From a virus: DNA of 64,000 bases. The stretch lies in the IMG/VR virus record IMGVR_UViG_3300043468_001414, positions 32,664-96,663 of that record, one strand, 5' to 3'. Below the pieces are notes generated by a model. That model searched no databases. It saw nothing but the letters and a program-made list of their open reading frames with translations, and was not told the origin of the DNA. Every line of letters starts with the position of its first letter. The first letter of the stretch is position 1. Below are positions 1 to 64,000 of this stretch, piece after piece. Position numbers and translations under genes: made by a program.

Positions 1-1
1 T

Positions 2-2659
2 GAGGACTTCAAGATATCCATCATTTCAGATGGTTTGATCCCTGCGTCTTACGCAAGGATTGGGGGCGGGCAGAAAATCACTCCCAGAAGCGCGCGAGTC
101 GATATTGGCGCCATCCGTTTTACAGCGAATTTGAAAGGAAGTTCTGGGAATTCCATTTCCATTGAATACACGAAAGGGGTTGCGGCGCGGCCTCTTCTTG
201 TTCGGGTTGATGGGTATCGGATTTTCGTGGATCTCGGGATGGAGGCGGTCTTGTCTGCAGGGGTTGTTGTCGGGCATAAAATTTCAACGACGGAAGCTGA
301 TATTTTGGCGGCCGTTAATTCATTTGCCTCTCAGCTTGTGAGGGCGGAGTCCGTTTTAGATTCCACTTCACTTGTCGGGGCCGTAGGGGAAGTGGGGCAA
401 TCTTATCTTACGGGAGGGCTAGATGGTGGAGGGTATGAGTATTTATTTGAATTAGCTCAAGCTCCTGTTGTTTTTTCTGATTGGGCGGGGGCAGAACTGC
501 CGCCAAAGCCTTTTATTACCAAAATACAAGCTGGTGGTCAGACGGGTGGTTATCCGCAGGTTAAATGGCCTGACATTCAAGCCCTTCATCTTCCTCCGGA
601 TTTTGAGGGAAATTATCAGTTTTATCGCAGATCGAAATTTAAGCGCAGCGCATTACTTTCAAAGCTGGATGGCGCGGTTAAAATTCAAAAAGTTATTACT
701 GATTTGATGGTGGATGAGGGGGCTTCCATGAAAGTAACGAATCCTTCAAATAATATCGCTCATATTGAGTTTGGCGGGGATTTGCTTGGGTATGATATTG
801 AGAATTTGGAAATCGTGGTCTACTCGGCCCCGCCTCCTGACATTACTTTTACGCTGGATTTCAGTAATGCCTCTGTGGCTGGAATGCTGCGAGATAGGGA
901 TTCTGTAACGCTGCCATTTGAAGTAGATGCAACGGTCTGGGTAGATTCCAGAGATAAATCAAAGGGGACTCGAACAATAAAGCTATGGAAAACGACTGCC
1001 ACGATCTCCAAGAATCTTCTTTGGGATGGCATGGCGGCGCTCCCGCCAATTAATTGGGCGGCTCGCCCCTCGCCGGTGGATTATGTTCCATTTTCAAAAA
1101 CGCAATATTTAACAGGGCAGCAGGCGGCGTATAGCGCTGTTGTGGGTAATGGGAGTTCGAAAGTATTTATTGTGAGTCATAATCTCGGTGGGGAAGACGG
1201 GACTGGAATTGTTGCTGTATCGCTTCGCGAGAATATTACGCGCGGAAGACAGCTTGCTAGTGATGAGTATGTTTTGAGATTTATAGACTCCAACTCCTTA
1301 GAGATTACCTTTGAGGAGACTCCTCTCGAGTCGGGGATTGCCGTGGTGGTTGTCGGGTATGGGCCTAAAAGTGCTTTTACGATTCACACGCATCCGATTG
1401 ATCAAGTAAAAACTATTACAGAGGCTGGAGCGACAAGCGAGTCCTTGCGCGTTATTCTTGATGAATTTAACCTAAGGATCGCTCGGCTCGAGAACTTGTA
1501 TAGGGGTGACCCGGTTGCTTTGCCTAGCGGTCTCAGCAAAAAGAAAACAAGCATTCCTGTAATCGGCGAAATTCTTCCGGATATACTCCTTGTGGATTCT
1601 GATGGGGAGACCACGATCGCCTCGCAGGTTGTGGCTGCTCAGAATCCAAAGGTAAATCCCGGATCGCCTCGTGCCGATTCTGCTCCGAAGCCTTTGCCTG
1701 GCACGGAAATGGCCGACAAAATGAAAGAGCTTGAGGCGCAAATTAAGCTTCTTGAGGCGACAAAGGCGGCGGAGACAAAAGCTGCCGCTGAGGCTGCTGT
1801 CGCACAAGCGAAGGAAGTGGAGGAGAGGGTAAAGCAAGAAGAAGCGGAGAAGCCTTCTGAAATTATTACTACTATTACTATCAAGGGAATTTACGAGGCA
1901 TCTCAGCAAGGCAAAGTTTCAGTGGTCTATCCTGCAATGAGGGGCGGCAAGTATCCGATGCTTTTGCCTGCCGTGCATGCGGCAACTCCTGTTAGCACGA
2001 CGATTGTTCCGAGCGGGTTCACGGCGGGTCTGTTTGTGAATTCTGGAAGTTCGGCAATCGTCCTGCCTGGCGGAGGAGGGAGGAAGTCGCAGAGCGTTGC
2101 TCCTGGGGGTCTCTTCGGCGGTGACGGGCGGGCGTATTATTCGGTAAGGCGCAGCGGTAATTCGAACACTTATCATCCTATCGAAATGGAGCGTGATTTG
2201 TTCCGTGTCATTATTCGCTCGGGAATGTTCCCTGCTGATAGCATATTAAAAATTCCTTTCTCCATTGATTTTAATTTTGCAACAAGCTCCCTGTCTGCTG
2301 GGGCTGGTTACTTTTTGAGAATCGAGGCGCAGGAGTTGCCTGATGCGCTGAATCCTTCGCCGACCTCTGAAAATGTCGGAGGGCTTGGGGCTAATATGCT
2401 TCTTGGATCGTCGAGAATATCTCTTTCGGCGGGAGTGAAGGAGCAGAGGAAATTTTCTCTGATGATGACCAATAACTCGGAGCGAGTCACAGAGTTTACT
2501 GATTTCGGTAAAAAATCTGTCGGGCCTCAATTCCCGCAAGGGGACTTCTTGCTTTCGGCTCGGTTGGCTCAATGGGATGTGGATGATAGCACCTCATTGC
2601 CGACAGGCCAAGTGGGAATACTTGTGCCTGACATGCAAATCATTATTGAGCAATTATAA
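2..2659 (+). CDS. Large virion/tail-region structural protein, 5'-truncated by the window
   Basis: The frame is already open at base 2 (first codons read EDFKISIISDG), so this is the 3' part of a longer gene; 885 residues are visible. The protein is beta-rich. A Lys/Glu/Ala-rich coiled coil is encoded at about 1710-1860, after a Pro-rich stretch. The last 200 residues carry GGDGR at 706-710 followed by Y.V and a Y.P..ER pattern that recurs in the next gene, so the two share a C-terminal domain. I recognise no named family. Position at the head of a run of adhesin-like genes suggests a tail or baseplate component. Coding status is sure, the function is inferred. Confidence 0.8.
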   Translation, partial: EDFKISIISDGLIPASYARIGGGQKITPRSARVDIGAIRFTANLKGSSGNSISIEYTKGVAARPLLVRVDGYRIFVDLGMEAVLSAGVVVGHKISTTEADILAAVNSFASQLVRAESVLDSTSLVGAVGEVGQSYLTGGLDGGGYEYLFELAQAPVVFSDWAGAELPPKPFITKIQAGGQTGGYPQVKWPDIQALHLPPDFEGNYQFYRRSKFKRSALLSKLDGAVKIQKVITDLMVDEGASMKVTNPSNNIAHIEFGGDLLGYDIENLEIVVYSAPPPDITFTLDFSNASVAGMLRDRDSVTLPFEVDATVWVDSRDKSKGTRTIKLWKTTATISKNLLWDGMAALPPINWAARPSPVDYVPFSKTQYLTGQQAAYSAVVGNGSSKVFIVSHNLGGEDGTGIVAVSLRENITRGRQLASDEYVLRFIDSNSLEITFEETPLESGIAVVVVGYGPKSAFTIHTHPIDQVKTITEAGATSESLRVILDEFNLRIARLENLYRGDPVALPSGLSKKKTSIPVIGEILPDILLVDSDGETTIASQVVAAQNPKVNPGSPRADSAPKPLPGTEMADKMKELEAQIKLLEATKAAETKAAAEAAVAQAKEVEERVKQEEAEKPSEIITTITIKGIYEASQQGKVSVVYPAMRGGKYPMLLPAVHAATPVSTTIVPSGFTAGLFVNSGSSAIVLPGGGGRKSQSVAPGGLFGGDGRAYYSVRRSGNSNTYHPIEMERDLFRVIIRSGMFPADSILKIPFSIDFNFATSSLSAGAGYFLRIEAQELPDALNPSPTSENVGGLGANMLLGSSRISLSAGVKEQRKFSLMMTNNSERVTEFTDFGKKSVGPQFPQGDFLLSARLAQWDVDDSTSLPTGQVGILVPDMQIIIEQL

Positions 2660-2660
2660 T

Positions 2661-4343
2661 ATGTTTATTCAGACTCTTGCGGCTATTGATGCGACTCCAG
2701 TTCCAGCCTTGGGGCTTCTGCCCGCCATTCATGATGTGGAAGTTGAGTTGGTTTCTCAATTCAATAATGAAGCCTTGCTTGGAAATATTAAAAATGCAGT
2801 AACTCAAGGAGCGGCGGCTTTGGTTACTGCTGAAATAGTCAGTAAAGAGTTAATTCTTACTGCTAAAAGTGTTGGCGTTTTAAGCATTAGTGCAATTTCT
2901 GAAGGCAATGGAGTTTTGAGCGTCGTATCTACTCAGGCAGGTAAGAATGTCGAGGAGGTGACATTGAGCGTAGCAAATTCAGGGGAAGCGGCTTATGTTA
3001 TTAATGGAGAAAATAATCCAACTCTTTCGTTTGTCCCTGGAAATAAATATACAATTAATGTGAACGCGCCTGGGCATCCGTTTTGGATCCAATCGGTGCC
3101 GGGTGCTTACAGTTCTGCTGCCATTTATTCCGATGGCATTACAGGTAATGGAACGGAGAGCGGGGTTATTGTGTTTGAAGTCCCTGTTAATGCCCCTACG
3201 CTTTATTATGCGGGCCAGTATCATTCCTCGATGAGCGGAAGCATTGGCATGTCAAATCTTGGACTGGGGGCTGGAGTGGCTCAAGTTTCAAAATTAAAGC
3301 TTAGCGGAAATGTCAATGAGGAGGATGTATATAAGATTACTATTGGAGACAATATATACACTATCACTTACGGGTCATATCAGCTCCCGGGGTTTGTGGC
3401 GGCGAAAGGGCGCGTGTTTTTGAATGACACGGGGAAATCCGTAGTTTTGCCAGAGTCTGGCAAGTGGCCGTCCAGATCCCTGCCAGACAGTCAGCTTTGC
3501 GGCGGTGATGGGCGGTTGCTGTATGAGGTGATTCACAAGCCTGGCTCGTCATCTTATTACCCGCAAGTATTTGAAAGAAATATTTATACATTTTCTTTTT
3601 CAGGCGAAACATTTCCTCGTGGAGAAATTTTCGACTTCAGCAGGTTTTTTTATTTTCGTTTGATTGGCAATAATACAACGGCTGTATGGAGTGTGATTTT
3701 TGAGGCTGGAGAAATTCTTTCGCAGACCGCTCCAAGCAAATCCATTTCCAGTGGCGCGACATTGACCTCTGGGCAAAAAACAATTTTCGTTACTCCGGCT
3801 AAGGCTCTTGAGTTGAGCCAATGGATGGTCGTAACAGGGGATGGTGTCTTGGGGGCGGCGATAGGTGATCAGAAAACCTATATTTCTGCTATTAACACGG
3901 AGACGGGGGCGTTGACTTTGACTCAAGCAGCAACAGCCTCCGGTCAAAAGACATTGGTTTTCACGGCGCCGGTAGGTCCAAATATTGAGCGTATTAATTG
4001 GTTGCCGCCACTGATGGAAGAGAAGGTGCATTTAACGGATTTGAAGTCTGTCAGTGCGCTCGGGGTGTGGATCAAGAATCATGGGACCCGTGAAATTGTT
4101 AGGCCAGATGGGGAAATAGAAATAGACCCTAATCGTAATGAGATGGGGTTTGAGGGGTGGCGCTTGGTGTATCAAAAGAGATACCCGATTCCTCATGAAT
4201 GCCTGCCGACTTCTTCGAATTTTGTTATCCGATTGAGGATTGGCCAATTTGATACCGAAAATAGCGTTTCTTCTCCCAAAGGATATGCCGCTTATTTGAT
4301 TAGAGCGGACGAGGAGGATGCGGCATCGGCTGATTCCGCGTAG
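2661..4343 (+). CDS. Virion protein with a cupredoxin-like domain lacking the copper Cys
   Basis: The ATG at 2661 follows the previous stop by one base; 560 residues. Residues ~105-195 look like a cupredoxin-like beta-sandwich: a GHPFWI motif (His139), a G.T..G.I.FEVP strand, then LYYAGQYHSSM, where related phage and cellular domains usually have a Cys followed by His and Met. Here Gly185 sits at the Cys position while His188 and Met191 are kept. Residues 281-285 (GGDGR) begin the C-terminal domain shared with the upstream gene. Probably a structural or decoration protein of the tail; copper binding is doubtful. Confidence 0.75.
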   Translation: MFIQTLAAIDATPVPALGLLPAIHDVEVELVSQFNNEALLGNIKNAVTQGAAALVTAEIVSKELILTAKSVGVLSISAISEGNGVLSVVSTQAGKNVEEVTLSVANSGEAAYVINGENNPTLSFVPGNKYTINVNAPGHPFWIQSVPGAYSSAAIYSDGITGNGTESGVIVFEVPVNAPTLYYAGQYHSSMSGSIGMSNLGLGAGVAQVSKLKLSGNVNEEDVYKITIGDNIYTITYGSYQLPGFVAAKGRVFLNDTGKSVVLPESGKWPSRSLPDSQLCGGDGRLLYEVIHKPGSSSYYPQVFERNIYTFSFSGETFPRGEIFDFSRFFYFRLIGNNTTAVWSVIFEAGEILSQTAPSKSISSGATLTSGQKTIFVTPAKALELSQWMVVTGDGVLGAAIGDQKTYISAINTETGALTLTQAATASGQKTLVFTAPVGPNIERINWLPPLMEEKVHLTDLKSVSALGVWIKNHGTREIVRPDGEIEIDPNRNEMGFEGWRLVYQKRYPIPHECLPTSSNFVIRLRIGQFDTENSVSSPKGYAAYLIRADEEDAASADSA

Positions 4344-4366
4344 GCGTTGACGGGCAAGGATTGATT

Positions 4367-6508
4367 ATGTCCGATTGGATACGATTTGGTCAAAAAATAG
4401 TAGGCGCTACCAGCAGCCAGGGGCTCGGCCGCAGTGGGGCGATGAGTGGCAATGGGATGCGGATGGCTGTAAGTAGCGGGGGGCTTGTCAGGGTTTATTC
4501 TTACGCTGCGGGTAATTGGACGCAATTGGGCTCAGATTTCGGGGGAACGTGGAACGCGACCGCGCGCCCGATGGCGCTCAATTTTTCAGGCGACCGTATA
4601 ATTTTAGGAAAGCCTTCCTACTACGCGGGTAGTAGTATTTGGCTTGGTGGCTCACTTCAGGTTTACATATATAACGGAAATTCCTGGGAGGAGTATGGAC
4701 AGGAGATTTCTTGGGGTCAGAATCAGAACTCAGGTTTCGGAAATGCTGTTGCCATTAATGCCTCTGGAAATGTTATTGCCACTGGTGTTCCTGGCGCCGT
4801 GACAGGGCAGTTCTCCGCCGGGCTTGTTAAAATTTTTAAATGGGATGGGGCAAATTGGGCTCTTGAAAAAGATATTCAAGTAGCCGGATTGGATGTTTCT
4901 CTGAATGCCGCCGGCGATCGGTTGGCCGCCTCTGCTTCCAGTTCTACCCGAGTTTTTGACAAAAATACCAACAACTGGGGAGCGATAGGGCAAAACTTGA
5001 TTTCTTCGAGTGCTCGAGTCCACTTAAGTGCGGATGGCGCGCGGTGCGCCATTGCAGACAGCGGCGATGTTCGTGTGTTTGGGTTGCTGGATGGGGCTTG
5101 GAGCCAATTAGGGTTTGTCATTCCCGTCGCGAATGCCCGGGCCAGCCTTAATTCTACGGGCGACAGGGTGATGGTGAAAGATGCGACCAAGGCTTCGGTT
5201 TACTCTTTCAATGGGGCAACTTGGAATAAGATCAGTCAAGATTTCCTATTGGATGGAGCAGGTGATCTGGCGTTCGGCGTTGCCATAAACTCTGACGGGG
5301 ATCGAATTGCTGTTGCTTCGCCGAACTCGGATGTCTCTGGAGGTGATTTTGTTGCGGTTGATGCTGGAAGTATTGAAACTTATTTTTCAAATACCCCGGT
5401 GGCTCCTCCAGTCATTACAATCCCTGCGTCCTCGCTGACCTACCCTGTAAATCAGAATTTCACTTACCAACTCGCTGCGACGAACGCGCCTACATCTTGG
5501 AGTTTGAATTCCGGGCAAGCGCTTCCTCCAGGCTTAACGCTCAATCAAGGGACAGGGGAAATTTCGGGGGCCATTTCGCAGCTCGGCACTTGGCAAGTGG
5601 CTTTCTTGGCCAGCAACGCGGGAGGGGGTAGCTCACCTGGAGCCATTACTTTTATCGCTTATAATCCTGGGTCTAATCCTGGGTCTGGGGTTCCTCAAGG
5701 TAATAATCCAGTGATCAGCAAGGCGCAGGGGGTGGTGGCCTACGGGGTTGGGCAGAACTTTATTTTCCAGCTAACAGCGAGCGGCAACCCGAGAGCGTGG
5801 CGATTAGGCGCGGGCCAGTCGTTGCCGCCTGGGGTGGTTTTTAATCCTATCTCTGGCACGCTTTCTGGCGCTGGGGTGGCTCCTGGGGTGTGGGGGCTTA
5901 CTTTCATTGCCACGAATAATAATGGCGATAGTGCGCCGCAGACTTTTACGATCGGGATTTACGATGTGGGTGGCTCGCGGGAATTTTCTAAAAAGGCGCT
6001 GATCAATCTCAAGACCCTTGCGGTGACATTTGAGGATCCGGCGAGTGAGATCAAGGGGGCGAATAACGCTGTCGCCGCGGCAGCGGGCCAAGTGCGCTAT
6101 GGGGATGATATTATTTTCAAGTTGGCGTTTACCGATGGAACGGGCACCGGGCAGGGGGCGAGTTTGATTTACAATGAGGTGGCGGCGCGGGTCGTGATGG
6201 CGCGCTTTTCGATGAAGGGTAATGAGACTGAGGCGGCGTTTTTTGTAACCCCTCCCCCGGCTTTTAAGAAAAGCGCGGAGTATTTGGCGGGGGTTTATTC
6301 TACAAATTATTACTTGAGTGCAAAAATTGCAGGAACTGCATTGCAATCGTATCTTGGGGATTTTGAGAGTGATTCCGGCACATTTGCAAATGCCTTGTGC
6401 GAGTTTGAGTTGGAATTTGAGCGTCCTGCTGCTGCCAGCGGGCCTTTGACGACTCGTGTGACCACGCAACCCTTCCTGCTTCGCGTAAGCAGGGATTTGA
6501 TCTCGTAG
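4367..6508 (+). CDS. Beta-propeller and Ig-like repeat adhesin
   Basis: The start is the ATG at 4367, six bases after an AAGGA ribosome site, rather than the TTG six bases upstream. 713 residues. The N-terminal ~330 residues repeat units of the type W..G..I...A......G.R.A (FG-GAP or WD-like propeller blades with N.SGD.I and GV..PG). Two 'putative Ig' domains follow, each with the signature LPPG(L/V).(L/F)N..(T/S)G..SG. A ~160-residue C-terminal domain contains VRYGDDIIFKLAF and ends in LLRVSRDLIS. Architecture and context point to a tail-surface adhesin. Confidence 0.75.
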   Translation: MSDWIRFGQKIVGATSSQGLGRSGAMSGNGMRMAVSSGGLVRVYSYAAGNWTQLGSDFGGTWNATARPMALNFSGDRIILGKPSYYAGSSIWLGGSLQVYIYNGNSWEEYGQEISWGQNQNSGFGNAVAINASGNVIATGVPGAVTGQFSAGLVKIFKWDGANWALEKDIQVAGLDVSLNAAGDRLAASASSSTRVFDKNTNNWGAIGQNLISSSARVHLSADGARCAIADSGDVRVFGLLDGAWSQLGFVIPVANARASLNSTGDRVMVKDATKASVYSFNGATWNKISQDFLLDGAGDLAFGVAINSDGDRIAVASPNSDVSGGDFVAVDAGSIETYFSNTPVAPPVITIPASSLTYPVNQNFTYQLAATNAPTSWSLNSGQALPPGLTLNQGTGEISGAISQLGTWQVAFLASNAGGGSSPGAITFIAYNPGSNPGSGVPQGNNPVISKAQGVVAYGVGQNFIFQLTASGNPRAWRLGAGQSLPPGVVFNPISGTLSGAGVAPGVWGLTFIATNNNGDSAPQTFTIGIYDVGGSREFSKKALINLKTLAVTFEDPASEIKGANNAVAAAAGQVRYGDDIIFKLAFTDGTGTGQGASLIYNEVAARVVMARFSMKGNETEAAFFVTPPPAFKKSAEYLAGVYSTNYYLSAKIAGTALQSYLGDFESDSGTFANALCEFELEFERPAAASGPLTTRVTTQPFLLRVSRDLIS

Positions 6509-6509
6509 C

Positions 6510-7580
6510 ATGGGAGTCGAGCCTCCGTCTCGGGATGTTTTCCTTTATATCCCATCATTTGAGAAAGCTCCGGCGGATCTCAATGATGTGTGGGTGCGGG
6601 GCGGCGACTGTGTTTTCGCTCGATGGACGGGGTTGGGCGCGATTCCTCCGGGGGTGAATTGGGCAGGAACAGAAGAGGGGTTGCATTTCTGGGGGGTGCC
6701 AAATCGTGTGGGCACTTGGGAGGCGGAATTTGAGGGGCCGTATCCAGGGAATTTTGAGAGTTTGCTGACGCGGGGCGGTTCCGATGTGTTGCCGCTTCGG
6801 CTTGATGCGGGCGGCGCTCCCGGGGCTGTGCATGTAGGTAAATTCACCTTGCGGTTTCATGTCTTGAAGCAAGAGGGGTATACTTTGGGGCAGGTGGTGC
6901 GGGAGTTGTTTTCGAGCCAAGATGCGGCGCAGACGGCGCGGCGCGCTTCTTGGCAATGCGCTCGCTGCATCGGAGCACGCCCATTGAGCGAGTTGGTTTC
7001 TGAAAGCGGCGTGTTTCCCGAGGTTGATTTGGGTGTGGCGCAGGGGTTGGATGGGGTGGCGGCAAATTTGGCTGAGCAGATCAACGCTTCGGGCATGGCG
7101 ACGGCGACAAAGAGCGGGGTGGTAGTGACTGTTACTGCGTTGGAGGTAGGGTCGCTGACGATCTCGGCGAGTTCCACGAGGCAGGGCTCGATTGCAGCGG
7201 TTAATACCACGCCGGGATCAACAACGCAGAAGGCGGTCTCTACGATTTCCCTTTCGGGAGCTTTTCAGGGTGGAGTGGTTTATGTTGTTGCGGTGGGGGG
7301 CGCTTCATTTTCTGTAACGACCTATGCGCCTCCCAAGTCATTGGCGTTGTGGAGGTATGCGACTCCTGCGGCTTACGCTGACCCGGAGGGGGTCTCTGCG
7401 AGGATTTTAGAGTGTGATGACTTGGATCGCGTGGATCTTGGGGCGAGTGATTGGGTTTTCTCTCGGCCTGCGGGGATTGATCGTTCGCTGGATGGGTGCT
7501 TACTTACGGCGGGTGTGCTAGGAAATCCGGAAATCGGAGCGCGCTCCGAGGTTGCGGTGAGTGCGGTGATCCCTTTGTGA
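6510..7580 (+). CDS. Tail-region structural protein with N-terminal Ig-like segment
   Basis: The ATG lies one base after the preceding stop; 356 residues. Residues ~35-75 have the pattern IPPGVNW......HFWGVP..VGTWEAEF, an abbreviated Ig-like (He_PIG) signature. The middle segment (~160-270) is Ala/Val/Thr-rich beta sheet with EVDLGVAQGLDGVAANLAEQ, resembling repeated segments of phage fibre proteins. I do not recognise the C-terminal ~90 residues. It sits between two adhesin-type genes and is probably a structural component of the same complex. Confidence 0.7.
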   Translation: MGVEPPSRDVFLYIPSFEKAPADLNDVWVRGGDCVFARWTGLGAIPPGVNWAGTEEGLHFWGVPNRVGTWEAEFEGPYPGNFESLLTRGGSDVLPLRLDAGGAPGAVHVGKFTLRFHVLKQEGYTLGQVVRELFSSQDAAQTARRASWQCARCIGARPLSELVSESGVFPEVDLGVAQGLDGVAANLAEQINASGMATATKSGVVVTVTALEVGSLTISASSTRQGSIAAVNTTPGSTTQKAVSTISLSGAFQGGVVYVVAVGGASFSVTTYAPPKSLALWRYATPAAYADPEGVSARILECDDLDRVDLGASDWVFSRPAGIDRSLDGCLLTAGVLGNPEIGARSEVAVSAVIPL

Positions 7581-7605
7581 TGTTGACAGGTCGGGATTGG
7601 TTGAT

Positions 7606-8004
7606 ATGAGCGCATTCTCTGATTACCTTGAAAATAAAGTGTTGGATCATCTGATGAGCCGCACGACCTATACGGCTCCGGCCTCCGTTTATTTCTCCCT
7701 GTATACTTCCGCCCCATCGGATACGGGGGGTGGTGCGGAAGTCAATGGCGGCGGGTATGCTCGGGTTGGTGTAACGAATGATGTGGCAAACTGGCCACTG
7801 GCTACTGGTGGAGTAAAGAAAAACGCCAACACCATCACTTTCCCCGAAGCCACTGCGGCTTGGGGGACGGTTGTAGCCATCGGGATTCATGACGCGGCGT
7901 CTGGTGGGAATCTTTTATTTTGGACGACGATTACTTCGCGATCCGTGGTGCAGGGCGATATTCCTCGATTCAATGCCCTGGGCGTCTCGATCAGTTTGAA
8001 TTAA
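7606..8004 (+). CDS. Small tail-fibre family protein (MSAFSDYLENK family)
   Basis: The start is the ATG at 7606; in-frame TTG at 7597 is not needed. 132 residues beginning MSAFSDYLENKVLDHLM, followed by ASVYFSLYTSAP, GGGYARVGV, NTITFPEATA.WGTV and a GNLLFWTTI segment. This is the recognisable layout of a compact tail-fibre or tail-associated protein found in many phages (known from memory of that family). A strong terminator follows at 8023, so the gene closes a transcription unit. Confidence 0.85.
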   Translation: MSAFSDYLENKVLDHLMSRTTYTAPASVYFSLYTSAPSDTGGGAEVNGGGYARVGVTNDVANWPLATGGVKKNANTITFPEATAAWGTVVAIGIHDAASGGNLLFWTTITSRSVVQGDIPRFNALGVSISLN

Positions 8005-8022
8005 AAAAGCTAAAATGATCAG

Positions 8023-8060
8023 GCGCGGGGCATTCGTGAATGCTCCGCGCTTTTATTTTT
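8023..8060 (+). terminator. Rho-independent terminator after the first tail transcription unit
   Basis: Inverted repeat GCGCGGGGCATTC / GAATGCTCCGCGC (one G-U pair; the two innermost pairs must open to form the loop), directly followed by TTTTATTTTT at 8051-8060. It separates the 7606 gene from the large adhesin at 8072. Confidence 0.92.
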
Positions 8061-8071
8061 AAGTAAACACC

Positions 8072-11000
8072 ATGGAACTAACTCTACCATCCGCGGCATT
8101 TGGGGCATACGGTGTTTTAAAGCTTGCGGATGAGCACTGGGAGAGGTTTATCAACTTGGGCGGCGGCGCTCCTATTACGCCAAGTTCTTCCCTTCAAATC
8201 TTTTTGCAGGGGTGTTCTGGAGAGGTGTATTTCCCTAAAAGCATCATATCCGGGAACTATATTTATTCATTGAATGGCTCGGGGCAATTGGTTAGATATG
8301 TTTTATCAACCTTGTCGTTGGATAATTCTTTTACGCCTGTCTATGATGTCAAAGACATGCGGGCGGTTTCTGGTTCTGGTGGCGTGATGCTGCTAAGGGG
8401 GGATGGGAGTGTTGATTTTGTAGGAGGGGCGTCTGATCCATTTGCAAATTCGGCGGTAGGCAAGATCTCTTCAGGGGCGATTGGCATAGTTTCGAATCGT
8501 TACACTTCTCAGGTCGGCGTGCTTAAGTCAGACGGGACTTTAGTTTTTCAGAACGGATATTCGGATGTTAAAGTCTCCGGAGCCTCCTATAATTTCGTAG
8601 CGATTTCCGACGCAAAGGGGAATAATTATGACAGACGAGGTTTTTTTCATGCGATTACCCAAGGGGGGGAAGTTTACGGGGCTAGTTATCCTGACGGAAC
8701 TCTTCGTGAGATATCTTTAAATACTACGCTTTCTGCGGGTGACGACATAGCGACTGCCCAGTTCTTCTCCTACGGCGATTATTCAATTGTTCTTAAAAAC
8801 GGGAGAATTTATGATCCCGATTTTAACCCAGACGCTGATTTCGCGGGCTTGTATTCTCAAGTGTGTTCTGGGAGTGGGTATGTGATTGCGTTAAGGGCAG
8901 ACGGCGTGGTTGTTTGTAAAGGAGATAGTCCCCCCTCGATTCCTTTTGGCTACAACCACTCTTTTATTTCTGTGCGGGATGGATGCTTCACCCGCACTGA
9001 TGGTTCGCAATTTATCTATTCGGCTGCTAAAGGGCAAAATATCCCGGAAGACTTAAAGATTCCGCTTTTTGCAAGAAAATCATCTCCTTCAATACGATAT
9101 GCGGGCTCATTTTATGATTTAGCGGAGGCTGCGGAGGTTTCTTTTGGCCCGGCGGTATCGCCAGGGTTCCGCCCGCAGGCTTTTGCGGTGGCTTCTAACG
9201 TCCCTTCTTCGTCCTTGGTCGCCGGGAATTGGTATCAAATCGCTGTTTCGGGGACTACAAGTTGGACAGGCGCTGGCGCTTCAAGTAATTCCGTTGGAAC
9301 AATATTCAAGGCAACAACGGCGAGGAGCGGGACTGGCACGGCCAATTTATTAAAGTCTGAATTCTCTGATGTTGGGCAATACGAGTTATTGTCCTCAGAC
9401 TACTCTTATTCGCTGGAAAATGTGGTCTTGACGATTACCCCGGGCGTGCCGGTAATCGAGAATCCGACTGCCGCTGGAAAGGTCGGCGTGGCGTTTAGCA
9501 AGTCTTTCTTGACAAACGGAACCAACCGCCCTGTGACTTCGTGGAGCGCGGCTGGGCTGCCTGCGTGGGCGAGCCTTAACTCCTCGACGGGGGTAATCTC
9601 GGGCACCCCGCAGGATGCGGGGGATTATCAATTTCAGCTCACGGCCAGCAGCTCTGTGGGTAGCGATACCGAGCAGGTAACGATTTCTGTGGCGGTGGGT
9701 GCGGCGACCGTTTTGGCGGGTCAGAGCTTCACGGGTAAGGTCGGCGAGGCTTTCTCTGCTCAAGTGGCAATGGATGATGTGGTGGATCGGCCTGCGACAA
9801 GCTGGGCTGCTGGCAGCTTGCCGACCGGGTTGAGCATCAATTCTACTACGGGGGAGATTAGCGGCATACCTACCTCAAAGGGGTCGAAGGTCGCCTCCAT
9901 TTCGGCAAGCGGGCCAGGAGGGAGTTCGCCGCCTGCCAGTGTTTCTTTTGCGATTGCCGAGGGCGTGCCGATCATTACAGCAGGGCAGGTGCTGCGTGGG
10001 TGGGCGGAAGCGGCGTTGGTTAAATCGCCCGCACTCACGGACTCGGCAAATCGCCCCGCGACCTCTTGGAGCGCCTTGGGGCTGCCTGAGTGGGCGGCGC
10101 TGGATGCTGGCACTGGAGTTATTACTGGATCGCCGCAGGAATCGGATATTTATTCGATCGTTGTTACCGCTGAAGGTCCTGGCGGACTCGATACCGAGAC
10201 GGTTCAAATCAAGATCGATCCAGTCTTCGTCGCTAATTTCTCGGGGGAATGTTCTTTGGGGGTAGCTTGGGATAGTCGGCTGGTGGTAGTATTTTCCAGC
10301 GAGGGGACTCTGGATGCTCATTTATCGGAGGGCCCGCAGCTGGTGGTAGTATTTTCCGGCGAGGCGACTCTGGATGCTCATTTATTTGGCGCGGATTCGG
10401 TTTTTGTGGATTTTCAGAGCGCGGGATTTCTGGAGGCCGGGGAGTCTTGGTTATTATATCGGGATTTTGAGCCGAGTTTGCAGGGAGTCTCGAGCATGGA
10501 TGGCAAGTTTATTGCCAGGGATTTGCAGAGGTTTGCATGGGGCGAGTTTGATTTGGCCAAGGATTTCCGAGGGGAGATTTATTTGCATTGCTATACCACC
10601 AGCCATGGTCGCATGACTCCTGCTCCGCTGATAAAGGCGGGGGTGAAATTGTTTAATAGCCGAGTGGAGTCGGAAGCGTATCGCGAGGTCGAGGGGGCTG
10701 AGGGGAGGCCTTTTGATTTGGAATTGCAAGCGGCGGCGGGGGTGTTGAATGGAGTGGTGCCAGTGACGCAATCGAGAGTGCGCGCGGTGTATAATATTTG
10801 GGCTATGCAAGTCCCGCCGCCCGAGTCGCAGGTTCATTTGAGCATTTACTTGAAGAGGCAGGGCTCTGACTGCGCGGCTAAGCTGGAGGAGGTTGCTGAT
10901 TCCGGGTGGCCAGCAGGAAATGCTCGGGAGGTTAAATATGCGGAGTGGGATTTGTGCGGGGATTTGCCGCCTCGCTGTCAGCCTGCGGCGAGCGGGTGGT

Positions 11001-11833
11001 CTCCTGCAACGAATGCGGCCCCCTACCCGTTCATGTTCCTTCAAACAAACGCCTCCGCGCCGGGATGCTTGCCTGCCAGCCGATTGGAGCGCGGGAATGG
11101 AATTGATTCCGAAGACATCAACTTTGCGCGGGGCGAGATTGAGCAGGAGATTGTTATTGATGAAAGCCATTGTGTGACTCCTTGGAGCCCGGATCCCGTT
11201 ACGATTTGCTATGGGGCGGTCTTTACGCAATCCACCTGCGATTGTTGCTCGGAGGAAGCGGGGTGCGAGACGACGATACGCTCGGCTGTTGGCACTAAGC
11301 CGCTCGTGTGGAGCGGGTGGACCCCGAGCGCGGCCACGTATTGCCCGTCGGTATCGGTCAATCAGTCGCGATATGAATTGAATGGATGCGCGGAAGATCA
11401 GTCGCAGACTGTCCCTGGAACTCAAGCCGTTGGGGCGTGGGGGGCGTGGGGGCCGCTGGCGGCTTCGGTTTGCCAAGGGGTTTCATTCCAGCAATCCAGG
11501 GTGGACGCGAGTGGTTGCTCGGCTCCGCAAACTCAATCGGCCACGGGAACAAAGCAGCCTTCATGGGGAGCTTGGCTGCCATTGCCTTCTGATGTGTGTT
11601 CTGGAGAAACCTTCCAGCAAACGCGGCAGGACCAAAATGGTTGCTTGGCACCGCAAACTCAATCGGCCACAGGAACCAAGGCGTGCCAATGCTCGAATAG
11701 CGTCAGCGATGAAACGGTTTATTGCAAGGGGTCAAGATTTACCTGCTGCGGCAATGGGTATGTGCATACCAAGCGCGGATGCGTCTATATCGGCCCAGCG
11801 GGGTATTGCGGAGATCCAGCTAACCAGAAGTGA
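8072..11833 (+). CDS. Giant tail adhesin: RCC1-like propeller, Ig-like repeats, Cys-rich TSP1-like tail
   Basis: 1253 residues from ATG 8072. The N-terminal ~350 residues show RCC1-like blades (VGVLKSDGTLV, YSIVLKNGRIY, YVIALRADGVVV). Three or more He_PIG Ig-like domains follow at about 450-720, each with RP.TSW.A.GLP.W and LN..TG.ISG.P. A 60-bp tandem duplication at 10279-10385 gives LVVVFS.E.TLDAHL twice. The C-terminal ~230 residues are Cys-rich, with three units of the form W..W......C.....QQ.R....GC..(D/P)Q(S/T)Q...GT that resemble thrombospondin type-1 repeats, then a compact Cys knot. Probably the main host-surface adhesin. Preceded by a terminator, so it likely has its own promoter, which I could not locate. 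Confidence 0.82.
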   Translation: MELTLPSAAFGAYGVLKLADEHWERFINLGGGAPITPSSSLQIFLQGCSGEVYFPKSIISGNYIYSLNGSGQLVRYVLSTLSLDNSFTPVYDVKDMRAVSGSGGVMLLRGDGSVDFVGGASDPFANSAVGKISSGAIGIVSNRYTSQVGVLKSDGTLVFQNGYSDVKVSGASYNFVAISDAKGNNYDRRGFFHAITQGGEVYGASYPDGTLREISLNTTLSAGDDIATAQFFSYGDYSIVLKNGRIYDPDFNPDADFAGLYSQVCSGSGYVIALRADGVVVCKGDSPPSIPFGYNHSFISVRDGCFTRTDGSQFIYSAAKGQNIPEDLKIPLFARKSSPSIRYAGSFYDLAEAAEVSFGPAVSPGFRPQAFAVASNVPSSSLVAGNWYQIAVSGTTSWTGAGASSNSVGTIFKATTARSGTGTANLLKSEFSDVGQYELLSSDYSYSLENVVLTITPGVPVIENPTAAGKVGVAFSKSFLTNGTNRPVTSWSAAGLPAWASLNSSTGVISGTPQDAGDYQFQLTASSSVGSDTEQVTISVAVGAATVLAGQSFTGKVGEAFSAQVAMDDVVDRPATSWAAGSLPTGLSINSTTGEISGIPTSKGSKVASISASGPGGSSPPASVSFAIAEGVPIITAGQVLRGWAEAALVKSPALTDSANRPATSWSALGLPEWAALDAGTGVITGSPQESDIYSIVVTAEGPGGLDTETVQIKIDPVFVANFSGECSLGVAWDSRLVVVFSSEGTLDAHLSEGPQLVVVFSGEATLDAHLFGADSVFVDFQSAGFLEAGESWLLYRDFEPSLQGVSSMDGKFIARDLQRFAWGEFDLAKDFRGEIYLHCYTTSHGRMTPAPLIKAGVKLFNSRVESEAYREVEGAEGRPFDLELQAAAGVLNGVVPVTQSRVRAVYNIWAMQVPPPESQVHLSIYLKRQGSDCAAKLEEVADSGWPAGNAREVKYAEWDLCGDLPPRCQPAASGWSPATNAAPYPFMFLQTNASAPGCLPASRLERGNGIDSEDINFARGEIEQEIVIDESHCVTPWSPDPVTICYGAVFTQSTCDCCSEEAGCETTIRSAVGTKPLVWSGWTPSAATYCPSVSVNQSRYELNGCAEDQSQTVPGTQAVGAWGAWGPLAASVCQGVSFQQSRVDASGCSAPQTQSATGTKQPSWGAWLPLPSDVCSGETFQQTRQDQNGCLAPQTQSATGTKACQCSNSVSDETVYCKGSRFTCCGNGYVHTKRGCVYIGPAGYCGDPANQK
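10279..10385 (+). repeat. 60-bp in-frame tandem duplication within the adhesin gene
   Basis: The segments 10279-10325 and 10339-10385 are nearly identical (gctggtggtagtattttcc and following) at an exact 60-base period, keeping the frame. The protein gains a second copy of LVVVFSxExTLDAHL. Confidence 0.9.
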
Positions 11834-11835
11834 TT

Positions 11836-12240
11836 ATGGAATCTGAACAAATCGAGAAAATCATGTATGCGCTGACCGTGAACCGGAAGCCGTCTGCGCG
11901 GGCTTTGTGGTTGGCTCGTGGGGCGATAAATAAACTCTTTAAATTCCAGAGATTTTCTTTACTGGATTACTGGGAAAAAAGAATCCGCGAGGAGCCCAAG
12001 ACAGCTCAATGGGCACAAGAGACTTACGAAGAATATTTAGAGGGATTGAATGCGGAATCGCAAGAGGATCAGCCTCCTAGCGAGCCAGCGTATGTGGCTA
12101 AACGGGGTGATATTTGTGCTGCCTGCCAGTGGCGCGAGGAGGGCGGGGTAAATGGCGCGGGGGTCTGCGCGCAGTGCGGGTGCAATATATGGACAAAAAT
12201 CCGAATCTCGAAGTCGACCTGTCCTGTGCAGAAATGGTGA
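11836..12240 (+). CDS. Small protein with a C-terminal zinc ribbon (CGC motif)
   Basis: The ATG at 11836 is preferred over the GTG at 11830 that overlaps the previous stop. 134 residues. The first ~85 are helical and charged. The C-terminal part reads CAACQW......GVCAQCGCNIWTKI......CP.QKW, a CxxC...CxxCxC ribbon almost the same as in the gene at 12984 and reminiscent of the DUF6171-type ribbons of phage tail regions (family assignment from memory). It is followed four bases later by a glycosyltransferase-like gene. Confidence 0.7.
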   Translation: MESEQIEKIMYALTVNRKPSARALWLARGAINKLFKFQRFSLLDYWEKRIREEPKTAQWAQETYEEYLEGLNAESQEDQPPSEPAYVAKRGDICAACQWREEGGVNGAGVCAQCGCNIWTKIRISKSTCPVQKW

Positions 12241-12243
12241 TTT

Positions 12244-12987
12244 ATGCTTGTTGTTATTCCAGTATCGGCTTCGGACAATAAAATTTTGCCAGATTTTTGT
12301 GCGGCTGTAAAAAACTTTGCGCCTTATTCGCATGAGGTGTTGTATGTTGCCAGGCCTTCGGATGTCCCGAACTTGGCGGACGTCTCGGATCGCTTGAAGG
12401 GGTGCTTTCGTGAGGAGCGGGCGCATCTTTTTGATGTGGATGGGCCGCGAGGGTGGCCTGTCGGGCCGAATTTTTATTGGCAGCAGACGATTTTGCATTT
12501 GGCTAAAACCGGCAATCAGCAGCCATGGCTTTGGCTGGAGATGGATTGCACTCCGTTGAGGCAGGGGTGGCTCGATGATTTGGATCAAGAGTATCGCGAG
12601 TGCGGCAAGCCGTTCATGGGAATGTTTGGCGAGTCGAGTGTCGTGGGCAAGACGGGGAAGACTATGTTGCTCTCAGAGCATCTCGTGGGGGTTGCGATTT
12701 ATCCGCCGCAAATTTCAAATTACTTGGAAATTCATGACCATGCGGAATTTAATGTGGCTTTTGATTATCTCTATCAATACGAGATGATTCCGCGGTCGCA
12801 TGAGTCCCGACTCATGCAGCATGGATTCCGAACAAGGATGTTTTACGAGCATGAGGGTATAATTAAGTGCCATGATGCCTCGAACTTGCCAGAGGGAAAG
12901 CGGCATGACCAGCCCGTGAAGCCGGGGATCGCGCTGCATCATGGGTGCATAGATGGTTCTTTATCTAAACTTATTTGCATAAAATGA
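12244..12987 (+). CDS. Glycosyltransferase-like protein
   Basis: 247 residues from ATG 12244. The opening hydrophobic strand (MLVVIPVSASDN) and WLWLEMDCTPLRQGWLDDL, an E.D motif in the place of the metal-binding DxD of GT-A fold transferases, suggest a nucleotide-sugar glycosyltransferase; HEGIIKCHD and a late H..G also fit. It forms a coupled set with the next genes (its stop overlaps the 12984 start as ATGA). In the tail region it may glycosylate virion fibres or a host surface sugar; that is inference. Confidence 0.65.
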   Translation: MLVVIPVSASDNKILPDFCAAVKNFAPYSHEVLYVARPSDVPNLADVSDRLKGCFREERAHLFDVDGPRGWPVGPNFYWQQTILHLAKTGNQQPWLWLEMDCTPLRQGWLDDLDQEYRECGKPFMGMFGESSVVGKTGKTMLLSEHLVGVAIYPPQISNYLEIHDHAEFNVAFDYLYQYEMIPRSHESRLMQHGFRTRMFYEHEGIIKCHDASNLPEGKRHDQPVKPGIALHHGCIDGSLSKLICIK

Positions 12988-13235
12988 ATACAATTAAATT
13001 AGTCGGAATGGCCAAAAGTTTCTTCGATAGTGCCGCGAAATTCGCGGCCAGCGGATTCCAGATTACGCCGATCGAGATTTTAGAGTCGCGGTTAAAGGCT
13101 TGTGAGTCTTGCGAGGATTTGCAGCCGGAAGGCTTCGCTGGCACGGGGCAATGCGGGCTGTGCGGATGCTCGATCAAGATGAAGACCAGGATGGCGACTA
13201 TGGAATGCCCTGCTGGGAAATGGAAATCTGTGTGA
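12984..13235 (+). CDS. Zinc-ribbon protein, paralogous ribbon to the 11836 gene
   Basis: 83 residues; ATG 12984 overlaps the upstream stop (ATGA) and its own stop overlaps the next start (GTGA). Residues ~37-80 read CESCEDLQ......GQCGLCGCSIKMKTR....CPAGKW, a zinc ribbon with the CGC signature also present at the end of the 11836 product. The N-terminal half (MNTIKLVGMAKSFFDSAAKF) is an amphipathic helix. Gene coupling suggests that it works with the sugar-modifying enzymes on either side. Confidence 0.75.
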   Translation: MNTIKLVGMAKSFFDSAAKFAASGFQITPIEILESRLKACESCEDLQPEGFAGTGQCGLCGCSIKMKTRMATMECPAGKWKSV

Positions 13236-14773
13236 AGGTTTATACTTATTATAGTGAAATTAAGTTTTCCGCTCAATCAGACTTAATTTCCGTTTGGAAG
13301 CAAAGCTGGGAGAAGCGGGGGTTCGAGCCGGTTGTGCTGAGTGTCGCGGATGCCAAGCGACACCCTTATTATAAATGCTTCCAAGAAGTTGTTCGTAGCC
13401 AGAGTGAGCAAATGGGCTTTGCGCTGAGTGCTTACGGTGAGGCGTGTTGGATGCGTTGGCTGGCTTATGCTTCGCTGGGGGAGAGTGGGCTATTTATTGT
13501 CTGTGATTATGATGTGATGAATCGGAACTTCCCGGTTCCCGAGAAATTACCGGAGGGCTTGGTTTTTTGGGATGGGGCGTGCCCGAGCGTGGCCTCAGGG
13601 AATTCCGAAGATTTTTTGAGGTTTTGTAAATCAGTAGAATTCATGGATGTAGAGTGTTTTTTGGAAGCTAATAAAAAACCCATATCTCACTTCCACGATC
13701 AAGAGTTTTTATGTTGCCCTCAGTGCGCAGGGTTGAAACATTCACGGATGCGGCCCGCAGAAGTTGTTTCGTTATATTCCGAGAAAGTGGATGCGCCATT
13801 GGTGCATGTGTCTCACAGTTCTATTCCTGGCTTTAACGAGGCGAAGCGTTTAGCAGCTGCTTGCGAGGTGCTGCAATATGAGGGGGCGGCATGGGGTGGA
13901 TGTTTGCAGGGCCTCGCGCGGACGGTGATTCGGATGGATCTCCTGGCGAGGCGTCCTGTGCCTATTTTTTTACATATCCCGCGATGTGGTGGGACATTTG
14001 TCTTGGCGACAATGATGGCCTCTTCAGTTTTTTTAAAACAGAGTGGAGGCGGCGGGGTTATCAAGCAAATTTTAGTGAATGAGGAGGGGGTTATCTTTAG
14101 GGTTATTGCGTCTTGCGAGGATATTGGCTCTGATGCTGATGATAGGCATAAACTCACGGTGGATCTTAGTGGTTTTTTTGAGATTCTCCCGAAGTTGGAA
14201 TTTGTATTTTCGGTCGTTATCGAACCAGCGGGGGTTTCTCGATTCGCTGGGGGGCTTTTTCACGAAATTTGCGATCGCATTCAAAGAAAGCCAATGTTTT
14301 TTACCTGCCTCCGCGATCCTTTTGAGCGGGAGGCCTCGAAGTTCGCTTATTTGATAACTAAATTGAGCGAAGATTCATTCTGCATTGAAGGCGAAGAAGA
14401 GCGCGTGGCTAATGCATTAACTGGCATGGAGTTTGAAGAGTATATTCAATCGGACAGGCTTTCGGATAGTTGGCTGATCCGGACATTATTGCCGCAGGCG
14501 GCGCATATTTGCGAAAATGAAATTGATGAGGCTTGCCAGCTTCTTGCGGATTTTAGGATTTGCGGGCTCTCGGGCCTTTCGGAGCATTTGGGCAGAGTTT
14601 TAAAGGATTGCTATGGCGAGATCGCTGTGCCGCTGGGTTTTGAGATCAACAGCAACAGCTCGGGAGGGGTCGCGTTTGATAATATCTCTGAAAAAGCTAG
14701 GGCGGCGTTTCTTGAAAAAACGAGGCCGGACTACGAGTTGTATTGGCGATTGATAGCTCGGGCTGAGTGTTGA
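13232..14773 (+). CDS. Two-domain glycosyltransferase-like / sulfotransferase protein
   Basis: The GTG at 13232 overlapping the previous stop (GTGA) gives 514 residues beginning VKVYTYYSEI. The N-terminal ~240 residues look like a GT-A glycosyltransferase (LFIVCDYDVMN carries DxD). From ~245 the protein is sulfotransferase-like: FLHIPRCGGTF (5'-phosphosulfate loop binding PAPS, ~247-257) and CLRDPFEREASKF (3'-phosphate motif, ~359-371), as in the heparan/chondroitin-type Sulfotransfer_2 families. The fusion could transfer a sugar and sulfate to the same glycan. Its position among fibre genes suggests modification of virion proteins or of the host envelope. Domain calls rest on motifs only. 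Confidence 0.75.
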   Translation: MKVYTYYSEIKFSAQSDLISVWKQSWEKRGFEPVVLSVADAKRHPYYKCFQEVVRSQSEQMGFALSAYGEACWMRWLAYASLGESGLFIVCDYDVMNRNFPVPEKLPEGLVFWDGACPSVASGNSEDFLRFCKSVEFMDVECFLEANKKPISHFHDQEFLCCPQCAGLKHSRMRPAEVVSLYSEKVDAPLVHVSHSSIPGFNEAKRLAAACEVLQYEGAAWGGCLQGLARTVIRMDLLARRPVPIFLHIPRCGGTFVLATMMASSVFLKQSGGGGVIKQILVNEEGVIFRVIASCEDIGSDADDRHKLTVDLSGFFEILPKLEFVFSVVIEPAGVSRFAGGLFHEICDRIQRKPMFFTCLRDPFEREASKFAYLITKLSEDSFCIEGEEERVANALTGMEFEEYIQSDRLSDSWLIRTLLPQAAHICENEIDEACQLLADFRICGLSGLSEHLGRVLKDCYGEIAVPLGFEINSNSSGGVAFDNISEKARAAFLEKTRPDYELYWRLIARAEC

Positions 14774-14792
14774 CGAATGATGGGAGGTGGGT

Positions 14793-16064
14793 ATGCGACT
14801 CTATGTAGATCTTGATACTCTGGTTGTTTCGGATTTCCGAAACTCTGGGGCGGCGGCTGGTTTATCGGCAAAAAGGAGTGATCGGTTTTCTGTAGAAGTT
14901 CGGTTTGTAAGTCAAGGTGTCATTAAGGAGTTGCCATCAGGGGCTTCCGGGCGGATTACTCTTAAAAAGACTACAGAATTTTCTAGTTACCCGGTGGCAT
15001 GGTCTCCGGCGTGGCGCAAGGTGGGGCATGGCTTGGGGGCTTATTATGTTTTCCGCCTTAATCTCCATACTCAACAGGTTGTGGATCAATTTTTGTCTCT
15101 GCAAGGCGAATTGGCTGCCGTGACTTTTGCCATGGAGATTCAATGGGAATACCGCGGAATGCGGAGATCGAGCCGCGCGGTCACATTTGTGGTGGAAAAT
15201 GATTATGTGCGCCTTGAAGATCGGGATGAGCCGCCGATCGCTATTTTTGCTGGTCCTCCCATTGTGGCCTCGGGTCAAAGCTTTGTCGGTAAGGTCGGGG
15301 CTTCGTTTTTTGAGAGAATCGTTCTTGGGGAGACTATGGATCGGCCGGTTTCAACATGGTCCGCCTCGGGGCTTCCAGCCGGGTTGAGTCTTAATGTTGC
15401 GCAGGGCATCGTGTCGGGAGACCCTTCAGCGATGGGCAGCTTTACCGCGATGATTTCTGCAAGTGGCGATGGAGGGGCTGGTGTTGCTCAAGGGGTGGCG
15501 TTTTCTATTTTGCCGGGCGTTCCTGGCATTACAAATACAAGCTTTACGGGCAAGGTGGGCGCGGCATTTTTAGCTGCGCCGACTGTCAATGATCCCGTTA
15601 ATCGACCTGTTACTGCATGGAGCGCGACCGGCTTGCCAAGTTGGGCCGGCATTGATGCCACGAGCGGCGTCATAGCCAGTATAACCCCCGTCGGGTATCC
15701 CCTACTCACTCCAGAGCATGTCGCTACCTATGATGTTACATTAAGGGCCTCTGGGCCTGGCGGTGAGGGCGCTAAGGTTGTTACGATTATAATCGGAGTG
15801 GGGGCTCCTAGTATTGATGCAGGGCAAAGTTTTCTTGGCTATGTCGGGCAGCCGTTTACTGTGACTCCTGCGATTTATGACGCCCTTGATCGGCCTGCGA
15901 CTTCGTGGAGCGCGGTGGGATTGCCTGCGGGGCTTTCCATTAATTCTGCAACTGGGCAGATTGCTGGGACGCCGGAGGTTGCTGGGAGCGTGGACGCTGA
16001 ATTAACGGCGACGGGACCAGGGGGCAGCAATACTCGTAGTGTTTCCATTTCTATCATGCCTTAA
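14793..16064 (+). CDS. BppU-N-like domain plus three Ig-like repeats
   Basis: The ATG at 14793 follows a strong GGAGGT site at 14783-14788. 423 residues. Residues 1-140 have the plan MRLYVDLDT...VS..F..SV.VRFV..G.I.ELPSGA.GRITLK...........AW......Y.F.LNL.T..........AVTFAMEIQW.......VTF.VENDYVR. It is shared with the next two genes and resembles the N-terminal domain of baseplate upper proteins. Three He_PIG Ig-like domains follow (each with RP.(S/T)(T/A)WSA.GLP). Likely a fibre or baseplate-attached adhesin. Confidence 0.78.
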   Translation: MRLYVDLDTLVVSDFRNSGAAAGLSAKRSDRFSVEVRFVSQGVIKELPSGASGRITLKKTTEFSSYPVAWSPAWRKVGHGLGAYYVFRLNLHTQQVVDQFLSLQGELAAVTFAMEIQWEYRGMRRSSRAVTFVVENDYVRLEDRDEPPIAIFAGPPIVASGQSFVGKVGASFFERIVLGETMDRPVSTWSASGLPAGLSLNVAQGIVSGDPSAMGSFTAMISASGDGGAGVAQGVAFSILPGVPGITNTSFTGKVGAAFLAAPTVNDPVNRPVTAWSATGLPSWAGIDATSGVIASITPVGYPLLTPEHVATYDVTLRASGPGGEGAKVVTIIIGVGAPSIDAGQSFLGYVGQPFTVTPAIYDALDRPATSWSAVGLPAGLSINSATGQIAGTPEVAGSVDAELTATGPGGSNTRSVSISIMP

Positions 16065-16088
16065 AGTTGACGCTCGGGCTTGGGGCGT

Positions 16089-16553
16089 ATGCGGATCGCG
16101 ATCAATACCGAGACGAGGCAGGTGGTGACTTGGGCGAATGAGCCATTGACTTCCATGGAGTTGACTCGCGGCGACAAATTTCCGCTGGAGATCAAGTTTA
16201 TCGCCGGGGCGGGATATGTGGAGCTTCCGGATGGCGCGGCGGTGAGGGTGGTTTTCAAGCAGATCGGGCAGTATGGCGGGCAGATTTTAGCGGGAGCAGT
16301 GGAGTGGACGAAGGCTGGCGCGGCCTCGAAGGCTGTTTACACCGTGCTGCTCGATATGAATACGATCCAACTCAATACGGCGCTCGGCGCGGACACTCCC
16401 TCGATCGACTTGGCGGTGGAGATCGAGTGGCGGTATACGCAAGGCGCTGTCGCGGTGCGCCAGACGGCGACTCCAGTGCCGGTGACGCTTTCCAATGATT
16501 ACATTCGCGGTGCCGAGGGGAGTCCTGTCGATGCTGTGGCTTTATTGGCCTGA
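16089..16553 (+). CDS. BppU-N-like baseplate/fibre protein, paralogue 1
   Basis: The ATG at 16089 is aligned with its neighbour's start (both proteins begin MRIAINTETR). 154 residues form a single domain: LTRGDKFPLEIKF, ELPDGA.VRVVFK, VYTVLLDMNT, LAVEIEWRY and SNDYIRG. The pattern is that of the N-terminal domain of the upstream 14793 product without Ig repeats. Inferred role: adaptor that anchors fibres to the baseplate. Confidence 0.75.
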   Translation: MRIAINTETRQVVTWANEPLTSMELTRGDKFPLEIKFIAGAGYVELPDGAAVRVVFKQIGQYGGQILAGAVEWTKAGAASKAVYTVLLDMNTIQLNTALGADTPSIDLAVEIEWRYTQGAVAVRQTATPVPVTLSNDYIRGAEGSPVDAVALLA

Positions 16554-16558
16554 TATCT

Positions 16559-17227
16559 ATGCGTATCGCTATCAATACCGAGACTCGCGGGGTAGTGACA
16601 TGGGCGGGAGCGGCTATTGAATCTCTCCAAATTACGCGAGGTGATTCTTTTCCGCTAGAGATCAAGTTTATCCAAGGGAATGGATATGTTGATATGCCGA
16701 CGAATGCTGAGGCTAGGATAGCATTCAAGGCTGCCGGGGGATTCGCGAGCGAGATTTTGGCTGGAAGTGTTTTATGGGAAAAGGCGGGTGCGGGCGCAAA
16801 AGCCGTTTATTCCATGGCTTTGAATTTCAATACGACGCCAATCCAAGCGCTTTTTGCCTCCGAGCCGGCGAGCTTGAATCTGGTGATGGAGTTTGAGTGG
16901 TCGTATTCTATTAATTCTCAATTTATCAGGCAAACAACGATCCCCGTCCCAGTGGTTTTGGCGAACGACTATGCCCGAGACGCGGACGGGATGCCTGTGG
17001 AGGCCTTGGACAGGAAAGCGACCCAGCAAGAAGCTGAGGCCGGGGTCGATAATGCCAAATGGATGACTCCGCTGAGGACGAAGCAGGCGATCGATCTTGC
17101 CGCAGAATCCGAACGCCCAACGATTTCATCTGCTCCACCAGTGCCCCTTTATGAGGGGCAGCGATGGACGGATACAACTGATCTCACCACCTACGAATTC
17201 ATCGGAGGCGCGTGGGTCGAAACATAA
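16559..17227 (+). CDS. BppU-N-like domain with tail-fibre C-terminal extension, paralogue 2
   Basis: 222 residues. Residues 1-145 repeat the domain of the previous gene (MRIAINTETRGVVTWA; LEIKFIQGNGYV; LVMEFEW). It continues as AKWMTPLRTKQAI, a motif I know from many tail-fibre proteins, and ends with EGQRWTDTTDLTTYEF.GGAWVE, a segment that recurs at the C-terminus of the next gene. It links the baseplate-like domain to fibre-type sequence, so the set of genes 14793-18058 probably forms one appendage. Confidence 0.78.
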   Translation: MRIAINTETRGVVTWAGAAIESLQITRGDSFPLEIKFIQGNGYVDMPTNAEARIAFKAAGGFASEILAGSVLWEKAGAGAKAVYSMALNFNTTPIQALFASEPASLNLVMEFEWSYSINSQFIRQTTIPVPVVLANDYARDADGMPVEALDRKATQQEAEAGVDNAKWMTPLRTKQAIDLAAESERPTISSAPPVPLYEGQRWTDTTDLTTYEFIGGAWVET

Positions 17228-17245
17228 ACAACAATAACATAATAT

Positions 17246-18058
17246 ATGGCAGCTATCACATTCCCGGCGTCTCCGACGCTCAATCAAACCCACACGGTCG
17301 GAGACCGTAGCTGGAAATTCAACGGCACTGCATGGAAGCTCGTTCCGCGCACCACAGATGCCATCGTCGAGGGGTCTAGCAACCTTTTCTTCACCGAAAG
17401 CCGAGTGCGGGCTACCGTGCTCACAGGCCTAACCCCTACGGATGTCGTTATCGATCAGGCGGATTCGGTTTTGGGTGCCGTCGGCAAGGCTCAAGGTCAG
17501 ATCACCGCCCTCGATAGTCGCATGGATACCGCCGAAAGCGATATTACTGCCCTTGAAAGCTCCATTACAGCCATTGGTAGTGCTTTCAATTATGTTGGCA
17601 CGCTGGCAGGTGGAGCTGATGCGGCGAATGCCACGAATCTCGCGGCGCTGGCCGAGAATGATCCTGGCGACTACTACAAAGTGGCTACAGCGGGCTATTT
17701 TATCCTCGCTCCCGCTTCGGCATTCTATGCCAACGTGAATGACGGCATCGTTTTTAATAACGCGAGTGGCGTTGATAAGATCGACAGCACCGACAGCACA
17801 GTGGCTGGCACATCGAACTATGTCAGTGTCTCTGGAAGCACAGATACTGGCTACACGGTCGATCTAGATTCGACTTTTAAGACTCGTGTGGATAACGCCG
17901 AGGGCGACATTGATGCTCTTGAAACCGGCAAGCAGATCAAGGATGTGGTCTCAACCGCCGCGCCTGCGCACTCCGAGGGACTCCGCTGGATCGATTCCGC
18001 CGACATGACTGAATATCTTTCATACGGCGGGGTATGGGTCGAGATTGACAAGCAATAA
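17246..18058 (+). CDS. Tail-fibre protein with coiled-coil shaft
   Basis: 270 residues. The N-terminus (FPASPTLNQTHTVGDRSWKF.G.AWK) is shared with the 18067 and 20363 products. SSNLFFTESRVRATVLTGL is a familiar tail-fibre motif. Residues ~75-115 form a short heptad coiled coil (QITALDSRMDTAESDITALE). The C-terminus, EGLRWIDSADMTEYLSYGGVWVE, matches the end of the previous gene. Probably a trimeric fibre. Confidence 0.82.
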   Translation: MAAITFPASPTLNQTHTVGDRSWKFNGTAWKLVPRTTDAIVEGSSNLFFTESRVRATVLTGLTPTDVVIDQADSVLGAVGKAQGQITALDSRMDTAESDITALESSITAIGSAFNYVGTLAGGADAANATNLAALAENDPGDYYKVATAGYFILAPASAFYANVNDGIVFNNASGVDKIDSTDSTVAGTSNYVSVSGSTDTGYTVDLDSTFKTRVDNAEGDIDALETGKQIKDVVSTAAPAHSEGLRWIDSADMTEYLSYGGVWVEIDKQ

Positions 18059-18066
18059 TAGTCACG

Positions 18067-19488
18067 ATGCCAGCCATCGCCTTTCCGCAAAACCCGCAGA
18101 CCAACGATACCTACGCTTCCAGTGGCTACACTTGGAAGTTCGACGGGGCTCGTTGGCGGCGGCTCCCCGCCGCTGTGCCGCTCTCGAGGCTCTCGGGCGC
18201 TGATGCGGAGATTGGCGATGTGCTGGCTTTTGACGGAGAACAATACTCTCCTGTTCCTCCTACGGGCGGCGGCGGCGGCGCATCTGTAACTGTCAGTAAA
18301 GTTGCGGCAGATGGCAGCTATAGCGGGGCTGTAACGAATGTAACAGGGCTTAGATTTGATCAAGACTCGGGATTTGATGTAATGGACTTGGGGGGCGGGA
18401 ATGCCAAGGTCCAAATGAACTCTACGTTTAAGTATTGGGAGGTAAATGGACAACCCGGGCTTACGGCGCAGGGGTTAGACACCGCAAATTTTATTGCCGG
18501 TTCTGGAGTAACAATTGCGGCTGATTCCGTAAACAACTCACTTACATTTACTTCCGCTGGCGGCGTTTCTGATGGCGACAAGGGGGATGTATCAGTATCC
18601 AACTCAGGAGCTACTTGGGCGATCGACAACGGGGCTGTGAACACAGCAAAATTAGCTGACGGAGCGGTAACAACAGAAAAAATTGCTGCGGGAGCCGTTG
18701 TCACTGAGGATATTGCTGCTGGAGCTGTTACATACGCCAAGATGCAGAATGTTTCGGCAGCGGATCGGCTCTTGGGAAGATCGACAGCGGGGGCAGGGAC
18801 AGTAGAAGAGATACCATGCACCTCTTTAGGTAGGTCTGTTTTAGCTTCTGCTGATGCGGCTGCCGCAAGAACATCTTTGGACGCCGCCGCGACTACGCAC
18901 GGTCACGCAATTTCTCAAATCACAAATCTTCAGTCGTCGCTGAACGCGAAAGCTAACAGCACACATTCTCATGTTATCGGGGACACGACAGGGCTACAGG
19001 CAGCTTTAGACTCTAAAACTGCTGTAGGCCACACTCATGTCATGTCGGAAATTACCGACTTAGCATTCCCAACGGCGTCAGTTTATTACGGAGATACCCC
19101 GCCAACAAGCACTACATATAACCTATGGATTCAAACCAGCACAGCTAGGATTTTTAATAAAATTGATGGTTTTTGGGTAGAGGCTGCTGCGGGGTTTGGG
19201 TCTTTGGTAATTGAGAACACTACAGGTGGGGGCGGAGGCGGCGGCACGGGCGGAGAGGTGGTGAGTGTGAATGGTTTAGTCGGGGCTGTCACTCTCACTC
19301 CGACAATACTAGGTGCGGCCAATGCTACGCACTACCACGCTATAGCTGATACGACAGGGTTACAGGCTTCCCTCAACTCTTTGAGCATCGGGAAGATCAC
19401 AAACGGCGGCGGGGTATCAAACATAGCAAGAGTTACATCTCTTCCAGCAAATCCTGACCCTAACACACTTTACATAGTTATACCGTAA
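18067..19488 (+). CDS. Long tail-fibre protein with histidine (HxH) metal-binding repeats
   Basis: 473 residues, starting with the same FP.NP...T...G..WKFDG.RW module. The body is Ala/Thr/Gly-rich beta with the stretch TTEKIAAGAVVTEDIAAGAV, followed by THSHVIGDTTGLQAALDSK, GHTHVMSEITDL and THYHAIADTTGLQASL. These H.H repeats coordinate metal along the axis in T4 gp12-like fibres. Its stop overlaps the next start (TAATG). Confident as a fibre; the receptor is unknown. Confidence 0.85.
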   Translation: MPAIAFPQNPQTNDTYASSGYTWKFDGARWRRLPAAVPLSRLSGADAEIGDVLAFDGEQYSPVPPTGGGGGASVTVSKVAADGSYSGAVTNVTGLRFDQDSGFDVMDLGGGNAKVQMNSTFKYWEVNGQPGLTAQGLDTANFIAGSGVTIAADSVNNSLTFTSAGGVSDGDKGDVSVSNSGATWAIDNGAVNTAKLADGAVTTEKIAAGAVVTEDIAAGAVTYAKMQNVSAADRLLGRSTAGAGTVEEIPCTSLGRSVLASADAAAARTSLDAAATTHGHAISQITNLQSSLNAKANSTHSHVIGDTTGLQAALDSKTAVGHTHVMSEITDLAFPTASVYYGDTPPTSTTYNLWIQTSTARIFNKIDGFWVEAAAGFGSLVIENTTGGGGGGGTGGEVVSVNGLVGAVTLTPTILGAANATHYHAIADTTGLQASLNSLSIGKITNGGGVSNIARVTSLPANPDPNTLYIVIP

Positions 19489-20354
19489 TGCCGACTAATG
19501 CAGACATAACAGATGTTTATTTAGGCGGTGCTTATGCCCAAGAGCTGTATCTAGGTAGCACCCGTATCTGGCCCTTAGGAACTTTAGGTCTAGCTTCGGT
19601 AAGCGGTTATATTTTAGCTTTACGCTCAAATGGGACGCCAGTTTGGGATAGACTTCCGGCGAATTACCCTCAGTTGAACACAATACCTGAAATAACTAGA
19701 GGCAATACCACAATGGTGTCTATGGGCGAACGCCACGCTATGGCGCTTCTAAAAAATAAAACCGTTGTGTGTTGGGGCGCAAATACGCAAGGGCAGATCA
19801 ATACTCCAGCAAATCTTACAAATGTTAGAGAGGTTTTTGCCGCTGGTTTAGCTTCTTATGCTATACTTGAAAATGGAACCGTGCGGCATTGGGGGACTAA
19901 TGCACAAGGTGCTGGGAATATCCCGGCAGGGCTTACCGATGTTGTAGGTTTGGGGTCCTTCGTTGGAGGCGGGAGTGGAACACATGTTGTTGCATGTAAA
20001 TCTAATGGGACCGTTGTGACTTGGGGCACTAATAATACTTACGGGCAACAAAATGTTCCCGCTGGATTGAATCGCGTTATTAAAGTGTCTGCTGTCTTTG
20101 AAGGCTCTATTGCTCTACAGGATGATGGAACAGTAGTTAAGTGGGGCTTCGAAAACACATACACTCCTATCCCATCGAGTGTCAGCCCAGTTGACTTAGT
20201 TGATATGGATTTGAAGACCCAGTATGAGCTTTATGTTTTGAGGCTCAATGGCAATCTTGAAGTTAACAACAATGTTGTAGCTACAGGAGTCGTGGCAATG
20301 GCCCGTGGCGGAAGGGCCTATATGAAACAAGACGGAACAACGCATCTCATCTAA
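19488..20354 (+). CDS. RCC1-repeat tail protein
   Basis: 288 residues. After a short N-terminal module (ITDVYLGGAYAQELYLGST.IWP) there are five or six RCC1-type propeller blades of ~35-40 residues: HAMALLKNKTVVCWG.N..GQ, YAILENGTVRHWGTN, HVVACKSNGTVVTWGTN and SIALQDDGTVVKWG. Such propellers mediate binding; here probably a receptor-binding tip or fibre-associated protein. It is translationally coupled to the preceding fibre gene. Confidence 0.82.
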   Translation: MPTNADITDVYLGGAYAQELYLGSTRIWPLGTLGLASVSGYILALRSNGTPVWDRLPANYPQLNTIPEITRGNTTMVSMGERHAMALLKNKTVVCWGANTQGQINTPANLTNVREVFAAGLASYAILENGTVRHWGTNAQGAGNIPAGLTDVVGLGSFVGGGSGTHVVACKSNGTVVTWGTNNTYGQQNVPAGLNRVIKVSAVFEGSIALQDDGTVVKWGFENTYTPIPSSVSPVDLVDMDLKTQYELYVLRLNGNLEVNNNVVATGVVAMARGGRAYMKQDGTTHLI

Positions 20355-20362
20355 TTTAGCTT

Positions 20363-20662
20363 ATGTTAAACTTTCCAGATTCACCAACAAACGGGTATAT
20401 TTATCCACCAGAAACCGAAGCAGCGATTGAAGGTCGTCGCTGGAAATGGGACGCCGCTGGCGGCGTGTGGCTAAACTACTCGGCGTCGCAGCCCTACACA
20501 CTGCAAATCTACAATGTAACAAACCTTCAGTCAGAGCTTGATAGCAAGATAGAGAAGCAGTCTGCCGATACAACTCCTGTAAATGCCATTCGGTGTCTTA
20601 CGCAAGCAGAATACGACGGCACAACGAAAGACCCGAACACAATTTATTTCATAAAACAATAA
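20363..20662 (+). CDS. Small fibre-associated protein
   Basis: 99 residues. It carries the FP.SPTNG.....G..WKWD...W module of the two large fibre genes, then TLQIYNVTNLQSELDSK (short coiled coil) and a C-terminal CLTQAEYDGTTKDPNTIYFIKQ that mirrors the end of the 18067 product (DPNTLYIV). Probably a fibre chaperone or short fibre segment of the same complex. Confidence 0.75.
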   Translation: MLNFPDSPTNGYIYPPETEAAIEGRRWKWDAAGGVWLNYSASQPYTLQIYNVTNLQSELDSKIEKQSADTTPVNAIRCLTQAEYDGTTKDPNTIYFIKQ

Positions 20663-20663
20663 C

Positions 20664-22406
20664 ATGCCTACTGTTGTAAAAGCCTATTTAGGAACAACTC
20701 CGCTTTTTACGGGAGACTCTGTATGGGTTCGTCCCTCCGATTGGCTCGCCCTGCCCTCTGCACAAGCTAATTCTGTAAAAATACTACATGCTGTTTTTGA
20801 CCAAACTGAAAACTATGTAGTGATTAAAATGGTGACTTCCGACAGTTCTGCCTACATCATAAATTGGGGGGACGGGAATACCACAACAGCGTTAAGCAAT
20901 ACAAATATCACATACAATTACAGCTACAGTTCTTCTGGATTGGATGGCACTCTCTCTGCTCGCGGATACAAGCAAGCCATAATTACCATAACACCGGTAG
21001 GGTCGGCAACATTTACACTTTGCGATTTATCTCAAAAGATTACCTCCCCGTCAGGTATGCAAATGTATGCTACAGGCTTGCTTGATGTTAATGTAAATCT
21101 TCCGAATCTTATAGCTGGGCAAAGGTTGCTTATCGGTTCGTCAACAGTTCGCCATTCTTACCTTGAAAGGGTTTATATCGCTTCGTGGGGGCTTATCAAC
21201 AATATCACCGCTTTGTTCCAGCATTGTCCCGCGCTTCAATCTCTGAATGAGACAGAGTGGAACATGTCGAACATAACCACCGTTTCAAGCCTGTTTTTTG
21301 AGTGCAGCGGTATAAAGGTGATCGACGGGTCTAATTGGGACACGGCAAAAATCACCACTTTTACGGACATGTTTCGTGCTTGTCAAACTATCCAAAAGGT
21401 GAGTTGTGCAAACTGGGTCACATCGACAACCACAGGCATCGGAAATATGTTTTTCGGTTGCACGGCCCTTACGGATATAGATGTCGGGAACTGGAATACT
21501 GCTAACTGCACAACTTTTGCTTATCTTTTTTCGGCATGCCGCTCCTTGACCAGTATAAATGTTCGTAATTGGAACACCGCAAAAGTCACCACGATCAACA
21601 ACATGTTTGAGAACTGCAATGCCGTGCAAGAAGTGGATATTTCTCTTTGGAGCCTGCCGTTATGCACTAATGTGCAGGCGGCTTTTATAAACTGCCATAC
21701 TTTGAGAAAGTTGGGGCCGTGCAACTTTAATGCCGTAACAAATCTTACAGCAACATTCAACAACTGTCGCTCTCTCACTTCATGCACTATATCGTGGCTG
21801 AGGGCTACCACAGACTTTACGAGTTGCCGATTGCCTAAAGCTGCGCTGGATACTGTTTTTTCAAATCTAACTGGCGGTGCAGCATCGAGAACTATAACCA
21901 TTACTGGAAACTACGGCGCGGTTGCTGCGGTCAGCAAAACTACTTGCGGAACCACAGCAGGATCAAAAACTGTAACGCAGTCAAACACTTCGAGCTTGCA
22001 AGTTGGGATGCAAGTTTTGGGGACGGGGGTGACCACTGCTGTAGCGGTTACTTTTCAAGACGCGGGGGACACCGTTACACGGACAGCCCACGGACTAGAC
22101 AATGGAACCATTGTTTCATTTTCAACTATAACTAGCACGACAGGGATAGCAATATACGCCCAGTATTATGTAATCAACGCCACTGCCGACACATTTCAGT
22201 TGTCCGCAACTTCTGGCGGGGCAGCTATCGCCCTAACTACGAATGGTAGCGGGAATATGCTTTACCCTGCCTACATTACCGCAATTACCACGAACTCATC
22301 TTTCCAGATGAGTGCTCCAGCGTCGGCTACTGGAAGTGTGACGCTCACGGCTAGAATTTTGAGCACTTTCCCTGCGACATCAAAAGGATGGACTGTAACA
22401 GGATAA
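20664..22406 (+). CDS. BspA-like (DUF285) leucine-rich-repeat tail adhesin
   Basis: 580 residues. It has an N-terminal VYLG-type module like the 19488 product (KAYLGTTPLFTGDSVWV). About eight 23-24-residue repeats at ~180-390 follow the consensus W(N/D)T...T....MF..C..L..I, the BspA/DUF285 repeat known from surface proteins of Mycoplasma and oral bacteria. The C-terminal part has Thr/Ser-rich beta repeats, including AHGLDNGTIVSFS and ADTFQLSATSGGAAIALT, segments common in phage structural proteins. Likely a receptor-binding protein. Confidence 0.82.
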   Translation: MPTVVKAYLGTTPLFTGDSVWVRPSDWLALPSAQANSVKILHAVFDQTENYVVIKMVTSDSSAYIINWGDGNTTTALSNTNITYNYSYSSSGLDGTLSARGYKQAIITITPVGSATFTLCDLSQKITSPSGMQMYATGLLDVNVNLPNLIAGQRLLIGSSTVRHSYLERVYIASWGLINNITALFQHCPALQSLNETEWNMSNITTVSSLFFECSGIKVIDGSNWDTAKITTFTDMFRACQTIQKVSCANWVTSTTTGIGNMFFGCTALTDIDVGNWNTANCTTFAYLFSACRSLTSINVRNWNTAKVTTINNMFENCNAVQEVDISLWSLPLCTNVQAAFINCHTLRKLGPCNFNAVTNLTATFNNCRSLTSCTISWLRATTDFTSCRLPKAALDTVFSNLTGGAASRTITITGNYGAVAAVSKTTCGTTAGSKTVTQSNTSSLQVGMQVLGTGVTTAVAVTFQDAGDTVTRTAHGLDNGTIVSFSTITSTTGIAIYAQYYVINATADTFQLSATSGGAAIALTTNGSGNMLYPAYITAITTNSSFQMSAPASATGSVTLTARILSTFPATSKGWTVTG

Positions 22407-22410
22407 TTTT

Positions 22411-22611
22411 ATGGATGATACATCAGGATTTTACAAATTGGATGAGGGGCAACTTTTATACGCGCCTAACTTCGTAATCAGCGCGCTTTATGAGTTAAGC
22501 AAAGAAACAAAAAACGAATACAGCTACCCCGTAGATGGGTGGAGTTGGTTTGACGGCGAGGAAGAAGCGAGAGTCGCTCTACAGTTGCGGGCTCCATTTA
22601 GTGTGGGTTGA
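22411..22611 (+). CDS. Small conserved tail-region protein, function unknown
   Basis: 66 residues. The sequence GFYKLDEGQLLYAPNFV and YSYPVDGWSWFDGEEEA recall small proteins that follow fibre genes in other phages, but I know no assigned function. It starts four bases after the adhesin stop and ends 28 bases before the lysis cassette. Confidence 0.7.
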   Translation: MDDTSGFYKLDEGQLLYAPNFVISALYELSKETKNEYSYPVDGWSWFDGEEEARVALQLRAPFSVG

Positions 22612-22639
22612 CCCGGATTATATTAAGAAATGAAATACT

Positions 22640-22957
22640 ATGACACCACAGGGGGCTATTGATACGGTAACAACGATCGCGCAGCAGAGTGATCGTTGGA
22701 TTTTTGTTGCGCTGCTGGCGATTGGGATTTTTGCATGCTGGGTATTATTTCGGCATTTTACCGCCCGCGAATGTGCGTTGGAGTCCAAGATTGATCGAAT
22801 TGGCAAGCGCGGCGAGGAGCAGACTCAACAATTTATTTCCTACCTGCAATCGGCCAATAAAGAGCTGGCTGCCATTCTCACGGAGACCAACTCGACTCTC
22901 AATAAAAACGCCGCGCTCATGGAGCGTGTCGAACGAAAACTCGAAAAATTCACATGA
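22640..22957 (+). CDS. Single-pass membrane protein with coiled coil, lysis cassette
   Basis: 105 residues. One transmembrane helix at ~20-40 (WIFVALLAIGIFACWVLF) is followed by a long heptad coiled coil (KIDRIGKRGEEQTQQF to MERVERKLEKF). The layout is that of small phage membrane proteins next to holins. Its stop overlaps the next start (ATGA). Holin partner or spanin-like role is possible but unproven. Confidence 0.7.
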   Translation: MTPQGAIDTVTTIAQQSDRWIFVALLAIGIFACWVLFRHFTARECALESKIDRIGKRGEEQTQQFISYLQSANKELAAILTETNSTLNKNAALMERVERKLEKFT

Positions 22958-23244
22958 AAGCCACCCTCCTGCGAATCCTGGCCCGTCTCTTGGGTCTCAG
23001 TAAAGAATATGTCGCTTTCCTTTTGCCGATCCTGCAAGACAGCGCGGCGAGCTTGATCTCTCAGCTCGCTCCGATCGCGCTTGAGGTCGTCAAGTCACTC
23101 GCGGACTCTCCGCACAGCGGAGCGATGAAGCGCGAAGCGGCGATCCGCCAAGTGCAGTCTCTCGCCGTAGCGGAAGGGATCCGCGCCAGCTCGAATGCCG
23201 TGAATGCCGCGATCGAAATCGCGGTCTTGAATTTGAAAAAATGA
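22954..23244 (+). CDS. Holin-like protein (LLH-type)
   Basis: 96 residues, coupled to both neighbours by ATGA-type overlaps. A hydrophobic N-terminal half is followed by KREAAIRQVQSLAVAEGIRA.S..VNAAIEIAVLNLK, which resembles the C-terminal region of LL-H family holins. Its place between two membrane proteins and the endolysin supports a role in membrane permeabilisation. Confidence 0.65.
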   Translation: MKATLLRILARLLGLSKEYVAFLLPILQDSAASLISQLAPIALEVVKSLADSPHSGAMKREAAIRQVQSLAVAEGIRASSNAVNAAIEIAVLNLKK

Positions 23245-23504
23245 GTGATGCCGAGGCCAAGGCTTGGTGGCAAAGTCGCACGATCATCGGGATCGTGGTG
23301 ATGCTGCTGGCTCAAGCCTTGAAGCTTCTCAAGGTGGATATCGTAAATGACGAGCTGACGCAGATCGTCACGCTCGCCATGGATGCGCTGGGAGCCTCGC
23401 TCGCCATCTATGGGCGCATCAATGCGCGCAAGCAAATCAAGCGCACCAGGCCAGGTGGGGCATTCAACCCGAACGCAGAGGTTCGCAAGGCGAAACGGCC
23501 ATGA
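23241..23504 (+). CDS. Holin-like membrane protein
   Basis: 87 residues with two predicted hydrophobic helices (TIIGIVVMLLAQALKLL; IVTLAMDALGASLAIYG) and a basic tail (RINARKQIKRTR). The W.SRT..G....L.AQ.LK........LAIYGR plan is familiar from small phage holin-type proteins. It overlaps its neighbours by ATGA. Two or three holin-like proteins in a row suggest a holin/antiholin set. Confidence 0.68.
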   Translation: MSDAEAKAWWQSRTIIGIVVMLLAQALKLLKVDIVNDELTQIVTLAMDALGASLAIYGRINARKQIKRTRPGGAFNPNAEVRKAKRP

Positions 23505-23719
23505 CTTCTCGGCACGCAGTTTTCAGTGTGGTTGCGGCGGGATATATCGCAGGGGGCTTTTTTATCGAATCTGAACCTTCGCCGTGGGGGGCTCCTCGCC
23601 CGGAGGCGGAGTGGATCAAATTTTCAACTGAAGATCCGAGGCCTTTTTGGGCGCGCTTGCTGCTCTCTCTGCGCTGGGATTTTCAAAAAAATCAACTGAC
23701 GGGAGCGGCGGAATTCTGA
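23501..23719 (+). CDS. Small protein with N-terminal hydrophobic segment, lysis cassette
   Basis: 72 residues with an N-terminal hydrophobic stretch (AVFSVVAAGYIAGGFFI) that could be a signal anchor, then a charged, Trp-containing tail. No lipobox Cys is seen. Overlaps both neighbours (ATGA; TGATG). An i-spanin-like role is possible only by position. Confidence 0.6.
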   Translation: MTSRHAVFSVVAAGYIAGGFFIESEPSPWGAPRPEAEWIKFSTEDPRPFWARLLLSLRWDFQKNQLTGAAEF

Positions 23720-23802
23720 TGTTGAATCCGCGCCATACGCTCGCTGTCTTTATTTTGTTGGCGGGGATTTTTCTTTGGCTGGCATTTTTCTTTAGCCGAT
23801 GA
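23719..23802 (+). CDS. 27-residue membrane peptide in the lysis cassette
   Basis: The ATG at 23719 overlaps the previous stop (TGATG) and the TGA at 23800-23802 overlaps the endolysin ATG (ATGA). The peptide is MLNPRHTLAV followed by a single hydrophobic helix (FILLAGIFLWLAFFF) and SR. Overlaps at both ends and the perfect transmembrane profile argue that it is translated. It could be an o-spanin/holin accessory or a small membrane toxin-like lysis peptide. Confidence 0.65.
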   Translation: MLNPRHTLAVFILLAGIFLWLAFFFSR

Positions 23803-24377
23803 ATCGCACAAGCACATCTCAAGACCGGCTCGCCATGATGTCCTTTATCGCCAACGCGGAGGCGAGGCGCGACAAGCTAGGTAGAATGCGGGTCTACAAG
23901 CTTCCTGCCGCAGACGGTGGCGGATCGTATGAAGTGGCGGGGATCAATGATCGCTACCATCCCGCCCAGGCGGCGGCGCTTAAAAAATTGATCGAGGACG
24001 GGCGATTTTCCGAGGCCGAGGATTTGGTTCGAAAATATCTGCTCGAATACACAGATGTCGTCAAACGCTGGACAGAGGAGCCTGCGCTCGAGGCGTTCCT
24101 GCGCGACTGCGCTTTCAATCGGGGGCCGAAGGGCGCGCTTCGCATCCTTCAAATCGCACTCCAAGTCCCGGATGATGGCAAGTGGGGGGCGAAGACCAAG
24201 GCGGCGCTTGCCTCCACGCTTAAGTCTCCAGGTGTGCTCCTGCAAAAGCTCCGAGCTGCTCGGGAGACCTACGAGATTCGGATCGCTCCGCCAGTCGGGG
24301 CTCGCGCCAAATTTTGGAATGGTCTCGCGAATCGCTGGGATAAGGCGCTCTCGTTCTCCGAGACGCTGCTGACGTGA
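23799..24377 (+). CDS. Endolysin, muramidase-like with peptidoglycan-binding motif
   Basis: 192 residues. NAEARRDKLGRM..YKLP..DGGGSYEVAGIN.RYHP near the N-terminus resembles the catalytic part of GH108-type (secretion activator-like) muramidases, with Glu21 the candidate acid. NRGPKGALRILQIALQV.DDGKWGAKTKAAL (~104-134) is the usual continuation in that group. No signal peptide, so export would depend on the holins upstream. The gene ends exactly where the convergent - strand regulator gene ends. Confidence 0.82.
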   Translation: MNRTSTSQDRLAMMSFIANAEARRDKLGRMRVYKLPAADGGGSYEVAGINDRYHPAQAAALKKLIEDGRFSEAEDLVRKYLLEYTDVVKRWTEEPALEAFLRDCAFNRGPKGALRILQIALQVPDDGKWGAKTKAALASTLKSPGVLLQKLRAARETYEIRIAPPVGARAKFWNGLANRWDKALSFSETLLT

Positions 24378-24668
24378 CTACGCGGTTGCTTTCTCTTTAA
24401 AAGAAGATGGCTTGAGGGCTCGCTTCATTTCTTCGCGGACGAGCACTTTTACGACCTCGAGCGTCAGGGCATTTTTGCGGAGTTCGTCGTTCACGATGCC
24501 GCGAACGATCTCGGCCGTCATGGGGTCATTGGAGGCTTGGCGTAAGAGTTCCTCTACGAGCTGAGAGATGCTCAGTCCGCGATTCTCTGCGATTTCGGCT
24601 GCTTTGCGCTTGAGCTTAGGGGTGAGTCGGAGCGTGATTTTCGGTTCCGAGAAGTTTATCTTTCTCAT
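24378..24668 (-). CDS. Ribbon-helix-helix regulator 1
   Basis: 96 residues. KITLRLTPKLKRKAAEIAENR.LSISQLVEELLR is a classic CopG/Arc-type RHH DNA-binding domain (strand, two helices). Residues 45-85 add a second helical part (MTAEIVRGIVNDELR; VKVLVREEMKRAL). The paralogue at 24758 shares the first ~62 residues. It lies convergent to the endolysin with adjoining stops and is likely part of the lysogeny control or an antitoxin-type regulator. Confidence 0.78.
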   Translation of the reverse strand: MRKINFSEPKITLRLTPKLKRKAAEIAENRGLSISQLVEELLRQASNDPMTAEIVRGIVNDELRKNALTLEVVKVLVREEMKRALKPSSFKEKATA

Positions 24669-24757
24669 ATTTTAAAAACGCGCAGGTTTGTTGTTTTTGC
24701 AATAAAAAAAATATCTTGACGATTTGAGGCGCTCTCCGGAGCCAGATAAAACCTGGC

Positions 24758-24961
24758 TCAGCGCCGATTTTTTAATTCATCTTGCACGATGCCGCGGACG
24801 ATTTCTGCCGTAATCAAATGGCTCTCGGCATTCCGGATTAAGTCTTCGACGAGTTGGCTGACACTGAGGCCGCGGGCTTCCGCAATTTCGGCAGCGCGGC
24901 GCTTTAGAACGGGGGTGATTCTTAAAGTGATTTTTGGGTCTTCGAAATTGATCTTTCGCAT
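24758..24961 (-). CDS. Ribbon-helix-helix regulator 2, short paralogue
   Basis: 67 residues from the ATG at 24961, chosen because the start aligns with the paralogue (MRKINFEDPKITLRITP versus MRKINFSEPKITLRLTP). An in-frame GTG at 25006 is the alternative. It has the same RHH domain and the same MTAEIVRGIV-like segment, but lacks the C-terminal helix of the 24378 gene. Tandem duplication of a dimeric regulator may allow heterodimers. Confidence 0.72.
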   Translation of the reverse strand: MRKINFEDPKITLRITPVLKRRAAEIAEARGLSVSQLVEDLIRNAESHLITAEIVRGIVQDELKNRR

Positions 24962-24993
24962 GAGTAAAAATAAACCAAAAAACAATCTGCGGA

Positions 24994-25068
24994 TCAGTTG
25001 AGCCACTCGGAATCGCTCATGAATTCAGGCGGAGCGGGTTTCTGGCGGTCTGCAATTATTTTTTTCAT
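24994..25068 (-). CDS. Possible 24-residue leader or remnant ORF upstream of RHH 2
   Basis: The ATG at 25068 opens MKKIIADRQKPAPPEF MSDSEWLN before a TGA, ending 32 bases before the RHH 2 start. The sequence looks like the N-terminal leader of an RHH antitoxin (PPEFMSD.EW) without the rest, so it may be a leader peptide or a gene remnant. Low confidence. Confidence 0.4.
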   Translation of the reverse strand: MKKIIADRQKPAPPEFMSDSEWLN

Positions 25069-25078
25069 GTTTTAATTT

Positions 25079-25200
25079 TAGACGGCAAAAAGCCGCTCTG
25101 CAAGTGCCGTGTTTTATACGGCAAAAAGACGACTTTCGTAAAAAAAGATTGCCGCCGAAAAGGTCCGCGATAAAAATCCAAATCGTCATCTATACGGCAA
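25079..25200 (+). promoter_or_regulatory. Operator-like region with repeated TA(T/G)ACGGCAA boxes
   Basis: The divergent region between the - strand RHH genes and the + strand RHH gene holds three direct copies of TAnACGGCAA: 25079-25088, 25115-25124 and 25191-25200. The first two extend as AAAAG, and the last abuts the ATG at 25202. A related inverse box (TTGCCG) lies near 25149. RHH dimers typically bind short direct or inverted repeats, so these are likely operators for the adjacent regulators. No convincing -35/-10 pair was identified. Confidence 0.6.
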
Positions 25201-25201
25201 T

Positions 25202-25429
25202 ATGACCACTAAAAAGAATAAGGACATCACCCCGGCAAAGCGCAAGTCAGTCAAAGCGCGCGCTGCGCAGGCTAAGAAGACAGGGCGCCCCGTGCGGACG
25301 GACAATCCCCAAAAAATCACACTCCACCTCGCGCTGGAAATAAAGAGGAAGGCCTACGATATCGCCACAGAGCGCAGGTGTAGTATTAGTCGTCTGGTGG
25401 AGGATCTGCTGCAAGGCTGCAAGGCTTAA
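25202..25429 (+). CDS. Ribbon-helix-helix regulator 3, divergent
   Basis: 75 residues. A highly basic N-terminal arm (TTKKNKDITPAKRKSVKARA) is followed by KITLHLALEIKRKAYDIATERRCSISRLVEDLL, an RHH domain related to the two - strand genes. It begins directly at an ACGGCAA box and is followed two bases later by the excisionase-like gene, so autoregulation and control of integration/excision are plausible. Confidence 0.75.
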   Translation: MTTKKNKDITPAKRKSVKARAAQAKKTGRPVRTDNPQKITLHLALEIKRKAYDIATERRCSISRLVEDLLQGCKA

Positions 25430-25430
25430 T

Positions 25431-25754
25431 ATGAGTGCTGCAAAGACTGCAACAGAGAAATGGGAGGGGAACCTTCCTCTCAACCTTAAGGAGCTTGCCG
25501 CTTCGCAGTGCGTTTCTTACAAGACGGCTGTTCGGTGGGCTTCGGACGCTTCTTTCCCGCGTGTCGGGAGGCTCGTGAGGCCGAGGGACTTTTTGCGCTG
25601 GTGGAAGGATAGAGCGTCACATCCTTCCATGGCATCACATCCTCAACAGAAAGCCGGTTGTAAACCTCGTGAACAATCTCAGAGGAGTGATTCACTAACC
25701 TCATTGCCGCCGAAAGCGGCACGCCTGCGCGATGCAATCGCGTCACATAACTGA
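25431..25754 (+). CDS. Excisionase-like HTH protein, convergently overlapping integrase
   Basis: 107 residues. LNLKELAASQCVSYKTAVRWA....FPRVGRLVRPRDFLRWW (~17-60) has the layout of MerR/excisionase-type winged HTH proteins. The rest is Ser/Lys-rich. The last 269 bases overlap the 3' end of the integrase gene on the other strand, including bases that code for part of this HTH. It follows RHH regulator 3 by one base. Role inferred: directionality factor for the neighbouring recombinase. Confidence 0.65.
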   Translation: MSAAKTATEKWEGNLPLNLKELAASQCVSYKTAVRWASDASFPRVGRLVRPRDFLRWWKDRASHPSMASHPQQKAGCKPREQSQRSDSLTSLPPKAARLRDAIASHN

Positions 25755-26619
25755 CGCGCAAATGATGAAAAGTGACCCCATGAACATGGCATCTTTTAAA
25801 AAAGCGGGAAAAGGAGCGGCTCGCGTGAGCTGGCAGCTCATGGCTGATTTTTCGCCCCGCCAGCGGCTTGAGGACAGGCACAAGCTCTCGCGGAAGAGGT
25901 CGAGTGAAGGCTCGCTTTCTTCCACCCTTGGGCTCGGGGAAGGTGATCGTGCCTCGCTCAAAGTCCACCAGCTTCATAACAAGCACGGACTCTCTCAAGC
26001 GGCATCCTGTGTGTTGAGCGATCAAAAACGAGAGGCGCATCCACTCAGGCTCGAGCGGCAAGGCTTCAAGGCATCTCGCGATTTCCTCGTCCAATATCTC
26101 GCGCTTTTCTGCGGGGGGGGTTTTAGCGATGCCGAGGTTTCTAATCGGGTTGGCTTTTGCCATGCCTCGCTGAACAGCGGCTCCCATGACTTGCCCCAGA
26201 AGCTTGGCGTCTTGAAGGGCGGTGTTGCGCCCGCAAACGCGGTGCTTGGACTTTCGGCCCTCGCGCCATTGAACGAATTCGCTGCCATGGCGGAATTCAA
26301 CCATCGAGGGATTGACCAGGCCCTTGAGAGTCAGCCAATGCTCAATGTGCTTCCAGCGATTACGGTTTCGGATTGTGCTTCGACTGTTCGCCCAGCGGGT
26401 GTCAATCCATCCATCCACCCAGCCCCACCCTCCCTCAAAGGCTGTCTCCGATTTTCCGGTTTCCGCAAGGCACGCTTCCGCGCACAGAACTTTCGCCTGC
26501 GCCGTCTCGATTTCGCTCTCGCAACGCAAGCCGGTCGAATTGGCAATCCAAGTTCCGTCCGGCCCTTTCCTTTTCAAGAACCAGAACGGGCTATTAGGTC
26601 GTGTGTAAAGAGAGGCCAT
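25486..26619 (-). CDS. int: Tyrosine-type site-specific integrase
   Basis: 377 residues from ATG 26619 (MASLYTRPNSPFWFLKRKG, a usual integrase N-terminus; a TTG at 26661 is the alternative). Catalytic residues are visible: Arg in HTGCRLRES, the H..R pair in FHHLRVSYVTRL, the second His in LVNHSS and the nucleophile Tyr in HEVYNRLS. A basic, low-complexity tail of ~50 residues follows. Direct TGTAACA repeats and a tRNA 3'-end sequence lie just upstream, as expected for an int-attP arrangement. Confidence 0.92.
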   Translation of the reverse strand: MASLYTRPNSPFWFLKRKGPDGTWIANSTGLRCESEIETAQAKVLCAEACLAETGKSETAFEGGWGWVDGWIDTRWANSRSTIRNRNRWKHIEHWLTLKGLVNPSMVEFRHGSEFVQWREGRKSKHRVCGRNTALQDAKLLGQVMGAAVQRGMAKANPIRNLGIAKTPPAEKREILDEEIARCLEALPLEPEWMRLSFLIAQHTGCRLRESVLVMKLVDFERGTITFPEPKGGRKRAFTRPLPRELVPVLKPLAGRKISHELPAHASRSFSRFFKRCHVHGVTFHHLRVSYVTRLHRAGVPLSAAMRLVNHSSEIVHEVYNRLSVEDVMPWKDVTLYPSTSAKSPSASRASRHAGKKRPKPTEQPSCKKRTAKRQAP

Positions 26620-26627
26620 ATCAGCCA

Positions 26628-26804
26628 GTGTAACACTGTAACAAATCGATGCAATTAACAATGTCCCTCAATAGGCAAAATCGAGCAATAATGACCCTCT
26701 GCGAGCATGTATTGCTCATTATAAAGAACCGCGGGTTCAAATCCCGCCCCTTCCGCTCCTTTAAAAGCAACGACTTACGAAGGAAGTGTAACACGAGTGT
26801 AACA
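26628..26804. promoter_or_regulatory. Integrase arm-type binding sites flanking attP
   Basis: Four direct copies of (G/C)TGTAACA: 26628-26635, 26636-26643, 26786-26793 and 26797-26804. Two lie on each side of the tRNA-like core at 26731-26755, the arrangement of integrase arm sites in phage attP regions. Identification is by pattern only. Confidence 0.6.
26726..26760 (+). other. Putative attP core: 3' end of a tRNA gene
   Basis: GCGGG-TTCAAAT-CCCGC (26731-26747) is a perfect T-arm, followed by CCCTTCC and G as the 3' acceptor strand and discriminator of a tRNA (G73 and the preceding AAGAACC would suit a tRNA-Ser type). The remaining tRNA halves are absent upstream, so this is not a tRNA gene but the segment that would restore a host tRNA after integration. 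Confidence 0.75.
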
Positions 26805-26821
26805 ATTGGGAGGGTTTCCCA

Positions 26822-27544
26822 ATGAGCGATCAGTCGGAATACTTCGCTCATGTCAGGCGGCAGGAGCTAGAATACTTGCTGGCTTATGAGGAGTGGGAGC
26901 GGTCGCTCTCGTCTTCGGATCGGGCTCTCGTAGGGAAAATGGCGGCTCCGGATTTGGAAGATTTCCATGCTCGTTCGAGCAAGCGGGAATCGCTGGGGGT
27001 CGTAGGGGACGCGGCTGAGAGGTCGCTGGCGAGCTACACGCCGGACTTGGCTTCGGACATTGATGACGAGACTTCGATTCTGGCGGAGCGGGCTGGGCTC
27101 AAGGCCTGGCAGGCGCGCGAGATTTATCGCTACATCGAGGAGCGTGTGGAGCGGCGCGTCACAGAAGCGAAGTGCAATGTGATCGTGCGGGTCTGTGGGG
27201 TTTTCCTCAAGGCGGGGTCGAATGTGAAGCTGCTTGTCGCGGGGCTCGCGTATGCGGCGGATCTGGCTGTGACGAACCAACTCGGGACGATGCAAGATTG
27301 GGCGGTTCGAAATGGGTTGAGCCGCGCGGCGGTCTCGAAGGTTGCAAAATTTTGGCAGCGGGAGTTGGGGCTGCCAGCGAGTTCCCACATGCGTGGGGAA
27401 GAGAAGTGTCAAGCCTACAGCGAGGCTCAGACACAAAAACACTGGAGAAAACAAAAGGTGGGTGGGCTGTCTCGAATCTGGGACGGGCTGCTCTCCAAAA
27501 AACGAAAACAAAATCGTCGCGCTGAAGGCGAGGAACAAAAATAA
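26822..27544 (+). CDS. Early protein with HTH-like C-terminal region
   Basis: 240 residues from ATG 26822 after GGAGGG. The region ~155-210 (GTMQDWAVRNGLSRAAVSKVAKFWQRELGL) looks like a helix-turn-helix of the sigma-70 region 4 or replication-initiator kind, followed by a basic tail (KKRKQNRR). The N-terminal half is acidic/helical. As the first gene after attP in the rightward early operon it may be a transcriptional regulator; I recognise no named family. Confidence 0.68.
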   Translation: MSDQSEYFAHVRRQELEYLLAYEEWERSLSSSDRALVGKMAAPDLEDFHARSSKRESLGVVGDAAERSLASYTPDLASDIDDETSILAERAGLKAWQAREIYRYIEERVERRVTEAKCNVIVRVCGVFLKAGSNVKLLVAGLAYAADLAVTNQLGTMQDWAVRNGLSRAAVSKVAKFWQRELGLPASSHMRGEEKCQAYSEAQTQKHWRKQKVGGLSRIWDGLLSKKRKQNRRAEGEEQK

Positions 27545-27545
27545 A

Positions 27546-27749
27546 ATGAATACAGGAACTGGTGGATGGAAGGCTTTCGCCGTGGTGGCGGGGGTATTGG
27601 CAGCGCTCAAGATTTTGGGCGTGATTTCGTGGAGTTGGCTGTGGGTCTTGTGCCCGCTGTGGATTCCGGTCGCATTGCTTGTGGCTTTGATGCTGGGTGC
27701 ATTGGTCTATGTGCTCGCCTTGGGAGTTGGGAAGGGGGCAAAGGAATGA
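27546..27749 (+). CDS. Small two-helix membrane protein (Tmem fragile-X-F-like)
   Basis: 67 residues from ATG 27546. The core LAALKILGVISWSWLWVLCPLWIPVALLVAL matches the consensus I remember for the short phage members of the transmembrane Fragile-X-F (Tmemb_185A) family. Two transmembrane helices. The stop overlaps the next start (ATGA). Function in phages is unknown. Confidence 0.78.
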   Translation: MNTGTGGWKAFAVVAGVLAALKILGVISWSWLWVLCPLWIPVALLVALMLGALVYVLALGVGKGAKE

Positions 27750-28435
27750 GCGCGAAGGATGCATTGGAATTGTGGGAATTCACGCTGAGCGTGGATTCGC
27801 AGGGGGACGGAGACGGCTTGGATCGCGCGAGGGCGCGGTGGACGCCGACTGGCTTGGACATTCCAGAGACGACGACTCTGGAGAATGTCAAGGAGATTTT
27901 GCGGGCCTTTAAGGCCTTTGAAACAACGGGCACTTTGGCTCTCGCGGACTTGCTGACTTTTGTGAGTTCTCGGGGATGGGAGAGCGAAGTTGAACAATAC
28001 TTGGCTCAGCTCGAATTCGATTTGCACTCGGTTCGCAAGGCTCAAGTGGTCGGAGATATTCCTCGGGCTTTGCGGCATCCGAAACTGACGGCAGAGCATT
28101 ATTGGGTGGTCTCGAAGCTGGATCGCGAGGGGCAGACGAAGTGGCTTGGCTTGGCGGTGAAGCATGGGTTGTCGGGCTTCGAGTTAAAGCGTTCGATCGA
28201 GGCTGGGAAGCCGCTGCACAAGGAACAGATCGAAATGCTCTCGGGTGCTGGTTCGGGAATTCTGACCTACCAAGGCATCTTGACGGACTGGCAGCGTTGG
28301 GAGGCGAAGATTGGCGGGGATGATGGAATCCTCGCGTGGCCTGCTCACTTGCAGGATCGCTGGCTGGAAGACACGCGCCCGATCGCGGAGCTGCGGGAGC
28401 GGGTGGTGGCGCGGCGTGAAGGAGGTGCGAAATGA
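27746..28435 (+). CDS. Early protein with ParB-like HYWVVSKL...LS motif
   Basis: 229 residues from ATG 27746. Residues ~115-150 (HYWVVSKLDREGQTKWLGLAVKHGLSGFELKRSI) resemble the HTH segment found in ParB-like and some phage DNA-binding proteins. The last third is Trp-rich and unrecognised. Coupled to both neighbours by ATGA overlaps. DNA binding is inferred only. Confidence 0.65.
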   Translation: MSAKDALELWEFTLSVDSQGDGDGLDRARARWTPTGLDIPETTTLENVKEILRAFKAFETTGTLALADLLTFVSSRGWESEVEQYLAQLEFDLHSVRKAQVVGDIPRALRHPKLTAEHYWVVSKLDREGQTKWLGLAVKHGLSGFELKRSIEAGKPLHKEQIEMLSGAGSGILTYQGILTDWQRWEAKIGGDDGILAWPAHLQDRWLEDTRPIAELRERVVARREGGAK

Positions 28436-28896
28436 TTTCCAGTTTCGCGAACGATAGCGGCTACCCGTGGCCAGGATGCTCGATTGGCTCAGAGGATTTT
28501 GATAAGCTGGATGCGGCTCTCGATTTTGAGAGCACGGGTCGCCGGGCGACGGCGCAAAAGGCTCTGCACTTGATGGTGCGGGGGTCGCATGTCTCGGGCT
28601 TTATATTGCGGCCCGATGACGGGCTCTCGGATGTGGCGATCGTGTGCAATGGCGCTGTGCGCTGGCTGTCTCCTGCGGAGTTTCAGTGGTTGATGCATGA
28701 GAGTCGCTCGCCGATCACCATAGATGCGGAGACTGAAAAGCTGCGTGCCGAAAATGCGAAGCTGCGCGAGGCGGCTCAAGAAGTGGTCTGGAGTTGGGCT
28801 GAGGCCACGGGGCACGAGGATTTGCCGCAATGTCTGATGGTGAGTCGTTCGGCGCTGGAGAGTTCGATGGGGGGATTGGAGGAGGCATTGACATGA
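28432..28896 (+). CDS. Hypothetical protein with C-terminal coiled coil
   Basis: 154 residues with coupled start and stop. A helical segment around 100-118 (ETEKLRAENAKLREAAQEVV) is coiled-coil-like. The rest is mixed alpha/beta. No family recognised. Confidence 0.65.
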   Translation: MISSFANDSGYPWPGCSIGSEDFDKLDAALDFESTGRRATAQKALHLMVRGSHVSGFILRPDDGLSDVAIVCNGAVRWLSPAEFQWLMHESRSPITIDAETEKLRAENAKLREAAQEVVWSWAEATGHEDLPQCLMVSRSALESSMGGLEEALT

Positions 28897-29042
28897 GCGC
28901 GACGGAGAAGACCTACCAGACCTGCCTGCCCCCCGAGGCCTACATGCGCATCGCCAAGGCATGCGCTTCTTCGAAGGGGCCGAGATTGAGATCTTCGGTT
29001 TATCCGAAGACGGCTCAAAAAGCCCAGAAGCCCTCAAAATGA
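28893..29042 (+). CDS. Small hypothetical protein
   Basis: 49 residues. The ATG overlaps the preceding stop (ATGA) and its stop overlaps the next start. The sequence runs SATEKTYQTCLPPEAYMRI and ends in a Lys/Pro-rich tail. The overlaps on both sides are the main evidence. Confidence 0.55.
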   Translation: MSATEKTYQTCLPPEAYMRIAKACASSKGPRLRSSVYPKTAQKAQKPSK

Positions 29043-29347
29043 AAAGATCAGACTTAATTAAAAATCTCCGCGCCTACAATAAATGGAGGCGCGGAGATGA
29101 GGCGGCGGTGATGCCAGAGCCTGCGGATATCGGGCGATGGATTGACCAGGCGTGTGATGAGTTGGGCTTTCTCGATGCGGTTCTGGCTGGCGGGGTGGAG
29201 GGCTGGAAAAAGAAGTGGGAATGCGCGGTCACAATGGCTGCCAAGGCAGAAAATCACTGTGAGCGAGTGAAGCGGGAGCGCGACGACTTGCGGGATAGAC
29301 TTAATGACATCCTAAACCAACCGGCGCTGAAATCGTGTAAAAAATAG
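29039..29347 (+). CDS. Hypothetical helical protein
   Basis: 102 residues from ATG 29039 (ATGA overlap). MKRSDLIKNLRAYNKWRRGD....MPEP.DIGRWID resembles the opening of small phage early proteins of unknown role. The C-terminal half is a coiled coil (ENHCERVKRERDDLRDRLND). Confidence 0.65.
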   Translation: MKRSDLIKNLRAYNKWRRGDEAAVMPEPADIGRWIDQACDELGFLDAVLAGGVEGWKKKWECAVTMAAKAENHCERVKRERDDLRDRLNDILNQPALKSCKK

Positions 29348-29359
29348 GGGGGTAAAATC

Positions 29360-30679
29360 GTGGTGGATTCGACTGAAATAAAACAGAGGGTATCTTTGCG
29401 CTCATTACTTGAGCGTGACAATGTGGATGTGCGGCGGGCGGGGGCGAGCTGGGTGGCTTGCTGTCCGATCCATAATGAGGATACGCCTTCCTTTCATTTG
29501 CATGAATCGGCTGGGGGCGATTGGTTTAAGTGCTTTGGCTGTGATGCGAAGGGGGATATCTTCGAATATTGGCAGCAGACTCGGGGCGGAGATTTTAAAA
29601 AGGCTCTGGAGGATTTGGCGGCGATTGCGGGGCTGGGCGGGAAGATTTCGGATTCGGCGAAGCCGCTGCCGAAGCGTGAGGTGCGGGAGGAGGAGGCTCC
29701 TGTGGAGATCGCTCCGCTGGATGCCGAGGCGTTGCTGAAATGGGAGCGGGCGGCGGCGGAGCTTTACACGGATTCTGAGGAAGTGGCGCGGTGGGCGGCA
29801 TGGCGGGGATTGCGGCCTGCGGTGATCGAGTGGGCGGGGCGGCGGGGGTTGTGCGGACGGGCGATGATGTATGGGGAGTGGCGGGAGGCGTTTTTGATCC
29901 GTGATGTGCGGGACGGGGTGGTGCGGGATATGGGATTCCATGTGCGGATCGCTCCGCGCAAGGCAGAGAAGGCGAGCTGGCGCTACTCGAATCGATGGGT
30001 GCAGGGGGAGCGGTTGGAGTGCGAGACTTCGAGGGGGCTGGGGGCATGGCCGTTTGTGATTCTGCCCGAGGGCGGTATCCAAGAGGCGCGTTATATTTTT
30101 TGCTGCGAGGGGCAGTGGGATGCGCTGGCGCTGGTGGATGTGATGGGTTGGGAGGCAAAGTGGCCAGGCGTGGCGGTCTTCGGGATGCGGGGCGCGACGA
30201 GTTGGAAAAAATTTATGGAATATGATCTGAGGAAGGATGCGGTGGCTTTCTTGATGGCAGATAACGACGATGCGGGGCGTGGGTGGTTTGTGGGCGAGCA
30301 GAATTTCGCTGATGAGCTGCGCAAGCGGGTGAGGTCGGTGCACGGGTATTCTCCGGAGGCGAAGGATTTGAATGACGAGGTGCGGGGGATGGATGAGGGG
30401 AAACGGGAAATTTTCCGTGCCTTTTTAAGAACTCGCATCGCCAAGCAAAAGGGGAAGGTGAAGGTGAAGCCGACTTTCCTGCGGTGGCTGGCGGGGGAGA
30501 AGAAAAAGGAGCGCACGGACGGGGTGGTGGAATTCGCGAAGGTGGCGACTCGGCGGGGGGCGGTAGTGCCGAAGGGTAGGCCGAGGAAGCGGGTATGGGT
30601 GAAGTTTGTGCAAGGGGTTTGGCCTGAGCATGAGGCGGCGTTTTTGAAGGCTTGGGGTGAGTGGGAGGCGATCAAGTGA
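29360..30679 (+). CDS. DNA primase with CHC2 zinc finger and Toprim domain
   Basis: 439 residues from a GTG at 29360, behind a G-rich ribosome site. The N-terminal zinc finger has C35-x2-H38 and C58-x2-C61 in CPIHNEDTPSF and FKCFGCDAKGD. The Toprim core shows CEGQWDAL and ADNDDAGRG. It would make RNA primers on phage DNA together with the ATPase encoded at 32676. The basic C-terminal ~80 residues have no match I know. The stop overlaps the next GTG. Confidence 0.9.
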   Translation: MVDSTEIKQRVSLRSLLERDNVDVRRAGASWVACCPIHNEDTPSFHLHESAGGDWFKCFGCDAKGDIFEYWQQTRGGDFKKALEDLAAIAGLGGKISDSAKPLPKREVREEEAPVEIAPLDAEALLKWERAAAELYTDSEEVARWAAWRGLRPAVIEWAGRRGLCGRAMMYGEWREAFLIRDVRDGVVRDMGFHVRIAPRKAEKASWRYSNRWVQGERLECETSRGLGAWPFVILPEGGIQEARYIFCCEGQWDALALVDVMGWEAKWPGVAVFGMRGATSWKKFMEYDLRKDAVAFLMADNDDAGRGWFVGEQNFADELRKRVRSVHGYSPEAKDLNDEVRGMDEGKREIFRAFLRTRIAKQKGKVKVKPTFLRWLAGEKKKERTDGVVEFAKVATRRGAVVPKGRPRKRVWVKFVQGVWPEHEAAFLKAWGEWEAIK

Positions 30680-31179
30680 GCGCGGCGGCGAATGCGATAG
30701 TGCAAGCTGGTGCACAGGGTCTTGGCTTGCATGAGGTGCTGACGGGGGCGATGGCGGCGGAGTTTGGTCCTTTGCCGTTGATTTCGTTGCCGCAGGAGGA
30801 GGCGTTGCTCGTAAAATTCGTAAGGCAGATGGGGATCGTGCTTTCTAATAAGGGGATATATCGCCGTGATTCTGTGGTGGTGATGCCGGATTGGGAGGCT
30901 CATCGCTTGAATATCCTCGAGGCAAAGACCTTTTGCTCTTGGGCGCAGCGCCATGTGGTGAACTACAAACTGCGCTATGATAAGAATGGGGAGCCTTTTA
31001 CGACTTACAAGGATATGCCGACTGAGATCGCGGAGAAGACTCTGACATCGGTTGATTTCCTCCCGCATATACCGGCTATCAAGAAGGTTTTGCCTATTCC
31101 GATGCCAGTGCTGGCTGGCGATGATTTTTCTTTACTGAAATCCGGGTTTGATGCTGGGCGATATACTTTTAAGTTTTAA
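30676..31179 (+). CDS. Replication-associated protein, likely N-terminal part of a split helicase/primase
   Basis: 167 residues from GTG 30676 overlapping the primase stop. FVRQMGIVLSNKGIYRRDSVVVM and FCSWAQRHVVNYKL..DKNGEPF look like the N-terminal region of phage replicative ATPases I recall in which the protein continues straight into the segment that starts the 32676 gene. This one ends GFDAGRYTFKF, and the presumed continuation (TTYLREILQEFPFAD) appears only after 1.5 kb. No catalytic motif in this part. Confidence 0.65.
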   Translation: MSAAANAIVQAGAQGLGLHEVLTGAMAAEFGPLPLISLPQEEALLVKFVRQMGIVLSNKGIYRRDSVVVMPDWEAHRLNILEAKTFCSWAQRHVVNYKLRYDKNGEPFTTYKDMPTEIAEKTLTSVDFLPHIPAIKKVLPIPMPVLAGDDFSLLKSGFDAGRYTFKF

Positions 31180-31232
31180 TAATTTATGAAAAATACAGAG
31201 GCGCAGAAACAAAACAAAAAACGAAAAAATAA

Positions 31233-31811
31233 ATGAAAACGATAAAAGTTAAATGGAGTGGCATTCGCCCTCTTGTCATGCACAACGGATTGATGGCTGA
31301 TCCTACCAACCCATTGGTGCGCAGAATTAAAGAAATCACAAGCAAGGGGAGTAAGAAAATGACGGATTCTGATTATGAGGAGCGGGATCGCTTAGAGTGG
31401 GAGGCTGGTTTGTATTGGGATTCGGAAGACGGGCTGATCATGCCCTCCGACAACATCGAGCGCTGCGTGCAGCTCGGGGCGCAGAAGTCTCGAATCGGAA
31501 AAGATGTGCAGGCAGCTGTATTCTGCGCGAATACTCATGTTCCAATTGTTTATGATGGGCCTAAAGATAAAGATAAGCTTTACGATGATCCTCGCTTTTC
31601 TTTGCGGAAGGGCGTGGCGGTGCAAAAGAGCCGAATTATTAGAATTCGGCCAATGATCCCGACTGGCTGGACGATGGCTTTCGACTTGGAGTTTGATGAA
31701 GGCATCGTGAATCCAAAGAATTTGATGAAGGCTATGACGGATGCCGGTTCGCTTGTGGGGCTCGGTGATTGGCGGCCGAAATTTGGTCGGTTCTTAGTCG
31801 AAGAGATTTAA
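31233..31811 (+). CDS. Phage RAMP-like (Cas7-type fold?) protein
   Basis: 192 residues. It starts with a beta strand and IRPLVMHNG, then IMPSDNIERCVQLGAQKS..GK, a FSLRKGVAVQKSRIIRIRPMIPTGW segment and the C-terminal glycine-rich motif GLGDWRPKFGRFLVEEI. I associate this plan with a family of phage early proteins resembling RAMP/Cas7-type RRM folds, where a G-rich loop near the C-terminus is typical. That comparison is by eye and needs structural checking. It lies directly before the hairpin/GGCNN array. Confidence 0.7.
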   Translation: MKTIKVKWSGIRPLVMHNGLMADPTNPLVRRIKEITSKGSKKMTDSDYEERDRLEWEAGLYWDSEDGLIMPSDNIERCVQLGAQKSRIGKDVQAAVFCANTHVPIVYDGPKDKDKLYDDPRFSLRKGVAVQKSRIIRIRPMIPTGWTMAFDLEFDEGIVNPKNLMKAMTDAGSLVGLGDWRPKFGRFLVEEI

Positions 31812-31832
31812 TGGCACGATTTCCCATAGCGC

Positions 31833-32174
31833 GGCTCGGAGGGGCTTGGCAAGGCAAGGCTAGGCACGGCGTGGCAAACACACAGCATCCCTATGGGGGT
31901 GCTGAAGTTTGCTGGGCACGGCTGGGCACGGCGGGGCTCGGCTCGGCAAGGCAAGGCAAGGCAAACACACAGCATCCCATGGGGGTGCTGAAGTTTGCGT
32001 GGCTAGGCTTGGAAAGGCTGGGCCAGGCAAGGCGAGGCAAGGCCTGGCGCGGCAAACACACAGCATCCCGTGGGGTGCTGAAGTTTGCGGCGAGGCAAGG
32101 CACGGAAAGGCTAGGCGAGGTCTGGCCAGGCAAGGCATGGCAAACACACAGCATCCCGTGGGTGCTGAAGTTTG
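31833..32174 (+). repeat. Array of four hairpins separated by GGCNN pentamer runs
   Basis: Four copies of CAAAC-ACA-CAGCATCCC...GGG(G)TGCTG-AA-GTTTG lie at 31875-31911, 31962-31997, 32053-32087 and 32141-32174 (37, 36, 35, 34 nt; only the loop length changes). Both arm pairs are complementary, with one G-U pair in RNA. Before each hairpin is an exact run of pentamers GGCNN: 8, 9, 10 and 10 units ending at the CAAAC. The third base is altered in only four units and the last two bases vary freely. Hairpin starts are 87, 91 and 88 bases apart, so the copies fall in different reading frames. Conservation is therefore at the nucleic acid level. Confidence 0.9.
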
Positions 32175-32200
32175 CTGAAAAAATAAAAACGAAAGGAAAA

Positions 32201-32674
32201 ATGATGGAAAATACAATAGAAAACATGGAGGTCGTAAGGCTTCCGCTTTGGAAAAACTGCTATGAGGAAATGCTGCGAGATGGAGTGGATTATGGTTCTG
32301 CTTATAGCACGGAGTATTTCGAGGAGAGATTGAAGGTGGGGCGGGACAGCATGGCGTTTGGAATGGATATTTCAAAAATCCGAGCGGCATTGCTCTCGCA
32401 TGGGTATTTTTTGAGCGGTAGAGGCCAAAAGGGGGAACAATTTGTGGTGGTGAGGGCTGCGGCGAATGCAGCTGTGATGGAAAACTTTCAAGCTCAAGCA
32501 ATCAAGGCGTTAAAAGCAGGAGTGATCTTGGGGACGAATACCAAGCTCGATGTGCTGACTGATGAGGAACGGAGGAAGCATGAATCGACGCTGGAGAGGC
32601 TGGCGATTCGCGCGGCCTTGGTTTCAAGAAAAATGCCATTGCTCAAAAAGGCTCTTAATTCTTTAGAATCTTAA
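32201..32674 (+). CDS. Conserved phage early protein, function unknown
   Basis: 157 residues from ATG 32201 (a second ATG follows at once) after an AAAGGA site. The frame is open further upstream, but that part is only the repeat array read through. SKIRAALLSHGYFLSGRGQKGEQFVV and GVILGTNTKLDVLTDEERRKHESTLERLAIR recall a family seen beside replication genes of other phages; no function known to me. One base separates its stop from the next gene. Confidence 0.75.
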   Translation: MMENTIENMEVVRLPLWKNCYEEMLRDGVDYGSAYSTEYFEERLKVGRDSMAFGMDISKIRAALLSHGYFLSGRGQKGEQFVVVRAAANAAVMENFQAQAIKALKAGVILGTNTKLDVLTDEERRKHESTLERLAIRAALVSRKMPLLKKALNSLES

Positions 32675-32675
32675 T

Positions 32676-33920
32676 ATGAATATGGAAATTAGAAAAACGC
32701 CTGTCAGCGATGACATGCCATACTATGACTGGACTTTGCGGGAAAGCACGACCTACTTGAGGGAGATCTTGCAGGAGTTCCCTTTTGCGGATTGGAAAAC
32801 AGAAATCATTCAAGATGAGGAGGGGGAACTGGAGGTCCGGCAGAGTCGCAGTCAAGCAGTCCAGGTCGCGGCGATGCTGAGCTTGTTTTGCACGGCGATG
32901 TTGCCCGATGGGGCGAATCGTATGGGATTTATCTATAATGCAAATAGTCAGCGGTCTGGCAAGACTTTGCTGGCGAAGTTGGCGATTATGGCGGTCTGTG
33001 GTGTTTTTAAAGCGCAGCCGTGGAAGGGGAACGAAGACGATCTCAATAAAGTGCTGGATTCAGAGATGCTGGCAGGGTCTCTTTATATTTGCTTCGACAA
33101 TGTGAGGGGCTATATGGGGAGTCAGACGCTGGAGGGCTTGATGACGGCTCCGCAGTGGACTGGCCGTGTGCTGGGTAAGACGCAGATGTTCACCGCAGAG
33201 AATCACATGAATCTCTTCATTACGGGGAACGATTGCATTGTATCGCCGGACATGGCGCATCGGTGCTTGATTTGCGATCTTTTTGTGGAGCAGGGTGATG
33301 TGCAGGAGCGACAAGTCAAGAATCTGATCGATGAGGTGTGGTTGATGGATATTGAGAATCGGAGGAATATCCTTTCGGCTTTATGGGGGTTGGCGAAGCA
33401 CTGGAACAAGGCGGGGCGTCCTACTGCTACAAGCCTTGGATTTAAGCCGAGGTTGGGTTTTGAGCGGTGGGGGGATTTGATCGGAGGGATTGTCGGAGCG
33501 GCTGGCTTCGGGAATCCGCTGGAGAAAGTGCAGTTGGAGTCAGCCGGTGACTCTGAGGAGCGGAATATCCATAAGCTGATTGATCGGATGCGGGATATGG
33601 CTTTAGGCGAGAGCCGAGGAGAGTTTAGCTTCCAGCAAGTTGTTGATTTTTGCCACGATGATGGGCTTTTTGATTATATGCTTGATGGAAAGGAGACTCA
33701 AGACGGGTATAAGCTCAATGCGTCTTCAACGAGTAGGTTTGGGTTAACCTTGAATCGATACGCTCCGAAGGTAAGCGGGGGATTTTGCGGAAAAGATGCA
33801 GATAAAACAAGGCCTCCCCGCAAGTATCGCCGAAAGGCAGAGGAAGGGCATGAGGAAGTCGTGGCTTTTGGATGTTTCGGCGATGGCCGTCATCGCCGTT
33901 ATTACATCGAGTGGAAATAG
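32676..33920 (+). CDS. Replicative ATPase/helicase-like protein
   Basis: 414 residues. Walker A is in IYNANSQRSGKTLLAKLAI (Lys96), Walker B-like in LYICFDNVRG (Asp141), and FITGNDCIVSPDMAHRC follows like sensor/arginine-finger motifs. The N-terminal ~60 residues lack any domain, suggesting loss of an N-terminal part now encoded at 30676. A strong terminator follows. Likely DNA unwinding in phage replication with the CHC2 primase. Confidence 0.78.
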   Translation: MNMEIRKTPVSDDMPYYDWTLRESTTYLREILQEFPFADWKTEIIQDEEGELEVRQSRSQAVQVAAMLSLFCTAMLPDGANRMGFIYNANSQRSGKTLLAKLAIMAVCGVFKAQPWKGNEDDLNKVLDSEMLAGSLYICFDNVRGYMGSQTLEGLMTAPQWTGRVLGKTQMFTAENHMNLFITGNDCIVSPDMAHRCLICDLFVEQGDVQERQVKNLIDEVWLMDIENRRNILSALWGLAKHWNKAGRPTATSLGFKPRLGFERWGDLIGGIVGAAGFGNPLEKVQLESAGDSEERNIHKLIDRMRDMALGESRGEFSFQQVVDFCHDDGLFDYMLDGKETQDGYKLNASSTSRFGLTLNRYAPKVSGGFCGKDADKTRPPRKYRRKAEEGHEEVVAFGCFGDGRHRRYYIEWK

Positions 33921-33942
33921 CGACATCGGAGATAATCTTTAA

Positions 33943-33972
33943 GGGTGACAGGAATCCCTGTCACCCTTTTTT
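33943..33972 (+). terminator. Rho-independent terminator of the early operon
   Basis: Perfect 10-bp stem GGGTGACAGG / CCTGTCACCC with an AATC loop (33943-33966) followed by six T residues. It ends the 26822-33920 operon. Confidence 0.95.
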
Positions 33973-34405
33973 ATGCTCGCAAACCATTGCTATTCATGCT
34001 CCGCGAGGGTTTGGGCGGGGGTCTTGCCATACCACTGCCCTATAAATAACATTGATTAGTATGTTGTTGCTGATTTTAGAATAGGTAGGAGTGGGTAGGA
34101 GGGGGTTTCTTGAGCTATAAAAAAAATCAAAGAAATGCAAAAATGCGTTGTTTTTATATAATACAGGAAATACCCCCGACAACCCCTGCCCACGGTTTTT
34201 TTTAATTGAAATGCTTTGCGCTTGCTGCTGTTAAGTTGGGCAGGGGTTAAGCGAACCCCCCGCCTAAACCCCCGCCTTTTTCAACCACCACCGTGGTAAA
34301 GGAATCTTTTTGGCTGGAAACTGGTAGGTTTCTGCGAAGCAGGTCCCAAGTTATCTTATGCGCTGGTTACAGGTTGACAAGTTACAATGAGGTTGGTGGC
34401 TCATT
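33973..34405. other. 430-bp non-coding region before the terminase genes
   Basis: No credible gene. It contains an A/T-rich stretch, a TATAAT at 34157-34162 without a good -35 partner, a GGGTAGGA-type G-rich run near 34085-34105, and an 11-bp inverted repeat AACCCCTGCCC (34181-34191) / GGGCAGGGGTT (34238-34248) around 46 bases. A promoter for the terminase genes, a cos/pac site or a structured leader are all possible. Confidence 0.5.
34181..34248 (+). repeat. 11-bp perfect inverted repeat upstream of terminase small subunit
   Basis: Arms AACCCCTGCCC at 34181-34191 and GGGCAGGGGTT at 34238-34248; the loop holds TTGAAATGCTTTGCGC. It could be a long-loop RNA stem or a protein-binding site next to the packaging genes. 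Confidence 0.6.
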
Positions 34406-35083
34406 ATGCAGCAAAATCAACCAGGGAAATCTCTGGTGGTGGAAATCGCAAGTGCGTGGGGCACTTCGCGAGCCTATGTCTACAAGCTGGCCAAAAAAGG
34501 CTGCCCGGTAGACTCAATCGACGCGGCCAATGAATGGCGAAGCGCAAATGCAAAGCTTGGGGTTGGGTATCGGAGTCGCTCCGCGACACCTTCCCTCTCT
34601 GAAGATGAAGAAGGCGAGGTTGGAATAGGTGCAGGGGTCGCGGAACAACAACCCAACTGGGGTGCGGGGCGGAAGTCTTATTGTAAGACTCGCATTAATG
34701 TTCGCACTATTGAGAAATCTTTGAAGCAAGCGATTGAAATTGAGCGTATGGCTGCTGAGGTTGTTAATGCCGCGCAGGCGAATCCCGAGAAAATGGTTAC
34801 TGCGATTAATGCTTACAATAAAGCGCTTGCGAATCGAATGGAAGCGGAGAAAAAAGTTCTCGAGTATCAGGAGGTTCGCAAGCTCTTGATCCCGATCGAT
34901 GTTGCAAAAGACTTGATTAATAAGGCTTGGCTTCCGCTTTTGGCTCGCCTTCGAAGCGCGCCGAAACGGGCCGCAATGAAAGCAAATCCTTCTGATGATA
35001 CATTGGCTGAGGCGGTCTTCAAGGAGGAGATTGAGTCTGCAATCAAGGAGGGGCAAGATTGCTATGCCGCGGTTTTCGCATAA
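34406..35083 (+). CDS. terS: Terminase small subunit (Nu1-like)
   Basis: 225 residues. The N-terminal HTH (VEIASAWGTSRAYVYKLAKKGCP, ~10-35) is the DNA-recognition domain of Nu1-type subunits. A central coiled region (AIEIERMAAEVVNA; ALANRMEAEKKVLEY) would serve oligomerisation and large-subunit contact. It overlaps the large-subunit gene by 20 bases. An AGTCTTA-TTG-TAAGACT palindrome lies within the gene at 34674 and codes for SYCKTR. Confidence 0.85.
   Translation: MQQNQPGKSLVVEIASAWGTSRAYVYKLAKKGCPVDSIDAANEWRSANAKLGVGYRSRSATPSLSEDEEGEVGIGAGVAEQQPNWGAGRKSYCKTRINVRTIEKSLKQAIEIERMAAEVVNAAQANPEKMVTAINAYNKALANRMEAEKKVLEYQEVRKLLIPIDVAKDLINKAWLPLLARLRSAPKRAAMKANPSDDTLAEAVFKEEIESAIKEGQDCYAAVFA
34674..34690 (+). 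repeat. AGTCTTA-N3-TAAGACT palindrome inside the terminase small gene
   Basis: AGTCTTA / TAAGACT with loop TTG. In frame it codes within KSYCKTRI. The same coding version recurs at 62811 in another gene. Confidence 0.85.
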
Positions 35084-36899
35084 TAAAGAAGTTGTCGATG
35101 CTTTGACATCGGCGATGGTTGCAGCGCTCTCGCAGCCTCCAGAGGTTACGGTTTGGGAGTGGCTTGAAGAAAATGTCACGCTGACCGAGAGAGAGAGCCA
35201 AAGCGAGCCAGGCAAGTTTTCCACGCGCTCTAGGCCGTATATGCGCGAGCCGCTGGAATGTTTCCGTGACAAGCGAGTGACCGACTTGGTGCTTTGTTTT
35301 GGGACGCAAACAGGGAAAACCATGACTGTCATGGGCGGGGTCGGCTATCGCGTCGCGGTAGATCCCATGAACGCCCTTTGGGTGTTGCCGAATCGCGATC
35401 TCGCCAAAAGCTTCTCGCAGAACCGCTGGTTCCCTTTTATCGAAAATTGCCCGCCGCTTAATGCCATGAAGCCACTCGGCAAAGACCGGCATCTTTGGAC
35501 AAGGCTTGAGCAATGGTTTGCTCGCAGCACCCTGACCTGGGTTGGCAGCAACTCGCCCAGCCAATTGGCTTCGCGTCCTGCTGGACTCGTCTGCATGGAT
35601 GAAACGGACAAATTTGAGCTGAAAAGCGATCGCGAGGCTGGGGCGTTGCAGAACGCCGAGGAGCGCACAAAGTCATTCCCCTACCCTCTCCGCGTGAAAA
35701 CCAGCACGCCCACCACGAAGCACGGCCAGATTTGGAGCGAGTTCATGCTGGGCGATCAGAGGTTCTTCTATTTGCCATGCCCCCACTGCGGCACGATGAT
35801 TAAGCTCCTGTGGGGGCAAGTCCGCTGGTGGGAGCATGACGAGAGCGAGAGCAAGACCGATGGGGATTGGGATCTCGAAAAAGTCCGTCGCAATACTTAT
35901 TACCGCTGCCAAGAATGCGAGGGCAAGATCCTCGACGCGCAGAAAACCGCCATGCTCCGGCAAGGCGAGTGGCGTGCCGAGAACTCCCGAGGGCTATTCG
36001 GTCGGCGCAGCTATCACTTGAATTCTCTCTACGCTCCGCTCAAGGAAACGCAGTGGGGCAATCTGGCCGCGAAGTGGCTCATGACCAAGGGCAATCCTTC
36101 CCGCCGCCAAGCATTCATTAACTCCACTCTCGCCGAGCCGTGGGACAATGAGCTTCTGGTCGATGACGAGACGATCTCCATCACGCTCTACGACCGGCAA
36201 GAACTCCCGCCCGAGCGCATTCCGATCGCCACGATCGACGTCCAGGAGAATCACTTCTGGATGGTTATTCGGGCGTGGAGCACTCCGAAAATGGAAGGAG
36301 GCCAGCAGAGCTGGCTTTTGTTTGAGGGCAAGGTCGATACGATTGAGGAGATCGAGCGGCTTGTAGCCGAGCACCATGTCGAGCCACGGCGCGTCGGCAT
36401 GGATATGGCACACAAGCCGAATACCGTCTCCGCGTGGATGGTAAAAAACGGATGGCGCGGCCTGTGGGGTCGCGATAATTCGCAAGGCTACATCCATAGT
36501 GCTGTAGGCGCTCCGAGAGTTTTCAAGGACTACTCGCAAGTCCAGCGCCGCGATCCGCATCTCGGCACCATTTACCAGAACGAAGGCAACGAAAAGGCGC
36601 TATTTCTCTATTGGAGTAACGATCGCATCAAGGATCGTCTCGCTGCCTTGCGGGATAGCGGGCGTTGGCATGTGCATCCAGGGATTTCGAAGGACTATGT
36701 TCACCAGATCAACGCCGAGTCGAAGGAGATCAAGCGATCTCCCGTGACCGGGCGGATTACTTACTACTGGAAGCAAGTCCGTAGGGACAATCACTTGTTC
36801 GACTGCGAGGCCATGCAGGTCGTGATGGCACTTGTCGGCGGTGTTCTGGAGGAAGAGGCGTCTGCTCAAGGGCAGCTTCACTTGACGCCTTCCGCGTAG
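35064..36899 (+). CDS. terL: Terminase large subunit, GpA family
   Basis: 611 residues from ATG 35064, behind a GGAGGGG site and overlapping the small subunit gene. Walker A CFGTQTGKT (~78-86), Walker B LVCMDETDKF (Asp179-Glu180), zinc-type pairs CPHC (~239-242) and CQEC, and nuclease acidic motifs in IATIDVQ, VGMDMAHKP and FDCEAMQVV. This is the DNA packaging ATPase-nuclease of the lambda GpA group (Phage_GPA). Confidence 0.95.
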   Translation: MPRFSHNKEVVDALTSAMVAALSQPPEVTVWEWLEENVTLTERESQSEPGKFSTRSRPYMREPLECFRDKRVTDLVLCFGTQTGKTMTVMGGVGYRVAVDPMNALWVLPNRDLAKSFSQNRWFPFIENCPPLNAMKPLGKDRHLWTRLEQWFARSTLTWVGSNSPSQLASRPAGLVCMDETDKFELKSDREAGALQNAEERTKSFPYPLRVKTSTPTTKHGQIWSEFMLGDQRFFYLPCPHCGTMIKLLWGQVRWWEHDESESKTDGDWDLEKVRRNTYYRCQECEGKILDAQKTAMLRQGEWRAENSRGLFGRRSYHLNSLYAPLKETQWGNLAAKWLMTKGNPSRRQAFINSTLAEPWDNELLVDDETISITLYDRQELPPERIPIATIDVQENHFWMVIRAWSTPKMEGGQQSWLLFEGKVDTIEEIERLVAEHHVEPRRVGMDMAHKPNTVSAWMVKNGWRGLWGRDNSQGYIHSAVGAPRVFKDYSQVQRRDPHLGTIYQNEGNEKALFLYWSNDRIKDRLAALRDSGRWHVHPGISKDYVHQINAESKEIKRSPVTGRITYYWKQVRRDNHLFDCEAMQVVMALVGGVLEEEASAQGQLHLTPSA

Positions 36900-36903
36900 G
36901 TTA

Positions 36904-37101
36904 ATGAAAATAAACTCCCTTTGCAAATACCTCAAGCAGTCCAAGCTCGATCCTGTAAAAGCCATGAATGACTTGCAGGATCATGGGGTTATATCAGATA
37001 ACTGCATCGACGCGCAGGATGTCGGCGACTCCGAAGCCGCCGTGCAGTGGCTCATCGCTCGCGCGGCACTCGAGAAGACGACAGGGTTTCAGAAGCCATG
37101 A
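36904..37101 (+). CDS. Small hypothetical protein after terminase
   Basis: 65 residues. KINSLCKYLKQSKLDPVKAMNDLQDHGVISDNCID is helical and could bind nucleic acid, but no family is recognised. The stop overlaps the next ATG. In many phages this slot holds the head-tail joining protein W; length fits but the sequence is not clearly similar. Confidence 0.6.
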   Translation: MKINSLCKYLKQSKLDPVKAMNDLQDHGVISDNCIDAQDVGDSEAAVQWLIARAALEKTTGFQKP

Positions 37102-37250
37102 TGGAAATTTCTACGCAAATCATCTATCTTTTATTTTCGGTCGGCATCGGCTTTTGGTGCTATCGGCTAGGGTTTCTGGACGGCGCCGCCGCCCAACGCC
37201 GACAGGATCGAGAGAAAGAGTCCCGTTGGCGCGAATTCGAAGACCTGTGA
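37098..37250 (+). CDS. Small single-pass membrane protein
   Basis: 50 residues. One transmembrane helix (IIYLLFSVGIGFWCYRLGF) and a basic tail (RRQDREKESRW). ATGA/GTGA overlaps at both ends. Function unknown. Confidence 0.6.
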   Translation: MMEISTQIIYLLFSVGIGFWCYRLGFLDGAAAQRRQDREKESRWREFEDL

Positions 37251-37528
37251 GTGGCATCCTCGACACGGCCAAGGAGATTACGAGCGGGGATCGCAGGCGC
37301 GATTATGATGCCGCTCTGCCGAATCACCAGCGCATCGCCGCGCTGTGGAATGCTTACTTGCAGAGCCGTGCCGAGCCACAGGCCGCAGTCAGTCCGCTCG
37401 ATGCCGCTCACATGATGATCCTGCTCAAGCTCGCCCGCGCGTGCAAGACGCCCACCCGTGATACCTATGTCGATATCGCGGGTTACGCCAGATGCTCGGC
37501 AGAGATTTTAGGTTTTGAAAATGAATAA
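37247..37528 (+). CDS. DUF6378-like phage protein
   Basis: 93 residues from GTG 37247 overlapping the upstream stop. ILDTAKEITSGDRRRDYDAALPNHQRIAALWNAYL, DAAHMMILLKLARA and DTYVDIAGYA are the signature segments I associate with the DUF6378 family common in phages. Function unknown, perhaps nucleotide-related. Confidence 0.72.
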   Translation: MSGILDTAKEITSGDRRRDYDAALPNHQRIAALWNAYLQSRAEPQAAVSPLDAAHMMILLKLARACKTPTRDTYVDIAGYARCSAEILGFENE

Positions 37529-37799
37529 TAATCCCACCAAAGAAGAGTTGATCGCCGTCATGAAAGTGAATGCCAGTGCCGACGAGCTGGTTTCCGGCTT
37601 GGAGGGGTTAAATCTCGGGTGGTCGCTCGATTCGACTGGACGGCTTATCGAGGCGCGCGTCTGGAATTGGCCTTATGTCATAGGCCGGTATCGGCCTGAT
37701 TCCGTGGAGCCTCTTGCGATGATGCTTCGTGGGGCGATCTCGGACGCGGTGATTTTTTGCGGCGGGCAGGCGAGCGACACGGATGAGCGGTTAGGTTAG
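37521..37799 (+). CDS. Hypothetical protein
   Basis: 92 residues from ATG 37521, overlapping the upstream gene by 8 bases. LGWSLDSTGRLIEARVWNWPYVIGRYRP is beta-rich. No family recognised. Last gene of the + strand block; 107 bases without a gene follow before the convergent - strand block. Confidence 0.6.
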   Translation: MNNNPTKEELIAVMKVNASADELVSGLEGLNLGWSLDSTGRLIEARVWNWPYVIGRYRPDSVEPLAMMLRGAISDAVIFCGGQASDTDERLG

Positions 37800-37906
37800 G
37801 AATTTCTAGCCACCGCCACATCGAGGTCGGGAAACGTCCGTATGGGCGTTGCAACCTTGGAAACCCGGCGTCTGTAAAGGGGATGCATACCCGTCCCCGC
37901 CGCAAT

Positions 37907-38155
37907 TCACTCCTCGGAGAGCGAGCGATGGTAGGCCATGAAGAAGTCGCCAGCCTCGCGCATGAGGCTTGCTAATGAGGCGGCTGGGTCGTTGATTGTA
38001 TTCTGAACATCATAGTAAGCATGATCGATATCCAGAAACTCTGGCGTGCCTTGGCCATCGACAAACTCCATAATGAAGCGAGGCCAGTGATTGTGGATGA
38101 CAAACTCGCGGTCGCCAGCGAGGTCTTCGGCGTAGAGGAATTTAGGTAGGTTCAT
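37907..38155 (-). CDS. Hypothetical acidic protein
   Basis: 82 residues, acidic. FVIHNHWPRFIMEFVDGQGTPEFLDIDHA suggests a small alpha/beta fold. Last gene of the long - strand operon; its start overlaps the upstream gene's stop. Confidence 0.6.
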   Translation of the reverse strand: MNLPKFLYAEDLAGDREFVIHNHWPRFIMEFVDGQGTPEFLDIDHAYYDVQNTINDPAASLASLMREAGDFFMAYHRSLSEE

Positions 38156-38382
38156 GGCGTGGGCAACGCGTGGAATTTTCCAGACTCGTCGGCCTTGTAT
38201 AGTCGTCCTTCTGTGTAGCTCATCGCGTAGGGATACATCGTGTCGTTCATTTCACGCTGGGCTCGGACAACGGCGTCGAGCGCGTCTCGGAGGGCTTGGC
38301 GCACCGGAGGGTTGATGTTGCGGGTCTCCACGGCGGCGAGGAGCGTGGTTTCGATTTTCTGGAGTTGGTTTTCGAGTTTCAC
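38152..38382 (-). CDS. Hypothetical helical protein
   Basis: 76 residues from a GTG at 38382 that overlaps the upstream stop (GTGA). NQLQKIETTLLAAVETRNI and ALRDALDAVVRAQREMNDT form helices. No family recognised. Confidence 0.55.
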   Translation of the reverse strand: MKLENQLQKIETTLLAAVETRNINPPVRQALRDALDAVVRAQREMNDTMYPYAMSYTEGRLYKADESGKFHALPTP

Positions 38383-38657
38383 GTGAATAGATTCGTGCAA
38401 TCCTCCAACTCTTTTAAAGCGCCAACTTGAAAAGAAATGCCAAGCTCGCTTTCGGCTGCTGCGATGGCAGCGCGAACATCCGCAACAGGAACATAGCAAT
38501 CAATGTGGCCGCCGGAGACATTGAACATTCCATTATTATCCTGCCACGCGTAGAGGGTTCCGTCGGCGTAGAAGTCCGCGCCGCAATCATTGATTTCGAT
38601 TGAGACGCCTGCGGGGAAATTGGCTTTGTGATCTGCGTGGATTTTTGTGATTTTCAT
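38379..38657 (-). CDS. Hypothetical protein
   Basis: 92 residues. The N-terminal ~55 are beta-rich (GVSIEINDCGADFYADGTLY), followed by a helix (VADVRAAIAAAESEL). No family recognised. Coupled to both neighbours. Confidence 0.6.
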   Translation of the reverse strand: MKITKIHADHKANFPAGVSIEINDCGADFYADGTLYAWQDNNGMFNVSGGHIDCYVPVADVRAAIAAAESELGISFQVGALKELEDCTNLFT

Positions 38658-38719
38658 ATCCGGCAGTATCCTTCGCCTTCGCCGGTGAGTTGGAGTGATG
38701 GGGTGAGTTGGTGGGTCAT
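38654..38719 (-). CDS. 21-residue peptide gene, coupled at both ends
   Basis: The ATG at 38719 overlaps the upstream regulator's stop (ATGA) and the TGA at 38654-38656 overlaps the downstream ATG. The peptide begins MTHQLTPSLQLTGEG and ends GYCRI. Precise overlaps on both sides support translation, at least as a coupling ORF. Confidence 0.5.
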   Translation of the reverse strand: MTHQLTPSLQLTGEGEGYCRI

Positions 38720-39186
38720 AGCGATTTGATTTTCTCTAGCGCGCGGGTGGTGCTTTCGATTGAGGCATCTTCAAAGTATTTTTTTACTTTTTTGAATGGG
38801 GGTTTTTCTTTGAACAGTTTCTCAAAGGCGTCAATGTCCTTTTCCGTGAGTTTGATCGTGTAGGCGATTCGGACTTTCATGGTTTTTTTTATGGTTTTTG
38901 GGGTGAGCAGTTTGATTTTAATGAGCCCGGAAGCCACAGCGTATCGGGTGATGTCGGCGGTGTTTCTGAGGTTTAATTTCTGCATGGCATTCTGCCGATG
39001 CTTTTCCACGGTTTTGATGCTGATTTGTAGAGTGTCTCCGATTTGCTTATTCAAGAGGCCAAGGGCAATCAGGCGAATGACCTCCCCCTCCCTGTAAGTT
39101 TCCTCGGTTGTCGCGGCTTTCTTTTTTGTTTTTGCCGTGACAGCGTAAGTAAGCGCGATGGGGCCTTCGCGTTCAATTCGTTTCAT
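38716..39186 (-). CDS. LuxR/FixJ-type HTH regulator
   Basis: 156 residues. REGEVIRLIALGLLNKQIGDTLQISIKTVEKHRQNAMQKL (~33-72) is a GerE/LuxR HTH including the usual KTVE-H recognition helix. No receiver domain precedes it. The C-terminal ~55 residues (KVRIAYTIKLTEKDIDAFEKLF) form an unrelated small domain. Likely regulates this operon or host genes. Confidence 0.82.
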   Translation of the reverse strand: MKRIEREGPIALTYAVTAKTKKKAATTEETYREGEVIRLIALGLLNKQIGDTLQISIKTVEKHRQNAMQKLNLRNTADITRYAVASGLIKIKLLTPKTIKKTMKVRIAYTIKLTEKDIDAFEKLFKEKPPFKKVKKYFEDASIESTTRALEKIKSL

Positions 39187-39608
39187 GTCTCGTGGTAGTA
39201 TGTGAAGCCTGTGAACTCTTTAGATGCATTTGAATTAAATTCAACTAAGGTGCCGTTCTCTTTCATGTTTGTGTCCATAACAATGTCGTGTGGGGCGCTG
39301 ACTGAATAGTGGCGCTTTATTAGATGCTCAAAATAAAGCGCTTTCTCGTTAGAAACAGGGAATGTTTCATTGTCTATTTCTTCTTGAATGCAGGGAGGGA
39401 TTGCTACATGTAGACCGCTGTATTGTTGGCGAGCTTCGATAGGGTATTGATTTAAGTCAATTGCTCCGCTACCATTTGCGGCGTCGTCTTCGATTCGCTT
39501 TTTAATGGATTCTGGGGTCCTGTTAGTTTCTCCTAAAATTTCGTCTAAGCTGTTCCATGTGTCTTTGGCGAATTTTATTTCTTCTTCTGATTTGGCTTGT
39601 TTTTTCAT
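39183..39608 (-). CDS. Hypothetical protein
   Basis: 141 residues, acidic N-terminus. HVAIPPCIQEEIDNETFPVSNEKALYFEHLIK has no family I recognise. It lies between the SNF2 helicase and the LuxR regulator, with 4-base overlaps to both. Confidence 0.6.
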   Translation of the reverse strand: MKKQAKSEEEIKFAKDTWNSLDEILGETNRTPESIKKRIEDDAANGSGAIDLNQYPIEARQQYSGLHVAIPPCIQEEIDNETFPVSNEKALYFEHLIKRHYSVSAPHDIVMDTNMKENGTLVEFNSNASKEFTGFTYYHET

Positions 39609-41581
39609 TTCTTCTTTTTGTTAATGGTTTTGAGGTTGGTGATGCGTGACTTCAGTGTGGAGGCTGTGATTTTTTTGTAGGTTTTGGATTTGAGGTGTTT
39701 GCGCTGCACATCCACGGTGAATTGCGTGGGGGATGGTGTTTTGATGTTGGCTACTGCGCTGGACATTTCGTTGGCGTCTGGGCCGTTGGTGGGGTGATGT
39801 TCCGAGAATTGCTGGTAGGCATGGCTGAGTTGCCGCGCAAGGGTTTGATCCCATTGGTCGATGAGGTTTTGCTCATCGATGCTTTGAATGCCAGGCTTGA
39901 AAATACGGATCGCTTCGCTGAGGAGCCATTCCATATTGATGTCTGGGTCTGGGTCTGCGAATAGCCTGCCGTCAATGGCAAGATTGGAGGACTCGCCTTT
40001 CTCTGTGAAGATTTCTTGCAGGTTCTGATCGATCGATCCTTCCAAGGTGATTGGGTAAATGGTCACGGGCTTCGGGCTATTGATCCGCCACACGCGATGG
40101 ATGAACTGCTCGTTCTCGTCGTAGGCGTAGGAGAGCGCTGGCAAGATGAGGTGCGAGCAATTTTCGAAGCTGTGACCCTCCCCCATCGCCTTCAGCCCTG
40201 CTACGAGGACGGCGTGCTTGCGTTGCTTGAACTCGTCGGCGAGGAGTCCGCGTTGTTCTGGGGAGGTATCGCCATCGAGGAGCACAGCGCCTACTTCAGC
40301 TTCTTGAAGCTTGGAGTAAAGAGCGTGGCTGAAGTCGCGAAACGGGGATCCGATAACGACTTGGTTGCCGTTTGCGAGGCATTCCCGAACGATCTGGAGC
40401 GTGGCAAAGAGCTTGGGCGTCCAGTCCGTCCAAGATCGCTTGGGGCCTTTGCCCAGGGTGATCGAGTCAGCGAGGTTTTGGGAGTGGGGGCAGAGGGCGG
40501 CGAGCCTGAGATTGTTGATCTGCATCCCGACTTGGGTGCGCCGGTGGGCTGGTTTGGCTCCCGGTTTTTTGCCGCAGATCGGCGGGTTTGTGAGGTGGTG
40601 TTTGTAGACGGCGAGTTGAGCTGTTCCTGGGCTGACGATGATAGGTGTCACTGTTTTTTTCATGATTTCCTCGCCGCAGTCTGCTTTTCTACGGCGAATA
40701 ATTACGGGTGCAAGTGTTTTCCATAAGCGATGAACCGAGCAGATTCGGTTCGAGCGCTTGGTGATGGTGCGGGATTCGCCGCGCGCGGCGGCGAGGGTCT
40801 CGCGGGTGAGGTAGCGTTCTTTTTGGAGGAAGGTATTTGCGAACCGCTCGCGCGCGGCCTCAGTGCAGGCGTAGGGCCAGCGCCCAGTGTGTCCCGTAGC
40901 CCACGCACACAGCCAGAAGATGGATTCCAGCCGATTCTTGATTGGGGTGCCGGTGAGGACAAGGCGCAGCTTGGGCTGCAAGATGCGCACGCTGGCGCCG
41001 ATGCGGGACTCTGTGGCTTGTAGGCGAGTGCCCTCATCCACGACGACACAATCAAAGGATTGGTAGGCTTCCGCGAGTCGAGCCAATGTGGGTGTCCAGA
41101 TACAGGTGATGCCGTTGGGGGCCTCGCCAAGAGTCTTGCCGCAGTCGGGGTCGTAGCGCACTTTATGGCGCGCGCACCACAGCTTGCGCCGCTTCAGCAG
41201 TATCTTGTTGGGCTTTGGGCTGCCCTTGTGGCCGAAGCTGTCGTTCCACTCGTCGGCTTCATTCACGCCCAAGGCCGTGTAGGTTGTCAGATAAAATCGC
41301 GGCGGCCCTGTCGCGGGGGCGGGCTTGTGGAGTTGGTGGCTGAAGAAGTCCTCCTTGCACTTGATGGGATTCAGGCACACATTAAAAAACTTCGCCGCGC
41401 TGATCGAGAGCTGGCGATGCAAGGAGCCAGGGGCCACCAGCAGGGTGCGCCGTGCTTTCTTGGCGAGCGGCCAAGCGATTGCGGCGAGGCTCTTGCCCAT
41501 GCCAGGCTCCCACGCGATGATCGCACCGTCTTGTAAAGCGGCGCGCGCGAGGTCTTCGACTTGGAATGGTTTAAGTGTCAT
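39605..41581 (-). CDS. SNF2-type superfamily 2 helicase
   Basis: 658 residues. Motif I EPGMGKS (~25-31), motif II VDEG (181-184, in place of DEAH/DEAD), motif III TGTP (210-213), and C-terminal motifs DGDTSPEQR and the arginine finger region HRVWRINSP. A Cys/His-containing insert (WCARHKVRYDPDCG, ~135-148) lies between motifs I and II. The basic C-terminus (SKTYKKITASTLKSR) may bind DNA. Phage SNF2 proteins act in recombination-dependent replication or DNA remodelling. The start overlaps nothing; the stop overlaps the next gene. Confidence 0.88.
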   Translation of the reverse strand: MTLKPFQVEDLARAALQDGAIIAWEPGMGKSLAAIAWPLAKKARRTLLVAPGSLHRQLSISAAKFFNVCLNPIKCKEDFFSHQLHKPAPATGPPRFYLTTYTALGVNEADEWNDSFGHKGSPKPNKILLKRRKLWCARHKVRYDPDCGKTLGEAPNGITCIWTPTLARLAEAYQSFDCVVVDEGTRLQATESRIGASVRILQPKLRLVLTGTPIKNRLESIFWLCAWATGHTGRWPYACTEAARERFANTFLQKERYLTRETLAAARGESRTITKRSNRICSVHRLWKTLAPVIIRRRKADCGEEIMKKTVTPIIVSPGTAQLAVYKHHLTNPPICGKKPGAKPAHRRTQVGMQINNLRLAALCPHSQNLADSITLGKGPKRSWTDWTPKLFATLQIVRECLANGNQVVIGSPFRDFSHALYSKLQEAEVGAVLLDGDTSPEQRGLLADEFKQRKHAVLVAGLKAMGEGHSFENCSHLILPALSYAYDENEQFIHRVWRINSPKPVTIYPITLEGSIDQNLQEIFTEKGESSNLAIDGRLFADPDPDINMEWLLSEAIRIFKPGIQSIDEQNLIDQWDQTLARQLSHAYQQFSEHHPTNGPDANEMSSAVANIKTPSPTQFTVDVQRKHLKSKTYKKITASTLKSRITNLKTINKKKK

Positions 41582-41602
41582 TGTGTGTTTTTGTGGGGGG
41601 AA

Positions 41603-41752
41603 TTAAGCTTCTGGATTACAAGCGGGAAATATGCTAATGATTTTAATTCCGTGTAGTTTGCATTTTAATTCTACTTCTGGCAGATCTGTGGAATGAATAA
41701 TTTCATCCCAAACGCGCCCCGTCTCTGTGGATTGCATTTTTACTTCGAGCAT
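41603..41752 (-). CDS. Small hypothetical protein (49 residues)
   Basis: ATG 41752, two bases after the upstream stop; TAA at 41603. Sequence pieces are MLEVKMQSTETGRVWDEI and LKCKLHGIKIISIFPACNP. Stop-free with gene-like spacing in a gap otherwise empty. Confidence 0.6.
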   Translation of the reverse strand: MLEVKMQSTETGRVWDEIIHSTDLPEVELKCKLHGIKIISIFPACNPEA

Positions 41753-41754
41753 GA

Positions 41755-42219
41755 CTACAGGTTAGCTTCAAGGTAACGAAGAAACTCCCTACCTTCTTTT
41801 GGTGATCGAACCCATGCCCGATCATATATCGCGCCTTGGTTTCCTTTATCTGCTCTGCGTCCTTCTAAATCTTGTTCCAGATAATAGACAGAACCATCTT
41901 CTTTCACCTCATGGGTTGTGTTGTAAGAAAGCATATCCTCGAAATCCGATCCAAAATCTTTCTTGTCGATGATGACTGCTGAATATGCTTTCGTTCCACA
42001 TAGAGAACGAATGTTGTATTCAATCACATACTCATTGAAATTGGAATAAAATCTTTCTTCAAGATGAGTTGCGAAATCGTGCATATCGGTATCATCCATC
42101 CAAGACTCTAAAAGGTCTGGAAGTTCGGTGACATCGAAATGTTTTGCAATTCGATTATACTTTTCAATTATTTTATGATTGTGTCCCTTGTCTCCTGTAA
42201 ATGACATATTAGTTTTCAT
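41755..42219 (-). CDS. Hypothetical protein
   Basis: 154 residues, acidic. HFDVTELPDLLESWMDDTDMHDF and DRAWVRSPKEGREFLRYLE are its most distinctive parts. No family recognised. Upstream, 42220-42291 is non-coding and contains a small AAATGC/GCATTT inverted repeat. Confidence 0.62.
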   Translation of the reverse strand: MKTNMSFTGDKGHNHKIIEKYNRIAKHFDVTELPDLLESWMDDTDMHDFATHLEERFYSNFNEYVIEYNIRSLCGTKAYSAVIIDKKDFGSDFEDMLSYNTTHEVKEDGSVYYLEQDLEGRRADKGNQGAIYDRAWVRSPKEGREFLRYLEANL

Positions 42220-42291
42220 TTGATTGCTTTCTTTAAGAGGTTAATTGTTAGCTGTTTGGTGGGTTGAAACGAAAATGCCTTTGCTTTGCAT

Positions 42292-42648
42292 TTAGAGTGT
42301 AAGGGTTGTCCCATCCTCGAAGGCGACTAATCCGTTTTTGAAGCTTGCGGAGCCGTTGATTTTTCGGAGGATGGTGAGTTTATCTTGCGGTGTCATGGGG
42401 TGCCCTGTGATTCGGTAGAACTGGGCGTTCGACAGCTTTAAATCACCGAGTTCAAAGTGCTGCCCATTGACTTCGTGGGTGACATGCCCGTAGGCTTTCT
42501 GATTATCGTGGTCGTAACAGAGCCTTACGATAATGGAATGTTCGTTGGCGACAGAATTACTGGCGGGGTCGTCAAAGCTCGGAAGCTCGTGGTAAAGTTC
42601 GTAGTCGGTGTATTCGGAGTCGTCGTTAATTTTAGTTGGTTGTGTCAT
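42292..42648 (-). CDS. Hypothetical protein
   Basis: 118 residues. The C-terminal half (NAQFYRITGHPMTPQDKLTILRKINGS) suggests a small fold with exposed beta hairpin. No family recognised. The start overlaps the upstream stop. Confidence 0.6.
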   Translation of the reverse strand: MTQPTKINDDSEYTDYELYHELPSFDDPASNSVANEHSIIVRLCYDHDNQKAYGHVTHEVNGQHFELGDLKLSNAQFYRITGHPMTPQDKLTILRKINGSASFKNGLVAFEDGTTLTL

Positions 42649-42863
42649 TTTTTAAATCCTTTCCAAGGCACTGGGCATTCATACGCATTTAAATAATCTC
42701 TCACTGCTGAGGAGATTGTTTCTCCAGTAAATGAGGTTTGTCGGATTTCCTTGCAGGTTTCATTGGTGAAAGTGAACCCGAGCATAGATGCGTATTTAAT
42801 TAATTTTTGATTGGAGAGGTTTGTTGATCGTCCAGGTCTTTTCATTGGCTTAGTATTTTCCAT
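42645..42863 (-). CDS. Small basic protein, possibly RHH-like
   Basis: 72 residues from ATG 42863, which lies 22 bases inside the methyltransferase gene. KRPGRSTNLSNQKLIKYASML and ISSAVRDYLNAYECPVPW resemble a short DNA-binding RHH-type protein, but this is weak. Confidence 0.55.
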   Translation of the reverse strand: MENTKPMKRPGRSTNLSNQKLIKYASMLGFTFTNETCKEIRQTSFTGETISSAVRDYLNAYECPVPWKGFKK

Positions 42864-43615
42864 GCGATTGTTGCCACTGCTGGAACTTGTCCGTTGCCGC
42901 AGCACGATAGTCTGTCCATCCCAGCGGCATCCCGATCATCCACTCCCAGAAGAGAGGATTCAATCGGCCATCCTGCACTCCACGCTCCTGCGCCAGAAAC
43001 GAGACCTGTTCGGCTAAATTCCCGTTTGGGTGTTTGCGGTAGCGCCCTGCCAGAGAACTGGCTCGGAATGAATATCTTTTCTTGCCATCCGATGCACTCG
43101 GAGTCAGCAAGAAGAAATACTCTTTCGCGGTGGTGCGGGGCACCAAGGGAGGAAGCTGGAAAGACTCCCCAGCGAGCACCATACCCCATCTCGGCCAAGT
43201 CCCCGAGAAGGTATCCCAGCCATCCATCAAGGAGAGCTGTGACATTTTCCACGAAGACGAAGCGGGGTCGTATTTCGCGAACGATCCTTGCCATTTCGGA
43301 CCACAATCCCGAGCGTTCCCCATCCAATCCATCGGCCACATACTTGCCGCCGCTGTCGTGGGTTTTTGCTCGGGATAGGTCTTGGCAAGGGAAACCTCCA
43401 GATACCACTTGAGCAATTCCTCGCCATGGGGTTCCGTCAAATGTGCGCACATCATCCCAGACGGGAAACGGCTCCAGGCATCCGTCATTTTGACGGGACA
43501 CAAGAACGCTTGCGGCATAGGGGTCGCGCTCGACGGCACAAACGGTGCGCCATCCGAGGAGGGTGCTGCCGAGTATGCCTCCGCCAGCGCCCGCGAAAAG
43601 AGCCAACTCATTCAC
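42842..43615 (-). CDS. DNA cytosine-5 methyltransferase
   Basis: 257 residues from a GTG at 43615. Motif I LFAGAGGG, motif IV GGFPCQDLS with catalytic Cys77, motif VI FVFVENV (Glu123), motif VIII APHHRERVF and motif X CGNGQVPAVA (~239-248). All main motifs are present, but the target-recognition region is very short, giving a compact enzyme as in other phages. It probably protects phage DNA from restriction. A second reading frame is open over almost the whole gene (see 42850-43611). Confidence 0.92.
   Translation of the reverse strand: MNELALFAGAGGGILGSTLLGWRTVCAVERDPYAASVLVSRQNDGCLEPFPVWDDVRTFDGTPWRGIAQVVSGGFPCQDLSRAKTHDSGGKYVADGLDGERSGLWSEMARIVREIRPRFVFVENVTALLDGWLGYLLGDLAEMGYGARWGVFPASSLGAPHHRERVFLLADSECIGWQEKIFIPSQFSGRALPQTPKREFSRTGLVSGAGAWSAGWPIESSLLGVDDRDAAGMDRLSCCGNGQVPAVATIAWKILSQ
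42850..43611 (-). CDS. Overprinted second reading frame across the methyltransferase gene
   Basis: The ATG at 43611, four bases into the methyltransferase gene, opens a stop-free 253-codon frame on the same strand. The product has motifs I recall from proteins annotated beside phage C5-methyltransferases: FAKYDPASSSWKMSQ, GTWPRWGM (~137-144), LPPLVPRTTAKE, LTPSASD, LNPLFWEWMIGMPLGWTD and ATDKFQQWQQSHG. Segment TWPRWGM is the shifted reading of the codons for LAEMGYG, and DKFQQW of those for NGQVPAV. Either true dual coding or an artefact of conserved methyltransferase codons; unresolved. Confidence 0.5.
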   Translation of the reverse strand: MSWLFSRALAEAYSAAPSSDGAPFVPSSATPMPQAFLCPVKMTDAWSRFPSGMMCAHLTEPHGEELLKWYLEVSLAKTYPEQKPTTAAASMWPMDWMGNARDCGPKWQGSFAKYDPASSSWKMSQLSLMDGWDTFSGTWPRWGMVLAGESFQLPPLVPRTTAKEYFFLLTPSASDGKKRYSFRASSLAGRYRKHPNGNLAEQVSFLAQERGVQDGRLNPLFWEWMIGMPLGWTDYRAAATDKFQQWQQSHGKY

Positions 43616-43617
43616 TT

Positions 43618-43950
43618 TCAGCGTAGCGCGGCCTCCAGCGTGCGAACAAACGAATCTATGTCTTTATTCGTTATATTGTATTCATTTAGGTAGGACTGAG
43701 CTTCTTTCAGCGCAAGCAGTTCGGCTTTGGCTTGCGTTTTTACTGCTTGGTCAACGGATGGGCCGTAACACATGCCGTGCGTGGGAGCGTTAATATCCAG
43801 CCCCCAGTGGAACCCGGCTTTTGACTTGGCAAATCTGGCTTTCACGCTGACTTGCTTGGTTTTCATCACCCAATGCTCTTGGGCGTCTGTGAAGACGCCG
43901 TGCTCGTTTGGGGTTTGCTTGGGTGCGGGTGGGAATAAGGATAGGCTCAT
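43618..43950 (-). CDS. Hypothetical protein
   Basis: 110 residues from ATG 43950 (ATGA overlap with the upstream stop). KQVSVKARFAKSKAGFHWGLDI and helical C-terminus (ITNKDIDSFVRTLEAAL). No family recognised. Ends two bases before the methyltransferase GTG. Confidence 0.6.
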   Translation of the reverse strand: MSLSLFPPAPKQTPNEHGVFTDAQEHWVMKTKQVSVKARFAKSKAGFHWGLDINAPTHGMCYGPSVDQAVKTQAKAELLALKEAQSYLNEYNITNKDIDSFVRTLEAALR

Positions 43951-44162
43951 AAGTGTTCGGTAGGTTTGGCCCATGGCCAGTAGATGATTTTGCCGAGTCC
44001 GAGTGAGTCGGTTCGGCAACCTTCGTCGGGGAGGTCGTGCCCGTTGTCGTCTTGGTCTAAGGAGACGGCTACGCATTCGCGGCCATACATTCCTCTGCCG
44101 GAGTAGCGCTCTGGCTCCCTCCCTGTGTCGGTAATAGTTTCGATGAGTTCTTCTGCGCTCAT
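43947..44162 (-). CDS. Hypothetical protein
   Basis: 71 residues. SAEELIETITDTGREPERYSGRGMYGRECVAV..D and a Trp-rich tail (IIYWPWAKPTEHL). Coupled on both sides. No family recognised. Confidence 0.6.
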   Translation of the reverse strand: MSAEELIETITDTGREPERYSGRGMYGRECVAVSLDQDDNGHDLPDEGCRTDSLGLGKIIYWPWAKPTEHL

Positions 44163-44833
44163 TTCCTTCCTTTCGTTTTGATTTGCACTCCGATAGGGCA
44201 GGCCAGATCCACGGCTCGGTTTTCCTCGACGGAGAGCGCGATGTGCCGCGCTTCGTGGAAGTCGGGGGTTGGCTTGATGACGGCTTTCGCGGTTAATGCC
44301 TCATTGCAGTTGTATTTGGCAAAGAGGGCTTGGATAGCTTCGATGAGTTCTTCTGCGCTATCGGCTGGGATTTTGTCGCCATCGATCTTTAGCTCAAAGG
44401 ATTGTCGGAAAAACTGAGCGGTTCGATCGGGGCCGATCGCTTCGATCAGAGGGGTCTCGTCGGTCAGTGCCGAGTATTTGGAGGTGAAAGTCACTAAGAC
44501 CTTCTCCTCTGGATTCATTCCAGTAGCCTCCACGCTGCTCAGGATGTCGTGCTTCCCGTGGAAATGCTCAAAGTAAAACCCCTGCGCGAGGGCGCGGAGT
44601 TCTGATTTTTTGGCATTGAGGCTTGCTCCCAGGGCCTCCATCTCCCGTGACTCCGAGAGGATGTCGCTGGTGAGCATGGCGGCATCGCCCGATGGGTCGG
44701 GCAGCGCGGGGTATGCGGTGGATTGCTTGTCTTTCTTGATGGCGATGCCGCCAAGATTGATTTTCTTAATGCCTGCCGAGGCAGGCGCGTGTGCGGCTTT
44801 TGGGGCCGACTTGGGTTTGGTTGCGGTTTTCAT
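44159..44833 (-). CDS. Hypothetical early protein
   Basis: 224 residues from ATG 44833 (ATGA overlap). It has a Lys/Ala/Pro-rich N-terminal tail, then helical sequence (LSESREMEALGASLNAKKSEL), VLVTFTSKYSAL and AEELIEAIQALFAKY. This is like phage proteins of unknown role that accompany DNA metabolism genes. No catalytic motif seen. Confidence 0.62.
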   Translation of the reverse strand: MKTATKPKSAPKAAHAPASAGIKKINLGGIAIKKDKQSTAYPALPDPSGDAAMLTSDILSESREMEALGASLNAKKSELRALAQGFYFEHFHGKHDILSSVEATGMNPEEKVLVTFTSKYSALTDETPLIEAIGPDRTAQFFRQSFELKIDGDKIPADSAEELIEAIQALFAKYNCNEALTAKAVIKPTPDFHEARHIALSVEENRAVDLACPIGVQIKTKGRK

Positions 44834-45048
44834 AATCCAAGGAACTTTTTGAATTGAGCTTTGGTGGGTTGCTCGGTGGCGATGGCGATCCACCTGCCGT
44901 CTGGGTCTCCGTAGGCGCGAAGCATGGGAAAGACGCGGGCGGCATCTATGATGTGGTTAATTTCCGTTTCCCCGATGTCCATAACTTCGAAGACATCGGC
45001 GATGGGAGATACTCGTTTTTTGGGTTTGGCTGATTGTTTGGTTGGCAT
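44830..45048 (-). CDS. Hypothetical protein
   Basis: 72 residues. Basic N-terminus (KQSAKPKKRVSPIADV), then INHIIDAARVFPMLRAYGDPDGRW. First gene of its - strand subunit: the divergent + strand metallopeptidase starts only 28 bases upstream. Confidence 0.58.
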   Translation of the reverse strand: MPTKQSAKPKKRVSPIADVFEVMDIGETEINHIIDAARVFPMLRAYGDPDGRWIAIATEQPTKAQFKKFLGL

Positions 45049-45076
45049 GGTTTCGTTGACGGTTATGGGTTAAAGC

Positions 45077-45865
45077 ATGAAAATGATGGAGTTTCGCGCG
45101 CGTCTTTTGCGGCTTATAGAGTTTGCTCTTAAGCTCAGCCAAGCGAAGAGCTTGCTGCGGGAAATCAAAGCGCATCCATCGGTTAGCCCGTTTTTAGTAA
45201 ATGGCAGAATCCGAAGGACTACCCATGGGGCATCATCGCATTACACATCGACATTCGACGGGTTCCGAGAAAAGCTGGCGGATCCGAATCTTAGTTTTTC
45301 GACTGCTTCGCTTCCAAATTCTCGAAAGAGAAGGGACTTGCTAACTCCAGGGATCGGAATTGAGAAAAAGTCCGCGCCGAGGCGTCCTTCAAATTATCCT
45401 GTGCTTTCCGTGCTTGCTCATGAGTATGGGCATGCTTTGCAGCCTGGAGTGCAGGATGTATTGAATAAGAAAATAGGCAGGATCAAGGCTGCCCGAGATT
45501 CCGTTGCTCAGAAAGTGTTCCCGAAAGACGGGGGGCTTGGATTAGCAAAAATAGTGGCGCGGGGTGAGGATGCTCGGGAACGCGCAAGTATTGCGGTTAG
45601 GCTTACTGCGGAAAGGGACGCCACGCTGAGAGGGGCTGGGGCTTTGAAACGAGCGGGAGCTGGGCCAAAAGAAATTGGGGAATATTTTGCGGATATTTCA
45701 GACGCTAAGGGGAAAGTCCCTTTGGATGATTTGATGCACCATAGTTATCAGAGCATGTATGCATCCGCGAAGGCTGCCGATCCAAAGGTGCGGCGCGGCG
45801 GTCGGCGACTTACTTCGCCATTGTTCTCGGGGTCGATGTCTTCGTTTCAGCCTAAGGGCCGCTAG
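45077..45865 (+). CDS. HEYGH zinc metallopeptidase-like protein, lone + strand gene
   Basis: 262 residues. VLSVLAHEYGHALQPG (~109-124) is a zincin HExxH motif (His115-Glu-x-x-His119). EYFADISDAKG further on could supply a third ligand or support. No signal peptide, so it would act in the cytoplasm. It is the only + strand gene in a 26-kb - strand block and converges on the 45852 gene with a 14-base overlap. It looks like an independently transcribed accessory gene, possibly cleaving a host or defence protein. Confidence 0.7.
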   Translation: MKMMEFRARLLRLIEFALKLSQAKSLLREIKAHPSVSPFLVNGRIRRTTHGASSHYTSTFDGFREKLADPNLSFSTASLPNSRKRRDLLTPGIGIEKKSAPRRPSNYPVLSVLAHEYGHALQPGVQDVLNKKIGRIKAARDSVAQKVFPKDGGLGLAKIVARGEDARERASIAVRLTAERDATLRGAGALKRAGAGPKEIGEYFADISDAKGKVPLDDLMHHSYQSMYASAKAADPKVRRGGRRLTSPLFSGSMSSFQPKGR

Positions 45866-46094
45866 GGCAAGGGTCTTGATTAACTATAAATTCATTTAGT
45901 TTTTCTCTCCGTTTTTTTTCAAACATTTCGTTGCTTGTTATTACGGAAAGAATCGCTTCTTCTGGCTCGCCAATTACAAGGCCGTCGCAGAGCGTTTCAT
46001 TGTTTTCCTTCGGGCCGACCCATACGGTAGTCCAACCTGCCGTATCGACGGCCCAAGTGTATTTTCCAAGTTTTCCAGTCATATTTGTGTTCAT
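45852..46094 (-). CDS. Hypothetical protein
   Basis: 80 residues. GKYTWAVDTAGWTTVWVGPKENNETLCDG is a beta-sheet-like segment, then a helix. Its 3' end overlaps the convergent metallopeptidase gene by 14 bases. Confidence 0.58.
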   Translation of the reverse strand: MNTNMTGKLGKYTWAVDTAGWTTVWVGPKENNETLCDGLVIGEPEEAILSVITSNEMFEKKRREKLNEFIVNQDPCPSGP

Positions 46095-46100
46095 TTGGGG

Positions 46101-46820
46101 TCAGTAGCTACCTGTCTCCGCGATCCAGTTCTTGTAGCGGACGGATTTTTTGCCTTTATCCATGCCTCGTGCGAGTTTTTCAGCGACATCCGTAGGGAGT
46201 TCTTCGGGGTGCGGATCGAAAAATGGATGATCTTGGTTATCTACTTCTTCATCCACTTCCTGCCAGCCCCATCTGTGGTAGTAATCTCCTGGTGGTTGGT
46301 CGTAAAAGTCCGCATTTATTCCACATGGAACCAAGTATGTGAATTGCCAGTTTTTGCGTGATTTGGTTTTGCAGCAGTATTTTCCGACAGCATAAAGCAG
46401 GACTAGAGAGTTTCCTTCTTTGTCCCGTGATGCCTTGTCCGCAGCTTCATCAATCGCTTTGAGGATTGCATCCCAATTTTGCGTGTATGGAACCGCGCTA
46501 ATGCCCAAGCCTTCGGTGTCGAAGTCGTCGCTTACGCTGACTTGCGCGATGATACTTCCGTTGGCGCATTCCAGTTTGGTGGAGCAAATTTCTTTTTTGC
46601 AGGCAAGCCACTCGGTCTCCCATGTGTGGGAGGGGCCTTTGGCGAGGGCGTTTTTTATCGCTTGCTCGATGTTTTCGTAGAAATCACTTGCCCCCCATTT
46701 TGTTCCGTCTCCGGGCGAGGAGATTTTTTCCATAAATTCAATCTGCATATTGGCCTTGCCTTTGCAGGTGATAGACCCGTCGAAGTTTTCTTCGCCATCC
46801 AGTTCGTGGAGTTCGTTCAT
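46101..46820 (-). CDS. Hypothetical protein
   Basis: 239 residues, acidic, Trp/Tyr-rich near the C-terminus (FYDQPPGDYYHRWGWQE). Four Cys in the middle (CKKEICSTKLEC) might bind metal. No family recognised. Upstream (46821-46862) only a 13-codon ORF is found. Confidence 0.6.
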   Translation of the reverse strand: MNELHELDGEENFDGSITCKGKANMQIEFMEKISSPGDGTKWGASDFYENIEQAIKNALAKGPSHTWETEWLACKKEICSTKLECANGSIIAQVSVSDDFDTEGLGISAVPYTQNWDAILKAIDEAADKASRDKEGNSLVLLYAVGKYCCKTKSRKNWQFTYLVPCGINADFYDQPPGDYYHRWGWQEVDEEVDNQDHPFFDPHPEELPTDVAEKLARGMDKGKKSVRYKNWIAETGSY

Positions 46821-46862
46821 GATGTTTTGATCCCTGACCAGGTTGTTTCGATTATCATATTG

Positions 46863-47510
46863 TTAAAATTCCCAGCGGTGTTTGATCCAGTGGGGTGTTT
46901 CGAGGTTCGGAGAGCGGAGTTGGCGCGGGTAGGTGGAGTCGAGGCGCTTGGCGACGAAGCCTTCGAAGACTTCGGCGTTCCATTTTTTGTTGATGTGTTG
47001 GAGGCCGACCCACATATCCTCGGCATCCAGCGGCGGGTGAATGTGGAACCCAGCGTCGATCTCTTGTTCGCCGAACGAGTATTTGTCTAAGAGAAGTAGA
47101 GTGTTTTCTGCTGGCGGCGCGTGATGGGTCAAAGGTTGGGCGAGTTCGCCGTAAAATTGCCTGTGAATTTTTTCTTGTCGCTCAGAGTAGGTTGTCTTTG
47201 GGTCTCCGGGGATGTAGTCGAGCAGGACAAGGCTGCCTTTGCCAAGGGCGTGGCGGCGTTCGAAGGCTTCGCAGTCGAGCCACTCCATTTCGGGTGGCAA
47301 GTCGGCATTGCGGATCGCTTCCAGCACGGCGGTAAATTCGTGCTCGATGGAGAGGCGCTTGCCTCGGCGGTTCCACATTTTGCCGGTGGGCGCGTGGACG
47401 AGTGCCCGCCAGCCATTGACCTTGGGTTCGTAGGCCCAGGTGCCGCGTTTGGGGCGCGCGCGATGGAGCGGGCCGCCGTTCATGGGTCGGAGTGGGTAGG
47501 ATGGGATCAT
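46863..47510 (-). CDS. ATP-dependent DNA ligase-like adenylation domain with altered motif I
   Basis: 215 residues. Motif I YEPKVNGWRA places the nucleotidyl Lys30 but has Asn where KxDG ligases have Asp. RRGKRLS (motif III), EWLDCEAFERRH (IIIa), FEGFVAKR (IV) and HWIKHRW (V) follow. No OB-fold, so this is only the adenylation domain. It may be a minimal phage ligase or a nucleotidyltransferase with another substrate. Confidence 0.78.
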   Translation of the reverse strand: MIPSYPLRPMNGGPLHRARPKRGTWAYEPKVNGWRALVHAPTGKMWNRRGKRLSIEHEFTAVLEAIRNADLPPEMEWLDCEAFERRHALGKGSLVLLDYIPGDPKTTYSERQEKIHRQFYGELAQPLTHHAPPAENTLLLLDKYSFGEQEIDAGFHIHPPLDAEDMWVGLQHINKKWNAEVFEGFVAKRLDSTYPRQLRSPNLETPHWIKHRWEF

Positions 47511-47515
47511 GGTTC

Positions 47516-47794
47516 TTAGTTTGCTGCGTCTCTAACTCGCTCCCAGTTCGTGCCATACTCGGCGTCGAAGTGGCGATCTAGGTTGTCTGCGGTTGCGATG
47601 TGGGCCGAGTCGTTCCAGTCCACAGGTTCAGGCGAACCGTTTCCATCCTCATCGACAACGAAGTCATCGGGAGTCCATGCCTCCAGATAAACCATCGGAT
47701 ACTTGGCCCGAAGGGCTTGGAAGTCGGTGTGGAATGTGACGGCGGGGTTGTTTGTTTTAGTTTTCTTGCCTTTGGTGCGCTCTGCTCGGTTCAT
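47516..47794 (-). CDS. Hypothetical protein
   Basis: 92 residues from ATG 47794. Basic N-terminus (MNRAERTKGKKTKTNNP), then acidic DDFVVDEDGNGSPEPVDW. No family recognised. Lies five bases before the ligase-like gene start. Confidence 0.58.
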   Translation of the reverse strand: MNRAERTKGKKTKTNNPAVTFHTDFQALRAKYPMVYLEAWTPDDFVVDEDGNGSPEPVDWNDSAHIATADNLDRHFDAEYGTNWERVRDAAN

Positions 47795-47798
47795 ATTG

Positions 47799-48110
47799 TT
47801 ATCCTTCCACGATTCGGAAGTCCTCGGCTTGTTGCCAGTCGGGGTTGAAGACTGAGTTTTGCCAAAAGCGGCTGGCAAACTCGTCTTCGCATTCATCAAG
47901 TTCCTTGGCGACCTTGCGCTCGGCGTCGGCTTGGGACTCGGCTTCGATTTCGACCTCGGCATACGCTGGCACATTCACGGCGATCATGACTTTGTATTTG
48001 GGTTTCGCTGTTGGCGGCGCGGGAGGCTTTGCAAAGAGGGACATGGTATTTCGTATCCCGTCTTTAATGCGTTCTTTTCGTTTTTTCTCTTCGTCGGGTA
48101 TGGGTTTCAT
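47799..48110 (-). CDS. Hypothetical protein (start uncertain)
   Basis: 103 residues from ATG 48110. An internal ATG at 48044 (MSLFAKPPAP) would avoid the 47-base overlap with the upstream gene, and neither has a good ribosome site. The core KYKVMIAVNVPAYAEVEIEAESQADAE suggests a small beta-alpha fold known from many short phage proteins; function unknown. Confidence 0.58.
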   Translation of the reverse strand: MKPIPDEEKKRKERIKDGIRNTMSLFAKPPAPPTAKPKYKVMIAVNVPAYAEVEIEAESQADAERKVAKELDECEDEFASRFWQNSVFNPDWQQAEDFRIVEG

Positions 48111-48258
48111 CGATTTTGTTTTCGATCTCACGCAAGTCGCTGACGCTTGCGTTCATTTTTTGTAAGATTTCATCTTCTTGCTCGTAGTCCATGTCTTTGG
48201 CTAAGACCAGAAAGGCTATTTCAAGCAGTTCTTGCTCGTAATCGGTAAGGCGCCTCAC
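48064..48258 (-). CDS. Small helical protein
   Basis: 64 residues from a GTG at 48258 overlapping the upstream stop. It is helical (TDYEQELLEIAFLVLAKDMD) with a basic tail. No family recognised. Confidence 0.55.
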   Translation of the reverse strand: MRRLTDYEQELLEIAFLVLAKDMDYEQEDEILQKMNASVSDLREIENKIDETHTRRREKTKRTH

Positions 48259-48434
48259 TTTAATGTTTTCCCTTTGCTTGGGTGGGCTGTCACTTCGCTG
48301 AGGATGAGGTTTCGGACTCTGACATCGACGCGCTCCAGAAACTCTTTGGAGACGCGATTGAACCCGTGGGCGCGATGTTGGGCTGCAAGGTGCAGAGCCA
48401 GTTCGCGGCAGGATTTAGCGTTGATGTATTTCAT
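48255..48434 (-). CDS. Small basic protein behind a duplicated leader element
   Basis: 59 residues from ATG 48434, the start placed exactly after the repeated leader at 48435-48479 as for its neighbour at 48838. The sequence (KYINAKSCRELALHLAAQH....NRVSKEFLERVDV) is basic and helical and could bind nucleic acid. Confidence 0.55.
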   Translation of the reverse strand: MKYINAKSCRELALHLAAQHRAHGFNRVSKEFLERVDVRVRNLILSEVTAHPSKGKTLK

Positions 48435-48479
48435 GAAAGTGTAACTTGTGCATAAGTCTTGGTGAGGGTTTATGCGGGG
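48435..48479 (-). promoter_or_regulatory. Duplicated leader element, copy 1
   Basis: Read on the - strand: ATCCCCGCATAAACCC, then ACCAAG and TTATGCACAAGTTACACTT, directly upstream of the ATG at 48434. GCATAA and TTATGC are inverted arms around 14 bases. A near-identical copy precedes the ATG at 48838. It overlaps the last codons of the 48470 gene. Probably a promoter/operator or RNA leader shared by both genes. Confidence 0.6.
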
Positions 48480-48838
48480 ATCTTGGTAATAGTGAAGCCG
48501 TCGAATGTGCCACTTGACGCCACGCACCGCAAATCCCAGCCGAGTTCTTTAAGTCTTTGTGTGACTACGGGAACACCGGCGCCGCCGCTGAGGCGCGCAG
48601 GATTCTCTGGGTCTCCTGTAATGAAGCACAAGGCTGCGGCAAGAACGGTGGAGAGCTTGCAATATCCACAGCCGGAGGCGTGCGCTATCTTTTCACCTCC
48701 GGAGCGTATGGATGGGCAAAGCCCCCAAGTGGGCGACTTCTTCCATTCCACATTTATGGGGTAAGGCCCGCCTGAACTTCGGATTTCATTGCAGAAAGCA
48801 AGCGCTCGTTTTTCAAGGGTTGTTAATTTTGTTTTCAT
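48470..48838 (-). CDS. Hypothetical Cys-containing protein
   Basis: 122 residues. FCNEIRSSGGPYPINVEWKKS, ASGCGYCKLST and ALCFITGDPENPARLSGG suggest a small enzyme-like or metal-binding fold, but no family is recognised. Its last codons (KIPA-stop) lie in leader copy 1. Confidence 0.6.
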   Translation of the reverse strand: MKTKLTTLEKRALAFCNEIRSSGGPYPINVEWKKSPTWGLCPSIRSGGEKIAHASGCGYCKLSTVLAAALCFITGDPENPARLSGGAGVPVVTQRLKELGWDLRCVASSGTFDGFTITKIPA

Positions 48839-48885
48839 AAAAGTGTAACTTGTGCATAAAGCTTGGTCAGGGTTTATGCGGGGAT
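48839..48885 (-). promoter_or_regulatory. Duplicated leader element, copy 2
   Basis: The same element as at 48435-48479 with few changes, including the GCATAA/TTATGC arms and AAGTTACACTTTT directly before the ATG at 48838. It lies between two genes. Presence of the same sequence before two adjacent unrelated genes argues for a regulatory role. Confidence 0.6.
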
Positions 48886-48889
48886 TTTT

Positions 48890-49360
48890 TCATAGGCATC
48901 GTGCCAATTCGGTTAGGTGGTTGATTGTGCTTCGTGAAAGCCCAAGATGGTGGAGCTTTTCGCCTTCTTCGATGCAGGTGTCGTAAATCTTGCGGGATTT
49001 TATTGAGTCATAGGAATATCCAAAATTGGATGCCCACTCGAGATACGGGGTCTCTGCGGCGTCGCAGTAGTCGCGGCATACATTGGCTAAAACCTCGGCA
49101 GGCTGCGGGCGTTTGGGGATCCTTTTCCCAGCGGAATTTGTGGTGCTAATCCCAGTGCCTTGCCTCCAATCAAAGGAGACGACGGAATTGCCTAGGCGAA
49201 ATTCTATATTGAAGCGGTAGTGCTCCCAGCGCTCATCTTTCGGATAAGTATCCGCGACCAGGTAGCCGCCGCGAATGGAAGCCGTGATGCCGAGATTTAT
49301 GAGTTCCTCGGAAAGGATTTTGGCGGCTTCTTTGTAGTCGAGTTGTTGGGTGTCTATCAT
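48890..49360 (-). CDS. Hypothetical protein
   Basis: 156 residues. A helical N-terminus (EAAKILSEELINLGITASI), a beta segment (YRFNIEFRLGNSVVSFDWRQG) and a helical C-terminus. No family recognised. The start overlaps a 34-residue gene. Confidence 0.6.
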   Translation of the reverse strand: MIDTQQLDYKEAAKILSEELINLGITASIRGGYLVADTYPKDERWEHYRFNIEFRLGNSVVSFDWRQGTGISTTNSAGKRIPKRPQPAEVLANVCRDYCDAAETPYLEWASNFGYSYDSIKSRKIYDTCIEEGEKLHHLGLSRSTINHLTELARCL

Positions 49361-49461
49361 AATTTGTTTTTAGAAACGCGAAGTTTTTCGTTTTGGAGCG
49401 CACATTCTTTTCTGGCCATATACCACTCACTGACTTCGACGGCCCAGCGGGCTAGTATCAT
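49357..49461 (-). CDS. 34-residue protein gene, coupled at both ends
   Basis: The ATG at 49461 overlaps the upstream stop and its TGA overlaps the 49360 ATG. MILARWAVEVSEWYMARKEC is amphipathic, followed by a basic end (NEKLRVSKNKL). The double overlap is the evidence that it is translated. Confidence 0.58.
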   Translation of the reverse strand: MILARWAVEVSEWYMARKECALQNEKLRVSKNKL

Positions 49462-49655
49462 TTGGTTTTTGTTTTTGTATCAGCTTCTATGCAGTCTGTA
49501 AGTCTCTGGATAGTTTCGAGTTCGTAGGTTTGAAGCTTGAGCGCAAGGAAAGTGTCAAAAACATACCCCATTGCGACCTTGAGTTTATCGTCTCCTGCTA
49601 CCTCTGCTCGGGTTATAACCGCTTCCAGGTAGTTGTTGAGTATTGTGGTGTCTTT
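49458..49655 (-). CDS. Small hypothetical helical protein
   Basis: 65 residues from ATG 49655, chosen to avoid overlap with the upstream gene; an in-frame start at 49733 is the alternative. TTILNNYLEAVITRAEVAG and YELETIQRLTDCIEADTK are helical. No family recognised. Confidence 0.55.
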   Translation of the reverse strand, partial: KDTTILNNYLEAVITRAEVAGDDKLKVAMGYVFDTFLALKLQTYELETIQRLTDCIEADTKTKTK

Positions 49656-49689
49656 CATTTGTTTGCGTAATCTGTCCAGACAGATTACT

Positions 49690-50037
49690 TCAGATTGTGA
49701 TGTTTTTGGCTGCCGTTGGCGTGAAGTAGACATCGATCTCGATGCCGATGCCTAGCGGGCCTTTGATTTCGGAAAGTTCTCGCAGGGAAAAGCTGCCCCA
49801 TTCGTTTTCAAACCCTTCGACCCAGCCAAAACAGATGTCCTCGCCGTCCCAATCTTGCACATACCAAGTCCAAGATCCGCAGGGATCAAAGAGTTTGACG
49901 CGCAAGAGGTCGGAATCCAAGTTGCTTGTGGGAACCTCCATGAGGCGGCAGGCTTGCTGCATGAGGGCGAGCTTTTCTGGCCCGTGGGTGATTCCCGATT
50001 GGTTGATCTCCTCGTAAAGACGGACGGTGTTGTTCAT
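49690..50037 (-). CDS. DUF2958-like protein
   Basis: 115 residues. VKLFDPCGSWTWYVQDWDGEDICFGWVEGFENEWGSFSL.EL.EIKGPLGIGIEIDVYF follows the DUF2958 consensus I know from plasmid and phage accessory regions, often near antirestriction or conjugation genes. Function unproven. A terminator precedes it. Confidence 0.8.
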   Translation of the reverse strand: MNNTVRLYEEINQSGITHGPEKLALMQQACRLMEVPTSNLDSDLLRVKLFDPCGSWTWYVQDWDGEDICFGWVEGFENEWGSFSLRELSEIKGPLGIGIEIDVYFTPTAAKNITI

Positions 50038-50051
50038 AATTTGAAAAGAAA

Positions 50052-50078
50052 AAGGCCGTCGGCATGACCGACGGCCTT
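50052..50078 (-). terminator. Rho-independent terminator, - strand
   Basis: Stem AAGGCCGTCGG / CCGACGGCCTT with a 5-base loop; on the - strand it is followed by TTTCTTTTC. It lies between the 50093 gene end and the 49690 gene start, so the latter likely has its own promoter. Confidence 0.85.
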
Positions 50079-50092
50079 GTTTGTTTGTCCCA

Positions 50093-50701
50093 TTAAATAG
50101 CTTGCAGGGTGGAAATGAGTTTTTTGTGCGTGGCTGGCAGGATTTTGGTGATGTCTGGGGCTTTGGGGATTTTGAAATGGATTAGGAGGGTTTGCAGGTC
50201 GTGAATGGCGTGAATTCTTGGGTCTTCTGGAACCTCGAAATTCGCAAAAGCGTGGAGGCGTCGCAGATCGTCGTGAATTGTCACCAGCATTTCCACGCCG
50301 CTCACCAAGACCTCCTCGGTGTCGCCGCTCATCGTGTTGCGCTCGATGATTCGGCGGGTCGGGACATCGTGGCAGTTGTGTCGATAGGCATTTTCGGTGG
50401 AAAAAGCGCCAGGGAGGTCTACTTGGCATTCCAAATGGCTGAATTCATCAAGCCAGCCCAGACGGTGCTCGGGAGAAAGCGGTAAAAAAGGTGCCGTGCG
50501 CCGTGAGCGATGGCGTAGCGCGCCTTTGGCGGCTATGCGGAGGTCTGCGGAGACTTTGGCGGTAGGGTCGTTGATTAAGAGTTGCAGGAGGCGTCGTGTT
50601 TCGGACATGACGATGGCTTCGGCGGGTGTTTTCCCGCTCAAAAGGGATTGTGGCTTGGATGCGATCAACCCTTTCTTGGTAAGCCAAAAAGAAGCACTCA
50701 T
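50093..50701 (-). CDS. Hypothetical protein
   Basis: 202 residues, largely helical (ETRRLLQLLINDPTAKVSADL; EVLVSGVEMLVTIHDDLRRL) with a His/Arg-rich centre. No family recognised. Ends just before a terminator. Confidence 0.62.
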   Translation of the reverse strand: MSASFWLTKKGLIASKPQSLLSGKTPAEAIVMSETRRLLQLLINDPTAKVSADLRIAAKGALRHRSRRTAPFLPLSPEHRLGWLDEFSHLECQVDLPGAFSTENAYRHNCHDVPTRRIIERNTMSGDTEEVLVSGVEMLVTIHDDLRRLHAFANFEVPEDPRIHAIHDLQTLLIHFKIPKAPDITKILPATHKKLISTLQAI

Positions 50702-50704
50702 TTT

Positions 50705-50878
50705 TCAATCATCATCCCCGTAAGTTTCTTCGTAATCGTCGTAGCAGCACTCGCAGAGTGTGCCGTTGTGGGTTTTATACATGCGGATTGTGTCGGCCTT
50801 CATTTCTTCGGGGGTAGCGGTGTGGCCGCACTCCACGCATTCAAGGTTGGTGTCTTTGGATATGAGTATTGTTGCCAT
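50705..50878 (-). CDS. Small zinc-finger protein (57 residues)
   Basis: ATG 50878 to TGA 50705. LECVECGHTAT and GTLCECCYDDYEET give two CxxC-type pairs about 25 residues apart, a treble-clef or ribbon-like zinc site, with an acidic C-terminus. It fits between flanking genes with 3- and 5-base gaps. Confidence 0.65.
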   Translation of the reverse strand: MATILISKDTNLECVECGHTATPEEMKADTIRMYKTHNGTLCECCYDDYEETYGDDD

Positions 50879-50883
50879 GATGT

Positions 50884-51165
50884 TTAGAAAAGAAACGCTG
50901 ATGAAGAGTCTTCTCTGGACTCTATGGCGCTGGCGATGGTTTCCAACGCTGTTGCGAAATCTCTGATGGTGGTTGGGCTCGCGGCTCCTTCCATTGTGAT
51001 AACAGGTGCCCAGGTGGCGGAGCCATTATGCCACTTTAGAGAATTAAGATACGCGCCCTTCTCGGTCATGTTTACTGAGCATTCAAAAATGGCTGTGGCT
51101 GCAGAAGAGACGGGGGAGTTATAGCCGGGAGCTTTGAGCGTGAATTGCCATGTGATATTATCCAT
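50884..51165 (-). CDS. Hypothetical protein
   Basis: 93 residues. WQFTLKAPGYNSPVSSAATAI and a helical FATALETIASAIE near the C-terminus. No family recognised. Confidence 0.6.
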   Translation of the reverse strand: MDNITWQFTLKAPGYNSPVSSAATAIFECSVNMTEKGAYLNSLKWHNGSATWAPVITMEGAASPTTIRDFATALETIASAIESREDSSSAFLF

Positions 51166-51168
51166 TTT

Positions 51169-51645
51169 TTACATTGTTTCTAAAAGGCTTGTGACTTCAG
51201 AGGCGAAGCCGTATTCTCCGACCTCGATATTTGAAAGAATGATCGCTTTGGCGGCTTCCAGCGGGTCTGGTTGTCGGTTGGCGTATTCAATCGCTTCGTC
51301 GGGAGATTCAAATTGGCGTTCGGGATCGAAGGTTGTGATGTCGTAAGATTTAAGGATTTCAATTTCGGTGAAGTCGGTATCTTTTTCTGCATCAGAATCA
51401 AGCAAGAGCAATGTGTTCTGTGTTGCTTTCACTGACTTATTATCTCCCTCGGTGAATTTTAGGGAATATCCAAGACCTTCTGTTTCCCAGCTTAGATACA
51501 GAAATTCATTATCGTCGTCGTCTTCGTAAGAGCTTACGCTTGGACGCATCAAGGCGTCGTCATTAACAATGACTGCATCGGCGTTTAACAAGATGGAAAA
51601 GGCTTCGGAAAGTGGAATGGTGGTGTATTTTTCTTTTGTTTTCAT
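51169..51645 (-). CDS. Hypothetical acidic protein
   Basis: 158 residues, strongly acidic in the middle (SSYEDDDDNEFLYLSW). Predicted alpha/beta. No family recognised. The start overlaps the upstream stop. Confidence 0.6.
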   Translation of the reverse strand: MKTKEKYTTIPLSEAFSILLNADAVIVNDDALMRPSVSSYEDDDDNEFLYLSWETEGLGYSLKFTEGDNKSVKATQNTLLLLDSDAEKDTDFTEIEILKSYDITTFDPERQFESPDEAIEYANRQPDPLEAAKAIILSNIEVGEYGFASEVTSLLETM

Positions 51646-51851
51646 GTTAATTCGGTTATTGGGCGCGCGGCGTTATCTGGGGCATCAAGTCGAATGCTGT
51701 AATGCGCTCGATATTTATTAAAATTTCGGGTGATGAGCCTTAAGGTTTTTATGACTTCCTTGCGGGCTTCCGAAGCTGTTGGGGCTTTTATGCCCATGCG
51801 GTGCTCGGTTTTAAGAATGGTGTCTCTAATGATAAAAACAAAGGTCTTCAT
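51642..51851 (-). CDS. Small hypothetical protein
   Basis: 69 residues. KTFVFIIRDTILKTEHRMGIKA and ASEARKEVIKTLRLITR form a beta-alpha layout like other short phage proteins of unknown function. Confidence 0.58.
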   Translation of the reverse strand: MKTFVFIIRDTILKTEHRMGIKAPTASEARKEVIKTLRLITRNFNKYRAHYSIRLDAPDNAARPITELT

Positions 51852-51853
51852 AA

Positions 51854-52042
51854 TTAGTCAGAATCGAATGCGTAGCAGGAAGCGATGGAGTCTGCGTCCT
51901 CGCTGCCGTTTTTGTAAATATCTACGGCGACGCCTTCATCTGTGCTGTGAAGGCGGACGGCGAAGCCCTTGACTTCAAACCAGCCAGCGCCTTCGGCAAG
52001 GATGTAATCGGCGTCTGTAATTTTTATCGAAGTCTTATGCAT
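51854..52042 (-). CDS. Small hypothetical protein
   Basis: 62 residues. ITDADYILAEGAGWFEVKGFAVRLHSTDEG is beta-rich; acidic C-terminus. No family recognised. Confidence 0.58.
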   Translation of the reverse strand: MHKTSIKITDADYILAEGAGWFEVKGFAVRLHSTDEGVAVDIYKNGSEDADSIASCYAFDSD

Positions 52043-52048
52043 AATACT

Positions 52049-52537
52049 TCATCCACCGCGAGTTCCTTTGTAGTCTGAAACGCTGTCGGAAATAATTTCG
52101 CCGGATTTGCAAATAAAAATCCCTTTGAACCCCATCCCCGCTTCGTAGTATTTAATCTTTATTTTGCAGTCGGGGAATTTTTCAGAAAGTATTAAGAACA
52201 CATTGAGTGGCGGCGACCATGCGGTGTCGAAGCTGGCTTTTAGTTCTGTGGGTTTGATTTGCTCTGCAATCTGAATATCTTTCCCGACATTCCACTTTGT
52301 TCCCCAATTTTTAACGCACCATTCGTATCCTCCAGAATTATATCCGTCTTTAATTGAAAAATCCTTGGGATTTTTGTTGCGGGCTTCTTCTGCGATTTGA
52401 TCTAGCCGCACGAATTCTTCGGGGTATGGAAGGATGAGGTTGAAATCCAGCATTCCGCGATCCATGCCCGTAAAGGTCTTTAGCTCCTCAACGGACTTCC
52501 CTCGGATCGTTAATTCATTGTCGCACCAGTTTGGCAT
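52049..52537 (-). CDS. YubB/Api92-like (DUF1281) protein
   Basis: 162 residues. It begins MPNWCDNELTIRG and has LILPYPEEF, EWCVKNWGTKWNV and a final beta region, the hallmark pattern of YubB/Api92 ferredoxin-like proteins of plasmids and phages. Function unknown. Confidence 0.82.
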   Translation of the reverse strand: MPNWCDNELTIRGKSVEELKTFTGMDRGMLDFNLILPYPEEFVRLDQIAEEARNKNPKDFSIKDGYNSGGYEWCVKNWGTKWNVGKDIQIAEQIKPTELKASFDTAWSPPLNVFLILSEKFPDCKIKIKYYEAGMGFKGIFICKSGEIISDSVSDYKGTRGG

Positions 52538-52539
52538 AA

Positions 52540-52773
52540 TCAGTCAAATACGGGGAAGCAGGGGTTTTTCGGGTCGTTGGTGAATAAGGCTCCTGCGTCA
52601 TTGCCTTCGTCGTCCATGCTCGGGTAGATGAGGTTCCCGTCGTCGAGTTGCAATACGATGGCCCGCCGACTCCAGCCCATGTCGTCGGCTTCGTCTCGTT
52701 CCATCCAGCGGACTCCTGTGATTTTCCTACCTACGAGGCAGGCTTTGGCTTTTTTCTCCCAGTCTGTTTTCAT
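52540..52773 (-). CDS. Conserved small accessory protein
   Basis: 77 residues. KACLVGRKITGVRWMERDEADDMGW, LDDGNLIYPSMDDEGNDAG and ALFT form a pattern I have seen in plasmid/phage accessory regions, function unknown. It overlaps the next gene. Confidence 0.7.
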   Translation of the reverse strand: MKTDWEKKAKACLVGRKITGVRWMERDEADDMGWSRRAIVLQLDDGNLIYPSMDDEGNDAGALFTNDPKNPCFPVFD

Positions 52774-52961
52774 AAATTACAAAATTCGATGGCTTGCTCT
52801 AAAGAGCGGAAAGAAGTGAGGGGTATATAGTTTCCTTTGGCCCCGTCCCATTTCTCCACGCACACCCAGCCGAATCCGGTGGTGCTTTCAGCGATCCGGT
52901 ATTTGGAGGATAGGATGGGCTTGCCGACAAAATAAGGAAACCGAATGTGATCTTCATTCAT
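52770..52961 (-). CDS. Small hypothetical protein (full-length version of the 59653 remnant)
   Basis: 63 residues from ATG 52961. It starts MNEDHIRFPYFVGKPI and ends SLEQAIEFCNL. The same two ends, without the middle, form the 19-residue ORF at 59653. VCVEKWDGAKGNYIPLTSF is the central part. Function unknown. Confidence 0.65.
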   Translation of the reverse strand: MNEDHIRFPYFVGKPILSSKYRIAESTTGFGWVCVEKWDGAKGNYIPLTSFRSLEQAIEFCNL

Positions 52962-53379
52962 AGAAATCAATGTGTTGAGGGTGTGATTCGGGGACGATCC
53001 TGTATCCGCTATCCTTGAAATCCGCTTGCAGTTCTTCGATGGTTGCGCGGGCGTCTTCTATGGTTGCGAAAATTTCTGTTTCGTAATTCGAATGATCGTC
53101 GCATCCCTTGAGATCGCCCCATTCGCATCCCTTGAGGTCGCCCCATTCTCCGAAGGGGCCAGCCATTTGGATTTTGAATTTCCCTGTCGGTTGTTTTTTT
53201 GGTGATCCGCAGACCAAGCAGGAATTGTCGGAGCAGTCGGGGGTGGTGTCTTCGCAGGCTTCGCAATAAGCCCAAGAGTTGATCCCTTCGGCGTCGGCGA
53301 ATCCGTAGACGGCGTATTGCCCAGCCTTTTCGTAAATTTCCGTGGCTTCGGCGTATTGTTGAGGGCTGGCTTTGCTCAT
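52954..53379 (-). CDS. Zinc-ribbon protein with internal 24-bp duplication
   Basis: 141 residues. AYCEACED....CSDNSCLVCGSPKKQ provides CxxC...CxxC for zinc. EWGDLKGC occurs twice in a row from a perfect or near-perfect 24-base repeat at about 53096-53145. The C-terminal helix (IEDARATIEELQADFKDSG) is followed by a His-containing end. No named family. Confidence 0.65.
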   Translation of the reverse strand: MSKASPQQYAEATEIYEKAGQYAVYGFADAEGINSWAYCEACEDTTPDCSDNSCLVCGSPKKQPTGKFKIQMAGPFGEWGDLKGCEWGDLKGCDDHSNYETEIFATIEDARATIEELQADFKDSGYRIVPESHPQHIDFYE

Positions 53380-53567
53380 ATTTTATCTAGCATGGGTTCT
53401 ATGAAATCAAAGGCTTGTTCGAGTTCTTCAATCGAGCGGGTGTGGGCTTTCCAGTCATGAACATGGATGTCGAGTGCTTCGTAGGCTTGTAGCGCGCCAA
53501 TGAGGTCGGCGTGAGCACATTTGATTGCTAGGATTTGTTCTTCGGTTAGTATATTGTTTTTTTCCAT
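53376..53567 (-). CDS. Small helical protein
   Basis: 63 residues. LTEEQILAIKCAHADLIGALQAYE and SIEELEQAFDFIEPML form two amphipathic helices. No family recognised. The start lies inside the upstream gene by 22 bases. Confidence 0.58.
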   Translation of the reverse strand: MEKNNILTEEQILAIKCAHADLIGALQAYEALDIHVHDWKAHTRSIEELEQAFDFIEPMLDKI

Positions 53568-53737
53568 TTAAGTTTCTTGGTCATGATTTCTAGGTATTTC
53601 GGGAGTTTGGTTTCCGAGATCTGATCTGGGTCGTGTTTTTCCCAGGGCATCCCAAGGTATTTTTTATAAAAAGAGCCATCAGGGTCGATTCGACGGAAAA
53701 ATTTTCCATCAGGGGATTGCAAAACAATGCTTTTCAT
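53546..53737 (-). CDS. Small hypothetical protein
   Basis: 63 residues from ATG 53737 (ATGA overlap with the stop at 53734). KSIVLQSPDGKFFRRIDPDG is beta-rich; the C-terminus is Lys-rich (IMTKKLKWKKTIY). Confidence 0.58.
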   Translation of the reverse strand: MKSIVLQSPDGKFFRRIDPDGSFYKKYLGMPWEKHDPDQISETKLPKYLEIMTKKLKWKKTIY

Positions 53738-54789
53738 GCGGCGATGGCTTCTGTGATGGCTCCGATGATCATGGGTTCGATCCAGAGGTCTTTGCGGAGG
53801 GAGAGTTTGGGGCCGTGGGCTTGGTGACGCCAATGGCCGCGCCGCCAATGCACATGAGGCGAGGCGTGGGTGCCGCCAGCGGATTCGCTGCGGGCGCTGC
53901 GGTAGGTCCTCCCGATCCAGTTTGGTGCGGCAAGCTTGCGGGCGGCCTTTCCAGTTGTAGGCGGCGGCCCGGCTTTGGTGGGCGTTTCCACCAAGGCGGG
54001 TCGGGCGGTCATGAGCATCACGAGGGTGATTGCCAGCCGCACCATTTTTCTGGAAAACCCAGTGTCTTCAGAGTTGAGTTCGGCCACCTTCCCTCCGACG
54101 GGGTGGAATTCGCCAGTGGGTCGAGTTTCGTGCGCAGATAATGTTTCGTCGTGTTTAAGGTGGGCGGTGTAGGATACATCGTCTTCGAGCGAGGAAGTTC
54201 CGATCGCGAGGGCGCTGTGTCCGTTGTGGGTTTCCGCTTTGCAGATAGTCACCCAAGACGCGTCCGCGCCTGTCGGGGTGAGGAGGGTTTTTTCGGGGAG
54301 CAAGAACAAAATGGCGTCGAGCGGCATACTCAGATCGCTCGGGCGGAGGGATTCTGGCGGCTCGGTGGCAAGAGCGGATTGAGCGAGATCCCGCCCGACC
54401 CAGTAGATAGGCATCCAGTGCTCGCGAAGGGCTTGCCCCATGGTGGCCATGTTGTTCAGCACGGGGTCGATGTCGCTGTGCGCGGAGCCAAAATACGCAT
54501 GGCAAGACTCGGCGGCGACTTGTGTAGCGGTGAGTGCTGCGGCGGGAATTTTTGGGGAAGTGTAGCCTCCTGCGGCGGCATATTTGCGTGGGTAGTATTG
54601 AGAGAAGACTTTCGGCAAGGCTTGCTCGACCATCTCCACTTTTTCGCGCATGGAAGTCTTTTTGTAAGACTCGGCATCTTTCGGGAACATTTCGTTGAAA
54701 TGCGCGGCGGCGTGCTCGAAATCTCCTGGGGCCGTGGCGTGGGCTTTTGCGGCGGCCAGTAAGGATTGCAGTAAATTACTGCTTTTCAT
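53734..54789 (-). CDS. AcrVA2-like domain protein (tentative)
   Basis: 351 residues. The C-terminal ~60 (PNWIGRTYR, GTHASPHVHWRRGHWR, GP......DLWIEPMIIG) match the conserved end I remember from AcrVA2 and its many phage/plasmid relatives; AcrVA2 blocks Cas12a production. The N-terminal ~280 residues are mixed alpha/beta with HLKHDETLSAHETRPTGEF. Whether this protein acts against CRISPR is unknown. Overlaps both neighbours. Confidence 0.55.
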   Translation of the reverse strand: MKSSNLLQSLLAAAKAHATAPGDFEHAAAHFNEMFPKDAESYKKTSMREKVEMVEQALPKVFSQYYPRKYAAAGGYTSPKIPAAALTATQVAAESCHAYFGSAHSDIDPVLNNMATMGQALREHWMPIYWVGRDLAQSALATEPPESLRPSDLSMPLDAILFLLPEKTLLTPTGADASWVTICKAETHNGHSALAIGTSSLEDDVSYTAHLKHDETLSAHETRPTGEFHPVGGKVAELNSEDTGFSRKMVRLAITLVMLMTARPALVETPTKAGPPPTTGKAARKLAAPNWIGRTYRSARSESAGGTHASPHVHWRRGHWRHQAHGPKLSLRKDLWIEPMIIGAITEAIAA

Positions 54790-54985
54790 TTGGATTTTTG
54801 CGTTTGCTGGGCTTGCGTTTGCGCACGGGCTTGGGCGCGGGGAGTTCGATGACTTGGTGGCGTGGTGGGAGGGAGGATTTGAAGGGCTCGGTAGCCAAGA
54901 TCACCTCCACCGCCAAGTTGGCGGCGGCTGCTGCCGCCATGCGCAGCAACCGCTCTTGATCGTCTCTGGAAATTTCAAACAGCAT
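54776..54985 (-). CDS. Small protein with basic tail
   Basis: 69 residues. A helical Ala-rich front (DDQERLLRMAAAAAANLAVEV) and a Pro/Lys-rich tail (KPVRKRKPSKRKNPNEKQ). No family recognised. Overlaps both neighbours by 11-14 bases. Confidence 0.55.
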   Translation of the reverse strand: MLFEISRDDQERLLRMAAAAAANLAVEVILATEPFKSSLPPRHQVIELPAPKPVRKRKPSKRKNPNEKQ

Positions 54986-56027
54986 AACCGCAATCTTCTA
55001 AGTAGTCTTGGTATGTGGCACCGACTTTATCTAGTTGTTCTTGAAGTGATTCTACCACTTCTTGTTCTTCTTTTGTAAGAAGGTGAGGGTCGGCGACAAA
55101 CATGCCATATAGCATCGCTTGAGTGAGTCCTTCTTTTTTCATAACTTCTTCTACAATGATGTCCGCTTGGTCTAAATTGGCGGCAGGGTAGCCATTGTAG
55201 TGATGGTAGGAGGCTCGGGAGTGATATTCGTCGGCGTCGTAGTAATTGTAGGTGATTGGATTTTGACTTGGCCAAGTAAGCAGGGCGTCTGATTTTGCAA
55301 CTGGAGCGGGCGGAGCGCTTTTGATCAAATTCTCGGCCCAAGCGGGTGGGAACTCTGGTTTTTCTACGGGAGTGCAGAGGATGTGCTTCACGATTTCCTC
55401 ACGCAGGTTCTCGGAAAGCGCGATTGGCATCTCGGGGCAGTCAAACCAGTCGGAAAACACGGCAGGATAGTAGGCGTGTGAGGCTTTGGTGGCGAGTGCG
55501 CCATCGGGGGTGAGTGTGCCAGGGATGGTGAGGCTGACTCGTCCGTGAATGGAGTGGCGCGGACTGCCGATGTTGCCGAGCGTGATGTGGATGCCCATTT
55601 CTGTTTCGTCGGAGGAATCGGTGCCAGACTGAAAGGCGCCCACGGAGCAATGGTGATGGACGGTGCCAAACTTGATCCAGTTGCCGCCCGCCATCTGCTC
55701 GTTGAGCTGGCGCTCGTAATCTGCGTGGTCGGAGAGTTCTTTGGCCGTCATGCCAGTGCCATATTTTTGTGGGAATGCCCACGCTTTAAACTCGCCGGTA
55801 TCGGCGTTGAGCAGGAGGCGCACTTGCGTCTCGGACTTGGTTTCCTCTTGGCTCCATTGGAAGAAGCCGACGATTTCTCGCCAGACTGCTTGCGGGATTT
55901 TTGAACCAGACCACCGCATGGCAGGCGCGCCGTCGATGATCGTGACAGATGATGGCACATGGCCGATAAAGCCATTGCCGAGGTTGCGAAGCTCGTAGAA
56001 CTTCTTGTCGTGTTGGAGTATAGTCAT
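54975..56027 (-). CDS. JAB/MPN metalloprotease-like protein (JAMM motif)
   Basis: 350 residues. VHHHCSVGAFQSGTDSSDE gives the exact JAMM pattern H-x-H-x7-S-x2-D (His124, His126, Ser134, Asp137), the zinc centre of deubiquitinase-like JAB proteases. An upstream Glu would complete it. The C-terminal ~100 residues are extra (proline-rich then helical). It heads the downstream part of a cassette with E1-, E2- and ubiquitin-like genes, as in PRTRC and other prokaryotic ubiquitin-like systems. Confidence 0.82.
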   Translation of the reverse strand: MTILQHDKKFYELRNLGNGFIGHVPSSVTIIDGAPAMRWSGSKIPQAVWREIVGFFQWSQEETKSETQVRLLLNADTGEFKAWAFPQKYGTGMTAKELSDHADYERQLNEQMAGGNWIKFGTVHHHCSVGAFQSGTDSSDETEMGIHITLGNIGSPRHSIHGRVSLTIPGTLTPDGALATKASHAYYPAVFSDWFDCPEMPIALSENLREEIVKHILCTPVEKPEFPPAWAENLIKSAPPAPVAKSDALLTWPSQNPITYNYYDADEYHSRASYHHYNGYPAANLDQADIIVEEVMKKEGLTQAMLYGMFVADPHLLTKEEQEVVESLQEQLDKVGATYQDYLEDCGYAV

Positions 56028-56281
56028 ATTATGGGACTTGTGTTTCTTGTTCTAGGGGAAGATCGTGTGCGGCGGTAACGGGGTGGTTGAGGTGGCGGGG
56101 AGTAGTGATGGGTGGGTGGTGTTGGTGGGGGCGTGTAGCTTTCGGAGCCGCCGTCGTCTGGGCCATCTTTCGCTTGCCAGCAAGCAAGCAGCCAGATCAC
56201 CCCGATCACTAACAGAATCGGAGCGGCCCCGATAAAGAAGGAGGCGGCAAAGAAAATTAAAAAGACAAAAGCATTTTTCAT
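56024..56281 (-). CDS. Membrane protein with proline-rich tail
   Basis: 85 residues. Two closely spaced hydrophobic segments (FVFLIFFAASFFIGAAPILL, VIGVIWLLAC) are followed by a tail of Pro/Tyr/Arg (PPPTPPTHHYSPPPQPPRYR). The start is 3 bases from an AGTCTTA palindrome. Its function in the ubiquitin-like cassette is unknown. Confidence 0.65.
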   Translation of the reverse strand: MKNAFVFLIFFAASFFIGAAPILLVIGVIWLLACWQAKDGPDDGGSESYTPPPTPPTHHYSPPPQPPRYRRTRSSPRTRNTSPII

Positions 56282-56283
56282 TG

Positions 56284-56301
56284 AGTCTTATGCGTAAGAC
56301 T
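56284..56301. repeat. AGTCTTA-N4-TAAGACT palindrome (56284)
   Basis: Arms AGTCTTA/TAAGACT with TGCG between them. It ends on the stop codon of the 56301 gene and lies 3 bases before the next start. Confidence 0.85.
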
Positions 56302-56849
56302 TAATCTTCGTCTCGCTCTGCGATCTTCTCTTCGGCTTCTTGGATGAGGTCGCTAAAATCTCGTATCCAGATATCGTCCGAGTCGCCGTCTCCTGCGTAA
56401 TCTGAGTCATAAACATCTTGATCGCAATTATTGAGCCATTCTTCGGCGTATTCTATTACGGCGCATTCCCCTTCCTCCCAAATGCTGAGCGGCACTTTAA
56501 TCTGTTCGCTTTTCCTCCAGAACTCTTTCCGGAGATCCCACCCTTCTTGGTTGGCCTCGATTGCCAAGTATTCGCCGCGTTCGATTTCTTGGGTTTCGCG
56601 TAAGTGTTGCTCGGCGTATGGATCGACATACGGAGCGGGCGTTCTTTTTGGTGGCGTCAAAGTCGCCAGCCATGCTTCGATCTGCTCAAAGGTGGTGCAG
56701 GCGTCAGGAACAGGGCGGTTGAATTTGATGCGCAGCAAAGCTCGGGTGTAGGGGGACATCGGTGCGAGCTGCACGAGGTTCTTGAGGTCTTGGTTGGGCC
56801 AAGTGTAGGGTGGCGCTTCGGGGCGCGGGGCTTCGATTGTTGTGCTCAT
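56301..56849 (-). CDS. Cassette protein, tandem paralogue A
   Basis: 182 residues. The first ~62 residues (IEAPRPEAPPYTWPNQDLKN ... EQIEAWLAT) are the same as in the 56877 gene, and the DNA is identical over 130 bases. The remainder has diverged, ending acidic (DSDYAGDGDSDDIW; AEEKIAERDED). No catalytic motif. Lies between the JAB and E1-like genes, so likely a substrate, adaptor or regulator of the cassette. Confidence 0.65.
   Translation of the reverse strand: MSTTIEAPRPEAPPYTWPNQDLKNLVQLAPMSPYTRALLRIKFNRPVPDACTTFEQIEAWLATLTPPKRTPAPYVDPYAEQHLRETQEIERGEYLAIEANQEGWDLRKEFWRKSEQIKVPLSIWEEGECAVIEYAEEWLNNCDQDVYDSDYAGDGDSDDIWIRDFSDLIQEAEEKIAERDED
56710..56839. repeat. 130-bp identical duplication, copy A
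   Basis: Bases 56710-56839 equal 57301-57430 exactly by eye. They encode the shared N-terminal part of the two tandem paralogues, whereas the flanking codons are diverged. This implies recent duplication or gene conversion. Confidence 0.85.
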
Positions 56850-56859
56850 TTTTTTTAAG

Positions 56860-56877
56860 AGTCTTATGCGTAAGACT
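56860..56877. repeat. AGTCTTA-N4-TAAGACT palindrome (56860)
   Basis: Loop TGCG. It ends on the stop codon of the 56877 gene. Confidence 0.85.
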
Positions 56878-57440
56878 TAATCTTCGTCTTCAACTCCGTC
56901 GCGCGCGCGGATGGCGGCTTCGGCTTCTTCCATAAGGTCATCCAAATCATCTTCTATCGTAAAATCATCGGTGTCGGAGTCGCCGTAATTTATGTTATAT
57001 TCGTCATAATCGGAATCGAACCCGTCCAGCTCCGATTCGACATACTCTTCCACGGCCCGGAGGCCGCGTTCCCATACGGAAAGGGGCACATCTATGGTTC
57101 CCGATTTGCTAAACGGAACATATCGGGTTTCCGATCCACTCATTGTGGCTTCCACGGCGATATATTCGTCGCGCGCTATTTCCGCTTCTCGCCGACGCCA
57201 CGGAGGGTCTTCGTCTTGGGAAGTCGGCTTGGGCTGAATGGCTTTGGGGAATGTAGCGAGCCACGCTTCGATCTGCTCAAAGGTCGTGCAGGCATCAGGG
57301 ACAGGGCGGTTGAATTTGATGCGCAGCAAAGCTCGGGTGTAGGGGGACATCGGTGCGAGCTGCACGAGGTTCTTGAGGTCTTGGTTGGGCCAAGTGTAGG
57401 GTGGCGCTTCGGGGCGCGGGGCTTCGATTGGATTGCTCAT
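56877..57440 (-). CDS. Cassette protein, tandem paralogue B
   Basis: 187 residues. Same N-terminal block as paralogue A (PNQDLKNLVQLAPMSPYTRA; KFNRPVPDACTTFEQIEAW), then a variable centre and a long acidic end (DEYNINYGDSDTDDFTIEDD). The pair with one constant and one variable half suggests a shared docking segment. It follows the E1-like gene across a palindrome. Confidence 0.65.
   Translation of the reverse strand: MSNPIEAPRPEAPPYTWPNQDLKNLVQLAPMSPYTRALLRIKFNRPVPDACTTFEQIEAWLATFPKAIQPKPTSQDEDPPWRRREAEIARDEYIAVEATMSGSETRYVPFSKSGTIDVPLSVWERGLRAVEEYVESELDGFDSDYDEYNINYGDSDTDDFTIEDDLDDLMEEAEAAIRARDGVEDED
57301..57430. repeat. 130-bp identical duplication, copy B
   Basis: Second copy of the 130-base block described at 56710; spacing between the copies is 591 bases. 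Confidence 0.85.
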
Positions 57441-57442
57441 AA

Positions 57443-57460
57443 AGTCTTATGCGTAAGACT
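57443..57460. repeat. AGTCTTA-N4-TAAGACT palindrome (57443)
   Basis: Loop TGCG. It ends on the stop codon of the E1-like gene and lies three bases before the paralogue B start. Confidence 0.85.
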
Positions 57461-58158
57461 CACGCTGCGAAGCGGAGAGTCTCGGTGGAGGTGGCGGTGT
57501 TGGAAAAGGAGATCGGCCAGAAATCGCGGGTCATCTTGGCGTCGAGCTTGGGCCGCTCATTGAATACGAAATTCCAGAGCAGCAGCAGGTGGCTTGCCGC
57601 CATGAAATTGGCGATCGGAGTTTGTGGCACATCGCGAAGTCGGGACTCCGAGGCGCACCCCTCGGCATGGATGGGCGATCCGCTCTCATCGGTCAAGATT
57701 TCCGGCCAGCGCACGCGCGGGTCGCGGGGTGAGTCTTTGTCTCGATCGGCGTCATACCACCATGCCTCTGCGCCAATCGTGGAGTTGGCGGCAGAAAGAA
57801 CATGAACGCCTGCCGCGCGGTCGGCGGCATCCAGTGCATGGCGGCGAGCCAGGTGGTTGTCGGCCATGATAATAATGGTATCGCACTCATCCACGCGGAA
57901 GGCGGCGTCGATATAGCGCGGGCTGACTTCCAAGGTGGAATACCAGTCGAATTGCAAGGCGAGGGCTTCGGCTTTGTTGGCGCGAATGGCGGATTGCGCG
58001 AAGTTCTGCCGCTGCAAGTTGCGCTCCTCCAAGGCGTCGCCGTCGTGCAGGATCACGGCGCGTCGGCGCTTGTGATTGGCGTCGTAGCGCAAGGTTTTAA
58101 GAAACGGCGGCAGAAAATAGCTGGCCACACCGCCGCAGCCAATAATGTGTGTCTTCAT
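57460..58158 (-). CDS. ThiF/E1-like adenylating enzyme
   Basis: 232 residues from ATG 58158. MKTHIIGCGGVASYF is the nucleotide-binding GxGGxxS loop (residues 7-13), ILHDGDALEERNLQRQNF contains the E1 acidic residue and NLxRQ motif, and TIIIMADNHLARR carries the ATP/Mg Asp100. GCASESRLRD (Cys168) may hold the thioester. It would activate a ubiquitin-like protein by adenylation. Classified as in PRTRC/phage E1 enzymes. Confidence 0.85.
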   Translation of the reverse strand: MKTHIIGCGGVASYFLPPFLKTLRYDANHKRRRAVILHDGDALEERNLQRQNFAQSAIRANKAEALALQFDWYSTLEVSPRYIDAAFRVDECDTIIIMADNHLARRHALDAADRAAGVHVLSAANSTIGAEAWWYDADRDKDSPRDPRVRWPEILTDESGSPIHAEGCASESRLRDVPQTPIANFMAASHLLLLWNFVFNERPKLDAKMTRDFWPISFSNTATSTETLRFAA

Positions 58159-58162
58159 AAAT

Positions 58163-58396
58163 TCATAAACTGGAAAGAGTTGATAACATGGCATTCACGG
58201 CATTCTCATTTTCATCGTTAGGCGTTGGTCGCGGAGTGCGCTGCCATGCTTTTTTGAGTTCAATGACATCGGCTGGGCTGAAATCGGAGACGATTTCGTG
58301 GATGAACTCCTCGGCTTGTTCGCGCTCATCCCACGGGCTGGAATGCGGGACAGCGGCCCAGTAAGCGTCTTCTAGGCGGTTAAATAAGTTGCTCAT
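58163..58396 (-). CDS. Small helical protein of the cassette
   Basis: 77 residues. EDAYWAAVPHSSPWDEREQAEEFIHEIVSDF and DVIELKKAWQR are helical. It lies between the E2-like and E1-like genes with 4-base spacing or overlap. No family recognised. Confidence 0.6.
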   Translation of the reverse strand: MSNLFNRLEDAYWAAVPHSSPWDEREQAEEFIHEIVSDFSPADVIELKKAWQRTPRPTPNDENENAVNAMLSTLSSL

Positions 58397-59091
58397 GAGA
58401 AAAATCCGTCAAAGGTGTATCCAGATAAGCTGCGGGGGCGAAGCCAGTTGCGGGTATTTGCTGATGCAAAGCCTCGGTTGTCTTGCTCCATATTGGCGGG
58501 ATCCCATAGCAGAAACGGAATGGGCGGAGCGTCGGGTCGCAAGTCGGAGTTGGACTTGGCCCCTTGGAACCACTCCAGGGCCGCGTCGAACTTGGCTCTG
58601 ATGCTACCTTGGTGTAGGTTGCGCTGATAGGTATTCCCCATGCAGATGCGGCCATCTTCGTAGGTGTTGGAGAAAGGCGGGCGGTAAATGTTGTCGTCTA
58701 GGATGTGCCAAGCCAAGAACTCGTCTTTGGGTTGTTGCAGTTGATCAAAGCGCACGAAGAACCAGAACTCGTGCCCCGACGGCGGGGTGAAGTCCATGCT
58801 CTGCTCGATGCTCATGCCGTTGTCGTAAAACACCGGCGTAATGCGCGCGGTGCCATCGGGCAGCGTGATCGGAGCGAAATGCGTGGTGAGCTTGATCGAA
58901 TTAAGCTTCTTGGCGAGAATCAAGTCGGTGCTGCTGGCTTTGAAGTGATACCCCTCGTCGGGGAAATTCCGCAAAACCACCGGCGCCTCACGGGCGATGC
59001 TCTTGAGTAGTGTGCCCGCGTTATCCACGCGGGTGATGTTGGCGCGGCCAAGGCGTCCGTCTTGGTCGATGATGTAGAAAGTAGAGTCCAT
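58393..59091 (-). CDS. E2-like / PRTRC-B-like protein
   Basis: 232 residues from ATG 59091. The segment NIYRPPFSNTYEDGRICMG (134-152) matches the PRTRC-B type motif and the HPN...GxICL active-site pattern of E2 enzymes, placing a catalytic Cys at 150. Upstream FWFFVRF and LAWHIL strands fit a UBC-like core. It would take the ubiquitin-like protein from the E1-like enzyme; conjugation has not been shown for such phage sets. Confidence 0.75.
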   Translation of the reverse strand: MDSTFYIIDQDGRLGRANITRVDNAGTLLKSIAREAPVVLRNFPDEGYHFKASSTDLILAKKLNSIKLTTHFAPITLPDGTARITPVFYDNGMSIEQSMDFTPPSGHEFWFFVRFDQLQQPKDEFLAWHILDDNIYRPPFSNTYEDGRICMGNTYQRNLHQGSIRAKFDAALEWFQGAKSNSDLRPDAPPIPFLLWDPANMEQDNRGFASANTRNWLRPRSLSGYTFDGFFS

Positions 59092-59129
59092 TTGGTTTTT
59101 TTTTAAAAACGAACCGCCGCGCAACGCAA

Positions 59130-59147
59130 AGTCTTACGCATAAGACT
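59130..59147. repeat. AGTCTTA-N4-TAAGACT palindrome (59130)
   Basis: Loop CGCA. It lies between the ubiquitin-like and E2-like genes, with GCG-rich flanks. Confidence 0.85.
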
Positions 59148-59171
59148 CTGCGAGCGCGGCGATCGTGGTTT

Positions 59172-59396
59172 TTAGACGGCCTTCGAGTGCGCCAGCTTCT
59201 GAATCAGGAGAGTGTCTCCCGTATACAGAACGGTGTCGGAGTTCGCCTTAGCGCCACCGATCAGACCCTCGACATTCGAAGTGTCGAAGTTCAGCACGGC
59301 GGCGTAGTTTGCGTTGGACAGGATCTGCCCAACAGTCGTGCCCTCGGGCACATCCACATCCAGCGCGTTGAGGCCGGACTTGAGTTTGATCAACAT
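59172..59396 (-). CDS. Ubiquitin-like beta-grasp protein
   Basis: 74 residues. MLIKLKSGLNALDVDVPEGTTVGQIL... resembles the beta-beta-alpha start of a ThiS/MoaD/ubiquitin-like fold, and DTVLYTGDTLLIQKLAHSKAV the end. The C-terminus has no Gly-Gly; it ends HSKAV, as in some short phage relatives I recall. So if it is activated, it would need processing or works without conjugation. It is next to the E2-like gene, as expected for the cassette. Confidence 0.7.
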   Translation of the reverse strand: MLIKLKSGLNALDVDVPEGTTVGQILSNANYAAVLNFDTSNVEGLIGGAKANSDTVLYTGDTLLIQKLAHSKAV

Positions 59397-59652
59397 GATC
59401 GTTTCCCTTTCTAATCAGCGTGTTAATAACTCGACACGCGGCGAGGTGAGCCAGCGGGCTCAAAAGTGGGAGGGGAATTCGGCTGCTTGCTTCAGCCTGT
59501 GAGGGCGAAGCAAGCTATCGCTGGCCGGCAGCGGGCACGGCGGTCGCCACCCCCCTTATTGCTGGAACGACCAGCTTCATCTCATCAGTGGGTGCTGACT
59601 AGGGCTCGTGAGGCCCTCGGCTTGTTGGAGTCTTATGTGTAAGACTCAAGTT
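59397..59652 (-). ncRNA. Structured non-coding region upstream of the ubiquitin-like gene
   Basis: 256 bases without a gene and GC-richer than average. Several inverted repeats: GCTTGCTTC (59485-59493) / GAAGCAAGC (59507-59515), a perfect 9-bp stem; CGCTG/CAGCG near 59518-59533; AGGGC/GCCCT near 59601-59615; and the palindrome at 59629. It may be a structured 5' leader or an independent RNA, inferred from pattern only. Confidence 0.5.
59629..59646. repeat. AGTCTTA-N4-TAAGACT palindrome (59629)
   Basis: Loop TGTG. It lies six bases downstream of the 59653 ORF stop (- strand) and at the entrance of the structured region. Confidence 0.85.
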
Positions 59653-59712
59653 TTATGAATTGCAAAATTTCAAAGCCTCGGCCAAGGAGAATCTGATATA
59701 ATCCTCGTTCAT
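59653..59712 (-). pseudogene. 19-codon remnant of the 52770-type gene with internal deletion
   Basis: ATG 59712 overlaps the upstream stop. It reads MNEDYIRF then SLAEALKFCNS. These are the first 8 and last 11 residues of the 63-residue 52770 protein (MNEDHIRF...SLEQAIEFCNL), lacking ~44 central codons in frame. Either a decayed paralogue or a retained mini-protein. Confidence 0.65.
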
Positions 59713-60059
59713 TCTGGGAGAGTCAAAACGCCTCGTTGGTTGTATAAAACCCCGTTTCCGAAAGGGGTTGTGGTGTCTTTCGGGTATGGCTCCCCGAGGT
59801 CTTGGTGCCACGGCGTATCTCCTTCTTTCCACGGCCAGCAGGTAAGGACGGAGCCAGGAATGGGTTTCCGTTTCGCATACGGGTCGATGAATTGAAGACC
59901 GCCTGGATGGGCTGGATTCTTGGAATAATAGCCCCAAGGCCGAATGCCGAACTCGATTTTCAGCGTGTCATTTTCCTCCCATCGGCGGTCGAACCGCTCA
60001 TCGTAATCAGCGGCGGTGGGTAGGAAAGTGTCGGTAGCGGTTGGTGTTGTCATGGGCAT
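59709..60059 (-). CDS. Hypothetical protein
   Basis: 116 residues. RRWEENDTLKIEFGIRPWGYYS, PHPGGL.FIDPYAKRKPIPGS and CWPWKEGDTPWHQDLG suggest a small beta fold rich in Trp/Pro. No family recognised. Coupled to the remnant ORF downstream. Confidence 0.6.
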   Translation of the reverse strand: MPMTTPTATDTFLPTAADYDERFDRRWEENDTLKIEFGIRPWGYYSKNPAHPGGLQFIDPYAKRKPIPGSVLTCWPWKEGDTPWHQDLGEPYPKDTTTPFGNGVLYNQRGVLTLPE

Positions 60060-60082
60060 TCAAGGAGTGTCATTCCTTGGGG

Positions 60083-60253
60083 TCAATAATCGACATGGCG
60101 GATTTTTTTAGTCAAATCCTCTAAAATTTCAGCAATCTCCCGGCGGCAATCCATGAATTCTTCTTTTCTTGGCTTGTGCGCTCGGGTCGGGGGAGGAGTT
60201 GGCTTTCGGATCTGCTTCCACAGATCCAGGTGGGTCGCGGTTTGGATTTTCAT
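60083..60253 (-). CDS. Small basic protein (56 residues)
   Basis: ATG 60253, overlapping the upstream stop (ATGA), to TGA 60083. Pieces include MKIQTATHLDLWKQIRKPTP and EFMDCRREIAEILEDLTKK, a basic front and a helix. No family recognised. Confidence 0.58.
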   Translation of the reverse strand: MKIQTATHLDLWKQIRKPTPPPTRAHKPRKEEFMDCRREIAEILEDLTKKIRHVDY

Positions 60254-60384
60254 AACGATATGAAAATGATGGCGCAGATAATCAGTATCAGCAGCATCAG
60301 TCGGTTAAAGAACTTCTCTTTCGCGGCGCGGTATTCGCGCTGGCGGGGTGTTTCCCAAAGTAGGTCTTGAATGTGTTTTGGCAT
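60250..60384 (-). CDS. Small membrane protein (44 residues)
   Basis: ATG 60384 to TGA 60250. A charged helical front (DLLWETPRQREYRAAKEK) is followed by a single transmembrane helix (LMLLILIICAIIFISL). The stop overlaps the next ATG. It could be a small membrane regulator or toxin-like peptide. Confidence 0.6.
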   Translation of the reverse strand: MPKHIQDLLWETPRQREYRAAKEKFFNRLMLLILIICAIIFISL

Positions 60385-60390
60385 AAATGT

Positions 60391-60486
60391 TTATTCGTAA
60401 ATCCATTTGTAATACGCAAACGGGCCGCTCCCTACTTTGATGCGGCGGGATGTGGGAATGTATGGCGTGGCGTATTTGTAGTGCAT
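60391..60486 (-). CDS. Small protein (31 residues)
   Basis: ATG 60486 to TAA 60391. MHYKYATPYIPTSRRIKVGS, then GPFAYYKWIYE. It is supported by gene-like spacing in a gap and by following genes, but not by homology. Confidence 0.45.
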   Translation of the reverse strand: MHYKYATPYIPTSRRIKVGSGPFAYYKWIYE

Positions 60487-60582
60487 AAGGGAGTTAGACC
60501 AGAGAGCCAGATAACCTGAGTCACTCTTTACCCGAATCCTCTCTCATACGGCGATCAACCCGTTCATGGAATCGGTTCTGAT

Positions 60583-60846
60583 CTAAAGTTGGTTGAAATA
60601 AGCTGTGATGTTCGGCGTGAAATACTTGGCCATAAGATTTATGGCGTCTTGAGATTCTTGCGGGGTGCATCGGCTGGGGGCTAAAAGCCTCTCCACCTCT
60701 GACACTCGGGCGTCTGGGCTATTTTCTTTTTCGGCATGGCAATGCTCGCACTTGTCCTGCGTTGCGGGGTGGATGTATTCTTCGGCGCATTCGCAATCCC
60801 AGAACAGCGGCGTCGTTTCGATGGCTAACTCGGAGGAAAGGTTCAT
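60583..60846 (-). CDS. Zinc-finger protein
   Basis: 87 residues. FWDCECAEEYIHPATQDKCEHCHAE gives CxC...CxxC, followed by a basic helical end. No family recognised. The gap 60847-60957 upstream contains only the palindrome at 60941; 60487-60582 downstream seems empty. Confidence 0.6.
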   Translation of the reverse strand: MNLSSELAIETTPLFWDCECAEEYIHPATQDKCEHCHAEKENSPDARVSEVERLLAPSRCTPQESQDAINLMAKYFTPNITAYFNQL

Positions 60847-60940
60847 AAAGATTTGGCGGCGGCAGGCGGGGTTGAACCGCCATGGAGTTCTATCAGTTCC
60901 AGTCGGCGCGGACGCCGCCGCATATCGTTTGCTTTCGTCA

Positions 60941-60958
60941 AGTCTTACGCATAAGACT
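60941..60958. repeat. AGTCTTA-N4-TAAGACT palindrome (60941)
   Basis: Loop CGCA. It ends on the stop codon of the 60958 gene. Confidence 0.85.
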
Positions 60959-61155
60959 CATTCCCAATCTTTCGACCCAATCGCCACGGCGTTGCCGCTC
61001 ACTTGGAGGCGTGTGCCGTCGGCGAGGGTGATTTTTCCGTTGATGTGGTAGCCTACGCTGCCGGTGGAAAATTCCTTGGGGCTGGCGTTGAGTGATTGGC
61101 CAGCGATGGATACCTCCAGATCCTCGGCGGTGGAGAGAAAGTCATTTTTACTCAT
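60958..61155 (-). CDS. Small hypothetical protein
   Basis: 65 residues. DLEVSIAGQSLNASPKEFSTGSVGYHINGKITLADGTRLQVSGNAVAIGS forms a beta-rich fold. It resembles small phage proteins of unknown function. Starts downstream of a terminator. Confidence 0.6.
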   Translation of the reverse strand: MSKNDFLSTAEDLEVSIAGQSLNASPKEFSTGSVGYHINGKITLADGTRLQVSGNAVAIGSKDWE

Positions 61156-61196
61156 AAATCAAATGGACGGATAAAATGTGGTTTAGGAAAAAGAGA

Positions 61197-61220
61197 GGCG
61201 GGGCGCGTGTGCGCCCCGCC
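61197..61220 (-). terminator. Rho-independent terminator, - strand
   Basis: Stem GGCGGGGCGC / GCGCCCCGCC with loop of 4; on the - strand followed by TCTCTTTTT. It closes the 61228 gene. Confidence 0.88.
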
Positions 61221-61227
61221 TTTTACT

Positions 61228-62103
61228 TTAGGCGGCAAGGAGTTGTTTCTTGCGCTTGGCCACGGGTTTGCCAGATTCGACAAACGCGCTGGCCATCTCG
61301 ACCAGCTTGGCCCCGACAATGGATTGCTCCCCATCGGAGAGTTGCGCCATCGCCAGCTCGATCTCGGTGAGTTGCTCGATGAGCAACTCCGCCGTGAGCG
61401 GTTCCGCCAATTCCTCCTCCTCGGGAGGCTCGGGCGGCTGGGATTTTGCATCGGGTTTGCTGGATTTTGCTGGCGGAGCGTCGGATTTTGCTTCGATTTC
61501 CTTGGGTTTTTGGTCGGCTTGCTTCTTGAGTTCCGCCTCCCGAGCCCTCAGGGTTTCCAGCTCCTTCTTGTCGGCATCGGCTTGTTTCTTGGCCTCGGCC
61601 TCCTTGGCTTCCTTGGCGGATTTGGCCTCGGCCTCCTTGGCGGCTTTCTGCTCGGCGGTCATGCCATGCTCATAGAGCGCGGCAAACTCATCGGCGAAGT
61701 CGTTTCGCTCGCGGATAGCCGTCATGACGGCATCCACGGAGAGCTGTTTCTTCGATCCCTTGGAGAGGACTCGCTTGGTCTGCCAGCAATCGTTGAAGGA
61801 GAGCTGGTCAAACTCCGTCTCCAGCATCTTGCCATCGCGGACAAGATCATACACGGAGGCGGCAATGGAGGCATTGCTCACGGTTCCCTTCTTGATTCCG
61901 GCCCCGATAAGGAGCGGGAACATGGCTTCGCCAGGAGCTAGATTGGCCTCCATAGCGCGGAACAACTTGGCCATGCCAGCGAATGCACGCTGACCGGCAC
62001 TTGATTCGATTTTGAATCTCATAATGCGTTCGGCTTGGGATAAACCCTCAGCCTCCGCGAATGTGATAGCGCACGGGGCGCTTGTGGTATTTCGTTTCGG
62101 CAT
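61228..62103 (-). CDS. Phage early protein with long coiled coil
   Basis: 291 residues. The N-terminal ~140 are helical (IMRFKIESSAGQRAFAGMAK; FNDCWQTKRVLSKGSKKQLS). Residues ~150-215 are an Ala/Glu/Lys coiled coil (EQKAAKEAEAKSAKEAKEA), and the C-terminus reads LIEQLTEIELAMAQLSDGEQ. No enzyme motif. It has its own terminator; role unknown. Confidence 0.62.
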   Translation of the reverse strand: MPKRNTTSAPCAITFAEAEGLSQAERIMRFKIESSAGQRAFAGMAKLFRAMEANLAPGEAMFPLLIGAGIKKGTVSNASIAASVYDLVRDGKMLETEFDQLSFNDCWQTKRVLSKGSKKQLSVDAVMTAIRERNDFADEFAALYEHGMTAEQKAAKEAEAKSAKEAKEAEAKKQADADKKELETLRAREAELKKQADQKPKEIEAKSDAPPAKSSKPDAKSQPPEPPEEEELAEPLTAELLIEQLTEIELAMAQLSDGEQSIVGAKLVEMASAFVESGKPVAKRKKQLLAA

Positions 62104-62145
62104 ATTCAGTTTTCTAACAGCCCGCTTTGAAAACTCTCACTTGCG

Positions 62146-62163
62146 AGTCTTACGAATAAGACT
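62146..62163. repeat. AGTCTTA-N4-TAAGACT palindrome (62146)
   Basis: Loop CGAA. It lies in the gap between the 62292 and 61228 genes, 43 bases before the latter's start (- strand). Confidence 0.85.
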
Positions 62164-62268
62164 CGCGAAGCGGAGCGCAGACACAATACGGGCGGGATCC
62201 GCATTGTGCAGAAAATAAAAAATCACCAATCCGAGATGGACGGCGAAAAGGGAAGGGGGGAATAAAAA

Positions 62269-62286
62269 AGCCGCCTTGCGGCGGCT
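62269..62286 (-). terminator. Rho-independent terminator, - strand
   Basis: Stem AGCCGCC / GGCGGCT with a 4-base loop; followed on the - strand by TTTTTTATTCC. It ends the 62292 gene. Confidence 0.85.
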
Positions 62287-62291
62287 GGGCC

Positions 62292-62972
62292 TCACGCTGC
62301 CTTGCGGCGGCGTGAGGGGGCGAATGCCTTCCGCATCGCATCGGCGGCGGAAAATGCGTCCGCGAGTGTGGCGGATTTCAGAATATCTTTTTCGGCTTGC
62401 TCAGAATCCTTATATTCAAACATGGGTGATCCGATTTCGGCTTGCATTTTCCCTTTTCGGAATCGGTTGCAAATTCCGCTTGCTGTAAGGTGGAAAGGAT
62501 TTTCCAGCGGTTTGCGTTCGGGCTTGGATTCTTTCGGCTTCAGAAATGGCAATGCTGTATCGGTAAATTTTTTCGCGGCGGCCTCCCCGCATCGGCGGCG
62601 GATTTCATGCGATCGGCGAATGACATTGCCAGGATCGGTATTTTTGAAGATGCGAAATTCCAGCGGCCCGGCGGAAATGGAGAGAAATTCCATCGGCATT
62701 TTTTCTTCTTTCAATTCGCCTTTTTTATTTCGCTTGAAACGCGGCGGATTGAAGGGGACGAAAAATCTATCCGATTCGATGGAAAGGGATTCCAATTCAA
62801 ATTCAATCCGAGTCTTACAATAAGACTCGATTTTTGTGGCCTTGGCTTTTCTTTCCAAGGCGGCGGCGGCGGCTTTTTCAAGCGCGGCGGAATCATCGTC
62901 GGCACGAGTCCAAGCGGTGCGCGGTGCGTTCCACAATTCGGCGGAGGATGTTAGACGGGATAGGTGTTTCAT
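62292..62972 (-). CDS. Hypothetical basic protein carrying the SYCKTR motif
   Basis: 226 residues, Lys/Arg-rich. The stretch IESYCKTRIEFE is coded by an AGTCTTA palindrome at 62811. MEFLSISAGPLEFRIFKNTD and HEIRRRCGEAAAKKF are further distinctive parts. No family recognised. It may bind nucleic acid, given its charge. Confidence 0.6.
   Translation of the reverse strand: MKHLSRLTSSAELWNAPRTAWTRADDDSAALEKAAAAALERKAKATKIESYCKTRIEFELESLSIESDRFFVPFNPPRFKRNKKGELKEEKMPMEFLSISAGPLEFRIFKNTDPGNVIRRSHEIRRRCGEAAAKKFTDTALPFLKPKESKPERKPLENPFHLTASGICNRFRKGKMQAEIGSPMFEYKDSEQAEKDILKSATLADAFSAADAMRKAFAPSRRRKAA
62811..62827. repeat. AGTCTTA-N3-TAAGACT palindrome inside a gene (62811)
   Basis: Loop CAA on the + strand (TTG on the coding strand). 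The coding reading is SYCKTR, the same as for the terminase small gene copy at 34674. Confidence 0.85.
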
Positions 62973-63004
62973 TTTTCGGACGGGGTATTTGGTTTCATTA
63001 AAAA

Positions 63005-63026
63005 GGCGGGCGGTTTCCCGCCCGCC
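63005..63026 (-). terminator. Rho-independent terminator, - strand
   Basis: Stem GGCGGGCGG / CCGCCCGCC with TTTC loop; followed on the - strand by TTTTTAATG. It closes the 63033 gene. Confidence 0.9.
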
Positions 63027-63032
63027 TTGTTT

Positions 63033-63800
63033 TTAGATTGCCATCATGTCTTGAGCAAGATTCTTGCAAGCGGTTTGCATTTCGACTATTGGAAAAATAT
63101 CTTTCTTAAATCTCTCAGCTCTTTTCCGTCTTGCTTCATCATTCCAAGCAGGGTGCGAATAGATGCAGAATGGATTTATTCCCGACATGAGATACCGCAG
63201 AAATTCAAGATTTCCACGCAAGGCGGATTTCGCTTTTCGGTTTTTCCCTTTTTCCATCTTAAAAAGCTGAAAACAAGCGGTGCGAAAAGTGCGGATTTTT
63301 CGCGCAAGGCGAATCCGTTTTTCCGTTTCCATTTGCTTTTCGGAATCGAAGGGAAAATCCCTTTCCGTCAGGTCGATAGATTGAATCCCGTCAGCATTTG
63401 TGTGATTTATTCGCAACTCTTTCCGGCAGGCTCTAAAAATTAGTTTGATGACAGAAAAAGGGATTTTTTCGCTCGTTTCCTTCCCCTTGCTTTTTTTCCA
63501 TGCGGTGATTTTTTCAAACCTTGCAAGGTGCAAAAAGGTAATTTGCGCCGCGTCTTGCTTTTCCCATATTGAAAGCGGTTTTTTGATTTTCGCCTCCAAG
63601 GATTTTTTGCGTTGAATTGCTGAAATGGGTTTTTTGCCCACTACCTTGCCGATGTCCCCTTTTCCTCCCCTTGGATTTTCCAAGCGGTGAATGATGGCCC
63701 TTGCAAGCTTTCCATGATTTTCGCAAGGAACTGATTCAATCCCGAAACAATCCCGAAAAAAGATCGATTCGCCGTTTTTATTAGTGAAGTTTTTTACCAT
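63033..63800 (-). CDS. Hypothetical basic protein at the head of the - strand block
   Basis: 255 residues from ATG 63800. Lys/Phe/Ile-rich, unlike its neighbours, in a locally AT-rich DNA. FFRDCFGIESVPCENHGKLARAI and PLSIWEKQDAAQITFLHLARF are notable. No family recognised. It starts 26 bases after the 48-bp repeat array. Confidence 0.6.
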   Translation of the reverse strand: MVKNFTNKNGESIFFRDCFGIESVPCENHGKLARAIIHRLENPRGGKGDIGKVVGKKPISAIQRKKSLEAKIKKPLSIWEKQDAAQITFLHLARFEKITAWKKSKGKETSEKIPFSVIKLIFRACRKELRINHTNADGIQSIDLTERDFPFDSEKQMETEKRIRLARKIRTFRTACFQLFKMEKGKNRKAKSALRGNLEFLRYLMSGINPFCIYSHPAWNDEARRKRAERFKKDIFPIVEMQTACKNLAQDMMAI

Positions 63801-63825
63801 AGAAAAAAAGGTTAATGTTTTTTCC

Positions 63826-64000
63826 TTCAATTAACAAGGGGATTCGCCGTGACATATTCGCGACTCATTCCCTTTCAATTAACAAGGGGATTCGCCGTGA
63901 CATATTCGCGACTCATTCCCTTTCAATTAACAAGGGGATTCGCCGTGACATATTCGCGACTCATTCCCTTTCAATTAACAAGGGGATTCGCCGTGACATA
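63826..64000. repeat. 48-bp perfect tandem repeats (3.6 copies in window)
   Basis: Units start at 63826, 63874, 63922 and 63970 with a 48-base period. They are identical from TTCAATTAACAAGGGG through CATTCCC; the last copy is cut at the window end. It may be an iteron array, a tandem promoter region or a regulatory array for the - strand genes. There are no unique spacers. Confidence 0.9.

What the first reader, a model, noticed from the sequence alone, without database searches (positions are those of the whole stretch)
31833..32174. Array of four hairpins alternating with degenerate GGCNN pentamer runs
Each hairpin (34-37 nt) has two conserved complementary arm pairs (CAAAC/GTTTG and CAGCATCCC/GGGGTGCTG) and differs only in the loop. 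Between them every unit is exactly five bases, GGCNN, with 8, 9, 10 and 10 units and strongly varied NN. Copies are in different frames, so they are not selected as protein. GG every five bases could fold as a two-layer G-quadruplex with 3-base loops, or the NN could be a recognition code. I know no described element of this shape.
Basis: seen in the sequence. Interest (0 to 1): 0.9.

Follow-up and report, generated by a model that had tools for sequence, protein, structure and literature searches.

The report
Phage RNA-guided VIPR guide array
The hairpins and GGCNN runs are a set of four guide RNAs that a phage protein, an early relative of CRISPR proteins, probably uses to find and silence DNA of rival phages; this kind of system (VIPR) was described in a 2026 preprint, and the window holds a new example of it.

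Summary
In detail: four 34-37 nt hairpins, each preceded by a run of five-base units, on the + strand of an uncultivated phage contig. It is not an undescribed element. It is the guide-RNA array of a VIPR system (Viral Interference Programmable Repeat; preprint PMC13142463, April-June 2026). The gene just upstream (31233-31811) encodes a Vipr RAMP protein. It matches the solved SUSP1 Vipr (PDB 36pp; E 2e-32 by sequence, 3e-45 by profile), and its confident model resembles Csm3/Cas7 RAMP proteins. The gene just downstream is a homologue of the gene that follows vipr in SUSP1. Reading each run as YNNGG gives guides of 9, 10, 11 and 10 units, and each hairpin is the invariant 3' tail. The tail is a true RNA structure: across 25 distinct tails 99.7% of pairs hold, with 27 two-sided changes. 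GGCNN arrays are widespread: 79 of 120 viral contigs sampled carry a Vipr gene near the array, 78 on the same strand. No target of the four window guides was found, and none match their own genome. Possibly new: the same tail serves two distant Vipr clades carried by related phages, and one sister guide has a candidate target in a related phage.

The parts
31233..31811 (+). vipr gene, 192 aa RAMP protein
   Evidence: PDB 36pp_D 'SUSP1 Vipr protein' E 2.4e-32 by phmmer and 2.8e-45 by profile; phrog_4652 E 6e-49; AF2 pLDDT 95.9; top PDB folds are Csm3/Cas7-type RAMPs
31811..31829 (+). short leader with a small inverted repeat ATGG..CCAT, conserved in the close relatives L005, L324 and L317; role unknown
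   Evidence: alignment
31830..31874 (+). guide tract 1, 9 YNNGG units; NN = GC TC GG TT AA AA TA AC GT
   Evidence: sequence
31875..31911 (+). tail hairpin of vrRNA 1
31912..31961 (+). guide tract 2, 10 units; NN = TG AC TG AC GG TC TC AA AA AA
   Evidence: sequence
31962..31997 (+). tail hairpin of vrRNA 2
31998..32052 (+). guide tract 3, 11 units; NN = GT TA TT AA TG CA AA GA AA CT GC
   Evidence: sequence
32053..32087 (+). tail hairpin of vrRNA 3
32088..32140 (+). guide tract 4, truncated CGG then 10 units; NN = GA AA AC AA TA GA CT CA AA AT
   Evidence: sequence
32141..32174 (+). tail hairpin of vrRNA 4
32204..32674 (+). probable vap1 (vipr-accessory protein), 156 aa
   Evidence: iterative profile from this gene finds the gene next to vipr in SUSP1 (L250, E 4e-32) and wV8 (E 1e-31), and the neighbour of vipr in L005, L131, L132, L317, L323, L324 and L329

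Best explanation
The locus is a VIPR system of the SUSP1-like kind (type II in the preprint, inferred): vipr, then four tandem vrRNAs, then vap1. Inferred from SUSP1: the region is transcribed through the array and cut near the base of each tail hairpin, giving four RNAs of about 82-90 nt, each with 9-11 YNNGG units followed by a 3' hairpin tail. Vipr subunits coat each vrRNA, the GGY triplets are held by the protein, and the NN dinucleotides pair with double-stranded DNA whose sequence is NN x NN x NN (one base skipped). Binding blocks transcription of a competing phage, satellite or prophage. Shown here: the protein family, the array anatomy, the conserved tail structure, strand linkage and the absence of self-targets. 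Not shown: transcription, processing and the actual targets.
For: Vipr identity: PDB 36pp_D SUSP1 Vipr, single match in the SUSP1 genome at 34% identity, RAMP fold, G-loop motif GxxVGxGDxRP..GRF near-invariant in 50 homologues. Array: GGY/NN units in numbers (9-11) within the published 9-16, followed by an invariant 3' tail. Linkage: of 120 viral contigs found only by (GGCNN)x8, 79 encode a Vipr homologue, 78 with the array on the same strand and all within 1 kb. Tail as RNA: 25 distinct tails, 99.7% of cells paired, 6 of 12 pairs changed on both sides, 27 such cells, 0/500 shuffles; 36 distinct tails of this shape follow a GGY tract in 23 loci. Accessory gene homologous to SUSP1's next gene. 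Best match of each guide to the phage's own 96.7 kb is no better than shuffled guides. Mechanism: PMC13142463.
Against: No target was found for any of the four window guides: 8-unit seeds scanned over IMG/VR gave 112, 13, 34 and 18 hits whose flanking units match at chance level. No RNA data exist for this phage. The tail is a two-part hairpin, whereas the published SUSP1 tail includes a pseudoknot; the preprint's supplement could not be read, so whether this tail type is already listed there is unknown.
Confidence: 0.95

Rival explanations
1. G-quadruplex array: GG every five bases folds into two-layer quadruplexes separated by hairpins, acting on transcription or translation.
For: Regular GG spacing with three-base loops.
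Against: The third base is kept as a pyrimidine (C here, mostly T in SUSP1), which a quadruplex does not need; the tracts sit next to a RAMP gene in 79 of 120 loci.
Confidence: 0.03
2. Decaying microsatellite with embedded hairpins and no function.
For: Five-base tandem units; hairpin copies of slightly different length.
Against: NN varies freely while GG and Y stay, covariation in the tail, and tight strand-specific linkage to vipr.
Confidence: 0.01
3. The array belongs to a VIPR system but regulates the phage's own or its host's genes rather than rival elements.
For: No rival target found for the four guides; VIPR can act as a repressor.
Against: No match above chance in the phage's own 96.7 kb; published clades mostly target satellites and prophages; a sister guide matches a gene of a related phage better than its own copy.
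Confidence: 0.15

Closest known systems
VIPR of Escherichia phage SUSP1 (type II; PMC13142463; PDB 36pp)
   Same: Vipr protein (34% identity over 190 aa), homologous gene next to vipr, several vrRNAs of GGY/NN repeats with a 3' structured tail.
   Different: Y is C here and mostly T in SUSP1; the tail is a hairpin with an ACA/AA internal loop rather than a pseudoknotted tail; all four vrRNAs lie head to tail between vipr and vap1, whereas SUSP1 has one upstream and three downstream.
Class 1 CRISPR effectors (Csm3/Cas7)
   Same: RAMP fold and glycine-rich loop; variable guide followed by a hairpin handle.
   Different: No CRISPR array or cas genes seen at the locus; the guide is non-contiguous; Foldseek TM only about 0.4-0.55.
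phrog_4652 (unknown function)
   Same: The Vipr protein is a full-length member (E 6e-49).
   Different: The PHROGs entry has no function; it can be renamed Vipr.

Membership tests
VIPR | Vipr RAMP protein (~20 kD) with RRM core and G-loop | tested here: met
   PDB 36pp_D E 2.4e-32; RAMP fold
VIPR | vrRNA tract of 9-16 YNNGG units, GGY kept, NN hypervariable | tested here: met
   9, 10, 11 and 10 units; exceptions are three A in the Y place, and one T (allowed) instead of C; NN differ in sister arrays
VIPR | invariant structured 3' tail after each tract | tested here: met
VIPR | vap accessory gene | tested here: met
   downstream gene homologous to the SUSP1 neighbour of vipr; that this SUSP1 gene is the one named vap1 is inferred
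VIPR | encoded on a virus | tested here: met
   IMG/VR virus record, terminase genes at 34406-36899
VIPR | vrRNAs expressed and bound by Vipr | not testable with these tools
   needs RNA data
VIPR | 1-nt-skip targets in competing elements | tested here: inconclusive
   no target for window guides; one candidate for a sister guide
CRISPR-Cas class 1 | repeat-spacer array with contiguous spacers and several cas genes | tested here: not met
   five-base units; no Cas protein among the Pfam and PHROGs results for the neighbouring genes
known Rfam RNA | match to any Rfam 15 family, including hammerhead ribozymes | tested here: not met
   no match at gathering score in the window or at E<=1 in the array

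The most novel reading that the evidence does not exclude
VIPR is modular. The same vrRNA tail (down to the loop: 34 of 35 bases identical between L317 and L029) is used by two Vipr clades that are very distant in sequence and carried by related phages that share neighbouring genes at up to 82% identity. Vipr genes would then be swapped under a shared guide-RNA scaffold, and the tail may be read by something other than the variable part of Vipr.
Probability: 0.5. Interest if true: 0.55.

Novelty: new member of a known kind. Interest (0 to 1): 0.42.

Why it matters
The locus is an independent, sequence-only recovery of a very recently described RNA-guided system. It adds a tail family with strong covariation, shows how common GGCNN arrays are in environmental phages, gives a function to phrog_4652, and offers four guides with a defined decoding rule to test. 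If tails are exchanged between Vipr types, the tail is a portable part of the system.

Tried and rejected
Target search by exact 8-unit seeds with one skipped base over IMG/VR for all four guides: extension scores at chance; the single 18/18 match of guide 1 (L312) is about what 18 seed hits give by chance. All-against-all guide search in about 2.9 Mb of fetched DNA: no clear excess of the 1-nt skip over 0 and 2 once window guides and low-complexity guides are removed. Own genome: no self-target. Guide 3 against 18 related virus records with up to 3 mismatches: none. NN composition against codon positions: NN is closest to codon positions 1-2 read in the sense direction (KL 0.087 against 0.13-0.28 for the other registers), which fits skip = wobble, but a purine preference after C would look the same, so it is not counted as proof. 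Host: no prophage with this tail in 84,980 genomes (four pattern hits are chance); terminase and integrase give no close named relative. Rfam: nothing. Promoter scan: nothing.

Full report
What is there. The array at 31830-32174 has four units, each a run of five-base repeats followed by a hairpin. The hairpins are 37, 36, 35 and 34 nt. Neither the hairpins nor eight GGs at five-base spacing occur in shuffled sequence. Every tract lies 5' of its hairpin on the + strand. The first begins 19 bases after the stop codon of a 192-aa gene, and the last hairpin ends about 30 bases before the next gene. The window is 64 kb of a 96,663-base IMG/VR virus record.

What it is. [quoted passage not shown] It describes VIPR: a small phage RAMP protein, Vipr, with vrRNAs of 9-16 YNNGG units and an invariant 3' tail, in which NN dinucleotides pair with DNA and one target base is skipped between them. 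Membership was then tested directly. The upstream gene matches the solved SUSP1 Vipr (PDB 36pp) over its whole length and the single homologue in the SUSP1 genome. Its AlphaFold model (pLDDT 95.9, pTM 0.89) has Csm3 and other Cas7-like RAMPs as the best PDB matches. The glycine-rich loop is near-invariant among 50 homologues. The downstream gene has no Pfam or PHROGs match, but an iterative profile links it to the gene next to vipr in SUSP1 and wV8, so it is probably vap1.

How general it is. Of these, 79 encode a Vipr homologue, 78 with the array on the same strand and all within 1 kb. Spacers between tracts vary: hairpins, short words such as GTTCAG or ACCGCA, or four-base GGCA steps.

The tail. 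Nineteen IMG/VR contigs carry the CAAACACAC..GTTTG tail, nearly always directly after a GGY tract. On 25 distinct tails the two-helix structure is paired in 99.7% of cells, with two-sided changes at 6 of 12 pairs (27 cells); no shuffle reaches this, and sliding the arms destroys it. Relaxing the outer arm gives 36 distinct tails in 23 loci, with outer arms such as TACAC/GTGTG, TTCAC/GTGAG and CTAAC/GTTAG. The hairpin is therefore kept as RNA structure. Thermodynamic folding gives the same hairpin in all four window units.

Two Vipr clades, one tail. The tree of 101 Vipr proteins places the tail-bearing loci in two separate groups: the window's clade, with vap1, and a clade around L029/L316 on a very long, fully supported branch, in which no vap1 homologue was detected. 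Each of 15 records checked has only one Vipr. Yet tails of the two clades can be almost identical (L317 and L029 differ at one of 35 bases), and the viruses share neighbouring genes, one at 82% identity. This suggests exchange of Vipr genes or tails between related phages. In L131 and L323 the order is vipr-vap-array, in the window and L005 vipr-array-vap, so the array also moves.

Targets. Four scans of IMG/VR with 8-unit seeds found only chance-like matches, and the phage's own genome has no match above shuffled guides. One sister guide is suggestive. L005 guide 1 matches L132 at 19 of 22 positions inside a 268-aa gene, with the skipped base at the codon wobble position and one mismatch synonymous. 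L005's own copy of that gene matches only 17 of 22. By my estimate such a match is expected about 0.04 times among the longer guides of this family, so it is a candidate, not a proof.

Mechanism. By homology: the array is transcribed, cut near the tails and loaded into Vipr; the NN code then finds a target and blocks its transcription. Shown here: protein family, anatomy, tail structure, linkage and lack of self-targets. Inferred: transcription, processing, the target class and repression.

Verdict. The window adds a new member, a covariation-supported tail family and the two-clade tail sharing.

Noticed in passing
L005:1489-1543 and L132:5282-5314: Guide 1 of the sister array L005 matches a gene of the VIPR-bearing phage contig L132 at 19/22 with wobble skips; L005's own homologue matches 17/22.
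   Followed up: partly
L029, L316, L319, L320, L322, L326-L328, L330, L331 versus the window clade: The same vrRNA tail with a very distant Vipr (188 aa) and no detected vap1, in phages sharing neighbouring genes with the window clade.
   Followed up: partly
L135 (phage wV8) 2259-2316 and 3652-3709: Repeats annotated 'DR_4' by the depositors flank the wV8 vipr gene and appear to lie in its vrRNA arrays.
   Followed up: no
L136, L137, L009, L008, L006: Vipr homologues in named phages, annotated hypothetical: Mycobacterium phages LittleE gp34, prophiBWHA-1 gp43 and Quico gp57, Gordonia phage Trine gp41, Cyanophage Cy-LDV1 g34; Quico and Trine have GGCNN runs beside them.
   Followed up: partly
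window 31769-32674: The array is open in one frame through to vap, as in L005, L132 and L317; GGCNN repeats rarely make stops, so this is probably incidental.
   Followed up: no
window 31811-31829: A short leader with inverted repeat ATGG..CCAT between vipr and the first tract is conserved in L005, L317 and L324.
   Followed up: no
window 63826-64000: Perfect 48-base tandem repeat, at least 3.6 copies, running off the end of the window.
   Followed up: no
window 32204-32674: Weak PADLOC match of the vap1 candidate to SduA/DUF4263 (E 0.0013), probably chance.
   Followed up: no
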